From assembly GCA_021825585.1 (NCBI GenBank), contig JAKAGT010000005.1:95265-159264 (forward strand): a stretch of DNA of 64,000 bases, given 5' to 3'. This DNA comes from Bacteroidota bacterium (GTDB lineage: Bacteria > Bacteroidota > Ignavibacteria > Kryptoniales > JAKASW01). A program made the translations under genes and the position numbers. Positions 1-64,000 of the stretch are shown piece by piece (the stretch's first letter is position 1; each line of letters opens with the position of its first letter). The notes beneath the pieces were generated by a model. The model worked only from the letters and a program-made list of their open reading frames with translations, was not told where the DNA came from and did not search any database.

Positions 1-337
1 CGGTTACAGCCTGCTTCACTTTTCGCGGTGAGTACTCTACCACTTCGATTTGCTTAAGAGCAGCAGCCAGTACGACTGCACTCCTGGCATAGCCGAGTTT
101 ATAAGCGCTTTGCGCGTTCTTTCCGTAGTACCCGGCCTCGACGGCAACCGTGGAGATTCGGAACTCGTCCAGTAGGGCGCCGATTCTCCCGAAGATCCTG
201 ACGAGCTTGTCCGGGATGTTTGACAAGTCGGTGAGCTTGACCGTTCCATAAGCGAGAATTTCTTCGCCGCTTCTCCTCGTCTCAATCACCGCATAACCGG
301 TCTTGCGAGAACCGGGATCGATTCCGAGAACGATCAT
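1..337 (-). CDS. ruvC: Crossover junction endodeoxyribonuclease RuvC (3' part cut by window edge)
   Basis: RuvC resolves Holliday junctions left by RuvAB branch migration. Only the first ~112 residues are in the window; the reading frame runs off the left edge. The N-terminus begins MIVLGIDPGSRKTGYAVIE, with the first catalytic Asp in GIDPGS, and the family motif VEAGYYGKNAQSALKLGYAR follows with the catalytic Glu. The start codon shares 4 bases (ATGA) with the stop of the upstream yebC-like gene, so the two are translationally coupled, a neighbourhood seen in many bacteria (yebC-ruvC). Identity is clear from the motifs. Confidence 0.95.
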   Translation of the reverse strand, partial: MIVLGIDPGSRKTGYAVIETRRSGEEILAYGTVKLTDLSNIPDKLVRIFGRIGALLDEFRISTVAVEAGYYGKNAQSAYKLGYARSAVVLAAALKQIEVVEYSPRKVKQAVT

Positions 338-1083
338 TGATTGAGTTGTGCGAGAACGCTGTCATCTATGTCGAAGTTCGCGAATACATTCTGCACGTCA
401 TCATGTTCCTCGAGAGCTTCCATAAGCTTGAGAACCTGCTCCGCTTCCTTTCCTTCGACTCTTACCGTGTTTTGAGGGAGCAGTTGGAGCGATGCGTTTG
501 AAATCGTGACACCCTTGTCTTCGATAGCTTTCTTGACAGCTTCGAAGGCATCAGCCGATGTTGTGATATCGTAATAGTCGTCCTCGGCCCTCATATCGTC
601 CGCTCCCGCTTCAAGTATAATTGCGAGCAGGTCATCTTCACCGATCCCTGACTTGGGAACTTCTATGCTCCCCTTCTTCTGAAACATCCAGGCAACCGAT
701 CCCGCCTCGGCAAGTTTACCGTTGTTCCGGTCCAGGATGTGACGGATTTCGGCGACAGTTCGGTTTTTGTTGTCAGTCACGAGTTCCACCATAAGCGCGA
801 CTCCGGCCGGGCCGTACCCCTCGTAAGTCAACTCTTCGTAAACCGCCCCGGGAAGTTCGCCGGTCCCTCGCTGGACTGCCCTCTTGATGTTGTCAGCAGG
901 CATGTTGGCGCCCTTTGCGGTCTGAATAGCGAGGCGCAGGCGCGGATTTCCATTCGGGTCGCCCCCGCCGTTTCTCGCCGCAATTGTAATTTCCTTGATG
1001 AGTCGGCTGAAGAGTTTTCCGCGTTGAGCATCGGTACCAGCCTTCTTGTGTTTAATCTTTGCCCATTTATTATGTCCGGACAT
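334..1083 (-). CDS. yebC: YebC/PmpR (TACO1) family protein
   Basis: 249 residues, the usual family length. The N-terminus MSGHNKWAKIKHKKAGTDAQ is the family hallmark, followed by the typical PADNIKRAVQRGTG and YEGYGPAGVAL segments. Members have been described as DNA-binding regulators and, more recently, as ribosome-associated factors that help translate proline-rich stretches; which applies here cannot be read from sequence. A strong ribosome binding site (GGGAGG) precedes the ATG. The gene sits between recJ upstream and ruvC downstream, all on the minus strand with very short spacers, suggesting one DNA repair/translation operon. Confidence 0.95.
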   Translation of the reverse strand: MSGHNKWAKIKHKKAGTDAQRGKLFSRLIKEITIAARNGGGDPNGNPRLRLAIQTAKGANMPADNIKRAVQRGTGELPGAVYEELTYEGYGPAGVALMVELVTDNKNRTVAEIRHILDRNNGKLAEAGSVAWMFQKKGSIEVPKSGIGEDDLLAIILEAGADDMRAEDDYYDITTSADAFEAVKKAIEDKGVTISNASLQLLPQNTVRVEGKEAEQVLKLMEALEEHDDVQNVFANFDIDDSVLAQLNQ

Positions 1084-1086
1084 GGT

Positions 1087-2790
1087 TCAACCTCCCAAAC
1101 TTTCTTCTGATTTTCTGAAATCTTTCAATTGTAATTGGTAATAAACATTTCCCGCATATCGATTTTCGTCCAGCGAATAGACGACATCCAACATCGTACC
1201 GGGTTTTATAGTGTTGTCGCCGTTCCTGAACTTAATTGCATCGAATGTCACTCCGTCGGCCTTGAGCTTCATTCTGAGATGTGAGCTTCCTACAATTCGT
1301 GAATCTGTGAGATACACATTTGAAGTCCGAAATATCGGCTTTGAGTTATGAGGCCCGAACGGCTCGAACCTCTTAAGCGTCTTGATGAACTCTCCGTCCA
1401 GGTCGGTCAGGTTGAGATCGGCATCGATGGATATAACCGGTGTCTTCATTTCTTCCGTGAGCGTCTCCATCACAACCTGTTCAAATTTAGCCACGAAACG
1501 GCCCAGGTTCTCGGGCGCGAGCGCCAGCCCCGCTGCAAACTTGTGTCCGCCGAACTGCAGAAGCAAGTCGGAGCACTTTCTGATTGCATCGAATATATCG
1601 TATCCAACGACGCTCCGGGCGCTCCCTCGCACGACTCCATCTACAGTGGCAAGCATGATAGTTGGTTTGTAAAAGGTCTCGACGATTCTCGATGCAACTA
1701 TGCCGACCACACCCGGATGCCAGCTCTCGCTGTGCAGGACCAACGAATTGCGATGGTCAGTGCTCAGAATTGCCAGGGCTTGTTCTTTCGCTTCGTTGAA
1801 AGTCTTCTCGTCGAGTATTCTCCTGTGCGAGTTTTCAGTTTCCAACACCTGTGCGAACTCGGATGCCATGTCCTCATTGTCGGTAATAAGGAGCTCGACC
1901 GCACGCTTTGCATCTCCGAGTCTGCCGACGGCGTTTATCCTTGGTGCAATGTTGAACGACACTTGCCCGGTAGTGAGTCTCTTGTGGTCCGACCGCGAGC
2001 TGTCCAGGAGTGCTTTGATGCCTGCACGTGGTTTTTTTGAGATCGCCATGAACCCGGCTTGCACGAAGATGCGGTTTTCACCGACAAGTGGAACGACATC
2101 TGCCGCCGCGGCAATCGCTACGAGGTCAAGATATTGGTCGGGCAAATCGCTCTTGCCAAGCTCGGTGGAAATCGCTTTTGCGAACTTGTAAGCAACGCCG
2201 CAACCCGACAGAAACTTGAATGGATAATCGCAGCCAGGCTTAATTGGATCCAGTACCGCCACAGCAGCCGGGCACGTCTCGACTTCATGATGATCGCAGA
2301 TGATCGTGTCGATTCCCTTCTCCTTAGCAGTGGCAATTTCCTTGCTTGCCGCGACACCGCAATCGACGCTCACCATCAGTGTGAATCCTGATGCAGCTGC
2401 GAACTCAATTCCTGCGAGACTGATGCCGTAGCCCTCTTTGAGCCGGTCGGGGATATAGTATTCCACCTCCGCACCGAGCTCGGAGAAAAACATGTAAAGC
2501 AGGGCCGCGCCTGTCGTGCCGTCGACATCGTAATCTCCGTATATCAGGATCTTCTCATGACGATCGAGAGCCTGAAGAACCCGCCCCACAGCAGTGTGCA
2601 TCCCGTCCATCAGGAACGGATCGTACTGGTCTTTGAGACTCGGCGAAAAGAACGACTCGGCCTTCTCGGGAGAATCGAGGCCGCGCTGCATAAGCAACCG
2701 TGCGATTATCGGTTTCACTTTCAATGTACCTGCAAGCTTATCAACATCGTCTTCATCGATTTGCTGTGACAGTTTCCAGTAATAATTCAT
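1087..2790 (-). CDS. recJ: Single-stranded-DNA-specific exonuclease RecJ
   Basis: A 5'-3' ssDNA exonuclease of the DHH superfamily used in RecF-pathway recombination and mismatch repair. About 567 residues, normal length. The DHH domain shows motif I DYDVDGTTGAALL, a DCG motif and motif III ICDHHEVE; the C-terminal DHHA1 part has GGHKFAAGLAL, and an OB-like tail follows. A TTG immediately precedes the ATG in frame; the ATG is taken as start. Only three bases separate its stop from the yebC start, so the two are probably co-transcribed, with the RNase P RNA gene directly upstream. Confidence 0.95.
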   Translation of the reverse strand: MNYYWKLSQQIDEDDVDKLAGTLKVKPIIARLLMQRGLDSPEKAESFFSPSLKDQYDPFLMDGMHTAVGRVLQALDRHEKILIYGDYDVDGTTGAALLYMFFSELGAEVEYYIPDRLKEGYGISLAGIEFAAASGFTLMVSVDCGVAASKEIATAKEKGIDTIICDHHEVETCPAAVAVLDPIKPGCDYPFKFLSGCGVAYKFAKAISTELGKSDLPDQYLDLVAIAAAADVVPLVGENRIFVQAGFMAISKKPRAGIKALLDSSRSDHKRLTTGQVSFNIAPRINAVGRLGDAKRAVELLITDNEDMASEFAQVLETENSHRRILDEKTFNEAKEQALAILSTDHRNSLVLHSESWHPGVVGIVASRIVETFYKPTIMLATVDGVVRGSARSVVGYDIFDAIRKCSDLLLQFGGHKFAAGLALAPENLGRFVAKFEQVVMETLTEEMKTPVISIDADLNLTDLDGEFIKTLKRFEPFGPHNSKPIFRTSNVYLTDSRIVGSSHLRMKLKADGVTFDAIKFRNGDNTIKPGTMLDVVYSLDENRYAGNVYYQLQLKDFRKSEESLGG

Positions 2791-2825
2791 CAACAGGAAA
2801 ATTCCCTTACTGTTTAAAAGACCTG

Positions 2826-3283
2826 ATGGAGTGAGCCGATAAGCCGAATTCTGTCTTTTCAGGACCGCAAGATGCAGCCTGAAGAGGCAGCCATTTATCT
2901 AAGCCCGGCATCTCTGCCGGACATACGCGACCTACCCGGGAGTCTGATCCCGCGAACGGGACAGTGGACGAGACTGGCCGCCTCGTTCCCGAACGGACGG
3001 GGTCCGTCGGGTGATCCTCCCTTACTTGGTCTTGCTCCGCGAGGGGTTTACCTAGCTCCCGGTGCTCACGCATCGGGCCGGTGGGCTCTTGCCCCGCCTT
3101 TTCACCCTTGCTCCGGGGCACGTTAGTGCCCAGGGGCGGTCTGTTTTCTGTGGCACTTTCCGTCGGGTCGCCCCGCCTCCAATGACCACTTTGGCGGCCA
3201 TCGGAGCTCGCTGCCATACGGAGTTCGGACTTTCCTCCCGGCCCTGAAATCTTCAGGTCCGGGCGGCTGCCTGGCTCACTCCT
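2826..3283 (-). ncRNA. rnpB: RNase P RNA (class A)
   Basis: The catalytic RNA that matures the 5' ends of tRNAs. Read on the minus strand, the ends GGAGTGAGCC and GGCTCACTCC form the P1 helix. Between them are the conserved GGAAAGTCCG (P4/J3-4 region, near 3230), GTGCCACAGAAAA (near 3140-3155), GGTGAAAAGG with AAGAGCCCACC (P11/P12 region, near 3080-3115), AGATAAATGGCTGCC (near 2890-2905) and the 3' ACAGAATTCGGCTTATCGG. About 458 nt, within the range for class A RNAs with long peripheral helices. The exact transcript ends are inferred from P1 pairing. Reading frames over it are artefacts. Confidence 0.95.
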
Positions 3284-3653
3284 GAACAAATTCTCAACCT
3301 TCTCTATTTCTGTTAACAATTCCACTCAATTGTCTCAAACGAGACTTACTGTCTCGGTTTCCGTGTTTTTTTTAAATTTTGCCACAAAAACCGGACAGCT
3401 TCGCCGTGCAAGGTTCAAACTTTCGGGAAATCTTCACCATACCGCCAAACCTCACTTCAAGTTCGCAACCGCCGGGCTTTTCTGCAAGTTCTATACACCT
3501 GGCCGATCCGATACCTCCGGCTCTGCCGTCAGAGGCGCGCCCAGCGACAGCCAGTGCCCCCTCGGCACTAATCTCCGGGCGTTGCGGAGATCATCTTTTG
3601 AGAAACTCCTGACAAGCCTGCCGGTGAAGACCGACCTTTACTGGAGAATCAAT
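3284..3653. other. 370-base gap, GC-rich and possibly structured, no accepted gene
   Basis: This lies between rnpB and the zinc-ribbon gene. On the minus strand it contains short perfect hairpins: ATCTCCG/CGGAGAT (about 3574-3594), GTGCC/GGCAC (about 3554-3570) and CTCTG/CAGAG (about 3522-3535). The part next to rnpB (3300-3380) is AT-rich. Minus-strand reading frames are interrupted: one stop-to-stop frame of about 70 residues (3399-3614) has no start codon or relative that I recognise. The segment could be an unrecognised structured RNA, the processed leader of rnpB, or a decayed gene. Confidence 0.4.
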
Positions 3654-4394
3654 TCAACCGTCGTGTTCTGCTTCTTCGACAATTTCGTTCGGGACCAAAA
3701 TCCTTCCGCAATGATCGCAGGCAAAAATCTTCTCCATCTGCCGAAGGTCCATGAGCCTCTGTGGGGGAAGAACGTTATAACATCCGCCGCAGGCATTCCT
3801 CCGGACCACAGGAACGATAGCCTTTCCCCTCGTTGCCCTTCTGATCATTTCGTACCTGGAGATTGTCTGTCTGTCGATCTTCTGTGAATGCTTTTCGCGT
3901 TCTTTAACATAGCGTTTCTCTTCGTCATGCGTCAGGGAAACAAGCTCGTCAAGTTCAACCTTCTTTGTCGAATAAAGCTCGTTCTCTTCCTCGAATTCTT
4001 TCTTCAGTTTTTCTACGTCGCGCGAAGACACACTCTCTTTTGCCTGAATTCCTTCCAATTCCTTGTGCAGTTCCTGAAGCTTTTCCTTCGAATTATCTAT
4101 TTGCTTGCTCAGGGCATCGTATTCACGGTTGGTCTTCACCTTGATGCGCATGTCTGTATATTTGTCGATCCTCTTCCTCGCATCTTCCAGTTCTTTGTCA
4201 ATTTCCTTCTTGCGGACAACTGCCTTCTTCAAATAGTCTTCGTTTTCCTTAATCTGAGCCTTCAACGCGCCTATTTTCTTCTCAAGCTCTTCGACTTCCG
4301 CCGGTAAGTCCCCACGCTCCTCAAGTAGCCCGTCGAGCTTTAGGTCAACCTGCTGGAGTTGGTAAAGTGTCTTAAGTTTATCCTTAACAATCAC
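3654..4394 (-). CDS. Coiled-coil protein with C-terminal zinc ribbon (DUF164/C4-type family)
   Basis: 246 residues. Residues 1-175 are a long charged heptad-like coiled coil. The C-terminal fifth has four cysteines in two knuckles, CGGCYN and CDHCGR, forming a C4 zinc ribbon. Family members are widespread and have been linked to flagellar or chlamydial type III chaperoning and to nucleic-acid-associated roles, but no single function is established. The start is a GTG preceded by AGGAGA. It lies 18 bases downstream of the Nif3-like gene; this pair and nearby rnpB form a neighbourhood I recall from several phyla. Confidence 0.88.
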   Translation of the reverse strand: MIVKDKLKTLYQLQQVDLKLDGLLEERGDLPAEVEELEKKIGALKAQIKENEDYLKKAVVRKKEIDKELEDARKRIDKYTDMRIKVKTNREYDALSKQIDNSKEKLQELHKELEGIQAKESVSSRDVEKLKKEFEEENELYSTKKVELDELVSLTHDEEKRYVKEREKHSQKIDRQTISRYEMIRRATRGKAIVPVVRRNACGGCYNVLPPQRLMDLRQMEKIFACDHCGRILVPNEIVEEAEHDG

Positions 4395-4412
4395 TTTTAT
4401 CTCCTGGGTATG

Positions 4413-5513
4413 TTAGACAATAAACGAATTACGTTCTTGGTGCTTACTTACATCCACTGCAACCTTATCTTTAAACGTCTCCGCGAGAATCTCGGAGATC
4501 AGCTCGGTCGCGAATTTTTCCGTTCCACTATGTGTCGCATCGACGAGAACCGTAGAACTCGACCTTGCTTCCCTGAAATCGTGGTGCTTAACGTCTCCGG
4601 TCAGGTAAACATCGGCTCCTTTTTGCACCGCATCTCTGTAAAATGGAACGCCCGACCCGGCACACAATGCCACCTTTTGGATTTTTGCATTGGGCACGTG
4701 AGACACTCTCAATGTTTCGACATCAAGCAGATTCTTGATTTTGCCAAGAAAGTCTCCGATCGGAATTGCCACTTCCAATTCTCCCATGGCTCCAAATCCG
4801 AAGTTCGGCGAATCACTCGATAGCGGATAAATGTCGTATGCGACCTCCTCATATGGGTGCGCTTCGAGCATCTCTCGTATGACAGACCCAACCAGGTGCT
4901 TTTCTACGAGCATCTCCAGTCGCGTTTCTTCGACAGTCTCCCTTACATCTCTGGTCCCTATGTATGGCTCGGTGTCACTGCCGGGCAGGAACGTTCCTTT
5001 GCCGTTCGACCCGAAGGAACACTCGTAATAGTCTCCAATCTTTCCCCCACCGGCACGTGACATTGCAAGCCTTACTTCTTCGACGTGCGAAACGGGCACG
5101 TAAACGACTACCTTTGCCAATGTGTCTGTCAGCGGTGAAAGGAAATGGATATTGCTAAGTCCAATCTTCTTCGCGAGATGGAAATTTAGCCCCGTCTTTA
5201 CCACATCGAGCGCTGTGTGAATGGCAAACACGTTCATCCCTGAACGGGATGCCTCGAATAGGGGATTTGGATGAAGATGTGAAGAGGTGAAATATCTTGC
5301 GGGTTTGAATAGCGGGGTGTGGTAGGTAATGATAAGATTTGAGCCGGCCCTTACGGCCTCATTAAGCACTTCGGCGTCTAATTCATATGCCACCGTCATC
5401 TTATCACATTCGTCATCATAATTTCCAACGATAAGTCCTACGTTATCCTGCCCCGTTACTATGCCGGTAGGGAGTTTTTCACTGATTGCGTTGACTATTT
5501 CTTTGACTCTCAT
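4413..5513 (-). CDS. Nif3-like dinuclear metal centre hexameric protein
   Basis: 366 residues, the long bacterial form of the Nif3/YbgI (GTP cyclohydrolase I type 2 annotation) family. Metal-ligand motifs are visible at both ends: TYHTPLFKP and AIHTALD near the N-terminus, and VDATHSGTEKF near the C-terminus. The central insert (roughly residues 130-240, beginning KVVVYVPVSHVEEVR) is the CutA/PII-like domain found in long members. The biochemical role of the family is not settled. The ATG has no visible Shine-Dalgarno site because an intrinsic terminator with its T-run lies directly upstream (see 5519-5559). Confidence 0.9.
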   Translation of the reverse strand: MRVKEIVNAISEKLPTGIVTGQDNVGLIVGNYDDECDKMTVAYELDAEVLNEAVRAGSNLIITYHTPLFKPARYFTSSHLHPNPLFEASRSGMNVFAIHTALDVVKTGLNFHLAKKIGLSNIHFLSPLTDTLAKVVVYVPVSHVEEVRLAMSRAGGGKIGDYYECSFGSNGKGTFLPGSDTEPYIGTRDVRETVEETRLEMLVEKHLVGSVIREMLEAHPYEEVAYDIYPLSSDSPNFGFGAMGELEVAIPIGDFLGKIKNLLDVETLRVSHVPNAKIQKVALCAGSGVPFYRDAVQKGADVYLTGDVKHHDFREARSSSTVLVDATHSGTEKFATELISEILAETFKDKVAVDVSKHQERNSFIV

Positions 5514-5518
5514 CTATA

Positions 5519-5559
5519 AAAAGCAAAAAAAAAGTGTTCCGCATCGTTTCGGAACACTT
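5519..5559 (-). terminator. Intrinsic terminator just upstream of the Nif3-like start
   Basis: Perfect 10-bp stem, AAGTGTTCCG (5532-5541) with CGGAACACTT (5550-5559), loop of 8 bases. Read on the minus strand the stem is followed by nine T, then GCTTTTT. It therefore terminates minus-strand transcription, but the next minus-strand gene starts at 5513. It is either the end of a small upstream transcript or an attenuator in the leader of the Nif3-like/zinc-ribbon operon. Confidence 0.85.
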
Positions 5560-5567
5560 CATATATT

Positions 5568-5633
5568 CTAACCTGCCTTAGAACGACTCTCTAAAAATTT
5601 CCTGGCCAGAATCTCTTCTCTTTTGATTGACAT
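5568..5633 (-). CDS. Possible 21-codon leader peptide or small ORF ahead of the terminator
   Basis: Starts MSIKREEILARK and ends 8 bases before the terminator stem. It has no clear ribbosome binding site and no recognised relative, and is not rich in one amino acid as classical attenuation peptides are. Its only support is position: a short ORF followed directly by an intrinsic terminator and then a minus-strand gene. It could equally be chance within the 5' region of a small RNA. Between it and the aat start at 5881 I see nothing else. Confidence 0.2.
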   Translation of the reverse strand: MSIKREEILARKFLESRSKAG

Positions 5634-5880
5634 TTTACAAATCTTGCCCAAAAATATATCTAAGCATCTCAACAAATGCAAGGATGCCCGCCAGTTTGGA
5701 ACTATTTTGACGCCTTTGTGTTATACTTTGCATTTTCGACGCAATCGACATAAAATACGACGGCAACTTCGCAAATGAAACCCGACGCCCGATTATATAC
5801 ATGAGATCACGATCTACGGGCCGATCAGTTGGACAAACCGAAGCGTTTACCAGCAACGGTACGAGAGAATAGACCCTTCG

Positions 5881-6450
5881 ATGATTCCACCAAACATACT
5901 GCTTGGCGCATATTCAATCGGGTATTTTCCGATGGGAGAAAGCGACGGAGTGATTTCCTGGCATTCACCCGACCCGCGTGCCATCATTCCCCTTGATGCT
6001 GTCCGTATACCGCGGTCAACCCGGCGACTAATCAGGAAGCGACTTTTCAGAGTGGAAATCGATACATGCTTCGAGAAAGTGATCGACAGCTGTGCAGGAA
6101 GAGAGGAAACCTGGATCAATGAAGAGATTAAAGAGAGTTACCTGAAACTTCATGAGCTGGGTTACGCGCACAGCATCGAGTGTTTCGATTCTGATGGTCT
6201 TGCCGGAGGCCTTTACGGGGTTGCACTCGGATCGGCCTTCTTCGGGGAGTCGATGTTTAGTCACAGAAGCGGCGCGTCAAAGGTCGCATTGACATTCCTC
6301 GTCGATCATCTGAATGAGAGGGGTTACACCCTTCTAGATACTCAGTACATCACACCGCACCTGCAAATGTTCGGCGCTGTTGAGATACCGAGAACGAAGT
6401 ATGTGGAACTTCTCCGAACGGCGCTTGAGGTGAGCCGATGCTTCGTCTAG
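5881..6450 (+). CDS. aat: Leucyl/phenylalanyl-tRNA--protein transferase
   Basis: Adds Leu or Phe to N-terminal Arg/Lys of proteins, marking them for ClpS/ClpAP degradation (bacterial N-end rule). 189 residues, shorter than the E. coli enzyme but carrying the core: LLGAYSIGYFPMGE near the N-terminus, WHSPDPRAIIPLD, then SIECFDSDGLAGGLYGVALG and FFGESMFS. The last third contains the family pattern LLDTQYITPHLQMFGA. It is the only gene on the plus strand here, and its stop abuts the stop of convergent pyrC with no gap, so the two mRNAs must overlap at their 3' ends. Confidence 0.95.
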   Translation: MIPPNILLGAYSIGYFPMGESDGVISWHSPDPRAIIPLDAVRIPRSTRRLIRKRLFRVEIDTCFEKVIDSCAGREETWINEEIKESYLKLHELGYAHSIECFDSDGLAGGLYGVALGSAFFGESMFSHRSGASKVALTFLVDHLNERGYTLLDTQYITPHLQMFGAVEIPRTKYVELLRTALEVSRCFV

Positions 6451-7737
6451 TCATCTGAGTCTGTCAGAGAAGAAGAATTTTTCATCATTAATTATTCCCA
6501 CTGCGCTTCCCTTGAATCTCCAACCCTTGAAACCTGTGTTCCGGCTTTTGGATTTGAACTCATTGGGGTTCACCGTCCATTCGCAGTCGGGATCTATTAT
6601 GGTGAGCTCAGCCTTAGCTCCCAATTCAAACACTGGAATCGGGAGTCCAAGGATTCTTCTAGGGTTGGCGCAAAGCAGGCTCGCGATTTTGTGAATATCC
6701 ATCTTTTGTTCATGATACAATTTGGTCATTACTGCACCGACGGTGGTTTCAAGACCTATCATGCCGAAAGGAGCAGCGTCGAATTCGACCTCCTTCTCGT
6801 GGATTGCGTGTGGTGCGTGATCGCTTGCGATAGCATCGATTACTCCCGATTTAAGTCCCTCCACGAGTGCTTCACAGTCATGCTTCGTTCTCAGCGGCGG
6901 ATTCACCTTGTAGTCGGAGTCGTAGCTCGAGAGAATTGAGTCGTCGAGAAACAAATGATGTGGGGTAACATCGCATGTTATTGGCAAGCCGCGCCTCTTC
7001 GCATCCGTTATGACTTCGACAGATTCTGAAGTCGAAATGTGAGTGGCATGATACTTACCTCCGAAAGCCTCGACCAGCTTGAGGTCGCGCGCAAGGATTA
7101 GCTCTTCGGCGAGACGATGCTGCGTCTTCAGGCCGTATCTGATCGTCTCGGCGCTTTCATTCGCAGAACCTGACCTGGTCAGTTCCGGATCCTCGCAGTG
7201 CTGGATAATAACCTTGTTCAGCATCGACGAATATTCCAATGCCCGCCGCATCACCTGTGAATTGGTTACCGCAGAACCATCGTCGCTGAACGCAATGGCG
7301 CCGGCCTCGGCAAGGTCCTTCATTTCGGAAAGGCGCTCTCCTTTTCGGCTCTCGGTAATTGCAGCTATCTGATGAAGATCGACCAACCCGGACTGCCTGG
7401 CACGGTCGAGCACATACTTGACAACGTCTGCAGAATCGACAACTGGGTCGGTGTTCGGCATTGCAGCTATACCCGTAAAACCGCCGTTAGCCGCGGCCGC
7501 AATTCCTGACGCAATATCCTCCTTGTATTCCTGGCCTGGCTCACGCAGGTGAGTGTGCATGTCGAACAGACCTGGCACGACGAACTTCCCCTGCAGATTG
7601 ATTTCATAGTTGACGGGATTGCCGCCGAGTGCAGTTCCTATTTCCTGTATCCTTCCGTCGACGATCATAATATTGAACAGCCCGTCAAGCCGGCCGGTAA
7701 GATCGACAACTCTGGCATTCTTCAGATAAATTTTCAT
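6451..7737 (-). CDS. pyrC: Dihydroorotase
   Basis: Cyclises carbamoyl aspartate to dihydroorotate in pyrimidine synthesis. 428 residues, type I (class I) length. Metal-binding [16 protein letters not shown] at about residues 58-73, the AMPNTDP motif, AFSDDGSAV, and the ASDHAPH active-site motif in the last third are all present. The start codon overlaps the pyrB stop by 4 bases (ATGA), giving a pyrR-pyrB-pyrC operon order. In many bacteria class I PyrC and PyrB form a complex, which fits the coupling. Confidence 0.96.
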
Positions 7738-8657
7738 GACGGTTTTACTCCTGTTAAGAACAGTACGGCCATCCTGACTGCGACTCCATTCGTGACCTGA
7801 TCGAGAATCAGCGACGTTTCCCCGTCCGCGATATCCGCATCCAACTCAACCCCGCGGTTGATAGGGCCCGGGTGCATGATAACAACAGGCTTCTTGCTTC
7901 TCTCGAGGCGTGTCCGATTGATTCCCCAGTAGAGCCTGTATTCCCTTATCGACGGAAAGTCTCCTCCCGCTTCACGTTCCATCTGAATCCTCAGGACATT
8001 CAGTATGTCCGCCCATTGGATTGCCGCGTCTATGTCGTAAAAGACTTTCACGCCGAGCTGCGGCAGGTAGTCAGGAATCAGAGTCCTCGGGCCGCATACG
8101 GCCACATTTGCCCCTGACTTGGTAAGTCCAAAAATATTCGACCGGGCTACTCTACTGTGGGTAATATCCCCGACGATACAGACGTTGAGTCCTTTAAGTC
8201 CTCCGAACTTCTCCCTGATAGTGAACATATCGAGGAGTCCCTGGGTTGGGTGCTCGTTTATTCCGTCGCCTGCGTTTATAACCGGCGATTTCAGCAACCT
8301 TGACAGAAAATGAGGCGCTCCGGTCGAGGGGTGCCTGATCACCGTTACGTCGGTCTTCATGGCCTCGATATTTCGCGCCGTATCTTTGAGTGTTTCTCCC
8401 TTTGACACGCTGCTTCCGCTGGCGGCAAAGTTCACCACGTCGGCGCTCAGCCTCCGCTCTGCGAGCTCGAAAGATATTCTGGTGCGCGTTGAACTTTCGA
8501 AGAACAAGTTCACTACGGTTGTACCCTGAAGCGTGGGTACCTTCTTTATTGGGCGCTCCAGCACCTCGCGAAAGCTCCTTGCCGTGTCGAGAATTTCCAA
8601 TATCTCGTCAGGCGTGAGTTCTCTGAGGCCCAATAAATTTCTAATTCCCTGTGCCAT
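7734..8657 (-). CDS. pyrB: Aspartate carbamoyltransferase catalytic subunit
   Basis: Condenses carbamoyl phosphate and aspartate, the first committed pyrimidine step. From the chosen ATG at 8657 it has 307 residues, the standard length; GGAGGA lies 3-4 bases upstream, so the longer frame to 8690 is rejected. Carbamoyl-phosphate site [16 protein letters not shown], and [12 protein letters not shown] and [11 protein letters not shown] motifs are present. No pyrI regulatory subunit gene lies beside it, as expected when control is through PyrR. It overlaps the end of pyrR by 17 bases. Confidence 0.96.
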
Positions 8658-9192
8658 CTTCCTCCACCAAGAGTATTTCGTCGGTTCCATCTATTTCCGA
8701 GAGATGGACCACGACGGATTCTTTAATTGCCGTCGGTTGATTCTTACCGACATAATCTGCGCTGATTGGAAGTTCCCTGTGCCCCCGGTCTACCATAACC
8801 GCGAGCTGGATTGTGGTCGGACGGCCGATATCTATCAAAGCATCAAGTGCCGACCTGATGGTTCGTCCGGTAAAGAGGACATCGTCCACCAGTATTACAT
8901 TCTTATCGGTGATGTCGAACGGGACCTCAGTCCTCTTCAATTCTGGCAGCTTCAGCTTCTGCCGGACATCGTCGCGGTACAACGTAATATCGAGTGTGCC
9001 GAGGGGGACGTTGAGTTTCTCAACCTGGGATATCTTCTCGGCGATCCTTTTTGCCAGAAAATCTCCCCTGGTCTTGATGCCGATAACACAAAGGTTGGCC
9101 GCACCCTTATTGTGTTCGATAATCTCATGGGCGAGACGCGTGATTGAGCGCTCCATCTGGGGAGCATCTGCAATCTTAGACCTGACTCTCAT
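8641..9192 (-). CDS. pyrR: PyrR: pyrimidine operon regulator / uracil phosphoribosyltransferase
   Basis: Binds pyr mRNA in response to UMP/UTP and has uracil phosphoribosyltransferase activity. 183 residues from the ATG at 9192, which follows a near-perfect AGGAGG 5 bases upstream; in-frame codons to 9270 are leader, not protein. The PRPP-binding motif [21 protein letters not shown] is at about residues 95-115, and [11 protein letters not shown] is typical of the family. It heads the pyrRBC operon, and the leader upstream carries PyrR-box-like sequence, so autoregulation is likely. Confidence 0.95.
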
Positions 9193-9400
9193 CTTACCTC
9201 CTGATGGGTGATGATAACGCCCTTTGCATGGTGAGGTGGAGTGCGACTGGCAGGACCTTATCCACCTCACAGGATGAACTTAAAGGCAATCGAAAGTTAA
9301 GCCTGTATCGCGAGTTTTGCAAGCCTAATTGCAAGCCTCGGAAAGACCTTGACTTAGCGCATTGAAGGTCCTGCATTTCCTTGATTTTGCTCCACATTGG
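9193..9400 (-). promoter_or_regulatory. pyr operon leader with tandem PyrR-box-like motifs
   Basis: On the minus strand the motif AGGCTTGCAA occurs twice, 12 bases apart (9329-9338 and 9317-9326). The upstream copy sits in TTTCCGAGGCTTGCAA, resembling the PyrR RNA-binding consensus (…GAGAGGCUUGCAA…). Downstream, GTGAGGTGGA (9261-9270) pairs perfectly with TCCACCTCAC (9231-9240) around a 20-base loop. No T-run follows, so classical termination is not evident; translational or Rho-linked control is possible. A weak minus-strand promoter (TTGAAG 9428-9423, 15-bp spacer, TATAAA 9407-9402) may start the leader. Confidence 0.6.
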
Positions 9401-9409
9401 GTTTATATT
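9381..9409 (+). promoter_or_regulatory. Sigma70-like promoter for the nucleotidyltransferase fusion gene
   Basis: TTGATT (9381-9386), 17-bp spacer, TATATT (9404-9409), 36 bases before the ATG at 9446, with AAGGAG at 9427-9432. It overlaps, head to head, the region where the pyr leader must begin. Confidence 0.55.
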
Positions 9410-9445
9410 TCACCGAATTTTTCTTCAAGGAGTCTGAAGCAATAG

Positions 9446-11989
9446 ATGTTGAAAGCCGTGATTATGGCGGGCGGATTCGGCACGCGGCTGCGCCCCCTTA
9501 CGACCAAGATACCTAAACCCATGGTACCGATCATGAACAAACCCATGATCGAACACATCGTGAGACTGCTCGTAGCACACGGCATCAAGGATATCGTGGT
9601 CCTGGTCTTCTACCATCCAAACGTCATCAAGAATTTTCTCAAAGACGGAAGTCAATTCGGCGCCTCCATACAATATGTGAAGGCCGATGCCGACTACGGT
9701 ACGGCGGGAAGCGTCAGGAATGCATATGACCTGCTCAAGGGTTCAAGAGTCCTGGTAATAAGCGGAGACGTCCTGACAGATTTCGACCTCGGAAAGGCCA
9801 TGGAATTTCACGAGGAGAAAGGTTCCAAGGCGACACTCGTTCTTACACGCGTGAACGATCCTCTTCAGTTCGGTCTGGTGATCACGGAAGATGACGGCAA
9901 GATAGTCAGGTTCCTTGAGAAGCCCACATGGGGTGAAGTCTTCAGTGATACAGTCAACACAGGCATTTACGTCCTCGAACCGGAAGTCCTGGAGATAGTG
10001 CCTTTCCGCGAGGAGTATGATTTCAGCAAGCAGTTGTTTCCCCTGATGCTTAAACAACGGATGCCGCTTTATGGTTATGCAGCCGAAGGATATTGGCGGG
10101 ATGTCGGAAACTTGAACGAGTATATCGAGGCGCAGCTGGATTGTCTTGATAATCGAGTGAAAGTTACTACGGACGGAAAGACTTACGAGCTAAACGGTGC
10201 GCGCGTCATGGCTCCTGCCGATTTCGAGTTTCCGCAGAGTCTATCAGTCAAGGGCACGGTGGTATTGGGAAAGAACGTGACGATTGGAGAGAATGTGCAG
10301 TTGACTGACACGATCGTAGGGGATAATTGCTCTATCTCCTCGTTCTCCAGTGTCAACAGGAGCATACTTTGGGATTGCATTCTCATCGGAACTCATTCCA
10401 AAGTTACGGGCGATGTAATCGGGAGCAATACCATAGTCGGCGATCACGTGGAGATTGAAGAAAACGTATTTATCAGCGACGACTGTATCATCGGGAAACG
10501 CGCACATATAAGGCCAAACGTGAAACTCTGGCCGAAGAAGGTTGTGGATGCCGGCGCTACCCTTTCGAGGAGCCTTGTGTGGGAGGACAAATGGCTCTCC
10601 GCGATTTTTACCGATGCGCGAGTGACCGGGACTTCCAATATAGAAATGAACCCGGAGTTCGCGGCAAAACTGGGAGCGGCATTCGGTTCACTTCTCGGCA
10701 TCGGCAAATACGTCGTTTGCAGCCGGGATTCGGACACCGTCAGCAGAATGATCAACCGTGCTCTCATAGTCGGGTTCATGTCAGCGGGGACCAATGTGTA
10801 TGATTTGCGCACCGAACCTATCCCGCTAGTGCGGCATGAACTCAGGAGCGGCAAGGCAGCGGGCGGCGTGCATGTCCGAAAAAGTCCGCTCGATCCTGAT
10901 TTGACTGACATCATCTTCTTCGGTCCCGATGGTCGCGACCTTCCATCCAGCAATGTGCGGGCCATCGAGAGACTCTTTTTCGGAGAGGAGTTTGCCAGGG
11001 CGCCTCAGGATCAGGCAGGCGAAATCTTCTTTCCTGAACGCACGAATGAGAGTTATCGCGAGGACTTCATCAAGGCCCTGGATATTCAGACTATCAGAGA
11101 CAGGAAATTCAACATAGTTATAGATTATTCGCACGGCGTTGCCTCGACACTCTTCCCGACCATCGTCGGATCATTGGGGGTTCGCGTCGTCGCTTTAAAT
11201 GCATATCTTGATCCGAAAAGACTGACGAAGACAACGAAGCAGCTCGAAAGAGACCTGTCACAACTCGAAGATATCGTGAAATCCCTGGGATATGATTTCG
11301 GGTTCATGTTTGACGCAGGTGCGGAGAAAATATTTGCGGTCAACGGGCGCGGAGAATTCGTAAATGAAGACAGGCTTCTTTCATTGATCACAAAGCTGTT
11401 TGCCGTTTCTGAACCAGAGATAAAACGAATTGCGGTTCCCTTCTCTGCTTCCCGCGAGGTGGACCTCATAGCGGAGGAGCACAAATTAGAGGTCGTGCGG
11501 ACAAAAGCGACCCACCAGGCACTGATGAATGCTGCATTTGAGGGGGAGTTCGATTTTGTGGGCGGGACGAAGGGCGGTTTCATCTTTCCCGGATTCATGT
11601 TCGCAAGCGATGCAATGTTCTCGGTTGCAAAGATACTAGAAATGACAGCAAAGTCAGGGCTTACATTGTCCGAACTGGATAAGATGGTCCCGAGGCTCCA
11701 CATGGTGAAAAGAAATATGGATTGTCCCTGGAGCGAAAAAGGGAGCATTATGCGGAAGCTGATTGAGCTGACAAAGCACGAAAAGCGAGAGACTGTCGAT
11801 GGAATCAAGGTGCTCTTTGATGATGGAACATGGGTACATCTCCTCCCTGACAAGGAGCGTCCGTTGTTTCACATCAATGCAGAGTCTCTGAATGCCGATT
11901 CAGCTCAGTCCGTCGTCGAGAAGTTCGAATCCAGAATTACATCGTGGCTGACTGACTGGGCTGATGGAAACAGGAAGGAGCCGAAGTGA
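9446..11989 (+). CDS. Sugar-phosphate nucleotidyltransferase fused to a degenerate phosphohexomutase domain
   Basis: 847 residues in three parts. Residues 1-240: nucleotidyltransferase with GGFGTRLRPLTTKIPKPMVP and a TGIYVLEPEVL core, of the mannose-1-phosphate guanylyltransferase type. Residues ~250-370: left-handed beta-helix hexapeptide repeats. Residues ~380-840: phosphohexomutase fold. In that last part the phosphoserine loop reads VRKSPLDP (about 474-481) where TASHNP is expected, the metal loop reads FDAGAEK (about 621-627) instead of DGDADR, and the sugar loop reads GGTKGGF instead of GGExSGx. The first domain looks active; the mutase domain probably is not, and may serve structure or regulation. 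Substrate (GDP-mannose or another nucleotide sugar) is not determinable here. Confidence 0.88.
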   Translation: MLKAVIMAGGFGTRLRPLTTKIPKPMVPIMNKPMIEHIVRLLVAHGIKDIVVLVFYHPNVIKNFLKDGSQFGASIQYVKADADYGTAGSVRNAYDLLKGSRVLVISGDVLTDFDLGKAMEFHEEKGSKATLVLTRVNDPLQFGLVITEDDGKIVRFLEKPTWGEVFSDTVNTGIYVLEPEVLEIVPFREEYDFSKQLFPLMLKQRMPLYGYAAEGYWRDVGNLNEYIEAQLDCLDNRVKVTTDGKTYELNGARVMAPADFEFPQSLSVKGTVVLGKNVTIGENVQLTDTIVGDNCSISSFSSVNRSILWDCILIGTHSKVTGDVIGSNTIVGDHVEIEENVFISDDCIIGKRAHIRPNVKLWPKKVVDAGATLSRSLVWEDKWLSAIFTDARVTGTSNIEMNPEFAAKLGAAFGSLLGIGKYVVCSRDSDTVSRMINRALIVGFMSAGTNVYDLRTEPIPLVRHELRSGKAAGGVHVRKSPLDPDLTDIIFFGPDGRDLPSSNVRAIERLFFGEEFARAPQDQAGEIFFPERTNESYREDFIKALDIQTIRDRKFNIVIDYSHGVASTLFPTIVGSLGVRVVALNAYLDPKRLTKTTKQLERDLSQLEDIVKSLGYDFGFMFDAGAEKIFAVNGRGEFVNEDRLLSLITKLFAVSEPEIKRIAVPFSASREVDLIAEEHKLEVVRTKATHQALMNAAFEGEFDFVGGTKGGFIFPGFMFASDAMFSVAKILEMTAKSGLTLSELDKMVPRLHMVKRNMDCPWSEKGSIMRKLIELTKHEKRETVDGIKVLFDDGTWVHLLPDKERPLFHINAESLNADSAQSVVEKFESRITSWLTDWADGNRKEPK

Positions 11990-12095
11990 TAATAGGATTC
12001 CGTCTTTTTTCCATGTGCGGATTTCCCTTTTACACTTGACGTTCAAAATCATCCCTGCGGAAGTTCCTCTTTAATGAAATGGAGAAAATTACAAT

Positions 12096-12566
12096 ATGAA
12101 AATTAGCGACATACTTCAAGATGAGTTTGTGTCGACAAAATTGGCGGGCAAGACCAAAGATGAAGTCTTGAACTCGATAATAGATTTGTTAAAGAATTCC
12201 AAGAAGATAAAGGATCTCGAGAAAGTCCGCGAGGCGATCTTCGAGAGAGAAAAAATAATGTCGACGGGAGTCGGCAAGGGATTCGCCATCCCCCATGGAA
12301 AAACCGACGCGGTAAACGACATCGTTGCGGCTTTTGCGGTGACAAGTGAACCGGTAGACTTTCAGTCGCTGGACGGCGAGCCGGTCCGGCTCCTCTTCCT
12401 TCTGGTCGGAAGAGATAATATGGTAGGGCCACACATAAAGCTTCTGAGCCGAATCTCCAGACTCATGAACAAAGATGAATTCAGAAAGAAGCTCCTTACG
12501 GCAAAGACTCCAGCTGAAATCGTCCAGTTTTTCAAGGACGAAGAAGTAAGTTACTTCGATATTTAA
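12096..12566 (+). CDS. PTS IIA-type protein (fructose/nitrogen-PTS family)
   Basis: 156 residues, a stand-alone PTS EIIA-2 domain. The phospho-accepting His is in GVGKGFAIPHGKT (about residue 68), followed by SLDGEPVRLLFLLVG. No HPr, EI or membrane IIB/IIC gene is nearby, so a regulatory PtsN-like role is more likely than sugar uptake. It starts a plus-strand run after a 106-base spacer that contains a TTGACG -35-like box but no convincing -10. The next gene begins 6 bases downstream. Confidence 0.88.
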   Translation: MKISDILQDEFVSTKLAGKTKDEVLNSIIDLLKNSKKIKDLEKVREAIFEREKIMSTGVGKGFAIPHGKTDAVNDIVAAFAVTSEPVDFQSLDGEPVRLLFLLVGRDNMVGPHIKLLSRISRLMNKDEFRKKLLTAKTPAEIVQFFKDEEVSYFDI

Positions 12567-12572
12567 TGTTGA

Positions 12573-13010
12573 ATGGCTAAGAAAAAACCCCCGAAAGTAC
12601 ACCGGACAGACTCGGCCGTTGAATTCAAGCTTTTAATAGAGCCATTCGAAGATCCGGTGGCAAAGAGATCAGGCATAGCTTTCCACTTCAGGACAACGGA
12701 AGAATTTCAGAACTTCGTTTACGATCTCGTTCTCGAGACGCGCGTGAACGACCGTAAGATTTCCTTCAACATTGTCGGGCTTAAAACCCCTTTATCTGAT
12801 TTTCCGAGGCCGGGTCCGGCCATGGGCAGGTTTGAAATGGAAAACCTTCAGATGGGCGAGTACACCATCATCGTCGATCGTCGTGGGAAGAAAGCGAATC
12901 AATTTAAAGTCGATATCAAAGATACGATAAGAGTCCTCCGAGGCACCAAGGACGGCAAATTTATTGATATCTTCACCGATCGCTCGAAATGGATGACGCG
13001 GGTTGATTAA
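12573..13010 (+). CDS. Conserved-looking protein of unknown function
   Basis: 145 residues; I do not recognise a family. It is basic at the N-terminus (MAKKKPPKVHRTD), has no signal peptide or membrane segment, and appears as alternating strands with one helix (FRTTEEFQNFVYDLVLET). It sits 6 bases after the PTS IIA gene and 5 bases before the Lgt-family gene, so it is co-transcribed with both. Codon use matches neighbours and no overlapping frame competes, so it is a real gene. Confidence 0.75.
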   Translation: MAKKKPPKVHRTDSAVEFKLLIEPFEDPVAKRSGIAFHFRTTEEFQNFVYDLVLETRVNDRKISFNIVGLKTPLSDFPRPGPAMGRFEMENLQMGEYTIIVDRRGKKANQFKVDIKDTIRVLRGTKDGKFIDIFTDRSKWMTRVD

Positions 13011-13015
13011 TTAAT

Positions 13016-13864
13016 ATGTTAAGTAGACTCTTGTCCGACACCGTCTGCCCTATTTTGTTCAAAGTGGGACCTCTCAGCGTTTACAGTTACGGTTTAATGA
13101 TGGGAATCGGTTTTCTCGTCGCCAATTACGCAGCTGTCAAGGAATTCAAGAGAAAGGGGCTCGGAGCCGATTTTGCCAACCAGGTGACCATTCTTGCCGG
13201 CATATTCGGCATAGCGGGATCTAAAATACTTTCCCTTATCGAGAACTGGGGCGACTTCATGAGGGACCCCATCGGGATGGCTTTTTCACCGGGAGGCCTA
13301 ACATGGTACGGCGGCTTCATTCTTGCCGCGATCGTCATCCTCTGGGCCGCTAAGAGGAGAAACATCAGGTTTGCTTCAGTAGCTGACGCACTTGCCCCGG
13401 CGTTGATCCTCGGGTATGGAGTTGCGAGACTCGGCTGTCATTTCTCAGGTGATGGAGACTACGGGATGCCGACAACACTCCCGTGGGGCGTCGATTATTC
13501 GAAGGGGATCGTCCCCCCTTCCGCTGCCTTTCAGGGTTTCCCTCAGATTGAGTCGAAATATCCGGGCGGAATCGTCCCCAACACCGTGCTGCTCCATCCG
13601 ACCCCCATCTATGAGTTTCTTGCATGTCTTCTGATATTTTATGTTCTATGGCAGATGAGAAAGTCTGTCCACGCCGAGGGCCGCTTGTTCATGGTTTACC
13701 TGATCCTTGCAGGAACCGAAAGACTCCTCGTCGAATTCATAAGATTGAATCCCCGACTGCTATTCGGGCTGAGCGAGGCGCAGTTGATTTCGGTGGTGCT
13801 GATTGCGTTGGGAATCGCCGGGCTGTCTTACATTCACGAAAAACCAGATACGGTGCGAATATGA
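13016..13864 (+). CDS. lgt: Lgt family (prolipoprotein diacylglyceryl transferase-like) membrane protein
   Basis: 282 residues with about seven membrane segments. Lgt moves diacylglycerol from phosphatidylglycerol to the lipobox cysteine of prolipoproteins. The core matches the family (YSYGLMMGIGFLV, LTWYGGFILA, GYGVARLGCHFSGDGDYG, HPTPIYEF, R near the C-terminus). However, the usual HGG is YGG and the usual RIGNFxNGE is RLGCHFSGDGD, so this belongs to a divergent branch and its activity toward lipoproteins is not assured. The stop overlaps the next start by 4 bases (ATGA). Confidence 0.85.
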   Translation: MLSRLLSDTVCPILFKVGPLSVYSYGLMMGIGFLVANYAAVKEFKRKGLGADFANQVTILAGIFGIAGSKILSLIENWGDFMRDPIGMAFSPGGLTWYGGFILAAIVILWAAKRRNIRFASVADALAPALILGYGVARLGCHFSGDGDYGMPTTLPWGVDYSKGIVPPSAAFQGFPQIESKYPGGIVPNTVLLHPTPIYEFLACLLIFYVLWQMRKSVHAEGRLFMVYLILAGTERLLVEFIRLNPRLLFGLSEAQLISVVLIALGIAGLSYIHEKPDTVRI

Positions 13865-14103
13865 ACCGAGTACTTCTCTATAAGAAGGAAAATTGTCACC
13901 TGTGCGACGAGGCTGAGAAGGTACTTGAAGGTTTGAGGAAAGAAAGGAAATTCTTCCTTGAGAGAATTGTGGTTGAGGAGAACACGGATCTCTTCGAACG
14001 ATTCGGGAATAAAGTGCCGGTGGTTTTCATCAACGGCAAGCTGGTCACTGAATTCAAGCTCGATGAAGAGACTTTTTTGAAGAAGTTAGCCGAGTTCGAC
14101 TAA
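13861..14103 (+). CDS. Glutaredoxin-like thioredoxin-fold protein
   Basis: 80 residues. The redox motif is CHLC (KENCHLCDEAEKV, about residues 11-14) and the cis-proline loop is NKVPVVFINGK, as in the glutaredoxin-like DUF836/YruB type. The start ATG overlaps the preceding stop (ATGA); the frame is open for 237 bases upstream inside the Lgt gene but this is not coding. Partner and substrate are unknown. Confidence 0.85.
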   Translation: MNRVLLYKKENCHLCDEAEKVLEGLRKERKFFLERIVVEENTDLFERFGNKVPVVFINGKLVTEFKLDEETFLKKLAEFD

Positions 14104-14181
14104 ACCACCCGTGTGATTCGGCCTTTCCACGGGATTACTCATCGCCATACCGCTCCGCAGCGTACATCAAAGGATGCTCAT

Positions 14182-14934
14182 TTGAACGAAGAGAAGATTA
14201 TCGGACGTAATGCCGTTATTGAAGCGTTGAAAAGCGGCTCGAACATTTCAAAGATATATGTCCTTTTTTCCGCGCATGGGGGAAGCTTGAATGAAATCCA
14301 GACGCTTTCCAAGCGTCAGGGCATTCCAATTTCCCGCGTCGATTCGAAGCAATTTGCCGAATTGACATCCAATTTGAAGAAGGACGAATCTGCCCAGGGG
14401 GTCGTCGCAACACTCAGCATGATTAAGTTTGTCCCGATTGAGTCGATTGTTCAAGTTACCCCGGAAAACAAATTCCCTTTCGTGCTTGTGCTCGACAGGA
14501 TACAGGATCCGCATAACTTCGGCGCAATACTGCGGACGGCTGCTTTCTTCAAGGCCGACGGCGTGATAATAGCAAAAGAAGAACAGGCTCCCGTCAACGA
14601 GACTGTCATCAAGGCATCTGCCGGAGGCGCGTTCCATGTCAGGATTGCACGCGAGACAAATTTACATCACGCCCTCAGGTTCATGAAGGAGAAGGGTTTC
14701 TGGATCGCCTCGACTGCGGTTAACGCTCCCCTCTTAATTTCGCAAATGGATTTCAAGATTCCTGTCGCTGTGGTGATTGGCAACGAAGGAAGCGGGGTCA
14801 AGAGAGTCCTGCGCGACAACTCCGACATGATTTTTTCAATTCCGCAGATCGGCAGGATAGATTCGCTCAACGTGTCAGTTGCGACCGGGGTCATATGTTA
14901 TGAAATATTACGACAAAGAGGAACCGCAAAGTGA
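14182..14934 (+). CDS. rlmB: 23S rRNA (guanosine-2'-O-)-methyltransferase, RlmB/TrmH family
   Basis: SPOUT methyltransferase. From the TTG at 14182 it has 250 residues, the normal RlmB length; an ATG at 14113 would add 23 residues of unconvincing sequence. The N-terminal substrate-binding domain begins [14 protein letters not shown]. Motif 1 is [19 protein letters not shown], and motifs 2/3 are GNEGSGVKR and [18 protein letters not shown], forming the knot. The stop overlaps the GTG of pdxJ (GTGA). Confidence 0.92.
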
Positions 14935-15665
14935 AAAGACTTTCCGTGAATATCGATCACGTGGCCACTCTTCGCCAGGCGCGGGGCGAGAATGGGCCTG
15001 ACCCGGTAACCGCGGCCCTTATCGCGGAGCTCGCAGGTGCGGCGGGCATCGTCAGCCATTTGCGTGAGGACCGCAGACACATTCAGGATAACGACGTCTA
15101 CCTTCTCAGAAAGCTTCTGAAAACCAAGCTTGATCTCGAGATGGCCGCCACCGAGGAAATAGTGAACATCGCCTTGGATGTCGTGCCGGATCTCGTAACA
15201 CTTGTTCCGGAAAGAAGACAGGAACTGACAACCGAGGGCGGACTTGATGTTGCCTCCCAATTGCCGCATCTGAAGGAGGTGACCAACCGGTTCCACAGCA
15301 AGAATATCGCGGTGAGCCTGTTTGTTGCACCTGTGGAGAAACAGATCAGGGCGGCGAAGAATGTGGGTGCGGATTTTGTTGAGCTCCATACAGGTGAATA
15401 TGCCAATGCAAAAGGACGGGATGTCGAGACACAGCTTACCCGCCTGAAGACGGCCGCAAGGTATGCGCATAAGCTGGGATTGAAGATCAATGGCGGGCAC
15501 GGCCTGGATTACAGGAACCTGAGGCCGGTTGCAATGATCGAGGAGATAGAAGAGTTCAGCATCGGACATGCGCTCATATCGCACGCGATATTCGTGGGAC
15601 TCGAGAGGGCCGTAAAAGAAATGCTGGACATCCTCTCGGAAGTTTCGTTTGAAAAGGAGGGCTGA
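14931..15665 (+). CDS. pdxJ: Pyridoxine 5'-phosphate synthase
   Basis: Last step of DXP-dependent vitamin B6 synthesis, joining 1-deoxyxylulose 5-phosphate with the PdxA product. 244 residues, standard TIM barrel length. [20 protein letters not shown] is the family N-terminus; [11 protein letters not shown] and [10 protein letters not shown] are also diagnostic. Starts with GTG, coupled to rlmB. The following gene encodes a PLP enzyme, a reasonable neighbour for a cofactor gene. Confidence 0.97.
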
Positions 15666-15667
15666 GG

Positions 15668-16834
15668 TTGCAGAACAACAAATCAACTTTGTCGATTCAC
15701 GGGAGGAAGGATAAGCTGTATCGCGGCGCAAACTTCCCCATTTATCCGAGCACGACGTTCGCGGTCGAAAAAAGCGACGACTACGATAAGTTCATCGGTG
15801 ACGAGGAGGAATTCTATATCTATTCGCGGTATTCAAATCCTACCGTCAGAAATGTCGAGGAGAAACTTGCGGCGCTCGAAAATTCCGAAGCCGCTACCCT
15901 GTTTTCCAGCGGTATGGCGGCGATTACGACTAGCATACTCGCATTCACAAAGAGCGGCGACCACATAGTTGCTCTTCGACGGCTTTATGGAATGACGTAC
16001 CGGTTCCTTCGCGATATCGCACCGAGGTTCGGTATCGAAACTCATTTCGTCGAGGAATCGGAATTGTATGCGGTGGACACGAAATATCCCGACGCAAAGA
16101 TCGTCTATTTTGAAACACCCATCAACCCTACGACGGAATGTGTATCAATACGGAAGGTGGTAAAGGCGGCCAGAAAAACGGGCGCGCTGACGTTTGTCGA
16201 CAACACTTTCGCCTCACCGATCAATCAGAACCCGCTTGACCTTGGCGTGGATGTAGTCCTTCATAGTGCCACCAAGTATATCGGCGGGCACAGCGATATC
16301 ATGGCGGGGGCCGCGGTTGCGTCTAAGAAGCTTACCAGGGAAATTCAGGAAGGGCTGAAGGCATTCGGGGGCTGTATCAACCCCATCGATGCGTACATGC
16401 TGGATCGGAGTCTGAAAACGTTGAAAGTGCGCATCGAGCAGCAGAACCGCAGCGCGCAGCGGCTTGCCGAGTTCTTCATGAGGCAACGAAAAGTCAAGAG
16501 GGTGCTCTATCCCGGTCTGCCGTCTTCAAAATGTTACAATACCGCGAAGCGTCAAATGACGGGTTTCGGCGGGATGCTTTGCATCGAACTCGGCAACCTC
16601 GACGAAGGAAAGAGGTTTTGCGACAGTCTTGAAGTAGCCTTGAACGCAACAAGCCTGGGCGGTGTGGAGACGCTCGTATCCATCCCGGTGCTGACCAGCC
16701 ATATCAAAATGAGCCCCGAGGAATTGAAGGCAGCCCGCGTCACCGAAGGAATGGTGAGGATCTCTGTTGGAATAGAGGATACGGACGACCTGATGCTTGA
16801 TTTTAAGAAGGCCCTTGAGAAAATTAAAGCATGA
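15668..16834 (+). CDS. Cys/Met-metabolism PLP-dependent enzyme (cystathionine synthase/lyase type)
   Basis: 388 residues. PLP-binding Lys in HSATKYIGGHSDIM, with YSRYSNPTVRNVEEKLA and FVDNTFASP as in the trans-sulfuration family. Candidates are cystathionine gamma-synthase, cystathionine lyase or methionine gamma-lyase; motifs do not separate these and no sulfur-assimilation genes are adjacent. The start is TTG, supported by AAAAGGAGGG 5-10 bases upstream. The stop overlaps the next ATG. Confidence 0.9.
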   Translation: MQNNKSTLSIHGRKDKLYRGANFPIYPSTTFAVEKSDDYDKFIGDEEEFYIYSRYSNPTVRNVEEKLAALENSEAATLFSSGMAAITTSILAFTKSGDHIVALRRLYGMTYRFLRDIAPRFGIETHFVEESELYAVDTKYPDAKIVYFETPINPTTECVSIRKVVKAARKTGALTFVDNTFASPINQNPLDLGVDVVLHSATKYIGGHSDIMAGAAVASKKLTREIQEGLKAFGGCINPIDAYMLDRSLKTLKVRIEQQNRSAQRLAEFFMRQRKVKRVLYPGLPSSKCYNTAKRQMTGFGGMLCIELGNLDEGKRFCDSLEVALNATSLGGVETLVSIPVLTSHIKMSPEELKAARVTEGMVRISVGIEDTDDLMLDFKKALEKIKA

Positions 16835-17069
16835 GCGAGAACAAAAGCGGAAGATCGGTCAAGGCGATCAGTTCCTATATCCAATCGGACATAATCGGGG
16901 CAGAAATGATATTAGAAAACGAAGAGATTGGATACTTCACTCAGAACGAAATTTCGCTTCTCTTTATCCATCGCCCGGGTTGGGCAACGTAGATTTCTTC
17001 GTCGACGAACGCGATGCACCCAAAGCCGGAAGAGCTTTGGCTCACCTCATAGAAGGAAAGAAAGAATAG
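16831..17069 (+). pseudogene. Frameshifted DUF2007-like small gene
   Basis: An ATG overlapping the preceding stop (ATGA) opens a frame reading MSENKSGRSVKAI…EMILENEEIGYFTQNE, which runs into a stop at about 16992. A second frame continues the expected family pattern, LYPSPGLGNVDFFVDERDAP, KAGRALAHLIEGKKE, and stops at 17069. Together they match a DUF2007-type protein (putative signal-transducing domain, strands plus a final amphipathic helix). The switch lies around 16955-16970. It is either a real one-base mutation, a sequencing error, or programmed frameshifting. Confidence 0.6.
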
Positions 17070-17084
17070 CTGCTTTCCCCGCCG

Positions 17085-18926
17085 CTACTTCAGGTTCTTC
17101 CGGACTGCGAAGTGAAGATTGAGCGCCCGGGCATAATTTGCCGCGTAAATCCCGAGCGTCCCTGTCGAGCCGGCAAATGTCTCAAGGGATCTCTGGGCCA
17201 CGAAGAAGTAATCTCTGTTCTCTGTGATTGAGTAAAGCCTGTCAAAAAACATGGCGGCAGCAGAGTTACCTGACGGCGTGGGAGTGTCGTCGATCGGTTT
17301 TCGTTTCGAGGATACATATTCATTGCCTTTAGCGTCAGCGCTCCGATCGAAGAAGCCGCCTCTCTCCTTGTCTTCAAACTTGTCGACGAGGGCGCCGGCG
17401 ATCCTCTCCGCGCTCGCCAAATAGCTGTCACTCCTCATTACATCGAACAGATCCAGGAGAGAGATTCCAAAGCACACCTGGTCATCCAAAAGGCCGGGAT
17501 AAGCCGAAGAGGAATCCGAAAAAGCATGAGACACCATCCCGCTCTCATCGACCATGTGATCGAGTATGTAATCCGCGGCACCTTCGGCGGCGCGGAAGTA
17601 GTCTCTCGATTTTAGATGGAGCGATGCTTCCACAAGGGCGCTTATTGCCAACCCGTTTCGATCGGCGAAAATTGTCTTGTCGATAAGGGGAGGAATCCTC
17701 TTCGCACGCAGTCCAAGCAGCTTCATCTTCGACGCAGCGATCAGACCTTCTGCCTCGGTTGCGGGCCTCGACAACTCCTTCGCAACATCATCGACGAACG
17801 TTGCGACTCGTAGCACATTCCGATCAGGCATTTCTGGAATGTCGCCCGGCTGCTCTCTGACATCAAAATGCAATAAGGCGGCTTTTCGTTCGTCTTCGGT
17901 TAAAGCGCTCACAAATTCGCCCCTAGTCCATGTCCAGTAGCTCCCGTCGTCGTGCGGACCGACATCCGCATCCTGATGCGCATAAAACGCTCCATCGGGC
18001 GACCTCATGGGTCCCGTGATCCAATCGGCTGTTTCTCTCGCTGCACGTGAATATGAAGAACTGTTCGACAATTCGCCCGCCTTCAGATAAACTTTCAGCA
18101 AAAGAGCGTTGTCGTACAACATCTTCTCGAAATGCGGTACGTGCCAATACCTGTCGACAGAATAGCGGTGGAAGCCGCCGCCTATATGATCGTAGACCCC
18201 GCCCTGGATAATGTTGTCCAGCGTGAGCTTGAGAAACTCGTCACGCTCCGCATTCCTGGCTTTGGCGGATTCTTCCAGCAGCAATTGCAGAATAGTGGCA
18301 TTGAAAAACTTTGGCATCCGCCCGAAGCCGCCGAACTGTTTGTCCATTTTCGATTCGGCGTCAGCCAATACTTCCTCAATAATTTCGGTTGAAAGGCTCC
18401 CGCGCAGCTTGCTTTGTTCTTCGTAATCTTTCATCTGCCGATGAAGGTCGTCGGCGCTCCTGTGAACTTCCGATTTCTGTCTGTGATAGGTCTCGGCTAC
18501 CTGGGGCAGCAGTGTAAGAAGGCCGGGTCTGCCGGCCGCATCATCTTTGGGGAAATATGTCCCGCCGTAGAACGGCTTCCCGTCGGGTGTGAGGAACACA
18601 GTTAGCGGCCAGCCGCCTGTGCCGGTCATGGCACCGACCGCAGCCTGATACCTCGCATCGACATCGGGCATCTGATCCCTGTCTACCTTAACGGGGACAA
18701 AATTGTCGTTGATAATTTCTGCAACGTCCGGATCTTCGTAGGATTCCTGATCCATGACGTGACACCAATGACACCATACGGCTCCAATGTCCAGAAGTAT
18801 TGGACGGTCCATTTCATCGGCAGCAAGCAAAGCTTCGTCTGAATACGATTGCCAGTGAACGGGTTGTCGTGAGGCATCGCGAAGGTACTGGCTCGAACTA
18901 TGGGCGAGTGTATTTTCCAATTTCAT
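17085..18926 (-). CDS. DUF255 thioredoxin-domain protein (YyaL/spermatogenesis-associated 20 family)
   Basis: 613 residues. The N-terminal thioredoxin-like domain has CHWCHVMDQESYEDPDVAE at about residues 51-69 (CHWC redox motif) and the family tract WLTVFLTPDGKPFYGGTYFP-like segment; the rest is an (alpha/alpha)6 glycosidase-like barrel typical of N-acylglucosamine epimerase folds (HFEKMLYDNA, AHQDAD). Function is unknown for the bacterial family. Convergent with the preceding plus-strand gene, 15 bases apart, and probably co-transcribed with the permease upstream. Confidence 0.92.
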   Translation of the reverse strand: MKLENTLAHSSSQYLRDASRQPVHWQSYSDEALLAADEMDRPILLDIGAVWCHWCHVMDQESYEDPDVAEIINDNFVPVKVDRDQMPDVDARYQAAVGAMTGTGGWPLTVFLTPDGKPFYGGTYFPKDDAAGRPGLLTLLPQVAETYHRQKSEVHRSADDLHRQMKDYEEQSKLRGSLSTEIIEEVLADAESKMDKQFGGFGRMPKFFNATILQLLLEESAKARNAERDEFLKLTLDNIIQGGVYDHIGGGFHRYSVDRYWHVPHFEKMLYDNALLLKVYLKAGELSNSSSYSRAARETADWITGPMRSPDGAFYAHQDADVGPHDDGSYWTWTRGEFVSALTEDERKAALLHFDVREQPGDIPEMPDRNVLRVATFVDDVAKELSRPATEAEGLIAASKMKLLGLRAKRIPPLIDKTIFADRNGLAISALVEASLHLKSRDYFRAAEGAADYILDHMVDESGMVSHAFSDSSSAYPGLLDDQVCFGISLLDLFDVMRSDSYLASAERIAGALVDKFEDKERGGFFDRSADAKGNEYVSSKRKPIDDTPTPSGNSAAAMFFDRLYSITENRDYFFVAQRSLETFAGSTGTLGIYAANYARALNLHFAVRKNLK

Positions 18927-18984
18927 GATATTATATCCTTCAGTAATGAAGCCCTGGCGAGAGAGGCCTTTTGATGCGGCTCAC

Positions 18985-20373
18985 TCACTGGACCGCGACA
19001 CCTCTTCTCTTCGCTATCCAGAAGATTAAAACGCCTACGGCTACAAAAGCGAGCGAGCTTCCGAGGGACTTTGTAATGAAAAGGAGGGGACTTCCGCCCG
19101 CTTCCGGTGGGAACAGCGTCAACAAAATTGCGGCGACGGTGGTCACTCCACCTGTAATGCTCACAATGATTCTAAACAATGGTCCGCTGCCAGGTGTTTC
19201 CTTTGCCTCCCGTCCGAAAATGCGTACCGCCGCGAGGAATATATAGATATACGGGATGAAATAGACAATGATGGTCGCATCGACAAGGACAAGGTATGCC
19301 TGCTCGGCGCTGGCACCTATGAAGCTCATGAGAAGGAATGCGGTCGCAATGAGTCCCTGAAATATTATTGCAATATGAGGCGTCTTCCATGTGGGATGAA
19401 TTTTTCCGAAGGCGCTTGGAAGATAATTGTCGATTCCGGTGACGAACAAAATCCTCGCGCTTCCCGCGAGCCAGGCCCCCGCCCCTCCGACTCCGGCGAT
19501 GGTAATCAGGAGGGCACTGATCTTTGTCAGATACCTTAAGCCTGTTTCCATCTCGAGCTTATGTATCGACTCAACCAGCCCGGTCACAAGATTAACATCC
19601 TTAGCCTGAATGCCAACAAGCAAAGAGATTGTCCCAACGAGGTACACAACCACAATTGCTGCGCCTGAGAGGTAAGTTGCTTTGCGAATCGTCCGGGCCG
19701 TGTCGACGATTTCTGCAGACATCACGGCCGCCAGCTCCAAACCGGCGAGAGCAAAACACATGGAGGACCAGAATGACAGCGTTCCGTAGTCCAACTTAGT
19801 CGGAAGCATGTCGCCGATTGTAAAGTGCGTCTGCGACTTACCTGCGTAAATTATGATGCCCGCCAGGACTGCGATGACCAGTATAGGGCCGAAGGTTCCT
19901 ATTGCCCCGATATTCTGGACCCACTTGCCGATCTTGACACCGACGACGTTGAAGCCTATCGCAGTCCACAGGACAATTAGGCTGACAGTCGCAATAAATA
20001 TCTTATTTGCCGCCAACCCGGAACCGCCGGGCACAATGAAGGCAGCAATTGCCGCAACCGAGATAAGGAGAGATGGATAATAGACCAGGTTGTTAGCCCA
20101 GTAACACCAGCCGGCGACGAATCCGTGGAAGTCTCCAAATTCGACCTTCGCCCACTCATAGACGCCTCCCTCAACCGGGTATTTCTTGCTGAGGTAGATT
20201 ACGGCAACGGCCTGCGGAATAAAAAATAGAATCAAGGCCAGAATCCAGAGAGATATAGAACTCGGACCCGTCGCGGCAGCAATCGAAATCCATCTTATGC
20301 CGACTATCGCAACAACATTAAACAAAACGATGTCCCGGACTTTCAATTCGCGAATCAATTCTGGCATAGTCAC
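18985..20373 (-). CDS. APC-superfamily amino acid permease
   Basis: 462 residues with about 12 hydrophobic segments. The first has the unwound-helix signature VVAIVGIRWISIAAATGPSS, with EGGVYEWAKVEFGDFHGFVA following, as in the glutamate/GABA-type and YfnA-like APC transporters. Substrate is not readable; an amino acid or polyamine is likely. A 58-base spacer separates it from the DUF255 gene, both on the minus strand. Confidence 0.9.
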   Translation of the reverse strand: MTMPELIRELKVRDIVLFNVVAIVGIRWISIAAATGPSSISLWILALILFFIPQAVAVIYLSKKYPVEGGVYEWAKVEFGDFHGFVAGWCYWANNLVYYPSLLISVAAIAAFIVPGGSGLAANKIFIATVSLIVLWTAIGFNVVGVKIGKWVQNIGAIGTFGPILVIAVLAGIIIYAGKSQTHFTIGDMLPTKLDYGTLSFWSSMCFALAGLELAAVMSAEIVDTARTIRKATYLSGAAIVVVYLVGTISLLVGIQAKDVNLVTGLVESIHKLEMETGLRYLTKISALLITIAGVGGAGAWLAGSARILFVTGIDNYLPSAFGKIHPTWKTPHIAIIFQGLIATAFLLMSFIGASAEQAYLVLVDATIIVYFIPYIYIFLAAVRIFGREAKETPGSGPLFRIIVSITGGVTTVAAILLTLFPPEAGGSPLLFITKSLGSSLAFVAVGVLIFWIAKRRGVAVQ

Positions 20374-20430
20374 TCGTGTCTAATTGTCGACTTGTGGGCC
20401 GAATGAGATGATTGGGGTTGCGGGAGAGGG

Positions 20431-22291
<1,861 letters not shown>

Positions 22292-22311
<20 letters not shown>

Positions 22312-23041
22312 TCTGCATTTCCCAAATCCTGAGCTGCGTTTGAAGGTTAGTGACCGCATGAATAAGCGACACCATCAGCCCGTGCACTCCATCCGTGAAA
22401 CCGCGTCGCATGATGTAATGGTGAAAGAAGGCGTAAACCGGCAGGAAGAAAATGTGACGCCCTTTGACCCGCCGGCGGGTAGATTTCTCGATGGCGCTCA
22501 AGGCCGAAAACTCGTTTGACTTCCTCATTGCATCGGAGATTGTCATGTGAGTGTAGTGTATTATTTCCCCCTTGAGGTGTCCGGTCCTGCCGTCGACCAG
22601 GAAGCCTTCATGCACCGGCCGGTTCTTCATCCTGGTCTTCGATTTATCAAACAGACGCATCTGATAATCGGGCGACCAGCCGCAGCTTCTTATGACTTTA
22701 TCCAAGAAATAATTTCTTCTCGGAATATAGAATCCGTCTGCACCCGTGAAGTCGAGCCCTTTTATCTCATCCCTTAATTCAGGCGACACCCTTTCATCGG
22801 CATCGAGGCTGAGAACCCAGTCGTTCTTCGCCTGCTCTACGGCAAAACTCTTCTGTGAGGCATATCCTTCCCACTTGCGGATGAAGACCTTGCCCGTAAA
22901 CTTCTTTGCGATCTCCACGGTCCTGTCGGTGCTTTCTGAATTGACAACGACGATTTCGTCTGCCCATCGAAGACTCTCGAGGCAGCCCCCAATGTTCTTT
23001 TCTTCATTCCCGGCAATGACTACGGCCGAAATGTTCTGCAT
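22292..23041 (-). CDS. Family 2 glycosyltransferase, LPS-core (WaaE/KdtX) type
   Basis: 249 residues. GT-A fold start with VVIAGNEEKNIGGCLESL, VVNSESTDRTVEIA, and the metal-binding LSLDADERVS; FYIPRRNYFLDKVIR and a C-terminal hydrophobic helix with HHYIMRRGF are typical of the WaaE/KdtX group that adds a sugar to the LPS inner core. Its ATG overlaps the leuS stop by one base (TAATG) and its end overlaps the ABC exporter gene, so all three are coupled. Confidence 0.88.
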
Positions 23042-25500
23042 TACTTGATCACAAAGTTGAGCAGTCTATTCTGCACAACAATAGTTTTTAGAATCGTCTT
23101 CCCTTCCAGATGTCTCTGGACGTTTGGTTCGGTGGACGCAAGCGATTTAACAGCCTCGTCGGTCGAGTCTATGGGTACGGTCAGCTTCGCCCTCACTTTG
23201 CCGTTTACCTGGACGACCAGGGTAACATTCTCTTCCGTAATAGCACTTGCGTCATATTCGGGCCACCTCGAAGAAGAGAAGACCGGAACCTCTCCGCCAC
23301 GAAGCTCATGAAGTTCTTCCGACAGATGGGGTGCGAACGGTGCCAGTAGAACATTGAACCTGTTCAGCACCAGGCTCCGCAGCCCGGGACCGATCTCGTT
23401 TTCCGACGACAACTGGGTAAAATCGTTTACGAATTCCATGAGGGCCGCAATTGCCGTATTAAACCGGAATTGCTCCAGGTCCTCGGTTACTTTCTTTATC
23501 AGCTGGTTGATCTTTCGATAAGCTGTCCGCTCCGCATCTGAAGGAGAGGGAGGTGTTTTCTCCCCGGCTATCGGCGGTACCTCCTCTGATGAGTACAAAT
23601 CGTAAATTTTGTTCAGGAATCTGAATATCCCCGTAATTCCTCTATCGCTCCAGTCGCCGCCTTCATTGTAAGGCCCCATGAACATCAGGAACATCCTGAA
23701 GGTATCGGCGCCGTATCCGTTCACAAACTGGTCCGGGTTTACCACGTTGCCTCGGGACTTCGACATCTTGGCCCCCTGGTTCGTGATTATCCCCTGGTGT
23801 ACCAGGCTTGTAAAAGGCTCGTCGAAGTTCACCCAGCCCGCATCATGCAGTGCCTTGATAACGAAACGCGCGTACAGCAGATGCATCACGGCATGCTCGG
23901 CCCCGCCGACGTACTTGTCCACAGGGAGCCACCGGGACACCAGTTTATCATCGAATGCGGCTGTTCCGAGGTGCGGCGTCAGGTAACGCAGGAAATACCA
24001 GGATGAGTCCACAAACGTGTCCATCGTGTCCACATCTCGCTTTGCAGGCTTTCCGCATTTCGGACACGCAACGTTTACAAAAGCATCGTTTCTCGCAAGG
24101 GGCGATTCCCCGGTCGGTTTGAACTCCACGTCGTATGGAAGCAGGACCGGCAGGTCCTTGTCAGGTACGGGAACTTCGCCGCACGAATCACAATGCACGA
24201 TGGGAATGGGAGCGCCCCAGTACCTCTGCCGTGACAAGAGCCAATCACGAATCCTGTAATTCACTTTTCGCGTAGCGTCGCCGTTCTTCTGAAGTTCGTC
24301 CGCAATTCCATCCCAAACCTTCGGACTCTCGAGTCCGTTGAAATGGCCGCTGTTTACGGCCACACCTTCTTCGACGTATGCCGCCTTGAGCGGCTCGACG
24401 AGGTTTCCGTCAGTCGGATTAACCACGATCCTGATCGGGAGCTTGTACTTCTGGGCAAACTCGAAGTCCCTTTCGTCGTGGGCCGGTACGGCCATCACCG
24501 CGCCCGTTCCGTACGTGGAGAGCACATAATCTGCAATCCAAATCGGAATCTTCTCCCCGTTTATCGGATTAATTGCGAACGCGCCGGTCGGGACGCCGGT
24601 CTTTTCCTTTGAGGTAGAGGTCCGTTCTATTTCATTTTCATGGGCGACCAACTCGACGTACTCGTCCACCGCCGCTTTGAAAGCCGGCTTTGTCACTTTT
24701 TGAACTAGCGGATGTTCCGGAGCAAGGACCACGTATGTCGCGCCGAATAGCGTATCGGGGCGGGTCGTAAAGACTTTGATTGTGTCTTCCACATTCTCAA
24801 CTTTGAATACGATCTCGACCCCCTCGCTCCTGCCGATCCAATTGCGCTGCATCAGCTTGGTTCTCTCGGGCCAGTCAATACTGTCCAGTCCCTCGAGAAG
24901 CTTGTCTGCATATGCGGTTATCTTGAAGAACCACTGAGTCATTGCCTTTCGAACCACCGGCGTACTGCAGCGCTCGCAGAGCCCGTCGACCACCTGCTCG
25001 TTGGCCAGTACGGTCTGGTCCTTCGGGCACCAGTTCACCGGGGCATTCGTCCTGTATGCAAGGCCCTTCTTGTAAAGCTCCAGAAAAATCCATTGTGTCC
25101 ATTTGTAATACTCGGGATCTGAGGTATCCACCTCGTAATCGAAGTCGTACATCGCGCCCATCTTTTTCAGCTGGCTGCGGATGTCGGTTATGTTCTTGCG
25201 CGTGCTGTCCTGAGGATGAACTCCCGTCTTGATGGCGTAGTTTTCCGCTGGGAGGCCGAACGCATCGTAGCCTATGGGCTCAAACACGTTGTAACCCTTC
25301 AGGCGGTGGAATCTCGCCCAGGTATCGGTCGGAGCAAAATTGTACCAGTGACCGATATGAAGCTTATCACCGCTGGGATATAGAAACATCACAAGGCAAT
25401 AGAGTTTCTTGCCTGTGTCATTCAAGTCTACACTGTAGACCTTCTTCTGGTCCCAGATTTTCTGCCATTTTTGTTCGATCGAAGTAAAGTCGTATTTCAT
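23041..25500 (-). CDS. leuS: Leucyl-tRNA synthetase
   Basis: 819 residues, bacterial class I enzyme. HIGH motif as YPSGDKLHIGHWYN (about 42-55), the editing domain with the T-rich TSTSKEKTGVPTGAFAINP, a zinc-type insertion with CDSCGEV and CPKCGKP, and KMSKSRGN in the last third. Its start overlaps the stop of the upstream recombinase-like gene by 4 bases (ATGA), an unusual neighbour for a synthetase. Confidence 0.97.
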   Translation of the reverse strand: MKYDFTSIEQKWQKIWDQKKVYSVDLNDTGKKLYCLVMFLYPSGDKLHIGHWYNFAPTDTWARFHRLKGYNVFEPIGYDAFGLPAENYAIKTGVHPQDSTRKNITDIRSQLKKMGAMYDFDYEVDTSDPEYYKWTQWIFLELYKKGLAYRTNAPVNWCPKDQTVLANEQVVDGLCERCSTPVVRKAMTQWFFKITAYADKLLEGLDSIDWPERTKLMQRNWIGRSEGVEIVFKVENVEDTIKVFTTRPDTLFGATYVVLAPEHPLVQKVTKPAFKAAVDEYVELVAHENEIERTSTSKEKTGVPTGAFAINPINGEKIPIWIADYVLSTYGTGAVMAVPAHDERDFEFAQKYKLPIRIVVNPTDGNLVEPLKAAYVEEGVAVNSGHFNGLESPKVWDGIADELQKNGDATRKVNYRIRDWLLSRQRYWGAPIPIVHCDSCGEVPVPDKDLPVLLPYDVEFKPTGESPLARNDAFVNVACPKCGKPAKRDVDTMDTFVDSSWYFLRYLTPHLGTAAFDDKLVSRWLPVDKYVGGAEHAVMHLLYARFVIKALHDAGWVNFDEPFTSLVHQGIITNQGAKMSKSRGNVVNPDQFVNGYGADTFRMFLMFMGPYNEGGDWSDRGITGIFRFLNKIYDLYSSEEVPPIAGEKTPPSPSDAERTAYRKINQLIKKVTEDLEQFRFNTAIAALMEFVNDFTQLSSENEIGPGLRSLVLNRFNVLLAPFAPHLSEELHELRGGEVPVFSSSRWPEYDASAITEENVTLVVQVNGKVRAKLTVPIDSTDEAVKSLASTEPNVQRHLEGKTILKTIVVQNRLLNFVIK

Positions 25501-26396
25501 CTTGATTCTATTATGGCTTTCGAGTTAGTCATTATTCTTCTAAACGGCATTCCGCTCTTGAACCTCATGAAGGAACGGATCTCATCGGATGTTTTGCCCT
25601 GTTTCATCAGCCGGACCGCGCAATAAGTTCTCAGCGAATCAAGCCGAAGTATTCTCTTTTCGTCGACCTTCAAACGCTTTCGCATTGCTGCGCGCACTCC
25701 GCGGAATGACAACCTCACCTTCTGCGGCCTGCCTGCACGGATAATGCCAAACAAAGGTTCGTCTGCAGCTACGATGCCGCGCGAATCGATGTACTCATAA
25801 AGTGCAGCTGCCGCCGATTCGCCCAGCGTTAGTGCGTCATATTTCCCTTTTGTCCCGTTGGATTTGACCCACAACTCAACTTTATTTCCGTTTCTCTTCA
25901 AGTCTCCAATATCGGCGTTTACAAGCTCGTATATTGCGGCTCCGCATTCCAGCATAGTCATGAGGAAGGCATAGTCACGCTTTCCCAGTACCGTCGTCCT
26001 GTCTATTCTGGAGATCGCCTTTGTTACTTCCGTCAATCCTATTCCGAGGATTTTGAATTCCTGTGCCGAACCATGAACGCTCCATGCGGGATTCGTATGG
26101 AGCACTCCCATCTCAACCAGGAACTCACAGAATCGCCGCGAGGCTGTAAGGTATGTATTTACGGTATTGGTGGACAGGTTCTTCTGGTTGAAAAGCCAGA
26201 CACGGAACTGTACAAAGTCGTCAGGTGTAAATCCGAACGCGCTTGTCTTTGCATACGCCAACAGCTGGTCGAGCGCTTTCGCGTACACATGCCTTGTTGT
26301 CCCCCTGGCGAACTGCATCCCTTCCTCAAATTGTCTCACGAGGATTTGTAGCTGACTCTGCGGGATTTTGGTAGTAGGAAACTTGGTCGCTATCAT
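25497..26396 (-). CDS. Tyrosine-recombinase-like protein without the catalytic residues
   Basis: 299 residues with XerC/D architecture: an N-terminal SAM-like core-binding domain (FARGTTRHVYAKALDQLLAYA, NTYLTASRRFCEFLVEMG) and a C-terminal catalytic-fold domain. The box I Arg (GLRISEL in active enzymes) is replaced in CGAAIYELVNADIGDL; box II reads LDSLRTYCAVRLM instead of HxLRH; and the C-terminus MTNSKAIIESR lacks the nucleophilic Tyr. The beta-strand Lys region (NGTKGKYDALTL) remains. It is thus likely a DNA-binding, non-recombining relative. Translationally coupled to leuS. Confidence 0.8.
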   Translation of the reverse strand: MIATKFPTTKIPQSQLQILVRQFEEGMQFARGTTRHVYAKALDQLLAYAKTSAFGFTPDDFVQFRVWLFNQKNLSTNTVNTYLTASRRFCEFLVEMGVLHTNPAWSVHGSAQEFKILGIGLTEVTKAISRIDRTTVLGKRDYAFLMTMLECGAAIYELVNADIGDLKRNGNKVELWVKSNGTKGKYDALTLGESAAAALYEYIDSRGIVAADEPLFGIIRAGRPQKVRLSFRGVRAAMRKRLKVDEKRILRLDSLRTYCAVRLMKQGKTSDEIRSFMRFKSGMPFRRIMTNSKAIIESR

Positions 26397-26445
26397 TTTT
26401 CAATGAATTTAACGTTGATCCGACAGATTTACAATGTAATTCGAA

Positions 26446-26567
26446 CCGGGAGGAGTAACCCCTCACTTATGGTTTCTCGCCAAGCGAACCGCTCGTCAAC
26501 ATTTCTTTGCGTTCTTGGCGCCTTTGCGAGAGAAATAACCCTTTCAGTGAGGCATTACCCGGGAGGA
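26446..26567. repeat. Nested palindrome flanked by 9-bp direct repeats
   Basis: CCGGGAGGA occurs at 26446-26454 and 26559-26567. Between them are three nested inverted pairs: CCTCACT (26461-26467)/AGTGAGG (26546-26552), TCTCGC (26475-26480)/GCGAGA (26526-26531) and CGCCAAG (26478-26484)/CTTGGCG (26514-26520); the inner two overlap and are alternatives. The phrase CTTTGCGTTCTTGGCGCCTTTGCGAGAG resembles a family of intergenic repeats I recall from Bacteroidota-related genomes. It looks like a small MITE- or REP-type element in the 329-base gap between divergent genes. Confidence 0.5.
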
Positions 26568-26725
26568 CACTACAGGGCATCACAGTTGGACAGCTATCAT
26601 CCGAATTGCCCATAAGACCTTCATTACCTTATTCGACCGGTTTAAAGAAAAAGCCCAAAATTATTGAAACAATAGCCGTCCTTTTTTATTTTCTAATACG
26701 AATCGAAAACATCTTAGGACCGTAT

Positions 26726-27484
26726 ATGATAAACTTGACCGGCCAGGTTGCCCTAATTACCGGTGGATCCAGAGGTATCGGTGCAGCGACGGCCAAACTA
26801 TTCGCGAAAGCAGGAGCTGACGTAGCAATTACCTACCACGGCAATGACTCCAGAGCCAATGCCCTGGTGGACGAGATTCAAACACTCGGGAGGAAAGCAA
26901 AAGCTTACAAAGGCGATAACAGCAATAACGAAGTCGTGAAGAAAATTGTAGAGGAAGTACGCAGGGAATTTGGCAGGATTGACGTTCTTGTGAACAATGC
27001 CGGGATTTGGACATACGGAGAAATCGAGTCGATGAGCGAGGACGTGTGGGAAGAAACGATCAGTCTGAATCTTAAAGGTACTTTTCTTTTCTGCCGTTAC
27101 GCGGTACCCATTATGAAGAAGCAGGGCGGCGGAAATATCATAAACATCTCGTCCACTGCCGGCCAGCGCGGCGAGGCCAAGCATTCCCACTACGCTGCGA
27201 GTAAGGGCGGCGTTATTTCCTTTACAAAAAGCCTATCCACAGAGCTTGCCCCGTACAACATCAGGGTAAACAGTGTCGCTCCCGGCTGGGTCGATACCGA
27301 AATGTGCGACGATGTCTTCAGTGATAAGAACTACAAGGAAGAAGTCAGGCGCTCGATCCCTCTCGGCAGAATCCCTGTCGGAGAAGATATTGCCGGCCCG
27401 GTACTGTTCTTAGCGTCCGATCTTGCACGGCACATAACAGGAGAGATTCTAAATGTGAACGGCGGCTCTGTGCTGGTTGGATAA
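26726..27484 (+). CDS. SDR-family oxidoreductase (FabG-like)
   Basis: 252 residues from the ATG at 26726; in-frame codons back to 26507 run through the repeat and are not protein. NAD(P)-binding TGGSRGIGAATA, VLVNNAG, catalytic Ser in NIISSTAG and YAASKGG, and the C-terminal GEILNVNGG typical of 3-oxoacyl-ACP reductase-like SDRs. The following alcohol dehydrogenase gene starts at its end, so the pair may act on one substrate. True substrate not determinable; fabG itself is usually near acpP/fabF, absent here. Confidence 0.9.
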   Translation: MINLTGQVALITGGSRGIGAATAKLFAKAGADVAITYHGNDSRANALVDEIQTLGRKAKAYKGDNSNNEVVKKIVEEVRREFGRIDVLVNNAGIWTYGEIESMSEDVWEETISLNLKGTFLFCRYAVPIMKKQGGGNIINISSTAGQRGEAKHSHYAASKGGVISFTKSLSTELAPYNIRVNSVAPGWVDTEMCDDVFSDKNYKEEVRRSIPLGRIPVGEDIAGPVLFLASDLARHITGEILNVNGGSVLVG

Positions 27485-28514
27485 AGTGAAAGCTATTCGT
27501 GTTCATGAACACGGCGGCAGTGACAAGCTGGTAATCGATACTCTCCCCGCCCCAGCGCCGAAATCCGGAGAAGTTGTCGTCAAGATAAACGTAACTTCAG
27601 TCAACCACCTTGACCTTTGGGTACGTGGAGGACTTCCCGGAGTCAAGTTTCCACTTCCTGTGATTCTAGGGTCCGACGGCGCAGGCACCATCGCCGAAAT
27701 AGGCAACGAAGTCTCCGATTTGAGGGTCGGCGACAGGGTACTCGTCTCGCCCTCGACCTCATGCGGCACGTGCGAAAATTGTCTTGGCGGACAGGATAAT
27801 TTGTGCCGCCAGTACAAAATCCGCGGTGAGGATTGCGACGGAGTCGACGCCGAACTGATTTCCGTGAAGAGAGAGGACGTTTTCAAGCTTCCGGGCAGTG
27901 TTTCGGAGGAGGATGCGGCGGCATCAGCACTGGTGTTTATCACGGCTTACCAGATGCTCGTCGACAAGGCTAAAATTCAGCCTTTGGAAGACGTCCTAGT
28001 GTTGGGCGCAGGAAGTGGCGTGGGAACCGCAGCCGTTCAAATTGCAAAGCTTCATGGCGCTCGTGTTATCGCGGTGGCCGGTTCGGAAGAGAAACTCGAA
28101 AAGGCGAAGGCCCTCGGTGCCGATGAAATGATAAACTATAATGTCACGAAGATCTCGCAGGCAGTCAGGCAGCTCACCGACAAACGCGGCGTTGATATTG
28201 TATTCGAACATACCGGTCAGGCGACCTGGCCGGATAGTATTCTGTCTGCCAGGCGTGGAGGAAGGATCGTCACCTGCGGCGCAACAACGGGCTATGAGGC
28301 AGTCACCGACCTAAGGCAGATCTTTGCCCGGCAATTGACAATTTATGGGAGTACCATGGCCAGCAAGAGCAGGAATCTCCTGCTAATCGATCTGTTGAGC
28401 AGGAAGAAGTTCAAGTCTGTAATTGACAGTGCCATGCCTTTCACCGAGGTTCGCGAGGCCCACAGAATCATCGAGAACAAAGACCATTTCGGAAAACTTC
28501 TGCTGAAATTTTAA
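27477..28514 (+). CDS. Zinc-binding alcohol dehydrogenase (MDR family)
   Basis: 345 residues from a TTG at 27477; a GTG at 27486, just after the SDR stop, is an equal candidate. Structural zinc cysteines CGTCENCLGGQDNLC (about 98-112), catalytic-zinc region VTSVNHLDLWVRGGLPG and GSDGAG, and the Rossmann motif VLGAGSGVGTAAVQ. Position 41 is an unusual Asn-His (NHLD) instead of Cys at the first catalytic zinc ligand, as in several quinone-oxidoreductase-like members, so zinc catalysis is uncertain. Confidence 0.9.
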   Translation: MDKVKAIRVHEHGGSDKLVIDTLPAPAPKSGEVVVKINVTSVNHLDLWVRGGLPGVKFPLPVILGSDGAGTIAEIGNEVSDLRVGDRVLVSPSTSCGTCENCLGGQDNLCRQYKIRGEDCDGVDAELISVKREDVFKLPGSVSEEDAAASALVFITAYQMLVDKAKIQPLEDVLVLGAGSGVGTAAVQIAKLHGARVIAVAGSEEKLEKAKALGADEMINYNVTKISQAVRQLTDKRGVDIVFEHTGQATWPDSILSARRGGRIVTCGATTGYEAVTDLRQIFARQLTIYGSTMASKSRNLLLIDLLSRKKFKSVIDSAMPFTEVREAHRIIENKDHFGKLLLKF

Positions 28515-28534
28515 CTTATCCGGAAATCCAATAC

Positions 28535-29590
28535 ATGCCCTACTCAGGAGTAATAAACAAATATCTCGAATACCTTCCCTTCAAAGAAGATGTTCAACCC
28601 GTCACTCTTCTCGAAGGGAATACACCGCTCCTCGAAGCCGACAATCTGAGGAAGGAGCTAGATGCTCCCTGCAAGATATTCCTCAAGTTCGAGGGCGCTA
28701 ATCCGACAGGTTCGTTCAAGGACCGCGGCATGACGGTCGCGATTACAGAAGCAGTTCGGAAGAAGGCCGAAGCGGTGATTTGCGCGTCGACGGGAAACAC
28801 TTCTGCATCGGCCGCCGCATACGCGGCAAAGGCCGGCTTACAGGCGTTTGTAATACTGCCGAAGGGAAAAATTGCCATAGGGAAACTGGCACAGGCTCTC
28901 ATATACGGGGCAAAAGTGATCGAGATAGATGGCAACTTCGACGATGCATTGAGAATTGTCCGTGAGATAGGCGATAAAACTAATGTCGAGATCGTAAATT
29001 CGATCAATCCTTTCAGAATCGAAGGTCAGAAGACCGCCTCATTTGAAATAATAGAAACGTTAGGAACATCCCCTACCCATCACTCGCTACCTGTCGGCAA
29101 CGCGGGAAACATAACTGCCTACTGGAAAGGATATAAGGAGTGGGCGTCAAGGAAACACACACCGCTCCCCAAGATGCTCGGTTTTCAGGCAGAGGGTTCG
29201 GCGCCGATTGTTCACGGCAAGATTGTGGAACATCCGGAGACAGTCGCCACTGCTATCCGTATCGGCAACCCGGCAAGTTGGAAACAGGCCGTACAGGCAT
29301 TGGATGAATCGAAGGGACAAATCAGCATCGCTACCGATTCGGAAATACTCGAAGCGCAGCGTTTGATTGCCAGAACCGAAGGTATCTTCTGTGAGCCGGC
29401 ATCGGCTTCGTCTGTTGCCGGCTTGATAAAGCTTATCAGGGAAGGCTATTTCACCGTAAAAGACGTAGTAGTCTGCACGCTGACCGGCAACGGGCTGAAG
29501 GACCCCGATACAGCTTCGCGCGGTATCGCTGCTCCTCTAAGCGCACCGGCTTCCCTGTTGGAAGTGCTTAACTTAATGAATATCAAATAG
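28535..29590 (+). CDS. thrC: Threonine synthase
   Basis: 351 residues, the short class. Converts O-phosphohomoserine to threonine with PLP. The PLP lysine lies in ANPTGSFKDRGM (about residues 56-67), with ASTGNTSASAAAYAAKAGL and the phosphate-binding VGNAGNITAYWKGY. The gene is 17 bases before lysC; thrA (homoserine dehydrogenase) and thrB are not in the window. Confidence 0.96.
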   Translation: MPYSGVINKYLEYLPFKEDVQPVTLLEGNTPLLEADNLRKELDAPCKIFLKFEGANPTGSFKDRGMTVAITEAVRKKAEAVICASTGNTSASAAAYAAKAGLQAFVILPKGKIAIGKLAQALIYGAKVIEIDGNFDDALRIVREIGDKTNVEIVNSINPFRIEGQKTASFEIIETLGTSPTHHSLPVGNAGNITAYWKGYKEWASRKHTPLPKMLGFQAEGSAPIVHGKIVEHPETVATAIRIGNPASWKQAVQALDESKGQISIATDSEILEAQRLIARTEGIFCEPASASSVAGLIKLIREGYFTVKDVVVCTLTGNGLKDPDTASRGIAAPLSAPASLLEVLNLMNIK

Positions 29591-29607
29591 CTTTTTAGAA
29601 GGAACCG

Positions 29608-30840
29608 ATGTTACTCGTACAGAAATTCGGCGGAACCTCAGTTGGAACAATTGAAAGGATAAGCAACGTTGCGAGACGTGTCGCCGAAGCAAAGTCCAAA
29701 GGAAACGATGTTGTGGTGGTGGCGAGCGCGATGGCCGGAGAAACAAACCGGCTCATCGATCTTGCAAAATCATGTGTAACTGAACCCGACCCGAGAGAGC
29801 TTGACGTGCTGATATCAACCGGAGAACAAGTTTCCACCGCCCTGCTTGCCATGAAGCTGACCTCAATGGGATACAAGGCCCGCTCCCTGCAGAATCACCA
29901 GGTGAGGCTCGTCACTGATTCCACTTTTACGAAAGCGCACATCAAGAGAATAGATGCCCAGAAGCTGAGAAATGTACTGAAAGACGGATCGATTGCCATC
30001 GTGGCGGGTTTTCAAGGAATCGATGAGCAGGGAGATATAACGACTCTCGGACGCGGCGGGTCCGACACTACGGCGGTTGCAATCGCGGCAGCGTTGAAAC
30101 CGTACGTCAAATCCGGCCTCGTCTGCGAAATTTACACCGACGTTGACGGCGTCTATACGGCGGACCCGAACATTGTCCCGCAGGCTAAAAAACTGAAACG
30201 CATCACCTTCGAGGAAATGTTTGAGCTGGCGAGCTCGGGAGCAAAGGTCCTTCAAACCAGGTCTGTATTGTTCGGGATGAAATTCGATATCCCGATTCAC
30301 GTAAGAAGCAGTTTTAACGACAGCGAGGGAACAATGGTGGTTAGTGAGACTAACGACATGGAGAGTGTGGTCGTAACCGGAATTTCGCAGGACAAGAACG
30401 AGGCTAAGATCACCGTCCTGCATGTGTCCGACAGGCCGGGAATTGCACACAGCATTTTTGCACCGTTGGCGGAGGCCGAAATCATAGTCGACATGATAAT
30501 TCAGAGTGCGAGCTCGCAGGGTTTCACCGACATGAGCTTCACCGTTCCCCGCGGTGACTATAAACGAGCGATGCAGATTCTTCAGGAACTGGTCAACCAG
30601 AAGAAGGCTACCTATGTCACAGGCGATGAGAAGATTGCGAAGGTTTCGGTGGTGGGAGTCGGTATGAGGACTCATTCCGGAGTAGCCGCAAAGATGTTCA
30701 AGGCGCTGGCGGATGCAAAGATAAACATTCAGATGATATCCACGAGCGAGATAAAAGTATCGGTAGTAGTGAACGAAAGTGATATGAAGAAGGCCGTAGA
30801 GGTGCTTCACAAGGAGTTTGAACTTGGAATCGAAAGATAA
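29608..30840 (+). CDS. lysC: Aspartate kinase
   Basis: 410 residues, monofunctional. Phosphorylates aspartate at the head of the Lys/Thr/Met pathway. KFGGTSVG at the N-terminus, [16 protein letters not shown], and [18 protein letters not shown] in the kinase domain; two C-terminal ACT domains (from about residue 265) indicate feedback by an amino acid. Its 3' end overlaps the argC start, linking aspartate-family and arginine genes. Confidence 0.97.
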
Positions 30841-31861
30841 AATCAGGGTCGCAATATACGGGGCCTCCGGTTATGCCGGCTACGAGCTTTACAGGATTCT
30901 CAAAAGGCATGGCGGTGTCGAAATCAAGTACATAACCGCTGAATCTGCGGCGGGAAAAATAATGAGCGATATTTATCCGACCACGGACGATTTCCGGATT
31001 GTAAAGAACACCGACGTCAATATCGATAACGTCGATGCGGTTTTTCTTTCCCTTCCCCACGGCGCGGCGAAGAACGTGGTCGAGCAAATCGGACAGACTT
31101 CGGGGCGCGTCAAGATCATCGACCTTAGTGCGGATTATCGGTTCGATGACGCGGATGAGTACGAAAGATGGTATGGCACAAAACACACGAGCCCGGATTT
31201 CTTGGACGACTTTGTGTATGGCTTGACCGAGATCAATCGCAGCGCGGTTCGAAAGGCGCAGTTCGTGGCAAATCCCGGGTGTTACCCTACGGCCACGATT
31301 CTCGGAGTCTACCCGCTCCTCAAGAATAAGGTCGCCGATTTGACGGAGCCTTTGATTATCGACGCGAAGTCGGGGGTCACGGGTGCCGGCAGAAAAGCCG
31401 AAGTAAGACTTCTCTTTGCAGAATTAAACGAGAACCTGTATCCGTATAACATCGGTTACGTACATCGACATACCGGGGAAATCGAACAAGAACTCAAGAA
31501 GGTTTCCGATGCGGATCTGAAGATAATCTTCTCTCCCCATCTTGTCCCGATCACGCGGGGGATGTTGAATACGATCTACGTCAAGCTCAACCGCCCGGAA
31601 TCAACCGAAGAACTTGCCGGTATGTTCAATGAGACGTACAGGAACGAGACCTTCGTGAAAGTCCTGCCTTCCAATCAAATCGCGTCATTTCAGCATACCG
31701 TTAACACCAACTTGTGTGTCATGTCGGTGAAGAAAGTCGAGAATTCACCGTACGCTATCGTGGTTTCTTCGATCGACAACCTTGGCAAGGGGGCAGCCGG
31801 CCAGGCTGTGCAGAACTTCAACGTTATGTCCGGCATCCCGGAATCGGAGGGACTCATTTGA
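30824..31861 (+). CDS. argC: N-acetyl-gamma-glutamyl-phosphate reductase
   Basis: About 345 residues. NADPH-dependent third step of arginine synthesis. [16 protein letters not shown] binds the cofactor; the active Cys is in [25 protein letters not shown] and [11 protein letters not shown] are family motifs. The TTG at 30824 is preceded by AAGGAG seven bases upstream, inside the lysC 3' end; a TTG at 30818 is less well placed. A LysY-type homologue in a LysW pathway is a possible alternative but the motifs fit ArgC. Confidence 0.93.
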
Positions 31862-32625
31862 GAATTGTGCTGAAGATAGGCGGCAACGAAATAGATGACC
31901 TGGAATTTTTGGAAAAGGTCTCCTCCATCGTCGCAAAGCTTCGCTTGGAGAATCACGGCGTTGTGCTTGTGCACGGAGGCGGAAAGGAAATTACACGGTT
32001 TCTGGCCGCTCTCGGCGTCGAGACCAACTTTGTAAAAGGCATGCGTTATACCGACGCTGCTACCCTCGATGTCGTCGAGATGAGTTTGTCCGGACTGATA
32101 AACAAGCGCCTTGTGCGGTCGCTTCAGCGGAAAAATGTGGAGACAATTGGTCTGAGCGGCGTGGACGGGACGATGCTGGTGGCCGAGAAGATGCTTAGAG
32201 AAGGAGAGGATGTCGGGCTCGTAGGCGAGGTTATGAGCGTGAATGTCGACATGCTTGAGGAGTTAATGAAACGGTTTGCCGTGGTATTGTCGCCGATAAG
32301 CACAAACGCGGATTCCACTTCATCCCTGAATGTGAATGCTGATTTTGCGGCGGCAGCCGTCGCTTCGTCTCTTAAGTCTGAATTGACTATATTTCTATCG
32401 AATGTTTCCGGTGTCATAGAAAATGGCGCAGTACTGGCCAGGTTGAACGAAAAGGATTTCATGGAACTGAAGCACAACGGAGTTGTGACGGGCGGGATGG
32501 TGCCCAAGATCGAAGCGGCAATCCGTGCCATCAGAACCGGAGTGAGGATGGCTTTTGTGACCGATGCCGATGGCGCAATGAAATTAATATCCGGAGAAAA
32601 CGCCGGAACACAGGTGACCGTTTGA
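31858..32625 (+). CDS. argB: Acetylglutamate kinase
   Basis: 255 residues from a TTG whose bases overlap the argC stop (TTGA), with GGAGG eight bases upstream. Amino acid kinase fold with VLKIGGNEI, VLVHGGGKEITRF, TDAATLDVVEMSLSG and the C-terminal GGMVPKIEAAIRAIRTG. The second step of arginine synthesis; order argC-argB is common. Other arg genes (argJ, argD, argF) are not in the window. The stop overlaps the following TTG start. Confidence 0.94.
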   Translation: MRIVLKIGGNEIDDLEFLEKVSSIVAKLRLENHGVVLVHGGGKEITRFLAALGVETNFVKGMRYTDAATLDVVEMSLSGLINKRLVRSLQRKNVETIGLSGVDGTMLVAEKMLREGEDVGLVGEVMSVNVDMLEELMKRFAVVLSPISTNADSTSSLNVNADFAAAAVASSLKSELTIFLSNVSGVIENGAVLARLNEKDFMELKHNGVVTGGMVPKIEAAIRAIRTGVRMAFVTDADGAMKLISGENAGTQVTV

Positions 32626-33101
32626 GAATCGAAACCAAGAGTTACCTGCTGCTTCTCGTGCTGGCCTTAGTTTACGACGCTATGTTCACTTTTCCGCCCG
32701 TGCTTCTCCATTTCGGGATCAATGCCGATTTGCTTTACAGGTTCTTTCGTCCGGTTTGCGATCAGATGGATTCCAGAAGCTTCCACATTTTCGGCTACAA
32801 ACTTGCGGTTTGCTCAAGATGTGCGTCGATTTACTATGGCGCTACGCTTGGAATACTTCTTTACCCTGTCTTCAAGTCGTTGAGGGATGCCGAAATACCG
32901 AACCTCCTATTCCTGGCCGTACCGCTTGCGGCGCTCGTAGCAGATTTTAGCCTTGATTACACTGACTTTGGGCGTAACACTTTTCTCTCCCGCTCGATAA
33001 CAGGCGGAGTCTTCGGCCTCTCATTGGCTTTATTCGTGGTTCCGGTTTGGGTTTCACTTTTCAGAGAATTTAAAACAAAGAGGCTTGTCCAAAATGAATA
33101 G
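32622..33101 (+). CDS. DUF2085 membrane protein
   Basis: 159 residues with about four hydrophobic segments. The DUF2085 signature is clear: PVCDQMDSRSFHIFGYKLAV, CSRCASIYYGATLGILLYP, two cysteine knuckles between helices. Function unknown. Starts with TTG overlapping the argB stop (TTGA), so it is tightly coupled to arginine genes although no link is known. The next membrane protein gene overlaps its end. Confidence 0.85.
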   Translation: MRIETKSYLLLLVLALVYDAMFTFPPVLLHFGINADLLYRFFRPVCDQMDSRSFHIFGYKLAVCSRCASIYYGATLGILLYPVFKSLRDAEIPNLLFLAVPLAALVADFSLDYTDFGRNTFLSRSITGGVFGLSLALFVVPVWVSLFREFKTKRLVQNE

Positions 33102-33597
33102 TTCGGCTTATTTCCGACCTGCAATGTTCGCTGGACTTATACTGGCGGTAATAAATTTCTCACCCGGGCTGGATCTTCTGAATTGTTTCTGCTGTGCCGG
33201 ACTTCTGCTCGGCGGCGTTCTGGCGGTTCTTTTCTATAAGATGGATCTCCAGGAAGGTCAGACAATATTGAATATAGACGGCTTCTACCTCGGCCTATGG
33301 ACAGGGATTTTTGCTGCGGGCTTCGAGACCGTTCTCAATATCACAATCGGCCCTTTCATTGCTGACATAAAATTCAACATGATAAAGGGGCTGATTCATA
33401 ATATCTTCAGCGGAATGTCCATCCCTCCCGATCTCATGAACCAACTCGGTCAGGCAATCGATGCCGCCAAGCGGCCCGCGTTGATTGACTCGCTTCTGAG
33501 CTTTTTCCTGCTCGTGGTCGTATACGCAATTTTTACGATCTTCGGCGCCCTACTGACAACCGCCTTCATTCAGAAACGAAAGGCGAAGCCTGTCTGA
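33094..33597 (+). CDS. Small integral membrane protein, unknown function
   Basis: 167 residues from the ATG at 33094 (a TTG at 33085 is in frame). About four hydrophobic segments, near 8-28, 33-50, 65-90 and 140-162, with a paired CFCC in the second (LLNCFCCAGLLLGG). I do not recognise the family; DUF4199-like proteins have a similar outline. It overlaps the DUF2085 gene by 8 bases and ends the argCB run. Confidence 0.7.
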   Translation: MNSSAYFRPAMFAGLILAVINFSPGLDLLNCFCCAGLLLGGVLAVLFYKMDLQEGQTILNIDGFYLGLWTGIFAAGFETVLNITIGPFIADIKFNMIKGLIHNIFSGMSIPPDLMNQLGQAIDAAKRPALIDSLLSFFLLVVVYAIFTIFGALLTTAFIQKRKAKPV

Positions 33598-33685
33598 TCT
33601 TCCGAACGTCGTCTGACTCAATCCGGATATTCGATGCGAGGGACAACGGTTGTTGATCCTTGCCCGGGACTGTAAGCGTGTGGGG

Positions 33686-34021
33686 TTACTCTATTGCAGT
33701 ATCGTCAGGAACTTCAATTACCATTCGGAGTAGTGCCGTGCTCATGGTTTTCCCCTGTGCGTCGTTTCTCAACGATACAGTTCCTCCGCCGGCAAGCGCT
33801 TCGTGCAGTAGGAAGTTCAGGGCATAGAGATTTGGAAGCTCGAATCGCTGAACCTCTCCCGCACAAATTCCGGCGAAATGTGCCTTCACTGCAGTGGTTG
33901 TGACTTTCTCCTTGAGAATCGGGTAATACTCGGGTTTTCGTGATATCAATCCTACATTCGAAGCGTCTCCCTTGTCGCCGCTTCGTGCGTGAGCCAGCTT
34001 GAGCAGTTGCACTTTCTTCAT
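33686..34021 (-). CDS. AtuA C-terminal-type (ferredoxin-fold) partner protein
   Basis: 111 residues from the ATG at 34021; the frame is open to 34096 but the family starts at MKKVQLLKLAHARSGDKGD. The motif HARSGDKGDASNVGLISR matches the small domain that is fused to or encoded after DUF1446 proteins. Forty bases downstream of the DUF1446 gene, same strand. Likely works in the same complex; activity unknown. Confidence 0.85.
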   Translation of the reverse strand: MKKVQLLKLAHARSGDKGDASNVGLISRKPEYYPILKEKVTTTAVKAHFAGICAGEVQRFELPNLYALNFLLHEALAGGGTVSLRNDAQGKTMSTALLRMVIEVPDDTAIE

Positions 34022-34061
34022 TTTGACTCCAATCCTTTTGACCGGGAATCGGTTTGAAGCA

Positions 34062-35456
34062 TCATATCTCCGAAACTTCAACTGTCGGACGCACAAGGGA
34101 TTTGGGGATCAACGACGGCCAGTATGCAACTACATCCTGGGGCTTAGGGCGTCCCCCTCCAAATCCCGTGACGGTGGGCGGTCCAGTCAGAACTAAAGGG
34201 ACAAGCTGTCGTCCGAACGCGTCGATGGCTTCCCTATCCTTACCTCTCACGGCCACGCGGAGAACAACTTCGTTCAGCTCAGATGGTTTCGGACTTAGCG
34301 GGCCATGACAGGAGTTATACCCGAGAAATTCCGTGTGAAATTCATCGTAATGGTATCCAAGATCTTCCAGGCGCTGGCGCATGATCCTGTCTGCCACCTG
34401 CGCCTTCTCCAGGGCATCCGGCCAGCCGTATGTGAGCGTACCGATGGCATAATAGCCGTCCGAGTACGCCATTGAGACTTTGAAAGACTCCGTCGGAGGT
34501 TTCCCCTTGATATCGTATACTTTTACTCTGTCGGTCCCATCCTGATCGAGACGTATGCTAGTAAAATCTGCAATCACTTCGGGAGTAATGTATTCCGTCG
34601 GGTCTCCGATCTCGTAGAGTAATTGCTCCTTTATCGTGTCAACCGAGACCAGTCCTCCGGTGCCATCGTGCTTTGTAATAAACACCGTCCCGTCGGGATG
34701 TGCTTCTGCGATAGGGAATCCGATGTTCGCAAGATCGGGTACATTCTTCCAATCCTTCAGGAAATTACCACCCGACGATTGCCCTCCGCACTCCAGTATA
34801 TGCCCTGCCACTATGCCTGCAGCCAGCTTATCATAATCATTTTCTCCCCAACCAAACTCGTATATCATCGGGGCCAGTGTCAGCCCTGTATCTGTTGCTC
34901 TGCCGGTAAGGACAATTTGCGCCCCATCATTCAATGCCTCTGCAATAGGAAAAGCCCCGAAGTATACATTGGCGCTCTGAAGGCGATCCCTGATCTTTGT
35001 TAGCTCTTCCCCGCTGTCCATGTTCTTCAGTGTGGCCCCTTTGTTCAGCAGTTCATCAACCCGACCGAATATGTCGTCTCCGAAGACCACCCCTATCTTT
35101 AAACGGCTCAGTCCGGCTTTTCTCGCAATATCAAAGATTGCATCGCGGCATGCCTGCGGATTAACTCCTCCGCCATTTGTTACGACCTTTATGTCTCGGT
35201 CGATAACAAATGGAAGTATCTGTTCCATTACAGGGAGCAGATCTTTTGCATACCCAAGTTTTGGGTCCCGCGATTTTTGTTTCTGCAGGATCGACATGGT
35301 TACCTCGGCCAGGTAGTCCATAACAAGGTAGTCGATGGGCCCCTTGCTAACCTGCCAGTATGGCGCTTGAGGAAGGTCTCCCCAGTAACCCTGTCCTGAC
35401 GCTATGCGAATTGATTCCTTTTCCGACCGTGATCTGCTTGCTATTGCTGTCTTCAC
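34062..35456 (-). CDS. DUF1446/AtuA family protein (acyclic terpene utilisation-like)
   Basis: 464 residues. IRIASGQGYWGDLPQAPYW and LVMDYLAEVTMSILQKQ are the DUF1446 N-terminal signature, followed by VTNGGGVNPQACRDAI, VLTGRATDTGLTLAPMIYEFGW and CGGQSSGGNF. AtuA belongs to the citronellol/geranyl-CoA cluster in Pseudomonas, but the family is much wider and its reaction is unproved. Here it is accompanied only by its small partner, with no carboxylase or acyl-CoA dehydrogenase genes, so the terpene role should not be assumed. Confidence 0.9.
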   Translation of the reverse strand: MKTAIASRSRSEKESIRIASGQGYWGDLPQAPYWQVSKGPIDYLVMDYLAEVTMSILQKQKSRDPKLGYAKDLLPVMEQILPFVIDRDIKVVTNGGGVNPQACRDAIFDIARKAGLSRLKIGVVFGDDIFGRVDELLNKGATLKNMDSGEELTKIRDRLQSANVYFGAFPIAEALNDGAQIVLTGRATDTGLTLAPMIYEFGWGENDYDKLAAGIVAGHILECGGQSSGGNFLKDWKNVPDLANIGFPIAEAHPDGTVFITKHDGTGGLVSVDTIKEQLLYEIGDPTEYITPEVIADFTSIRLDQDGTDRVKVYDIKGKPPTESFKVSMAYSDGYYAIGTLTYGWPDALEKAQVADRIMRQRLEDLGYHYDEFHTEFLGYNSCHGPLSPKPSELNEVVLRVAVRGKDREAIDAFGRQLVPLVLTGPPTVTGFGGGRPKPQDVVAYWPSLIPKSLVRPTVEVSEI

Positions 35457-35593
35457 GTGTTCCCTCGGTTTTTGTCAGGAATGGCGAATTCTCGCACAAA
35501 ATTTAACAGAATGGACTCCCAAATCCTACAGAATCGATGATGCCAGTGCAGGGCAATATGGTCACAGGTGAGAATCAGGCGGATGAAAGCTTC

Positions 35594-35630
35594 GGAAAAA
35601 CCACAGGCCCGCAATGAGATTACGGGCCTG
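35594..35630 (-). terminator. Intrinsic terminator after the GlmU-like gene
   Basis: 8-bp stem CAGGCCCG (35604-35611)/CGGGCCTG (35623-35630), 11-base loop, then GTGGTTTTTCC on the minus strand. It lies about 95 bases downstream of the stop at 35725, before the DUF1446 gene begins. The rest of the 268-base gap 35457-35724 shows nothing I recognise. Confidence 0.65.
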
Positions 35631-35724
35631 ATGGAGTTAAATCTACGACGATCTTCGGAAGGTCCATGAACGAAGCGACATTTCTCAGCGCATGAACCTC
35701 GCTGCGTGGTCAGAGCGGGTTGTG

Positions 35725-36999
35725 TTAAGCTTCCGCTTTGATACCCGCTGCAGTTCTCTCTTCCTTGGTCATCTCGAAGACCCTTTTGAAAAGACGCTCG
35801 GAAGCCTCGCTGAGTGTGGTCTTGCGGCGTGCCATCACCCGGCGGGCAACCTCCAAGGCCTTGTCGATTCTGTACGTGGTGAGTCCGTCAAGACCGCCGC
35901 CCCAGGCAAAAGCGGGTACATACTTCGGCGGCAATCCGGCACCGTATACATTACAGCACACGCTGACTACGGTGCCTGTATTGAACATCGAGTTGATTCC
36001 GCATTTTGAATGGTCGCCCATCGTCAGTCCGACGAACTGTGACCCGGTGTCTACAAGCTTCCCGTCGTTGTAAACTTTGACGTTGCCGTAGTCATTCTTC
36101 AGATCACTGTTGTTCGAATCTGCGCCGATGTTTACCCATTCTCCCAAATAAGCGTGGCCGATGAACCCTTCATGCTGCTTGTTGGAGAAAGCATGGATGA
36201 TCGACTCTTCAACCTCGCCACCGACCTTGCATGTCTCGCCGATAGTTGTGTTCTCGTAAATCTTAGCGGCGACTTTGATGACGCTGTTCTCGCCGACAAA
36301 TGCGGGACCTTCTATCACTGCGTTCGGCATCACCTTGGCCTTAGTTGAAATGTATATGGGGCCCCCTTCCGCATCGAGAACTACTCCGGGCATTACCTTT
36401 GCGCCCTCCGCTATGTGAATCTGGGAAGGGTTCATGAGGTGGACGCCCTCGTAAACCTTGCCGAGGATCTGAGGCCGGCCGTTTGTCAAGATCGCAAAAT
36501 CTGACGTCAGTTGAGAACCATTGTGATGGATTAGCTCCCATGGATACTTGATCATTTTAACGTCGGAGACTTCTTCCCGTTTCACGCCCGGGAAGTCCTC
36601 GGATGTGATGAGTTTACTACCAAGAGATTTCTTTATCGCATCGAGGTTCTTCCCCGACACCCACGCGGCGACTAATGAATCGCCGCTAACGTAAAGGACG
36701 TCGGCTCCTTTCTGATCGAGCTTCCTGGCAAGCGCGTCATCAAAAAGAAGTCTGCCGTTGATAAACAACATTCGTTGAGCTTCGTTCGGAATTTCGTTCA
36801 CCGGAGACAGTGGATATTTCTCCTTAACGACATCTCTTAGATGCTCGCGGGAATGTAAGACAACGACATCACCCGAATAGGAGCGGGTAATCTTATCTTT
36901 CAATGAAGTAATACCGCACTTCAAATCATACACCGGACGGAAATGAACCAGAGGCATCAATTTCTTGTAGAACTCATCCTCAAATATGCAGATATGCAT
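35725..36999 (-). CDS. GlmU-like sugar nucleotidyltransferase (Bacteroidota type)
   Basis: 424 residues. An N-terminal nucleotidyltransferase-like domain (MHICIFEDEFYKKLMPLVHF, RPVYDLKCG) precedes hexapeptide beta-helix repeats with GPAFVGENSVIKVAAKIYEN and GAYLGEW-like turns. This matches the alternative Bacteroidota GlmU family (TIGR03991 as I recall), proposed to make UDP-GlcNAc from glucosamine-1-phosphate. The standard GGxGTRM pyrophosphorylase loop is not evident at the N-terminus. Located beside nagB, fitting amino-sugar metabolism. Confidence 0.85.
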   Translation of the reverse strand: MHICIFEDEFYKKLMPLVHFRPVYDLKCGITSLKDKITRSYSGDVVVLHSREHLRDVVKEKYPLSPVNEIPNEAQRMLFINGRLLFDDALARKLDQKGADVLYVSGDSLVAAWVSGKNLDAIKKSLGSKLITSEDFPGVKREEVSDVKMIKYPWELIHHNGSQLTSDFAILTNGRPQILGKVYEGVHLMNPSQIHIAEGAKVMPGVVLDAEGGPIYISTKAKVMPNAVIEGPAFVGENSVIKVAAKIYENTTIGETCKVGGEVEESIIHAFSNKQHEGFIGHAYLGEWVNIGADSNNSDLKNDYGNVKVYNDGKLVDTGSQFVGLTMGDHSKCGINSMFNTGTVVSVCCNVYGAGLPPKYVPAFAWGGGLDGLTTYRIDKALEVARRVMARRKTTLSEASERLFKRVFEMTKEERTAAGIKAEA

Positions 37000-37066
37000 A
37001 ATATTCCTTTGTCCTATAGTTTTAAGGTTATGGACTATTATTGCTTCGTTTCGCCCAGTCGGCCGT

Positions 37067-37849
37067 TCAACCGTAAGTAACGAATTCCGCGGACAACTTG
37101 CCAGCCGCCTTCTTGTCCGTCAGGATGATCGCTTTCCTGTGAAGCTGCAGAGCAGAAGCGGGACACATTGCCGTAATTGGTCCCTCGACCGCGGCTTTTA
37201 CCGCGTCGGCTTTCCCGTCGCCGTTCGCAAGGAGAAGAAGTTCCTTCGCTTCCATTATCGTTCCGATACCCATTGTGATCGCGTACCGAGGAACATCATT
37301 CACAGTCTTGAAGAACCTTGCGTTGTCCTTTACGGTCTTTTCGGTCAAGGTCTTTATTCTGGTCCGGGAACCAAGAGAGGATCCCGGCTCGTTGAAAGCG
37401 ATGTGACCGTTCCCGCCAATGCCTAACACCTGAATGTCAAGTCCGCCATAACGCAGCATTTCATCCTCGTACCAGCTGCAGAATTGCTGAATCTTGGGGT
37501 CGGTCTCGAATGAAGATATTTTCAAGTCACCATACATTCCCTGTGGAACATGGACGTGGGATCTTTCAATGTTGATATGCTTGAAGAGGTTCTCCCACAT
37601 GAAAAAGTGATAACTCTGATCGTGTTCTGGAGGAAGCCCGACATATTCATCCAGATTGAAGGTAGTGACCTTTGAAAAATCGAGTCCTTCATTCTTATGC
37701 AGCTTTATCAATTCCTTGTACAACCCGAGGGGGGTGCTTCCAGTTGCCAGGCCCAGGACGAGGTTAGGTTTTCGTCTGATTCTGGAGGCAATAATCTCTG
37801 CTCCCTTCTTACTCATCGCGTCATAGTCTTCATGTACAACGACTAGCAT
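37067..37849 (-). CDS. nagB: Glucosamine-6-phosphate deaminase
   Basis: Converts GlcN-6-P to fructose-6-P and ammonia. 260 residues, standard. LGLATGSTPLGLYKEL (phosphate site), TTFNLDEYVGL with the catalytic Asp67, and GIGGNGHIAFNEPGSSL with His149 and Glu154. AAAGGAG precedes the ATG. A strong promoter and palindromic operator lie about 110-165 bases upstream. Sixty-seven bases separate it from the GlmU-like gene, so the two may be one transcript. Confidence 0.96.
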   Translation of the reverse strand: MLVVVHEDYDAMSKKGAEIIASRIRRKPNLVLGLATGSTPLGLYKELIKLHKNEGLDFSKVTTFNLDEYVGLPPEHDQSYHFFMWENLFKHINIERSHVHVPQGMYGDLKISSFETDPKIQQFCSWYEDEMLRYGGLDIQVLGIGGNGHIAFNEPGSSLGSRTRIKTLTEKTVKDNARFFKTVNDVPRYAITMGIGTIMEAKELLLLANGDGKADAVKAAVEGPITAMCPASALQLHRKAIILTDKKAAGKLSAEFVTYG

Positions 37850-37957
37850 GTTCTTAATCTCCTTTGGTTTTTGTTATTTATTGCAGCTTGATTTGTGGTG
37901 AATAATCTATTCACAAAGCGACAAAGCAACTTCGGAACCAATTTCAAGAACCGCGAA

Positions 37958-37986
37958 TATTAGTTGGTTGCTTAAACCAACTAATA
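37958..37986. promoter_or_regulatory. 12-bp perfect palindrome, likely repressor operator
   Basis: TATTAGTTGGTT (37958-37969) and its exact complement AACCAACTAATA (37975-37986) around GCTTA. It begins right after the -10 box of the nagB promoter and covers the expected transcription start, the classic place for a repressor. The binding protein is unknown; no regulator gene is adjacent, so a GntR-, LacI- or ROK-type amino-sugar regulator elsewhere is inferred. A hairpin role in the mRNA is a weaker alternative, as no T-run follows. Confidence 0.75.
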
Positions 37987-37987
37987 T

Positions 37988-38016
37988 ATATTATCAAAGT
38001 AATTGCTCGTTGTCAA
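37988..38016 (-). promoter_or_regulatory. Sigma70 consensus promoter for nagB
   Basis: On the minus strand TTGACA (38016-38011), 17-bp spacer, TAATAT (37993-37988). The -35 matches perfectly and the -10 at four of six positions including the key A2 and T6. It directs transcription toward nagB with a 5' untranslated region of about 130 bases. Confidence 0.75.
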
Positions 38017-38122
38017 GGCTATTCTTACCTAGGTCCCTTCTGGTCGGTCCTTCCTGCCTCCGGGTTCTCCTCCCGAGTTACCCCAAAAAGGGTTCCATAA
38101 GTCACCTTGAACGCAAACAAAC

Positions 38123-38150
38123 TTGAATCATAGCACCCCGGCGATTTAAT
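38123..38150 (+). promoter_or_regulatory. Possible promoter for the NagB-PIG-L fusion gene
   Basis: TTGAAT (38123-38128), 16-bp spacer, TTTAAT (38145-38150), about 58 bases upstream of the ATG at 38208. Moderate matches only. It lies roughly 140 bases from the nagB promoter and operator, so shared control is possible but not shown. Confidence 0.35.
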
Positions 38151-38207
38151 TTACTCCCGAGGCGCTCATAATTTTCTTCAGATAAACCACAAGGAACTAT
38201 CCGGAAA

Positions 38208-40550
38208 ATGAAAACAAATACGACGAAAGTCGAACAACTCGCAATAGAAAAGTCAGGACAGAAACTTCAATATTCCCCGTCCGAGAAGGTGGGAGTAATT
38301 GTAGTTGACAACTTCCCTTCCCTTGGCAAATTGACGGCTCTGCGATTTCTTGAATGGGTTCAACAGAATCCCGGCGGAGTGGTTTCCCTCCCGACAGGAA
38401 AAACACCCGAACATTTTATAAGATGGGTCACTCGTTTTGTCGATCAATGGAACAGCCCTTCGGTCAGAGAAGAACTTGAAGAAGGAGGAATCACGTCAAG
38501 TGAAAAGCCAGATGTAGGCAGCCTCCACTTCGTGCAGATCGACGAATTTTATCCCATACACCCAAAACAACAGAACAGCTTCTACTACTATGTAAACAAG
38601 TACTACATGCATGGATTCGGCTTTGACCGTTCTAAAGCGCTCCTGATTGACGACAGCAAAATCGGACTACCTGCCGGAAAGCGAATGACTGACGTTTGGC
38701 CCGATCAAACGGTTGATCTGTCCCTTCGATACAGGCAGCCTAAGACTCGGGAGGAGAGACTCCAGAAGTCTGTTCTAGAAGACATTGATCAGTGGTGTGC
38801 AGAATATGAGGAGCAGATAAGGTCGCTGGGAGGGATCGGCTTCTTCCTCGGCGGCATCGGTCCCGACGGACACATCGGTTTCAATGTCAGAGGGTCTGAC
38901 CTCAACTCCACCACGCGATTAACCGCGACCAACTATGAAACGCAGGCGGCCGCGGCAACCGACCTCGGCGGCATCGAAGTGTCCCGGAATCGCCTCGTTA
39001 TCACGATCGGGTTAGGTACCATTACCTACAACAGGTCATGCACCGCGATAATTATGGCTGCGGGCGAAGCAAAGGCGGAGGTTGTGGGCGATGCCGTTCA
39101 GAAGAAGATGCACGTACGACATCCAGGCACTGTTTTGCAGCAACTCCCGAATGCCAGATTCTACCTGACCAGAGGGGCGGCGAAACTTTTGTCTGAGAGA
39201 AACTACGAGCTTCTTGCCGCACAGGAGGTCATACCTGACGAGGAGACGGAGCGGATCGTTGTGGATTTGGCAGTGGCAAAGCGAAAAAGAGTGCGCGAAC
39301 TGACGGTGAAAGATTTCGAGAGCGACCGCTTCAGCGAGCTCCTTCTTACCAGACGAAAAGAGAGCTGCCAGCAAATTGTCGACGAAATTGACAAGAAGCT
39401 GACCGAGAAGGTCGAACTGGGACGGATGCCGCATTCCAATGAAGTCTTTCTGCACACGGAACCACACCATGACGATCTCATGCTCGGTTATCTTCCATAC
39501 ATTGTGCGTCATGCCAGGGATGCCTCGAACAGTCACACTTTCCTCACGCTTACTAGCGGCTTCAACGCGGTTACGAATTCATACATGCTCGACCTGCTGG
39601 GCAATCTGAAGCGATTTCTGGACGACGGTTCGTTCAGCAAGTTGATAAACGAGGGTTATTTCAATCCGCACGACGAAACAAAGAGGAACCGGGACGTCTG
39701 GCAGTACCTCGACGGTGTTGCTGAAAACAATCTCAGAACCAGAGCCGAAGGCGAGGCGAGAAGACTACTTCGAAACCTTGTTTTCCTGTTCGAAGACGAC
39801 AACATCCAGAATCTGAAGAATAGGATCGATGAGCTCGCTAACTATTTCAACACTCAGTACCCCGGCAAGAAAGACCTGCCGCACATCCAGAGGCTGAAGG
39901 GAATGATGCGCGAATGGGAGGCCGACTGCCTGTGGGGGTACTTCGGATTCAATGGACAGTCAATTCTTCACGCACGGCTCGGGTTCTACAAGGGCGACAT
40001 CTTCACCGAGGAACCCAAAATAGAGCGTGACGTCCTCCCTGTTCTGAATGTGCTGAGGAAAGTGAAGCCGACAATCGTGGGAGTTGCTCTGGACCCGGAA
40101 GCAAGCGGTCCAGACACGCATTACAAAGTTTTACAGGTAATGTCCGAGGCCCTGAAGATGTACGAAACTGAATCAGGTCGTTCAGACATAAAGGTCATCG
40201 GTTATCGTAATATCTGGTACCGGTTTCACCCTGCGGAAGCCAACGTGTTTATCCCTGTCTCGCTCAACATGTTTGCCATTCTGCAGAATTCGTTCAACAA
40301 TGCTTTTGGTTCACAGCGCGGCGCCTCCTTCCCGAGCTACGAACATGACGGACCGTTTTCTGAGCTGGCACAGCGGATTCAGGTGCGGCAATATCAGAGG
40401 GTGAAGACCTGTCTTGGGAGGCAATACTTCAACGAGCATCCAAGCCCCCTGATACGAGCAACGAGAGGACTTGTGTTCGCAAAGCTCATGAATCTGCAGG
40501 AGTTCTACGACACCTGCCTTGCGCTTAGAAAATCGACGGAAGATTTATAG
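38208..40550 (+). CDS. Glucosamine-6-phosphate deaminase-like domain fused to PIG-L deacetylase-like domain
   Basis: 780 residues. The first ~330 residues are NagB-like: VVSLPTGKTPEHFIRW, FVQIDEFYP, and GGIGPDGHIGFNVRG at about 215. From about 400 a PIG-L/LmbE-type deacetylase follows, with the zinc motif EPHHDDLMLGYLP at about 418 and further family-like sequence to the C-terminus. Such fusions occur in Bacteroidota and could deacetylate and deaminate GlcNAc-phosphate or a related sugar. Location opposite nagB and beside nagA supports amino-sugar breakdown; which sugar is inference. Confidence 0.88.
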   Translation: MKTNTTKVEQLAIEKSGQKLQYSPSEKVGVIVVDNFPSLGKLTALRFLEWVQQNPGGVVSLPTGKTPEHFIRWVTRFVDQWNSPSVREELEEGGITSSEKPDVGSLHFVQIDEFYPIHPKQQNSFYYYVNKYYMHGFGFDRSKALLIDDSKIGLPAGKRMTDVWPDQTVDLSLRYRQPKTREERLQKSVLEDIDQWCAEYEEQIRSLGGIGFFLGGIGPDGHIGFNVRGSDLNSTTRLTATNYETQAAAATDLGGIEVSRNRLVITIGLGTITYNRSCTAIIMAAGEAKAEVVGDAVQKKMHVRHPGTVLQQLPNARFYLTRGAAKLLSERNYELLAAQEVIPDEETERIVVDLAVAKRKRVRELTVKDFESDRFSELLLTRRKESCQQIVDEIDKKLTEKVELGRMPHSNEVFLHTEPHHDDLMLGYLPYIVRHARDASNSHTFLTLTSGFNAVTNSYMLDLLGNLKRFLDDGSFSKLINEGYFNPHDETKRNRDVWQYLDGVAENNLRTRAEGEARRLLRNLVFLFEDDNIQNLKNRIDELANYFNTQYPGKKDLPHIQRLKGMMREWEADCLWGYFGFNGQSILHARLGFYKGDIFTEEPKIERDVLPVLNVLRKVKPTIVGVALDPEASGPDTHYKVLQVMSEALKMYETESGRSDIKVIGYRNIWYRFHPAEANVFIPVSLNMFAILQNSFNNAFGSQRGASFPSYEHDGPFSELAQRIQVRQYQRVKTCLGRQYFNEHPSPLIRATRGLVFAKLMNLQEFYDTCLALRKSTEDL

Positions 40551-40559
40551 GAAACATAA

Positions 40560-40585
40560 CGGCGGTGGTGCCATCGGTACCGCCG
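40560..40585. terminator. Possible terminator between converging genes
   Basis: 7-bp GC-rich stem CGGCGGT (40560-40566)/ACCGCCG (40579-40585) in the 53-base space between the fusion gene and nagA, which converge. Only a weak T-rich tract follows on the plus strand (CCCTATTCTT). Confidence 0.4.
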
Positions 40586-40603
40586 CCCTATTCTTCGAGC
40601 CGT

Positions 40604-41776
40604 TTAAGGTGTGGGAAGTCTCCTGTACTCGAAATTGCCGGCCTTCATTGTGAAGTCTACATTGAAGTCGCCGTCAAGACCCACAATATCCGCCCTTTTG
40701 CCCACCTCGATACTCCCTGTTTCCCTATCGATTCCCAGTGACCGGGCGGCGTTTAATGAAAGCATACGTGACGCATCAGGCAATGGTATCCCGACCTCGT
40801 TCACAATCAGTTTTAGGGCTTTCTCCAGAACCAACGTGCTTCCTGCCAGGGTACCGTTCTCAAGATGAACGATGCCGTCGCGGACAGATACCTTCTCGCC
40901 GGCAGACAAATACTCCCCATCACCCACCTGTGTCGCGCGGATCGAATCGGTTATGAGCATGATGTGGTCGGTACCTTTGACCCTGGTCGCCAGCTTGATC
41001 ATTTTCGGATGAATATGTGCGCCGTCTGCAATCAGCTGCGCGTCAAGCTCTTCGGACAGGAGTGATTCTGCAAGGATCCCGATCTCACGATGATGGAGCG
41101 GCGGCATGCTGTTGAAAATGTGAGTCACCTGTCTGGCGCCCTTGTGGATTGCTTTCATTGTGGTCTCGCCGTCTGCAGTGGAGTGACCCAGGGCAATCAC
41201 GACGCCGTTTCTTATCGCGTGTTCAATGACCGGAATAATACCCGGCAACTCGGGCGCAACGGTCATGAGCCGTATGTGGCCCTCTCCCGCTGCCAGTATT
41301 TCCTGCCACTTCTCAAGTTCCGGGGTCTCGAAATATTCCTCCCTGTTTCCTCCCCTCATTGCACGGTTGAGATAAGGGCCTTCCATGTGAATTCCATAAA
41401 TATTGGAATGCCCTGCGTTTTCCCCGCAATAATCCGCAAGTCGCCGTACCGCAGGAACCAGAAGCGAATGGGACAGTGGCGAGAGCGTTGCAAGGAGGGT
41501 CGTCACACCATGCGCATAGTAATGTCGAGACAAAACCGAACATGTATCCGGGTTCTCGTCGGTGAAATCGCAACCTAGCGCTCCATGCGTATGCACGTCG
41601 ATAAAGCCGGGCATGAGTCTCTTCCCATTGCAGTCGATGATTTGATGCTCATTATCAATATTGGAAGGCGAAAGTGTTGAGATTTCCCTGATCTTGTCTC
41701 CCTCAACAACGACGGCGCCCCTATCTATGACTGCATGCGGAGTAACCACTTCCCCGCCGACGAAGACGTAATTCAT
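40604..41776 (-). CDS. nagA: N-acetylglucosamine-6-phosphate deacetylase
   Basis: 390 residues, amidohydrolase superfamily. Removes acetate from GlcNAc-6-P to feed NagB. Metal-site HTHGALGCDFTDE, IHMEGPYLN with the metal Glu, ALGHSTADGE, HIFNSMPPLHHRE and catalytic Asp in LITDSIRAT. It converges on the NagB-PIG-L gene. With nagB and the fusion this makes a small amino-sugar locus without an evident transporter or kinase. Confidence 0.96.
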   Translation of the reverse strand: MNYVFVGGEVVTPHAVIDRGAVVVEGDKIREISTLSPSNIDNEHQIIDCNGKRLMPGFIDVHTHGALGCDFTDENPDTCSVLSRHYYAHGVTTLLATLSPLSHSLLVPAVRRLADYCGENAGHSNIYGIHMEGPYLNRAMRGGNREEYFETPELEKWQEILAAGEGHIRLMTVAPELPGIIPVIEHAIRNGVVIALGHSTADGETTMKAIHKGARQVTHIFNSMPPLHHREIGILAESLLSEELDAQLIADGAHIHPKMIKLATRVKGTDHIMLITDSIRATQVGDGEYLSAGEKVSVRDGIVHLENGTLAGSTLVLEKALKLIVNEVGIPLPDASRMLSLNAARSLGIDRETGSIEVGKRADIVGLDGDFNVDFTMKAGNFEYRRLPTP

Positions 41777-41850
41777 CTGGTATTGACCCTTTTTTCCTTA
41801 AGGTTGTCTGACGATTGATACCCGGGAAGTAACGCGTTCAGGCCCAAGCC

Positions 41851-42498
41851 CTACCGGGCGGCCTTCATTTCCCTCACGGTGGCCGTGATGTCCCTCGATT
41901 TGAAGATGGATGTGCCAGCCACCAGGACGTCCGTCCCTGCCCGCACGAGTCCGGCCGCATTTTCCGGGCCTACGCCGCCGTCAACTTCAATTATGGTTTT
42001 CTTTCCATTTGGGATAAGCGCCTTCACCTCAGAAAGCTTCCTGTAAGCGCTGGCGATGAATTCCTGCCCGCCGAAACCCGGATTGACTGACATGATCAGT
42101 ACAAGGTCTGCATCGTGAACAATTTCCGACAATACGCTTACTGGCGTGGAAGGGTTGATTGCAACTCCGGCCTTGGCACCAAGTTGTTTTATCCTGTTGA
42201 CGGTACGGTTAAGGTGAATCACCGCCTCCTCGTGAACCGTTATGTAATCGGCGCCCGCAGACACGAATTGTTCAATATATGAATCGGGATTTTCGATCAT
42301 CAGATGGGCGTCGAGCACAAGATCGGTCATCTTCCGTACGGCCGAGACGAGCAGAGGTCCGAAGGTGAGGTTAGGCACAAAATGACCGTCCATGATGTCC
42401 AGGTGAATCCACTCGGCACCGCCGTTCTCAATCAACCGGATTTGTTCGTGTAATTGAGTGAAGTCTGCTGAGAGTAAGGAAGGGGCTACGATTGCCAT
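41851..42498 (-). CDS. rpe: Ribulose-phosphate 3-epimerase
   Basis: 215 residues, TIM barrel. Interconverts ribulose-5-P and xylulose-5-P. SLLSADFTQLHEQI, WIHLDIMDGHFVPNLTFGP, VLIMSVNPGFGGQEF and IEVDGGVGPENA are all present with catalytic Asps. Its ATG overlaps the PASTA-protein stop by one base (TAATG). Confidence 0.97.
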   Translation of the reverse strand: MAIVAPSLLSADFTQLHEQIRLIENGGAEWIHLDIMDGHFVPNLTFGPLLVSAVRKMTDLVLDAHLMIENPDSYIEQFVSAGADYITVHEEAVIHLNRTVNRIKQLGAKAGVAINPSTPVSVLSEIVHDADLVLIMSVNPGFGGQEFIASAYRKLSEVKALIPNGKKTIIEVDGGVGPENAAGLVRAGTDVLVAGTSIFKSRDITATVREMKAAR

Positions 42499-43280
42499 TA
42501 TTGTTCCGGGCCCTGCTGCTGGTTTTCGATGGATGAAACGAACAAATTAATCTTCGTACCCTTGGGCACAATCTCCTGGGAGCGTGGGTACTGCTCGACT
42601 ACAGTATTCGGTACCAATCTTCTACTCGGTTGGAAGGTGATGTCTCCAAGCAGCAGGCCTCCGTTCAGGATTGCCCTTTGTGCATCCGACAGAGGCAACC
42701 CTACCAGATTCGGCACCGACACTTCGCCGACGGTCGGAGCTCCTGCAGATACGACAATAGATATCGCGGATCCAGACGGGGCCAGTGTGTTGGCCGGTAA
42801 CGACTGTGACATCACTACGTTTTGAGGGAAATTGCTCGACGAGTCGTATGTCACTTGGCCGAGAATGAAGCCGGAGCGTTCCAGCATAAACTGCGCCTCG
42901 CGCTGTGAATGGCCGCTCAGGTTCGGAACCGTTACCTTCTCAACACCACCGCTGAGGATGAAATACACCCGCCTCCCGTGTTTCACGATCGTCCCGCCGT
43001 CCGGGTTCTGCGACAGAATCGTATTCGGCTTCAACTTGCTCGATTTGTTCCCGCCAATTTCGAATTGCAGTCCAAGAGTGTCCAGAATCTGTTTCGCATT
43101 CGCCGCCTGCATCCCGACGAGGTTCGGCACGGTCACGGTGCCACCGTCGTTTACATACCAGGGCATCACAATCCAGTTCATCACGGAGAAGAGAGCAATC
43201 AGCGCAAGGAACCAGAGATAGAACTTGCGCGCGAGATTTGACCAAAGGAGACGAAAAATGAAGCTTCTTTTTGTATTCAT
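42498..43280 (-). CDS. Membrane-anchored protein with three PASTA domains
   Basis: 260 residues: short cytoplasmic N-terminus, one membrane helix (about 18-40, FYLWFLALIALFSVMNWIV), then three PASTA domains beginning VTVPNLVGMQAANAKQ, VTVPNLSGHSQREAQF and VSVPNLVGLPLSDAQR. PASTA domains bind peptidoglycan or muropeptides. No kinase or transpeptidase domain is attached. In Firmicutes rpe lies just after the PASTA kinase gene prkC, so this could be a kinase-less equivalent, by inference; in related phyla the family sits near rsmB/fmt. Confidence 0.9.
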   Translation of the reverse strand: MNTKRSFIFRLLWSNLARKFYLWFLALIALFSVMNWIVMPWYVNDGGTVTVPNLVGMQAANAKQILDTLGLQFEIGGNKSSKLKPNTILSQNPDGGTIVKHGRRVYFILSGGVEKVTVPNLSGHSQREAQFMLERSGFILGQVTYDSSSNFPQNVVMSQSLPANTLAPSGSAISIVVSAGAPTVGEVSVPNLVGLPLSDAQRAILNGGLLLGDITFQPSRRLVPNTVVEQYPRSQEIVPKGTKINLFVSSIENQQQGPEQ

Positions 43281-43482
43281 ATGATGGTTAAAATCTATCC
43301 ATTACTTGATTGATTTTCAAGATTTGATTCTTCGGGAAGTAATGCTATCTGCACGGGTGTGCACTGACAGCCAGGTAATAATATGCATCTCTTCCTGCAC
43401 GAATTAGGTCGTGCCGCAGAGGAGATGATGGAGGCCAATCAGAAGTTAATAACACCTGGACAAACACTTGTCCCGGCTGTCC

Positions 43483-43791
43483 TCATCCCTTTATCTTACA
43501 TTCCCAGCTGGGCCAGTTGTCCCCTTTGTGGCGGTTGTTTTCCCATTGCATTGGTTCAAGGTTTATCAGCGCGTCGGACCCTCCTTCAGATACCGGCTTG
43601 ACGTGGTCGATCTCCCACCCAAACTGTGATTCGATGTCTCCGAAATAGAATTTCCTGATCAGGGCTCCACATTTGTCCCTCCTCCAGAGGTTTGGATCGT
43701 AGCCGGTAACGGGCCAGGCCTTCTCCCACACTGCGTCGATAATACTGGTCGAGAACTGTCTCCCTTCTACTGTCCTGTTTGGCAATCTCAT
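43483..43791 (-). CDS. HNH endonuclease-family protein
   Basis: 102 residues. The HNH core runs WEIDHVKPVSEGGSDALINL with a following MQWENNRHKGD, giving the DH…N…H pattern. AAGGAGG lies 9 bases before the ATG, so the start is secure. A second frame starting at 43864 encodes a lipobox-like MVTVLLAACAES and overlaps this gene by about 200 bases; it may be the remnant of a secretion signal joined by a frameshift or simply chance. Role and target unknown; neighbours give no hint. Confidence 0.8.
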   Translation of the reverse strand: MRLPNRTVEGRQFSTSIIDAVWEKAWPVTGYDPNLWRRDKCGALIRKFYFGDIESQFGWEIDHVKPVSEGGSDALINLEPMQWENNRHKGDNWPSWECKIKG

Positions 43792-44406
43792 TTTTCAACG
43801 CCTCCTTTTTGTTCCCACTTTGAGTCTTACTTTCTGCACAAGCAGCGAGCAACACCGTCACCACTCAGTGAAGAAACATGTCGGATCTTCACTGTCCGCC
43901 AGTAAGGAAGAACATCCCGCTTCGAGCCGACTTTCGGTGTCCCTTCTTCTTCCCCCTCTTCTAAGAAAAAAGGACCCAGCAAGAATACAGAAGGCATTTG
44001 CAAGGGCCCGCCTTAACAGTCATTCGTGGCACCGATATTCACCGTTCGTGCTTGAGTTCTGCGTCCTTTTCCAGGTTGTGGCGCTCAGCAATCCCTGACA
44101 GACCATGCGTGTTTCACAAAATGAAAAGATCAAGCATCTTTCTGATACCCTCAGAAAAACTCACTTTCACGCGTCTCCATTTGGCAATTGGCAACTACCA
44201 TTAAATCTCGGCAATTGTCCAATCACGCAGATTTCTGGCTATCTCTGTTTTTCGAAGGTGTACCAGGTAAATTCTCTTGCAACCCTGACAGCGCGGCCAC
44301 AAAATGTCGTTTCAGGACATTGCCCTTTGCCGCGCTATTACGAACCAAATTAAACAGTGAAATCAATAATATGCAACTGGAGAAGAGAGAATCGGGACGG
44401 TCCTTT
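43792..44406. other. 615-base stretch without a convincing gene
   Basis: Between the HNH gene and ptb. Frames on both strands reach 70-90 codons but lack ribosome binding sites, recognisable motifs or neighbour-like codon use. I found no tRNA, no clear terminator and no repeat longer than about 8 bases. The gap is the largest in the window and, with the lone HNH gene, is the best candidate for recent insertion/deletion. Confidence 0.6.
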
Positions 44407-45339
44407 TCAACCCCGATTGAGGTATTCGCTCACAATGCTGCCCAATGCGATTGAAAGGAGCTTTGCGTCGCTCTTGTCCGATCTGGATGGAATAAGAATA
44501 GGCACTCTGGCACCGACTATCACATGTGCAAGCCTCAGGCCCGCGAAATAAGTTGTGCTTTTTGCAAGGCTGTTTGCTGACTCGATATTTGCTGCCACCA
44601 GGATTTCAGCTCGTCCCGCCACGGCGGACCTGATTCCCTTTTCTTCAGCGGCCTCGAGCGAAAGGGCGTTGTCGAGTGCAAATGGGCCATCAACAATGCA
44701 GCCTTTGATCTGACCCCGCTCATTCATCTTGGAAAGGGCGGCTGCGTCGATTGTAGACTGCAGGTTGGGTAAAACGAACTCGGTAGCAGACAGTATGGCG
44801 ACCTTCGGGTTTTCATTGCCGAGCGAATGTGCCACTTCAACAGCGTTGACTATTAGCTCGATTTTGTTCTTAAGATCCGGCGAAAGAGTCATTCCTCCGT
44901 CGGTTATCATGACAAATTGATTGTCGGGTCTCGGCGGATATTCGAGTACGAAAATATCACTCAGAAGTCTGCCGGTCTTCATCCCGCTGCCTTCCTGCAA
45001 AACGACTCTCATCATCGTAGCCGTATCCACTCCGCCTTTCATGAGAATCTCGGACTGCCCGTCGAGAACAGACGCTATTGCTCCTTTAAGCGCACATGTG
45101 ACGTCGCTGCAATCGCATACCTCCACTCCTGATCCGAGGCTCGGATTTGAGCCGATCCCGTCGGATATCTCAGACTTGTTTCCGAAGAGGATGAATCTCG
45201 TATTAAGCGATGCTGCAGCTTCACCGATGGCAGCAAATGTTTCCTTGTTGTTGGGATTCACTACGGCAACCGTTCTAGGCGGCAATGATACTGCGTATGC
45301 CAGCAACTCCTGAAAGTTGTGAATCTGTTTAGCACTCAT
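44407..45339 (-). CDS. ptb: Phosphate butyryl/acyl-transferase
   Basis: 310 residues, Pta/Ptb family. Exchanges CoA and phosphate on butyryl- or branched acyl groups. VAVVNPNNKETFAAIGEAA near the N-terminus, then LMKGGVDTATMMRVVL, VMITDGGMTLSPDLKNK and GCIVDGPFALDNALS; the C-terminus has YFAGLRLAHVIVGARVPILI as in Ptb. Directly follows buk with no gap, together giving ATP from acyl-CoA. Confidence 0.93.
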   Translation of the reverse strand: MSAKQIHNFQELLAYAVSLPPRTVAVVNPNNKETFAAIGEAAASLNTRFILFGNKSEISDGIGSNPSLGSGVEVCDCSDVTCALKGAIASVLDGQSEILMKGGVDTATMMRVVLQEGSGMKTGRLLSDIFVLEYPPRPDNQFVMITDGGMTLSPDLKNKIELIVNAVEVAHSLGNENPKVAILSATEFVLPNLQSTIDAAALSKMNERGQIKGCIVDGPFALDNALSLEAAEEKGIRSAVAGRAEILVAANIESANSLAKSTTYFAGLRLAHVIVGARVPILIPSRSDKSDAKLLSIALGSIVSEYLNRG

Positions 45340-46419
45340 TCAATACTCCAAAGCTTTCTCTTTGCCCTGTAACACGCGGAGTGCCCCGAGGGCTAAGCTC
45401 CTCATTTCGTCTTCACCCGGATAAACAAGAATCCTGGCAATAAAGCCAACTCTTTCACGAATCCATTCCGTCAGCATTATCGAACCCGCGAGTCCCCCGG
45501 TTAGAACAATAGCATCAATCTTCCCGTTGAGGACTGTGGCCATTGCGCCAATTTCTTTCGCGATCTGATATGCCATAGCCTGGTAGATTTCACGCGCCCT
45601 GACATCGCCGCCTTCCGCTCGCATCTCCACTTCACGGGCGGAGTTTGTGCCCAGGTATGCAAGCAACCCGCCCTTCCCCATCACCATTTTCCTGATTTCT
45701 TGCCGGGTATAATCTCCCGAAAAGCAAATGTCGATGAACTGTTGAAGAGGTAATCCTCCGGTCCGCTCGGGTGAAAAAGGACCGTCACTGGAGGCATCAT
45801 TGGCATCGACTATCCTGCCTCCCTTCACAGGCGAAATTGAAATACCGCCACCAAGATGAGAAATCACGAAGTTGGTGTCGGCGAGGTCTTTACCGATCGT
45901 TTCAGCCGCCGTGCGTGCTGCGGTATGGATATTCAACGCATGGGAAAGGCTCTTCCGTTTTATCAGCGGATGACCCGAATAGCGGGCCAATGGACCGAAT
46001 TCATCGACAGATGCCGGATCCACGACAAATGCGGGACAACCATGCTCGCGACCGATTTCTTCTACAATGGCGCAACTCAAATTGGACGCATGCTCTCCCT
46101 GGAGATCGGCCCTGGCATCAGCAATCATCGCGTCATTCACTGAATAAGTCCCTCCCGGAAGTGGTTTTAGGAGTCCTCCTATTCCAACCGCGGCGGATAT
46201 CTGCGCGCTCTGCGTCTTAAGCCATCCCACCGCGATTCCAAACCGGAAATCGAACTGGTCCCACAAGCGATCGTATTGATTCAATTCGTGTTCACTGTGT
46301 CTGAAAGTCTCCGATGACTCGACAGTAGTGTCCCGGAACAACGACAATTTCGTCGATGTCGATCCCGTGTTCACAACGAAAATCACGAAGCTATTGCGAG
46401 GCTCAATCACAAGCAGCAC
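45340..46419 (-). CDS. buk: Butyrate kinase (acyl kinase)
   Basis: 359 residues, ASKHA fold, longer than acetate-kinase-like N-terminus by MLLVIEPRNSF. VNTGSTSTKLSLF (phosphate loop 1), FVISHLGGGISISPVKGG, and DAIVLTGGLAGS (adenosine) are present. Makes acid plus ATP from acyl phosphate. With ptb it serves butyrate, isobutyrate or isovalerate fermentation; the chain length is not readable. Upstream start may be internal (a Met/Val at residues 12-14) but the ATG at 46419 is kept. Confidence 0.93.
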   Translation of the reverse strand: MLLVIEPRNSFVIFVVNTGSTSTKLSLFRDTTVESSETFRHSEHELNQYDRLWDQFDFRFGIAVGWLKTQSAQISAAVGIGGLLKPLPGGTYSVNDAMIADARADLQGEHASNLSCAIVEEIGREHGCPAFVVDPASVDEFGPLARYSGHPLIKRKSLSHALNIHTAARTAAETIGKDLADTNFVISHLGGGISISPVKGGRIVDANDASSDGPFSPERTGGLPLQQFIDICFSGDYTRQEIRKMVMGKGGLLAYLGTNSAREVEMRAEGGDVRAREIYQAMAYQIAKEIGAMATVLNGKIDAIVLTGGLAGSIMLTEWIRERVGFIARILVYPGEDEMRSLALGALRVLQGKEKALEY

Positions 46420-46531
46420 CCTTTCACAAGAAGAAACTCACTTCATTCAGCCTGGATATTCGGCTAATCTCCTCTTCCGAAGCGACGATCGCCGGGAGGG
46501 AGGAAGTAGGGCCGAACCAGATAAGTCTATA

Positions 46532-47458
46532 TTAAAAGGCGGTTGTCAAATTCACGCGGTTAAGCGCGCCAATCTTTCCCCATGATGTATAGGAATAATC
46601 AAACCCGTAACCGTAAAACTTCAGCCCGACTCCAAAAGACAGCCCTTCCAGACCTGAACTCAATCCCACTTTCATCTGGGTGTGCTCGAGATTGTCGTAC
46701 CCTACGCGCAGATTGAAATTATCTGACAGAAGGAATTCCCCGCCTACCACAAAAGACCGAAGCTTTTGCGATAGACTGAGGTTTGAATCGCCCAGCCTCT
46801 GGAAAGCGACATTTAAAACCAAAGGCAAATGTTCGAGTTGCTTCGAGAAGCCGATTCTCACGTCCAAGGGCAAATTCTCCGTAAATCCGCCGTAACTGCT
46901 AAGCTGCTTCCCGATGTTGAGGATGGAAAAGCCTACTCCGAAAAGATCGGCCGGAAAATTATAGTACAATCCGACATCCATTCCGAGGGCGGACGACGTA
47001 TAGGAAGAAATCGACGAATAGATTCCCTTAAGACTGATACCGTAACTGAAATCCTGTGCAAGGTAATTGGAATAGTTGAGAGTAAGTACGGCGTCTCCGG
47101 CACTGAAGGTACCGTATTGATTTCCCAGCTCGTCAGTCGCGGGAAACTTGCCGTAGTTTATGTACCCGAGTCCGACTCCGAAATAACCCGCCTTCGGGAT
47201 CTGGAAGGTGGAGAAGGCATACCCGGCGTTTATATCGAGGACATGTTTGAGAAATCCGAACGTAACTGCCCTGTTCTTGGATGAGACTGACAGAGCAGGA
47301 TTATAGTAGAAAGCCGTCGGATCGTCGATCCTTGCCATTGCACTTCCGGCGAGTGCCGCTTCGCGTGCGCTTACGTCAAGATTCAAAAATTCATACGCTG
47401 TCTGACCGAAAACAGGACTCGTTGCCGCTAGAATTACTACGAAGCTGAAGATTTTCAT
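46532..47458 (-). CDS. PorV/PorQ-family outer-membrane beta-barrel protein
   Basis: 308 residues with a signal peptide (MKIFSFVVILAATSPVFGQ) cleaved near residue 19. The mature N-terminus TAYEFLNLDVSAREAALAGS, ARIDDPTAFYYNPA, then alternating aromatic strands, is the PorV/PorQ (FadL-like) pattern; the ending GFDYSYTSWGKIGALNR also fits. In Bacteroidota these proteins are part of or clients of type IX secretion. No other T9SS gene is in the window. Lies alone between buk and the glycosyltransferases. Confidence 0.88.
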   Translation of the reverse strand: MKIFSFVVILAATSPVFGQTAYEFLNLDVSAREAALAGSAMARIDDPTAFYYNPALSVSSKNRAVTFGFLKHVLDINAGYAFSTFQIPKAGYFGVGLGYINYGKFPATDELGNQYGTFSAGDAVLTLNYSNYLAQDFSYGISLKGIYSSISSYTSSALGMDVGLYYNFPADLFGVGFSILNIGKQLSSYGGFTENLPLDVRIGFSKQLEHLPLVLNVAFQRLGDSNLSLSQKLRSFVVGGEFLLSDNFNLRVGYDNLEHTQMKVGLSSGLEGLSFGVGLKFYGYGFDYSYTSWGKIGALNRVNLTTAF

Positions 47459-47528
47459 TTTGAGAATGTACCCGTGATTATTCTATTTTTCAAGACCACC
47501 TGTTTTGATTATATTTTCTCACAAATTC

Positions 47529-48605
47529 ATGGCCTCTTTCCATCTAAGTAAACCAGAAATACATAGAATTCTCGTCGTGAAGCCCCGTGCAATAGGGGAT
47601 GTGCTTCTATCAACTCCCGTGTTGCCAAACCTGCGGGAGGAATTTCCTGACGCCAGGATAGACTTCCTCGTCGAAAAATTCGCAGCGGGGGTACTGACGG
47701 GAAACCCTTATGTGGACGAAACAATCTCGTACGATACGAAAACGCAGACTTCCCTCTCAATCATAAGAAGGGTCAGGAAGAACAGCTACGACCTGATTAT
47801 TGATTTATTTGCGAATCCCCGTACTGCGATCATCACACTTTTGAGCGGGGCGAAATACAAGGTCGGGTTCCCGTTCAAATGGCGGAGATTTGCATACAAC
47901 ATACTCGTCAGTCCACGGAGCGGAGTCGTGCATAATGTGGAGTTCAACCTTGACGCATTGCGCAGGCTGGAGTTGCAGGTGAAATCGACGAACCCGCTAT
48001 TTTACCTCGACAACGATTCGAGACATTTCGCGGCGGAATTCGCGTCAAGGAACAGCCTTAAGGCAAATGAATTCATTACAATGAATATCGGCGGCGGTTG
48101 GCAAACCAAGCGTTGGAGCGCAAAAAACTTCGGCGCACTTTCCAAAATGATCTCATCCCGCCTTGGGATTCCCGTAGTAGTGCTCTACGGGCCTTCCGAA
48201 GCGAAGGAAGCTGAATTCATAGCCAATACAACAGGCACTACACTTGCTCCCCCCACATCACTTCACGAAATGGGAGCAATCATGAGGTCGTCGCTCCTCC
48301 TCGTTACGAACGACTCCGGTCCGATGCACATTGCGGCGGCACTCGGCGTACCGACCCTTGCTCTCTTCGGACCGACCAGTCCGCATCTTCAGGGACCGTA
48401 CGGGAATATATCTGTGGTCGTCCGGAATGAAGCGCTGGACTGCCTTGAGTGTAATCTCACGAATTGTCCAATCGGCAAATTATGCATGACCGAGCTCCTT
48501 CCGGAAACCGTCTTTGAAAGTCTTCTCATTCTGATTGCGAAAATTCAAAATGTTTCGCAACCTGTGAAAGACAAGGTGAACGAAAAAGCCAGGAAGATCC
48601 AATGA
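47529..48605 (+). CDS. Family 9 glycosyltransferase (heptosyltransferase-like) 1
   Basis: 358 residues from the ATG at 47529 (TTG at 47505 possible). GT-B fold with RILVVKPRAIGDVLLSTPVL at the N-terminus and MNIGGGWQTKRW, VVLYGPSEAKEAEF and NDSGPMHIAAALGVPTLALF for the donor half. A Cys-rich CLECNLTNCPIGKLCM tail follows. Probable LPS heptosyl- or hexosyl-transferase. The stop overlaps the start of a second GT9 gene (ATGA), so both likely build the same glycan. Confidence 0.88.
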   Translation: MASFHLSKPEIHRILVVKPRAIGDVLLSTPVLPNLREEFPDARIDFLVEKFAAGVLTGNPYVDETISYDTKTQTSLSIIRRVRKNSYDLIIDLFANPRTAIITLLSGAKYKVGFPFKWRRFAYNILVSPRSGVVHNVEFNLDALRRLELQVKSTNPLFYLDNDSRHFAAEFASRNSLKANEFITMNIGGGWQTKRWSAKNFGALSKMISSRLGIPVVVLYGPSEAKEAEFIANTTGTTLAPPTSLHEMGAIMRSSLLLVTNDSGPMHIAAALGVPTLALFGPTSPHLQGPYGNISVVVRNEALDCLECNLTNCPIGKLCMTELLPETVFESLLILIAKIQNVSQPVKDKVNEKARKIQ

Positions 48606-49780
48606 AAGCGTTTGATTTTGAAATGCCAGACTGCAAGAGATTTAACGGCTACAAGCCATGTTTTCCGTACAAAACCTGTTACGATGGTTGTGCCCGCGCC
48701 GATAGCCCCTTCGGTGCGAAGATTCTCATCATAAACCTCGACGCAATGGGCGACGTTCTTATGACCACTGCTCAGCTTAACCCTATAAAGCGCAAGTACC
48801 CGCAAAGCTACATCGCCTGGATTACGCTCAAATCGGCGGTGCCGCTGCTCCAGGGAAACCCATTCATCGACGATGTATTTGCCTGGGACGCGGAGAGTTG
48901 GCTCATTCTGGAGCAGATGGAATTCGATCTTGTATTGAATGCGGACAAGTCGAGAAGGTCTGCGGCGCTGGCCATGAAGCTGAAGGCGAAAGAGAAACTC
49001 GGATTCGGGCTGAACAACCACGGACAGATTATTCCTCTCAATAATGAGGCAGGCTATAATTTCAAGCTTGGCATCGACGATTACATGAAGTTCAGAATGA
49101 ACGAACGAACCGGACAGGATATTCTTGCCGAGACTTTCAGACTCCCATATGATCGCGACGAATACGTTCTGGAATTGACGGAAGACGAGAAGCAGCAGAC
49201 TGCATGGTACAGGAAATCGAAGGGAATCGGCAGCAAGGAGGTAGTTGTCGGATTCAATACCGGATGTTCGGACCTCTACCCCAACAAGAAAATGACCGTC
49301 GAACAGCATCTGAGGCTGATAGAGATGTTCTCTACTCAGGACCACATCAAGATGCTTCTTCTCGGCGGAAAAACGGATGCGGAAAGAAATGAGTCAATCT
49401 TCTCGAGGGCCCTGGAACACAACCCAGGACTGTCGACTCGCCTTTTCAATCCTCCCGCGACAGAGGGTCTGCGAAAAGGCATTGTGTACGAAAACGCCGC
49501 CGACATTGTCATTACCGGTGACAGCTACGGGATGCATCTTGCCGTAGCTCTAAGGAAGTATGTGCTGGTTTGGTTTGGGGTAAGCTGCTGGACTGAAGTC
49601 GACCTGTATGAAAGAGGAGAGAAGTTCATCCCCACAGGTCTCTTCTGCTCCCCGTGCTGGAAGAAGTCGTGTCCGTATGACCTTGAATGCATGAAGATGA
49701 TCGATCTCGACAGGATGTATTCCGCCGCCCTCGAATATGCCGGGATGGTTTCCGCCAAAAAAAATAATACTCCCGTTTAG
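48602..49780 (+). CDS. Family 9 glycosyltransferase 2 with extra N-terminal cysteine cluster
   Basis: 392 residues. The GT9 core starts only at about residue 41 (ILIINLDAMGDVLMTTAQL), preceded by MPDCKRFNGYKPCFPYKTCY, with a fourth Cys after it, and a C-terminal CSPCWKKSCPYDLECMKM adds four more. The donor domain has GFNTGCSDLYPNKKM and ITGDSYGMHLAVAL. The two cysteine clusters could bind zinc or an iron-sulfur cluster; no precedent comes to mind for GT9. Tightly coupled to the preceding GT9 gene. Confidence 0.85.
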   Translation: MKAFDFEMPDCKRFNGYKPCFPYKTCYDGCARADSPFGAKILIINLDAMGDVLMTTAQLNPIKRKYPQSYIAWITLKSAVPLLQGNPFIDDVFAWDAESWLILEQMEFDLVLNADKSRRSAALAMKLKAKEKLGFGLNNHGQIIPLNNEAGYNFKLGIDDYMKFRMNERTGQDILAETFRLPYDRDEYVLELTEDEKQQTAWYRKSKGIGSKEVVVGFNTGCSDLYPNKKMTVEQHLRLIEMFSTQDHIKMLLLGGKTDAERNESIFSRALEHNPGLSTRLFNPPATEGLRKGIVYENAADIVITGDSYGMHLAVALRKYVLVWFGVSCWTEVDLYERGEKFIPTGLFCSPCWKKSCPYDLECMKMIDLDRMYSAALEYAGMVSAKKNNTPV

Positions 49781-49844
49781 AACCCGTCGGCAGACGGACC
49801 TCGATCACTGCCCTGTTATTCCTTCACAAAGCTAATATTGGGGA

Positions 49845-51260
49845 CTAGCTCCTGACGAGCGTCAGAACGTTCTCGATGTGGTACGTCTGTGGAAACATGT
49901 CGACCGGCTGGGAAGAGACCGGCGTATAGCCATTGGCAACAATCTCCTTCACGTCTCTTGCCTGAGTCATGGGATTGCAGCTGACGTAAACAAGTTTCTC
50001 GGCCTGCAGCAAGTGTACGTTAGCGGCGATCTTGGGATGCAGACCGCTTCGAGGAGGATCCAACACGATCACGTCGGGTTTGGGCAGATTCAGCAGTTTG
50101 AAATTTCCGATGATGTCCCTCCCCTTAAACAACTCCGCAATGTCCGTCTTTACGAATCTGACGTTTCTCACGTTGTTCAGCCGCGCGTTTTCTCCGGCGT
50201 CTTTAATCGACGAGTCAGCCAGTTCAAACCCGTAGATCTCGTCCGCCAATTCCGAAAGATATATCGAGATGCTTCCTGTCCCGCTGTAGAAATCGTAGAT
50301 TACCTTCTTTTTTCCTCCGACGCCGGATAAGGCCGCTTCGTAGAGCCTCTCCGCCTGCACAGTATTGGTTTGAAAGAATGAGAGAGGAGAAATCTTGAAG
50401 GAGTATTTGCCGATCTTTTCAGTAATGTATCCGTTTCCAAAATGAACGCGCCAGACTGCACCCGAGGCAATCTGTGCGCGGCTCGAATTGATTATCGACG
50501 CGAATGTCGATACGAATGGCAAGTCTCTTTTCAAAGACGTGGCGAGTTGTTCAATCGCTTCATCCTCCTTCAGAATCACGAGATTCACCATATACTCATC
50601 CGAGCTGAACGACTTTCGAACGGTCAAGAACCTGAGCAGGCCGGAATGCGATTGCGGATCATAGATCGTTATTCCAAGGTCGCGTCTCTTCTCTGATTCC
50701 AGGGCAATTACATCGCGGAACCAGTTGAGTACCCGATTCATCCTTTCGTCGCCAAGGTGGCATCGGGCGATGTCTATCGTCTTGTCGTACCTTCCTGGAG
50801 AATGGAATCCGAGCGCCACTTTCACCGGGTCGTTTTCCAGAATCTTGAACGGATTTTCGGAAAAGGTAAACTCGAGTTTGTTCCTGTACTCATAAATTTG
50901 GTCCGAGGCAGCCGTCTCATTGACTTCCAGATTCAATCCGGCAGTCCTCTCAAGGGCATCGATAACGTGTCTGCGTTTTGAGGAAGCCTGTTCATGATAA
51001 TCCAGATGCTGCCATTTGCACCCCCCACAGACGCCGAAGTACCTGCAGACCGGCTGCACCCTGTGCGGAGACGGGGACAAGACATCCAGCACCTTCGCTT
51101 CCGCATAATCGCGTTTACGTTTTATGATTTTCGCTCTTACCGTGTCGCCCGGAATACCTCCGGCAACGAAGATTACGTATCCATCGAGTCTTGAAATCGC
51201 CTTACCTTCAAACCCGATGGACTCAATCTTCAATTCGAGGACTTCATCCACAGATGTCAT
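49845..51260 (-). CDS. rlmD: 23S rRNA (uracil-5-)-methyltransferase RlmD
   Basis: 471 residues: N-terminal TRAM domain (VLELKIESIGFEGKAISRL, FVAGGIPGDTVRAKI), iron-sulfur cysteines CRYFGVCGGCKWQHLDYHEQ, SAM motifs DFYSGTGSISIYLSELA and VLDPPRSGLHPKI, and catalytic Cys in LVYVSCNPMTQARD. QTNTVQAERLYEAAL is also diagnostic. RlmD or RlmCD specificity is not certain. Start overlaps the glycerate kinase stop (ATGA). Confidence 0.94.
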   Translation of the reverse strand: MTSVDEVLELKIESIGFEGKAISRLDGYVIFVAGGIPGDTVRAKIIKRKRDYAEAKVLDVLSPSPHRVQPVCRYFGVCGGCKWQHLDYHEQASSKRRHVIDALERTAGLNLEVNETAASDQIYEYRNKLEFTFSENPFKILENDPVKVALGFHSPGRYDKTIDIARCHLGDERMNRVLNWFRDVIALESEKRRDLGITIYDPQSHSGLLRFLTVRKSFSSDEYMVNLVILKEDEAIEQLATSLKRDLPFVSTFASIINSSRAQIASGAVWRVHFGNGYITEKIGKYSFKISPLSFFQTNTVQAERLYEAALSGVGGKKKVIYDFYSGTGSISIYLSELADEIYGFELADSSIKDAGENARLNNVRNVRFVKTDIAELFKGRDIIGNFKLLNLPKPDVIVLDPPRSGLHPKIAANVHLLQAEKLVYVSCNPMTQARDVKEIVANGYTPVSSQPVDMFPQTYHIENVLTLVRS

Positions 51261-52591
51261 ACTACAATTATTCCTGAAATGTCCATTACGTTTGTGTCGG
51301 TCGGACCGGTACTTATAAGCCCGCCATATTTTGTGAAGAATGAATTGGAATCGCTCTCATCCAGGTATTTCTTAACTTCACCAGCCCGCCCGTGAAAATC
51401 GGCATGCAATTCCGGAGCTGCAAATGCACCTGCGGCGTTGCTGTTTCCGTCCTTCCCGTCGGTTCCGAACGAGAATATAGTTGTCCTCTTAAGGTTGATC
51501 CCGAGATGCTTGAGATTGACAAGCCCTTTCAGTGCACTTAGCACAAGGTGCTGGTTCCTCCCGCCCTTTCCTGCCCCTCTCACTTTCACAGTGGTCTCGC
51601 CGCCGATAAGAATGAGCGCCGGAGAAGGGACAGGATCTCCTTCCGTTTCTATCGACGCCGCAATCGAGACCAGGAGGGCCGCAGCGCTTTCAGCATCAGA
51701 GTCCAGGAATCTGGTCAGGACGAGCGTATTGAAGCCGCTCCCTATTCCTTCCTGTTCAGCGGCACTCAGCGCTTTTGAGTTGGAGGCGATTATCTGGACC
51801 CCATTCTTCTCCAATGAAACTCCTCCAGAATGGTCCGGCAGTTTCCTCAAAGCGATGGGTATTGAGGCGGGCACCATTTCAAGCAGGCCGCTATCGACAA
51901 CGAAATTGTAAGCGTCACGGGGCGTAGTCGCATCTGGAACGGTTGGGCCGCTGGCAATGGACGAGAGATCGTCTCCGACAACATCTGAAATGATTAGCGA
52001 TAATTTCTCAGCTTTCTTTGCCAGTGCGGCTAGTTTTCCGCCTCCAAGAAGTGAGAGATGTCGCCGCAAGAGGTTCAGCTTGTCTATCGAAACACCGTTG
52101 TCCAGGGCGGCCTTTATCAACCTGTTTGTGTCATCGAGGCTAACACCTTCAATTGGGAGAAACAGAGATGCGCTGCCGCCGCCGGAAATCAGGAAAAGCA
52201 AAGACTCCTTTGCATGGCAGGAAGCAACGAACTGTCTCACCTTCTCCCCCGCTTTCACGCTCTCTCCATCCGGGAAAGGATGTCCCGTCTTGAAAAACTC
52301 GAACCGGCTCACGCCGAGATGTTTCTCTACCGGTGTCGCGATTATACCCTTTACCCTGTCGCCAAGCCTCTTCTCGACTTCGAGCGCCATCGCTTCAGCC
52401 GATTTTCCGATAGACACACACCTGATCGTGTCTGGTTTCTTCAGTTCGAATGCGTGTCCGAAGACCGTCAATACGTCGCCGGACACATGTAGTTGATTCT
52501 CGAATATCGTCCCCGGTTTGACTGCGTGGATGGAACTCTCGACAAGCCTCTGCAGTAATTTCTCTGCAGAACTTCCCCCTGCAGACTTCAT
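51257..52591 (-). CDS. Glycerate kinase (GckA/TtuD, DUF4147 family)
   Basis: 444 residues, class II glycerate 2-kinase type. FLISGGGSASLFLPIEG and LNLLRRHLSLLGGGKLA (substrate/nucleotide lobes), ISDVVGDDLSSIASGPT, GGETTVKVRGAGKGGRNQHL, and TDGKDGNSNAAGAF in the C-terminal domain. Makes 2-phosphoglycerate from glycerate. Coupled by 4-base overlaps both to DUF2461 upstream and rlmD downstream. Confidence 0.92.
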   Translation of the reverse strand: MKSAGGSSAEKLLQRLVESSIHAVKPGTIFENQLHVSGDVLTVFGHAFELKKPDTIRCVSIGKSAEAMALEVEKRLGDRVKGIIATPVEKHLGVSRFEFFKTGHPFPDGESVKAGEKVRQFVASCHAKESLLFLISGGGSASLFLPIEGVSLDDTNRLIKAALDNGVSIDKLNLLRRHLSLLGGGKLAALAKKAEKLSLIISDVVGDDLSSIASGPTVPDATTPRDAYNFVVDSGLLEMVPASIPIALRKLPDHSGGVSLEKNGVQIIASNSKALSAAEQEGIGSGFNTLVLTRFLDSDAESAAALLVSIAASIETEGDPVPSPALILIGGETTVKVRGAGKGGRNQHLVLSALKGLVNLKHLGINLKRTTIFSFGTDGKDGNSNAAGAFAAPELHADFHGRAGEVKKYLDESDSNSFFTKYGGLISTGPTDTNVMDISGIIVV

Positions 52592-53433
52592 TTGCTTGAA
52601 ATCTTCAACAAACCAATTCGGCTCGTATATGATTCCAGGTCTGCTGCCGGATTGTCGGACGTTGAGAAGATATACAAAGGATAAAGCCGGTTGAACGTCT
52701 TCATCGCGATGGCGAGCAGCTTCTTCGATGAGGTCACCGGGTCTGACTTATCTATTTCTTTTCCGAAGATTATATGATCGACCCCTTTGAACTTCAGGCG
52801 ATCCCTTTTGGGAACGAAACTCTCCGATATTGGCTCGGTGCCATAATGAAGCTCATAAGCAGAGAACTCGCCCCCTATTCGGTATCTCTTGCAGGCATCA
52901 AAGAAGAGCGACTCGTATGATGAGATATTCTCCTCGAAACGCCTGCGGCCGTCCGCTTTCTCATTGTTTATGAAAGTGCCGAGCTCCATCCCGTTCCTGT
53001 CGATGTAAAGAAACAGTTCCGAATCCCACTTCGATTTTCCGAAACGGATCAGCATGAAGTCTTTGTAAGGCTTCTTCGCGAAGCGCATGTCCCGGTTAAT
53101 CCGAACCAGTGTCCGATTGAACTTGGGCTCCGTGTCAAGAATGGGATTTATGAATTTTATGAACGGGCCGATGGAAACGACGAATGATCTTGCCGGGTTC
53201 AGAAGGAACTGCTCATATTCATCTCTATGCTTCCTGAACCACGTGACGGAATTGTGTTTATAGAGCTGCTCGAAGAACTCGAAGGTACCTTCTGAGAAGC
53301 CGCTAAACTCTTCCGTGTACCCTGCGGAATTCGGAGCACGCCCGTTAGACTTCGGTCCGGCTGACCTCGCGGCTGCCGGGCCGCGGTGAATCATGGCACT
53401 GCCGGTTTCTTTCTTACTGGTATTTGACTTCAA
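52588..53433 (-). CDS. DUF2461 family protein (TIGR02453 type)
   Basis: 281 residues. A disordered, Ser/Ala-rich leader of ~45 residues precedes FSEGTFEFFEQLYKHNSVTWF, RKHRDEYEQFLLNPARSFV and TLVRINRDMRFAKKPYKDFM, the family signature. Function unknown. It lies 5 bases after glyS and overlaps the glycerate kinase start, so is part of a glyS-DUF2461-glycerate kinase-rlmD operon. Confidence 0.88.
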   Translation of the reverse strand: MKSNTSKKETGSAMIHRGPAAARSAGPKSNGRAPNSAGYTEEFSGFSEGTFEFFEQLYKHNSVTWFRKHRDEYEQFLLNPARSFVVSIGPFIKFINPILDTEPKFNRTLVRINRDMRFAKKPYKDFMLIRFGKSKWDSELFLYIDRNGMELGTFINNEKADGRRRFEENISSYESLFFDACKRYRIGGEFSAYELHYGTEPISESFVPKRDRLKFKGVDHIIFGKEIDKSDPVTSSKKLLAIAMKTFNRLYPLYIFSTSDNPAADLESYTSRIGLLKISSK

Positions 53434-53438
53434 GCGGT

Positions 53439-54947
53439 TTATCGTTTCAGTTTATTATCTAGATATTCAGCTATTCTGGAAGAAGCCACGCGCTCCTGCT
53501 GCATGGAGTCCCTGTCTCTCACCGTCACCGTCTGGTCCTGAAGGGTCTGAGAGTCAACCGTGACGCAAACAGGAGTTCCCACTTCATCCTGGCGTCTGTA
53601 ACGCCTGCCGATGGAGCCTGCATCGTCATAGAAGGCCCTGAACCGTTTCCGAAGATCCTCGAAGATGTTTCTCGCGATATCGGGCATGTTCTCGCGGTTA
53701 ACAAGCGGAAGTACGGCTACCTTAATCGGAGCAAGCCGCGGGTGGAATTTCAAAACCGATCGAATTTCCTTATCCGCCTGCTCTTCCACGTAGGCATCCA
53801 CGAGAAACGCCATGAAGGACCTGCTGGCGCCCGCTGAAGTCTCGATTATGTACGGGATGTATTTTTCCTTCGATGTGTCGTCGAAATATTCCATACTCTT
53901 CCCCGAATACTCCTGATGTCTTGTCAGGTCGTAATTCGTACGGTTGTGGATCCCTTCGATCTCCCCCCACCCGAACGGAAAAAGGTATTCGATATCGTAT
54001 GCATCCTTAGCGTAATGTGCCAGCTTATCTTTTTCATGCCGATGGAAATGGAGCTTGTCGTTCCGGATGCCGAGATTCGTGAACCACTCGATTCTTTCGT
54101 GCCTCCATCTTTCGAACCAGTCGTCATCAGTTCCCGGCTTCACAAAGAACTGCATCTCCATCTGTTCGAATTCGCGCGTCCTGAACAGCCAGTTCTTCGT
54201 ATTGATTTCGTTCCTGAAGGCTTTCCCAATCTGCGCAATTCCAAACGGAAGCTTCTGCCTGGAGGAAGCAAGCACGTTCTGGTAGTTCACATAAATGCCC
54301 TGGGCGGTCTCTGGCCGCAGGTATACGGCAGCCGACGAGTCTTCGACCGGGCCTACAAAAGTCTTGAACATGAGGTTGAATTTGCGGGCTTCGGTGAAAG
54401 TCCCTCTGTTCCCGCAGTTCGGGCAGGATAGTTCCGGCAAAATTACGAACGGGAATTTCTCCAGGGTACCGGCAAACTCAGAACGAACAACTTCTTCAGG
54501 CTGTTTTTTATCCAGAGAAGACAGGACAGGAAAGATTTTCTTCCACTCGTCCGGTACAACTGTTCCGTTCCCGTTTTGTATCTTCTCGGCTGATTCCCAT
54601 ATCTTCTTCAGCGAGATCTCGTCCGAAAGCGTATCGAGCCGGTAACGGGCCTTGCACTGCCTGCAATCGATCATCGGATCAGTAAAATTTTCGACGTGTC
54701 CGGACGCTTCCCAGACCCTCGGGTGCATCAAAATCGAGGCGTCAATTCCCTCTATATCCTCTCTGAGGGTCATTGCCTTCCACCATTCGTCCTTTACGTT
54801 CCGGAGAAGCTCAACGCCCAGCGGACCGTAGTCCCAACATCCGTTTAATCCCCCATATATTTCACTCGACTGGAAGACGAATCCTCTTCTCTTTGCAAGC
54901 GATACAATTTTATCGATCGTTATTTCAGATTTGCTCGGTTGTGTCAT
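53439..54947 (-). CDS. glyS: Glycyl-tRNA synthetase (dimeric, eukaryote/archaeal-like type)
   Basis: 502 residues, class II. IVSLAKRRGFVFQSSEIYGG and CWDYGPLGVELLRNVKDEWW at the N-terminus, CRQC…CPNCG cysteines, motif 2 region with IGKAFRNEINTK, and FLVDAYVEE with SAGASRSF near motif 3, followed by the anticodon-binding domain. Charges tRNA-Gly; the alpha2 type is the usual one in Bacteroidota relatives. No upstream T-box is visible in the 258-base gap 54948-55205. Confidence 0.95.
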   Translation of the reverse strand: MTQPSKSEITIDKIVSLAKRRGFVFQSSEIYGGLNGCWDYGPLGVELLRNVKDEWWKAMTLREDIEGIDASILMHPRVWEASGHVENFTDPMIDCRQCKARYRLDTLSDEISLKKIWESAEKIQNGNGTVVPDEWKKIFPVLSSLDKKQPEEVVRSEFAGTLEKFPFVILPELSCPNCGNRGTFTEARKFNLMFKTFVGPVEDSSAAVYLRPETAQGIYVNYQNVLASSRQKLPFGIAQIGKAFRNEINTKNWLFRTREFEQMEMQFFVKPGTDDDWFERWRHERIEWFTNLGIRNDKLHFHRHEKDKLAHYAKDAYDIEYLFPFGWGEIEGIHNRTNYDLTRHQEYSGKSMEYFDDTSKEKYIPYIIETSAGASRSFMAFLVDAYVEEQADKEIRSVLKFHPRLAPIKVAVLPLVNRENMPDIARNIFEDLRKRFRAFYDDAGSIGRRYRRQDEVGTPVCVTVDSQTLQDQTVTVRDRDSMQQERVASSRIAEYLDNKLKR

Positions 54948-55205
54948 CTCTTAGCACTTTTTTAGTTCAATATAAAGAACCGTGTCGAATTGACAAAGAG
55001 CGCCATTTACATGACGATCATCCGCATCCACGAGGGCAAAGTACTCTGAATGACGTAGAACCGCCTCCCAAAAAACTTTTGCCTGTAATCTTGACTTTGA
55101 AAGGTAAAATGTCGCATTTTATGACGCAATCGGGTAAATTACCAACCGCTTGAATGGTACAGTAGGGTGAGAAGCCGACTGCGGTCATAAATTAGGAAAG
55201 GTTAA

Positions 55206-55661
55206 ATGGAACCTGAAGAAAAAACGGTAGCGCAGAATCGTCGGGCGCGGTTTGAGTATCAGATACTCGAGACTACCGAAGCCGGCATCGTCCTAAAGGG
55301 GAGCGAGGTGAAGTCGGTCAGACAGGGAAAAGTCGATATTAGTGACTGCTTCGCATCCGTCAAGGATGGAGAGGTTTGGCTGCATAACATGCACGTGGCC
55401 GCCTATCAGAATGCCGGCGCATTCGGGCACAACCCTAGACGAACCAGAAAATTGCTGTTGCACAGAAGAGAAATCCGGAAGCTCATCGGCAAGACAAAAC
55501 AAAAGGGTCTCTCCCTCGTTCCGATCAGGCTTTACTGGAAACACGGTCTGGCGAAAGTCGAACTGGCGATTGCAAAAGGAAAGCAGGCCTTCGACAAGCG
55601 CGAGACGATTAAGCAACGCGACCAGGAACGTGAGATGCGACGCCGCGGCGCCGATGCTTGA
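55206..55661 (+). CDS. smpB: SsrA-binding protein SmpB
   Basis: 151 residues. Binds tmRNA and brings it to stalled ribosomes. AQNRRARFEYQILETTEAGI, LKGSEVKSVRQGKVDISD, HNPRRTRKLLLHRREIRKL and the basic tail TIKQRDQEREMRRR match the family. No tmRNA gene is visible beside it. The start is preceded by AGGAAAGG. Confidence 0.96.
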   Translation: MEPEEKTVAQNRRARFEYQILETTEAGIVLKGSEVKSVRQGKVDISDCFASVKDGEVWLHNMHVAAYQNAGAFGHNPRRTRKLLLHRREIRKLIGKTKQKGLSLVPIRLYWKHGLAKVELAIAKGKQAFDKRETIKQRDQEREMRRRGADA

Positions 55662-55713
55662 AATCTTTGTTAATGAATTACCACCACACCTACCAGGAGA
55701 AAGATAGTTAGGG

Positions 55714-56940
55714 TTGTTTCCACCACTCAATGAGCAACTAGACCTTATAAGGCGGGGCACCGCTGAGATAATACCAGAAGATGAACTAGCCCAGAAAATC
55801 GAGAGATCTATCAAGACCGGTCTGGGCCTCAATGTGAAATTGGGGTGCGACCCGAGCCGCCCCGATCTCCACCTCGGGCACTCTGTCGTTCTGAGAAAGC
55901 TCCGGCAATTCCAGGATCTAGGACATACGGCAATTCTCATTGTCGGCGATTTTACCGGCATGATCGGAGATCCTTCCGGCAGGAACAAGTCGCGTCCCTC
56001 AATGACTATCGAAGAGACGCGACAGAATGGAGAGTCCTACTTTCAGCAGGCTTCCAAAATATTGTCATCCTCCAACCTGAATATCGTTTACAATTCCGAA
56101 TGGCTCGGCAAAATGAGCTTCCAGGATGTGATTAAACTGGCCAGCAAGTATACGGTGGCCCGGATGCTCGAGAGAGATGATTTTGAGAAGCGGTATCGTT
56201 CAGGTGAACCCATAAGTGTTCACGAATTCCTCTATCCTCTCGCGCAGGCGATGGACTCCGTAGCCATAAAAGCCGATATAGAGCTGGGGGGAACAGACCA
56301 GAAGTTCAACCTGCTGGTCGGCAGGGATATTCAGCGGGAATACGGACTTGAGCCGCAGGTAATCCTGACGATGCCGTTACTTGTAGGAACGGACGGGGCT
56401 GAGAAGATGTCGAAATCGCTCGGCAACTATATCGCGATAACGGATTCACCGGACGAAATCTACGGAAAGACACTCTCGATACCAGACACACTCATTTACG
56501 ATTATTTTGTGTTGACGACCAACGTTTCTCCGCAGTATCTCAGCGAGGTCAAATCATCGCTTGAGTCGGGGAGAGTTAATCCCAGGGATCTGAAGCGAAA
56601 GCTCGCACGAGAGATCGTGACGATCTATCACGATACAGAAGCGGCCGCTCAGGCGGAGGACAATTTCGACAAGGTCTTCGTGAGAAAAGAAACGCCGACT
56701 GAGATAGAAGAGGTGTTCCTGAATATCAGCGACGGCGGCGTGCCGTTATACCAGCTTCTCGTCGAAGTCGGGGCGGCAAAATCAAATAGCGAGGCTCGCC
56801 GGCTGATAACCCAGGGCGGCGTCACAATCGACGGCAATAAGATCGCGGACGCGAACACTGCCGTGACCATAAAGGATCCCGTTATCCTCAAGGTAGGAAA
56901 ACGGAAATTCTACAAAATCAGACAACAACAATCGCATTAG
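55714..56940 (+). CDS. tyrS: Tyrosyl-tRNA synthetase
   Basis: 408 residues, class I. HIGH-type [14 protein letters not shown] (about 48-61), [35 protein letters not shown]-type [13 protein letters not shown], and a C-terminal S4 RNA-binding domain ([18 protein letters not shown]). Resembles the TyrZ-type. The TTG at 55714 is used as start, 52 bases after smpB; AGGAGA and AGGG lie upstream. Confidence 0.95.
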
Positions 56941-56959
56941 CGAATAAGGAGATGTAAAA

Positions 56960-57505
56960 TTGTATGTCCCATCGAAGATATTCTTTACAAAAGGGGTAGG
57001 TCGGCATCGCGACTACCTTCAATCCTTCGAACTTGCTCTTCGAGACGCTAGGATCGAGAAATGCAATCTGGTCACCGTCTCAAGCATCTATCCTGCGGGA
57101 TGTAAACGCATTCCACTTGACGAAGGAATTAAGCTCCTTCAGCCGGGGCAGATAACGTTTTGCGTGATGGCAAGGAATTCTACCAACGAACCTAACCGGC
57201 TCGTGGCGGCCTCAATCGGAGTCGCAACACCTAATGATTCTTCGCAGTACGGTTACCTGTCTGAACACCATCCGTTCGGCGAGACCGACGAGAAGGCCGG
57301 AGAGTATGCCGAAGACCTGGCCGCGACGATGCTCGCAACTACACTTGGAATTGAGTTTGATCCCGACGCGGATTGGGATGAAAGGGAAAAAGTTTACAAG
57401 ATGAGCGGGAAGATCGTTAGAACGCTCAACGTGACGCAGTCGGCGGAAGGAGACAGAAGAGGAATCTGGACGACGGTAGTCGCTGCCGGGATACTTCTTC
57501 CCTGA
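56960..57505 (+). CDS. Pyruvoyl-dependent arginine decarboxylase
   Basis: 181 residues. A proenzyme that self-cleaves to create a pyruvoyl group, then makes agmatine for polyamine synthesis. The cleavage site is [14 protein letters not shown] (about residues 38-51) between two serines; [21 protein letters not shown] and the C-terminal [14 protein letters not shown] are typical. The TTG start has AAGGAG upstream. Directly after tyrS with 19 bases between, ahead of a shared terminator. Confidence 0.93.
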
Positions 57506-57531
57506 TTGACAGAAACATCCCCTGTTGTCAA

Positions 57532-57565
57532 AAAGCCCCGTCGCAGAAACGGGGCTTTCCTTTTG
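57532..57565. terminator. Bidirectional terminator between arginine decarboxylase and atpG
   Basis: Perfect 10-bp stem AAAGCCCCGT (57532-57541)/ACGGGGCTTT (57549-57558), 7-base loop, followed by CCTTTTG on the plus strand and by TTGACAACA on the minus strand after the A/T-rich stem base. Placed between convergent genes, it probably ends both. Confidence 0.8.
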
Positions 57566-57592
57566 CACCGATAAAAAATTGATACTTCGTTA

Positions 57593-58483
57593 TCAACCGG
57601 CCGAAGAAGTGAGAGCCTCAGCTCCGGAAACGACTTCAAGCAGCTCCTTGGTGATCGCTCCCTGGCGGGCCTTGTTATACTGAAGCGAGAGTGCCTGTAT
57701 TAGTTCAAACGCGTTTTCACTCGCGTTGTCCATCGCCGCCATCCTCGCCCCCTCCGCTGCAGCATTGCTCTCCAATAGTATTCTCCAGAGCTGGTACTCA
57801 AGATGCTTCGGGATAAGGGCGCTGACTATTGATGCCTTGTCCGGCTCGTAAATGTAATTCAACTCAACGTGTTTCTTTTCCTTCATGAGCTCGTCGGCCG
57901 GGATCGGGAGGAACTGCTCAATAACCAGTCGCTGATGCATCACACTCTTGAATTCGTTGTAAACGATATCAACTCTGTCGTAATCTCCTGCCAGGTAGCC
58001 TCTGATGATAGCTGATGCGAGATTCTCAGCGACGGCAAATGTCAGATCATGGAATATGCCCGAATAATTACCGGCAACGTTGAATTTCCTCTTGGAGAAG
58101 AAATCAGAGCCTTTCTTTCCGACCGTGAACAAATTCACCCTGCCCAAAGCATCCAGGTTGGAATATTCACTGCGTATCAGCTCGATCGTAGCCTTTATGA
58201 TATTCGAATTGAAAGCGCCGCAGAATCCCCTGTCCGCCGTGACGGCAACCACTGCGACTTTTGCGATGTCGCGCTTCACGACTAGCCTGTTCCCCACGAA
58301 GTCCGAAGTGGTGGCAAGGTGCTGCATCAATTCACCGATTTTTCGGGAGTATGGCCTTGCAGCAGACAAGGCAGACTGGGCCCTTCGCAGCTTAGCTGCG
58401 GCCACCATCTTCATTGCCTTCGTGATTTTTTCTGTGCTTTTGACACCGGAGATCCGGCGCCTTATTTCACGGAGAGTCGCCAA
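57593..58483 (-). CDS. atpG: ATP synthase gamma subunit
   Basis: 296 residues, the central rotor shaft of F1. MATLREIRRRISGVKSTEKI and AMKMVAAAKLRRAQ form the N-terminal helix; DRGFCGAFNSNI and the C-terminal ENAFELIQALSLQYNKARQGAI are conserved. The start is a TTG with AAGGAG upstream, three bases after atpA. It ends the cluster; beta and epsilon genes do not follow. Confidence 0.97.
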   Translation of the reverse strand: MATLREIRRRISGVKSTEKITKAMKMVAAAKLRRAQSALSAARPYSRKIGELMQHLATTSDFVGNRLVVKRDIAKVAVVAVTADRGFCGAFNSNIIKATIELIRSEYSNLDALGRVNLFTVGKKGSDFFSKRKFNVAGNYSGIFHDLTFAVAENLASAIIRGYLAGDYDRVDIVYNEFKSVMHQRLVIEQFLPIPADELMKEKKHVELNYIYEPDKASIVSALIPKHLEYQLWRILLESNAAAEGARMAAMDNASENAFELIQALSLQYNKARQGAITKELLEVVSGAEALTSSAG

Positions 58484-58486
58484 TTG

Positions 58487-60043
58487 TTACTCCTTAATCG
58501 ACGCTTTGAACGAAGAGACGAACTCCTTTGTAATCTCATGAAGATGCTTGTCTGTTTCGGCGTCGATGTCCTTGATGTCGGCAATTTTGTTGAGAATGTC
58601 CTGGTGTTTGAGCTCCATCATTTCAAGAAACTCCGTCTCAAAACGCCGGACGCTCTCGACAGGCAATTCGTCCAGGAAACCGTTTGTACCCGTGTAAATG
58701 ATCGCAACCTGTTTTTCGACGGGCATCGGGGAATACTGACCCTGTTTCAGGAGCTCGACAAGTCGCTGTCCCCTTCTGATCTGGGCCTGCGTCACTTTAT
58801 CCAGGTCGGAACCGAATTTTATGAATGCTTCCAATGCCCTGAACTGCGCAAGATCCAGTCTGAGGCGGCCGGCAACTCGCCTCATTGCCTTTGTTTGCGC
58901 GTGTCCGCCAACACGCGAGACTGAAATCCCGACGTTGATTGCGGGACGAACACCTGAATTGAACAAGCTCGGCTCGAGATATATCTGGCCGTCCGTAATT
59001 GAGATAACGTTGGTGGGAATGTATGCAGACACGTCGTTCGCCTGAGTCTCAATTATTGGGAGAGCCGTCAGACTGCCACCACCCTCTTCATCACTGAGTT
59101 TCGAGGCGCGCTCCAGCAGCCTGCTGTGCAGATAAAATACATCTCCGGGATAAGCTTCGCGTCCCGGCGGCCTTCGCAGAAGCAGCGAGACCTGTCTGTA
59201 TGCCCATGCATGCTTGGAAAGGTCGTCGTAGACGACAAGCGCATCTCTGCCGCCGTCGCGGAAGAACTCACCGAGTGTGCAACCGGAGTAAGGGGCGATA
59301 AACTGCATTGGAGACGGAGTGCCAGCAGTGGCGGAAACTACGGTGGTATAATCCATAGCACCTTCCTCTTCCAGCTTGGCGACAACCTGTGCGACGGTGG
59401 ACGCTTTTTGCCCGATAGCGACGTATATGCAGTAGACGGGCTTTATGCCTCTGCGCTTTGCCTCTTCTGTGTGAGTGAATTTCTGATTGAGGATAGCATC
59501 GACGGCGACCGCGGTCTTCCCTGTCTGTCTGTCCCCGATGATCAGCTCGCGCTGTCCGCGGCCTATAGGAATCATGGAGTCGATAGCCTTGAGACCCGTG
59601 TTCAGCGGCTGCTTCACAGGACTTCTGGAAATAACACCAAGCGCCTTTCTCTCTACCGGGAGGACCTTGTCTGTCTGGATGGCTCCCTTGCCGTCGATCG
59701 GCTGACCGAGCGGGTTTACTACGCGTCCTAACATGGCTTCTCCCACCGGCATAGACATTACCTTGCCCGTGCGCCGGACCTGGTCGCCCTCTTTCACGAG
59801 TGTGTCGTTGCCGAACAGCATGCACCCGACGTTATCCTCTTCAAGATTAAGAGCCATTCCGAACACGCCATTTGGAAATTCTACCAGCTCGCTCGACATC
59901 ACCTTTTCCAGTCCGTATACTCTGGCGATTCCGTCGCCGACCTGCAGGACTGTTCCCACATCATATACATCGACCTCGCGCTCGAAACCCGATATCTGTT
60001 TCCTCAAGATCGCGGTAATTTCGTCAGGTCTCACTTCAGGCAT
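58487..60043 (-). CDS. atpA: ATP synthase alpha subunit
   Basis: 518 residues. P-loop [15 protein letters not shown] at about residues 170-184, [36 protein letters not shown] and [17 protein letters not shown]. Non-catalytic nucleotide-binding partner of beta in the F1 hexamer. Begins [16 protein letters not shown], the usual N-terminus that meets delta. Confidence 0.98.
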
Positions 60044-60080
60044 AACAACCTCATAGAATTAGTCTTTCGTAATCTCAACT

Positions 60081-60629
60081 TTACAAAGAAGCTTCTTCTG
60101 ATAACTGCTGCTTTAAAATTTCAAGCTGACGGCGCACGCTGCCGTCAAATACGGTATCACCGATCTGAACAAGGAAACCTCCGATCAGGGCCGGATCGGG
60201 TGAGAAAGAAATTCGCACGTTCTTTTTCACGATCTTTCCAAAAGTCTCCTTCATCCCGGAAATAACTTCCTTTTCCACTTCGAACGGAGATTTTAGTTCT
60301 GCGTTGACAATGCCACGAGACTGGTCCAGAAGGGCGGCAAACTCAACTGCAATCTGGTCCGTCAATACTTCCCTCCCCTTGTCGATCAGAAGAAAGAGGA
60401 AGTTGAGGGTCATCTCATCGACTCTGGCAGCCCATAGGTCCCTGACAACATCTCTCTTCTTGAAGCGGTTTACTATCGGGCTCTTGAAGAGTATGGCGAG
60501 CTCGTGTGAAGAGGTAATCGAATCATGAATCAGGCGCATATCGGACGCGACATTATCGACGGTCTTTGTTTCGGTGCAGAGTTCCAGAAGCGCACCGGCG
60601 TATCTTCTTGCGGCTCTTGTTCCCTTCAT
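60081..60629 (-). CDS. atpH: ATP synthase delta subunit
   Basis: 182 residues, OSCP/delta family, linking F1 to the peripheral stalk. RAARRYAGALLELC near the N-terminus and the C-terminal signature DPALIGGFLVQIGDTVFDGS are present. It lies 8 bases after atpF and 37 before atpA. Confidence 0.95.
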   Translation of the reverse strand: MKGTRAARRYAGALLELCTETKTVDNVASDMRLIHDSITSSHELAILFKSPIVNRFKKRDVVRDLWAARVDEMTLNFLFLLIDKGREVLTDQIAVEFAALLDQSRGIVNAELKSPFEVEKEVISGMKETFGKIVKKNVRISFSPDPALIGGFLVQIGDTVFDGSVRRQLEILKQQLSEEASL

Positions 60630-60637
60630 TACCGACC

Positions 60638-61126
60638 TTAGTTCTTCGGCAGAGAATTAAGGAAATTCTCGACCAGTTTCTTCTGTCTTGCCACATCAAT
60701 TGTCTCACTCAGTATCTTCTCCGCGGCCTGGACGGCAAGTTCGGCCACTAATCCGTGGAGCTGAGATATAGCCTGCTGCTTGTCCCGCTCGATCTCTTCC
60801 CTCGCCTTGTCGATAATACTATTAGCTTCTACGTGTGCCTTTGACATCGCATCTGACCGCAGTCTCTCGGCAAGCTCTCTGGCCTCTTTAATCAGTTTCT
60901 GGGCCCGCTCTTCGGCGTTTGCGAGATTTTTCCGATTTTCTTCGAGAACTACCTGGGCTTCCTTCTTCGCTTCCTCTGCCCGTTCGATCGACTGCCTGAT
61001 CGACTCTTCCCTGGTATTCAGGGCATTGAGTATCGGCTTCCAGGCGGTGAACTTCAGGATAAGAAGCAGGAGGCCGAAGGTCACAGCCGTCCAGATTATC
61101 ACTCCGGGATTCAATTGCAACAACAT
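60638..61126 (-). CDS. atpF: ATP synthase b subunit
   Basis: 162 residues: one N-terminal membrane helix ([20 protein letters not shown]) and a long charged coiled coil ending in [17 protein letters not shown], forming the peripheral stalk. [19 protein letters not shown] is the usual hinge region. Only one b gene is present, so the stator is likely a b homodimer. Confidence 0.96.
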
Positions 61127-61204
61127 ACTCTAATCTCCATTAGGATTGAAAAACATGTCCCTCCCCACGTCAGGAAAAGGTTCGGGATTGGAGCAACATT
61201 ATTA

Positions 61205-61435
61205 TTACTTCAACGCCATTATGATGGCAATGACCTCGGCGAATAATGTAACGCCTTCGATCAGAGCTGCAGCGATGATCATCGTCGTCCTAAGGTCACC
61301 CTGTGCCTCCGGCTGACGACCGCTTGCTTCCAGTGCGGCTGCGGCCAGTTTTCCGATTCCCAAACCGCCGCCGATAACTGCAAGACCGGCTGCAAGACCG
61401 GCTGCAAGATGAACGAATTGATCTTGTGGTCCCAT
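61205..61435 (-). CDS. atpE: ATP synthase c subunit
   Basis: 76 residues, hairpin of two membrane helices with loop ASGRQPEAQGDL. The ion-carrying carboxylate is Glu60 in AAALIEGVTLFAEVI. The first helix has no Gln/Glu ligand and Glu60 is followed by Gly-Val rather than the Ser/Thr of sodium-type rings, so proton coupling is inferred. GGAGG lies before the ATG. Confidence 0.97.
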   Translation of the reverse strand: MGPQDQFVHLAAGLAAGLAVIGGGLGIGKLAAAALEASGRQPEAQGDLRTTMIIAAALIEGVTLFAEVIAIIMALK

Positions 61436-61456
61436 TTAAAACCTCCAGTATTTCTT

Positions 61457-62362
61457 TTAGTGTTCTTGATGGATTGCCATCCCGACAAATAAGGCCGTCA
61501 GGATTGTGAAAATGTAAGCTTGAATGAATGCAACGAGTATTTCCAAAAGCTCTATGAAAAGTGCGAAGCTTATGGCCAGCGGTGCTATCAGCACCGTGCC
61601 GAAGACGAATATGAGCCCGATGAAAGAAAATATGGCTATGTCACCTGCAACGAGATTGGCAAAAAGACGGACGCACAGGGCGAAAGGCTTGGTGAAGAGG
61701 CCCAGGATTTCAACTATCGCCAGAATCGGCAGAGCAAAGACCGGCACTCCCTTTGGTATCAGCCCCTTGAAATAGCCGAAGAACCCATGATGGATAATTC
61801 CGGAAATCTGAATTACGAAGAACGCTATGAGCGCAAGCGAAGCGGTAAAACTTAAGTCGCTTGAAGGTGCCGAGCCGTACGGGATCAACTCAAAAAGATT
61901 CGAGAACAGTATGAAGAAAAATAAAGTGAGGAAGTAAGGCAGCATCTTCCGGCCTTTCTCCCCGGTTGCCGGAAGGACAACCTCGTCCCTGATGAAGAGC
62001 ACAATCATCTCCATCGCATTCGCGAATTTGCCCGGAATCAGCGACTTCTTGTAACCTTTGGCTGCCTTCCTTGCAGCGAGGATCACCAGTAAGGCTGCGA
62101 TCCACATCATGACTACATGTTTCGTCAGCGACATATCGATGGTCAGGCCCGCGACATGAATAGGTGGAAAGTGCGGGAGATGAATCTCGCCGAAAGGCAG
62201 AAAATCCAGGGTGTGCGAATCCGATACGTGTTCTATCACCCAGTTGCCGTTGGAGGCGTTGCCGGCATGCGATGCCACTGCGGCGGCAGTGTCAGAAACG
62301 GTTTTCCCGACGTTTGCGGCCAACATACTAGCGGACGACAAGATTGCAGTTCCAATTATCAT
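61457..62362 (-). CDS. atpB: ATP synthase a subunit
   Basis: 301 residues with a long, signal-like N-terminus and a periplasmic stretch of ~60 residues, then five or more membrane helices. The essential Arg232 lies in ALCVRLFANLVAGD, and the ending has LEILVAFIQAYIFTILTALF. Forms the proton channel with c. Start overlaps the AtpI-like gene (ATGA). Confidence 0.96.
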   Translation of the reverse strand: MIIGTAILSSASMLAANVGKTVSDTAAAVASHAGNASNGNWVIEHVSDSHTLDFLPFGEIHLPHFPPIHVAGLTIDMSLTKHVVMMWIAALLVILAARKAAKGYKKSLIPGKFANAMEMIVLFIRDEVVLPATGEKGRKMLPYFLTLFFFILFSNLFELIPYGSAPSSDLSFTASLALIAFFVIQISGIIHHGFFGYFKGLIPKGVPVFALPILAIVEILGLFTKPFALCVRLFANLVAGDIAIFSFIGLIFVFGTVLIAPLAISFALFIELLEILVAFIQAYIFTILTALFVGMAIHQEH

Positions 62363-62796
62363 TGTGCGGTGCCCTTGCCTGCTTTCTTAAAAGCTATTCT
62401 CTTATTCAGAAAAATCACTTCAAATATCGTCATGATGAAATAAAAAACCAGAAGCCCCGTCACAAGGGGGATTATGGGAGTATTGAATACTTTCATGAGT
62501 ACAATGAATATTCCCAGAAGGAGAAGTAATCTGATGCCCATACCGAGAGAGATTCCTTGGAGGAAGACGAGACTGCTTTTGTCGATGAACTTCTCGATCG
62601 TATAGAATCCCACCGCTCCACTCATTATTCCGAGAAGGGCACCCAGAAAATAAGCACCCGCAAACCCGTTGCCGGCATATTTCCAGATAAGAAGGAAGGA
62701 AATCACCCCTATTACGAGGATGGAAATGGCGAGCATCCTCATGGTGCTGTTACGCAACAACCGGACGAGAGGATCAACTTTTCTTTCTTGTACCAC
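62359..62796 (-). CDS. AtpI-like (ATP synthase I) membrane protein
   Basis: 145 residues, four hydrophobic helices (MRMLAISILVIGVISFLLIW, then AGAYFLGALLGIMSGAVGFY, ISLGMGIRLLLLLGIFIVLM, and VTGLLVFYFIMTIFEVIFL). Position before atpB and size fit the UncI/AtpI family, thought to help c-ring assembly or Mg uptake. GTG start; overlaps the AtpZ-like gene by 23 bases. Confidence 0.75.
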   Translation of the reverse strand: MVQERKVDPLVRLLRNSTMRMLAISILVIGVISFLLIWKYAGNGFAGAYFLGALLGIMSGAVGFYTIEKFIDKSSLVFLQGISLGMGIRLLLLLGIFIVLMKVFNTPIIPLVTGLLVFYFIMTIFEVIFLNKRIAFKKAGKGTAQ

Positions 62797-63037
62797 TCTT
62801 ACCTAATTTCTGTACTTCTTTAAAAAAATTGTAAAAGCCACCAACTAGCCCTACTCCGGCCCCTGTTAATAACAACCATGGCGACGTGCCGAAATGACCG
62901 TCAAGAAAATACCCGAGCAATGTCATACCGGCAACCGAGGCAGCCAACTCCGTGCCCAGGCCCATGAAAGGCGCGAGTTGCCTGTACGCCTCACCCAGGC
63001 TTTCTCCGAAACTCTGATTCTTCTTCAATTGTACCAC
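62774..63037 (-). CDS. AtpZ-type F0F1 ATPase accessory subunit
   Basis: 87 residues with two membrane helices: LAPFMGLGTELAASVAGMTL (LGYFLDGHFGTSPW loop) and LLLTGAGVGLVGGFYNFFKE. The pattern YFLDxxFGTxPW…G is the AtpZ/AtpI-like signature. GTG start. It sits at the head of the ATP synthase genes, 3 bases after bactofilin. Confidence 0.85.
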   Translation of the reverse strand: MVQLKKNQSFGESLGEAYRQLAPFMGLGTELAASVAGMTLLGYFLDGHFGTSPWLLLTGAGVGLVGGFYNFFKEVQKLGKSGTRKKS

Positions 63038-63040
63038 AAA

Positions 63041-63406
63041 TCATCTGAATAACTCGCTCTTCTGGTCAGGTTTTTTCTCACCGCTCATCTCACATTTGCC
63101 ATCGAACACGGCACCCTCATCAATAACGAGCTTTGAAGCCCGAATATCGCCCTTGATCCTGGCTTTCGGTTCCAGCACCAGCTTGTTTTTGACGTTGAGA
63201 TTGCCTGTAATCTTTCCGCTGACTGTCACTGCCTGAGCGTCGATGTTGCCTGTAATCTCACCGCTCATCCCGATTACCAGGTCACCGCTCAGGGCTATGT
63301 CACCGTTCACCTGTCCATCAACTCGAAGACTGCCCGAGCTTGTAATCTTACCTTCAAAACGAGATCCCTGCGAAACGATGTTGATTTGTCCGTCTTCTTT
63401 TGCCAT
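63041..63406 (-). CDS. Bactofilin (polymer-forming cytoskeletal protein)
   Basis: 121 residues. A beta-helix repeat core (ITSSGSLRVDGQVNGDIALS, GDLVIGMSGEITGNIDAQAV, TVSGKITGNLNVKNKLVLEP) with short disordered ends. Bactofilins polymerise without nucleotide and position cell-wall enzymes. It follows the M23 peptidase gene with almost no gap, matching known bactofilin-peptidase pairs that set cell shape. Confidence 0.93.
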   Translation of the reverse strand: MAKEDGQINIVSQGSRFEGKITSSGSLRVDGQVNGDIALSGDLVIGMSGEITGNIDAQAVTVSGKITGNLNVKNKLVLEPKARIKGDIRASKLVIDEGAVFDGKCEMSGEKKPDQKSELFR

Positions 63407-63407
63407 G

Positions 63408-64000
63408 TCAATTCTTCGTTAGTAAATAATTTTCGGGGTTTAAGTTCCTTCCGTCCTGCCAAAGTTCGAAGTGCAGGTGCGGCCCGGTACTAGTGACTCC
63501 CGTCGAACCGACGAGAGCAACAACCTCTCCTCTGGATACCTTAGTTCCGACACTGACCAATATGCGTTCACAATGTTTGTACACCGTCATGAAATTTCCT
63601 GCATGAGCAATCATTAAAGTGTTGCCTCCAGTCAGCGTCCAATCCACAAAGATTACTACGCCTGGGGCGGGTGCCACTACAGGTGAACCTATCGGCGCGG
63701 ATATGTCGACGCCGTAGTGTTGGATCTGGTAGTTGACGCCACGTGTTATGTACCCGTTTGCAGGCATCATTAACGGGAAGATGGAAGCGACATCGGTTCT
63801 GGACTGAGTTGAAGCTTCGGTTTCACTCGGCACACTAGTGTATGAGGAACTTTTCTCAACGGGAATTCCCTTTCCGGCCTGTTGCTGCGGAACCTCAACA
63901 GGTTCGTTGTCTGCCGCTTGTGACGAAGATTCACCTCCCGTAGTATCCGTCGAAGAACTGCCACCGAGAATTTTCCGGAGCCTCTCATTGTAAGAAGAGA
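63408..64000 (-). CDS. M23-family metallopeptidase (N-terminus cut by window edge)
   Basis: The frame is open to the right edge, giving at least 197 residues: a low-complexity Ser/Gln/Glu-rich linker, then a LytM domain with zinc motifs HYGVDISAP and GPHLHFELW and GSTGVTSTGP between. All LytM residues (HxxxD, HxH) are present, so it is likely active on peptidoglycan. A GTG at 63833 lies within the linker and is not taken as start. The bactofilin gene follows at once. Confidence 0.92.
   Translation of the reverse strand, partial: SSYNERLRKILGGSSSTDTTGGESSSQAADNEPVEVPQQQAGKGIPVEKSSSYTSVPSETEASTQSRTDVASIFPLMMPANGYITRGVNYQIQHYGVDISAPIGSPVVAPAPGVVIFVDWTLTGGNTLMIAHAGNFMTVYKHCERILVSVGTKVSRGEVVALVGSTGVTSTGPHLHFELWQDGRNLNPENYLLTKN

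Follow-up and report, generated by a model that had tools for sequence, protein, structure and literature searches.

A palindrome over the expected nagB start site is probably the operator of a ROK-family repressor acting in trans in a Bacteroidota bacterium

What controls nagB in this 64-kb stretch of DNA (the window), and does the palindrome in front of it belong to a wider regulon? The preliminary description reported the promoter TTGACA-17-TAATAT on the minus strand, followed at once by a perfect 12-bp inverted repeat, and proposed a repressor responding to amino sugars. We confirmed this arrangement, with a gap of 1 bp between promoter and palindrome (Table 1), and found the repeat to be slightly longer than described, with 13-bp arms (ATATTAGTTGGTT at 37957-37969 and AACCAACTAATAT at 37975-37987, in the nagB intergenic region) and a 5-bp spacer. 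No other perfect inverted repeat in the window reaches 12 bp with a gap of at most 20, and none of such size occurred in 20 dinucleotide shuffles of the 64-kb window. On its own, the TTGACA/TAATAT match is unremarkable (3 found, 3.8 expected). Transcription of nagB is expected to start about 7 nt past the -10 element, which is within the repeat, as had been claimed. We looked for a terminator-like site at the palindrome and found none. The reported absence of an adjacent regulator gene also held, with none seen among the open reading frames at 32-44 kb and no ROK gene on the contig.

Table 1. Features of the nagB region, with positions in the window.
Feature	Position	Strand	Details
GlmU-like UDP-GlcNAc diphosphorylase/acetyltransferase, 424 aa	35725-36999	minus	TIGR03991 454 bits, cut-off 225
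nagB, glucosamine-6-phosphate deaminase, 260 aa	37067-37849	minus	TIGR00502 320 bits, cut-off 237; PF01182
Proposed ROK operator, perfect inverted repeat	37957-37987	n/a	arms 13 bp, spacer 5 bp; core TTAGTTGGTT-N5-AACCAACTAA
nagB promoter, -10 element TAATAT	37988-37993	minus	17-bp spacer; 1 bp before 29-bp operator
nagB promoter, -35 element TTGACA	38011-38016	minus	
Best candidate promoter of the 780-aa gene, TTGAAT-16-TTTAAT	38123-38150	plus	9/12, weak
Divergent 780-aa gene, glucosamine-6-phosphate-deaminase-like, below family cut-offs	38208-40550	plus	NF002557 194 bits, cut-off 384
nagA, N-acetylglucosamine-6-phosphate deacetylase, 390 aa	40604-41776	minus	TIGR00221 326 bits, cut-off 226

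The idea that the palindrome serves both divergent genes as a joint control element is not supported, because it sits on the nagB promoter only and the best promoter of the 780-aa gene lies about 140 bp away. We rejected direct control of the 780-aa gene on this ground, and that gene is probably not a direct target. No operator motif was seen at nagA in a motif scan of the window. The GlmU-like gene lies downstream of nagB, an arrangement also found in several congeners, and the two are possibly on one transcript.

We searched the window genome (G000, 4.97 Mb) with patterns and profiles. The exact palindrome motif has a single copy; the next best copy has 3 mismatches and closely precedes the gene for a 408-aa ROK regulator. 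The relaxed pattern TTAGTT-N13-AACTAA, with at most one mismatch, occurs at 6 places: one is the nagB site, two precede the 408-aa ROK gene and one precedes another ROK regulator, so that three are in ROK upstream regions; the remaining two are beside a transposase and within a coding sequence. We discarded a motif match at C39:66565, which is inside a coding region. At L024:16140-17525 (G000:C50:272139 onwards), a transposase gene of opposite orientation, IS256-like as judged by eye, comes after a motif copy and promoter and is perhaps an insertion between an operator and its former gene.

There are 13 ROK-domain genes in the window genome, and three paralogues (C42:12708-13940, C42:70622-71809 and C25:29584-30771) form one subfamily, which is present in 25 of 391 genomes of the class (E-values of 1e-95 or better). 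In about 20 related genomes, regulators of this subfamily carry a promoter-operator module before their own gene. The motif scores at least 17/20 in 18 of 27 regions upstream of subfamily genes–a set in which a few loci are near-duplicates and three belong to the window genome–as against 0.06% of shuffles; members without a clear site include those in G382, G002, G012 and G247. The usual module is TTGACA-17-TATAAT, 1 bp, then the operator, and the geometry of the nagB promoter is exactly equal to it. From 10 such modules, none of them from the window genome or from its nearest congener (G006), we made a sequence-only profile, R1, and used it to score the 150 candidates that ranked highest at first look in each genome. 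Among the candidates so scored across the entire 4.97-Mb genome, the nagB promoter comes out on top (31.3 bits, E = 1.2e-6), followed by sites at ROK genes (E = 8.7e-4 and weaker), and the best match in G006 is again nagB (E = 3.0e-7); these E-values are rough by the tool's own statement. The suggestion that the motif could define a regulon found support. The motif class shows wide conservation, both in front of ROK regulator genes and in amino-sugar clusters.

Many of the regulator genes have a second palindrome, a putative operator, placed 63-97 bp further downstream, and this pairing suggests cooperative binding or looping. Second palindromes at this distance precede ROK genes in L073, L074, L075, L098, L113, L117, L119, L122, L124, L125 and L126. 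Near nagB we found no convincing second operator, the best candidates scoring 11/20 in the window and 13/20 in G006.

The best candidate for the regulator is the product of C42:12708-13940 in the window genome, a 411-aa ROK protein that would act on nagB in trans. It has a C-terminal ROK domain (PF00480, 170.5 bits, cut-off 22.9), an N-terminal winged helix-turn-helix in the segment PISRINIARLTGLNKSTVSSI, and the ROK zinc-binding motif CxCGxxGCxE, read by eye from the translation as CTCGNNGCWE; its orthologues from KSB1 and G075 have MarR/HTH_24 Pfam matches. In Escherichia coli, the ROK protein NagC controls the nag genes. NagC is also the closest NCBIfam profile to the candidate (NF047937, alignment over residues 20-406) and matches it in proposed role, but at 183 bits the candidate is far under the 650-bit cut-off and is not a NagC equivalog or orthologue by that test. 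A tree groups the candidate with proteins from G006, G003, G265 and G140, with support of 93/87, just below the starred level. In the window genome the candidate gene is not beside sugar genes, and its own upstream site is a weaker palindrome (15/20). We left out of the evidence a ROK regulator that adjoins the 780-aa gene in G007, with a similar one at that place in G001, since the tree puts the G007 protein on a long branch outside the subfamily.

Conservation at nagB itself is confined to part of the genus. Between the window and G006, the arms are identical at 26 of 26 positions and the promoter at 25 of 29, as against 214 of 300 (71%) in the rest of the intergenic region and 55% at nagB third positions, and so the operator in G006 shows selection-like conservation. 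The genus has 8 close nagB orthologues (83-100% identical, these two genomes included). The site is absent upstream of nagB in the five congeners that we scored (G003, G007, G008, G010 and G011), and a pattern scan found none in G005; G003 has an orthologue of the ROK regulator and the same divergent gene pair, yet no palindrome at nagB. The preliminary description had staked its reading on the motif recurring elsewhere and being conserved upstream of nagB orthologues. This was borne out only in part, because just two of the 8 orthologues were found to have the motif: the site is kept at nagB in G006 and the motif class occurs elsewhere, but the exact motif is found once in the genome and is missing from the other close orthologues examined. 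Since the scored congeners lack the site, the membership of nagB in the regulon is either recent or often lost.

In other genomes, the module is linked to chitin and amino-sugar genes. In the KSB1 record JAJDAF010000019.1, the operator is followed by genes for the ROK regulator, a ROK kinase, an orthologue of the 780-aa protein (55% identical) and a transporter, all co-directional. In G140, operator, ROK regulator and ROK kinase are followed by a SusC-like receptor, transporters and hydrolases, ending in the 780-aa gene, and in G265 the same beginning, SusC-like receptor included, runs through to nagA and nagB. G075 and G049 have the ROK regulator, ROK kinase, SusC-like receptor, GH18 chitinases, transporter, 780-aa gene and nagB. 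The GH18, ROK and NagB domains in G075 and the ROK and NagB domains in KSB1 are Pfam-confirmed, and the other names in these clusters were read from sequence. As relatives of the candidate head the chitin or amino-sugar clusters in all five of these genomes, the inducer is probably chitin-derived.

The operator itself resembles that of a xylose regulator. The ROK protein XylR of Bacillus subtilis binds TTAGTTTGTT-TGGGC-AACAAACTAA (full site TTAGTTTGTTTGGGCAACAAACTAA; PMC12034463), and XylR sites of this type are also described in Anaerocellum bescii (PMC12285236). The core in the window has the same 10-5-10 layout and TTAGTT-type half-sites, sharing 9 of 10 half-site bases with XylR (one change per half-site), and the ROK site in G075 carries the XylR half-site exactly; XylR, however, controls xylose genes, whereas the window site is at amino-sugar genes. 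In role, two further ROK regulators of nag genes are close parallels. Thermotoga maritima ChiR controls chitobiose and chitin use, has nagA and nagB in its regulon and responds to chitobiose (PMC3750489), and NagR of Bifidobacterium longum subsp. infantis represses nagB, nagA and related genes from palindromic operators and is released by GlcNAc and its derivatives (PMC9599254). Our comparison with ChiR is one of role, and that with NagR one of published description. NagR differs in being actinobacterial. ChiR belongs to a Thermotogales locus with an ABC transporter, in contrast to the SusC-like receptors, GH18 chitinases and 780-aa deaminase-like gene in Bacteroidota and KSB1, and the regulator gene lies apart from the nagB site in the window. 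We propose release by a chitin-derived sugar at the nagB site, as for ChiR and NagR.

Taking this evidence together, we consider it likely, with good confidence, that a ROK-family repressor acting in trans, with C42:12708-13940 as the best candidate, uses the palindrome as its operator and is released by a chitin-derived amino sugar. The earlier proposal of a repressor operator linked to amino sugars would then stand in outline, ROK being the fitting family among the GntR, LacI and ROK families it had named. An unlikely variant is that one of the other two paralogues uses the operator, or that all three do so in overlapping fashion. Each of the two shares 60% identity with the candidate, and the ROK gene at C42:70622-71809 adjoins nagA-like and nagB-like genes, with a near match, TATTAGTTGATTTAATATATCAACTAATA, upstream of it; yet the paralogues' own sites are TTAGTTGATT or TTAGTTAATT rather than TTAGTTGGTT, and their recognition-helix region reads LNKGTVSN where the candidate has LNKSTVSS. 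We favour the candidate because G006 keeps the nagB site with only one ROK protein of the subfamily at E below 1e-55, an 89% identical orthologue of the candidate (G006 is 90% complete). Separately, this second amino-sugar locus (G000:C42, L022:5715-11337) contains the ROK regulator, a FadR-like GntR regulator, the nagA-like and nagB-like genes and two motif copies.

We see very little chance that the resemblance to ROK sites is coincidental and that a LacI, GntR or other repressor binds here, even though start-site palindromes are common to many repressor families, the regulator of the nagB site is not adjacent, and a FadR-like GntR gene lies beside the ROK gene just mentioned. The profile built from ROK-gene promoters puts the nagB site first in the genome, among the best 150 candidates scored, and the linkage of operator, ROK gene and deaminase recurs in KSB1 and other genomes. 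An RNA element in the 5' leader of nagB, for instance a hairpin or an attenuator, is slightly less probable again: a 12-13-bp stem could form if transcription began upstream of the repeat, but the start is expected within it and a full hairpin would therefore go untranscribed, no terminator-like site was found there, and the motif sequence itself, beyond its pairing, is common to ROK promoters. Least credible is a chance palindrome. One perfect 24-mer motif could conceivably arise by chance in a genome of 5 Mb, but the window shuffles gave no such repeat, the arms are fully kept in G006, and the nagB site has the exact promoter geometry of the ROK genes.

The mechanism that we propose for the ROK repressor is as follows. 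A dimer would bind over the nagB start site, just past the -10 element, and block initiation; its release by a chitin-derived amino sugar (chitobiose, GlcNAc or GlcNAc-6P) would allow expression of nagB, possibly together with the GlmU-like gene. In related bacteria, chitin and amino-sugar clusters begin with the same regulator and site, which makes the nagB site a new and clearly traced example of an ordinary sort of sugar-gene switch. Equal weight can be put for and against a broader proposal: that an undescribed chitin/GlcNAc ROK regulon spans an Ignavibacteria-like Bacteroidota lineage and KSB1, with a fixed module nearly identical to the xylose operator of Firmicutes; that nagB in this genus was recently captured by copying or evolving the module, the regulator gene drifting away from its targets; and that the second operators allow looping. 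We found no description of such a regulon in the literature that we searched, which gives partial coverage. In a little-studied, mostly metagenome-assembled lineage, the analysis gives amino-sugar genes a regulator, a motif and a likely class of inducer, and the motif can be used to annotate the regulon. It also illustrates how an operator can stay conserved among ROK regulators for different sugars, and how regulon membership turns over at nagB within one genus.

The window genome also contains a second ROK-like motif, TTGGTTTGTTGACCGAACGAACCAA, at C50:171245-171269, C50:195040-195064, C50:200252-200276 and C25:27464-27488 (G000). One copy lies just upstream of a ROK regulator at C50:200380, the motif is also present in G011 and G002, and it probably marks a separate sugar regulon.
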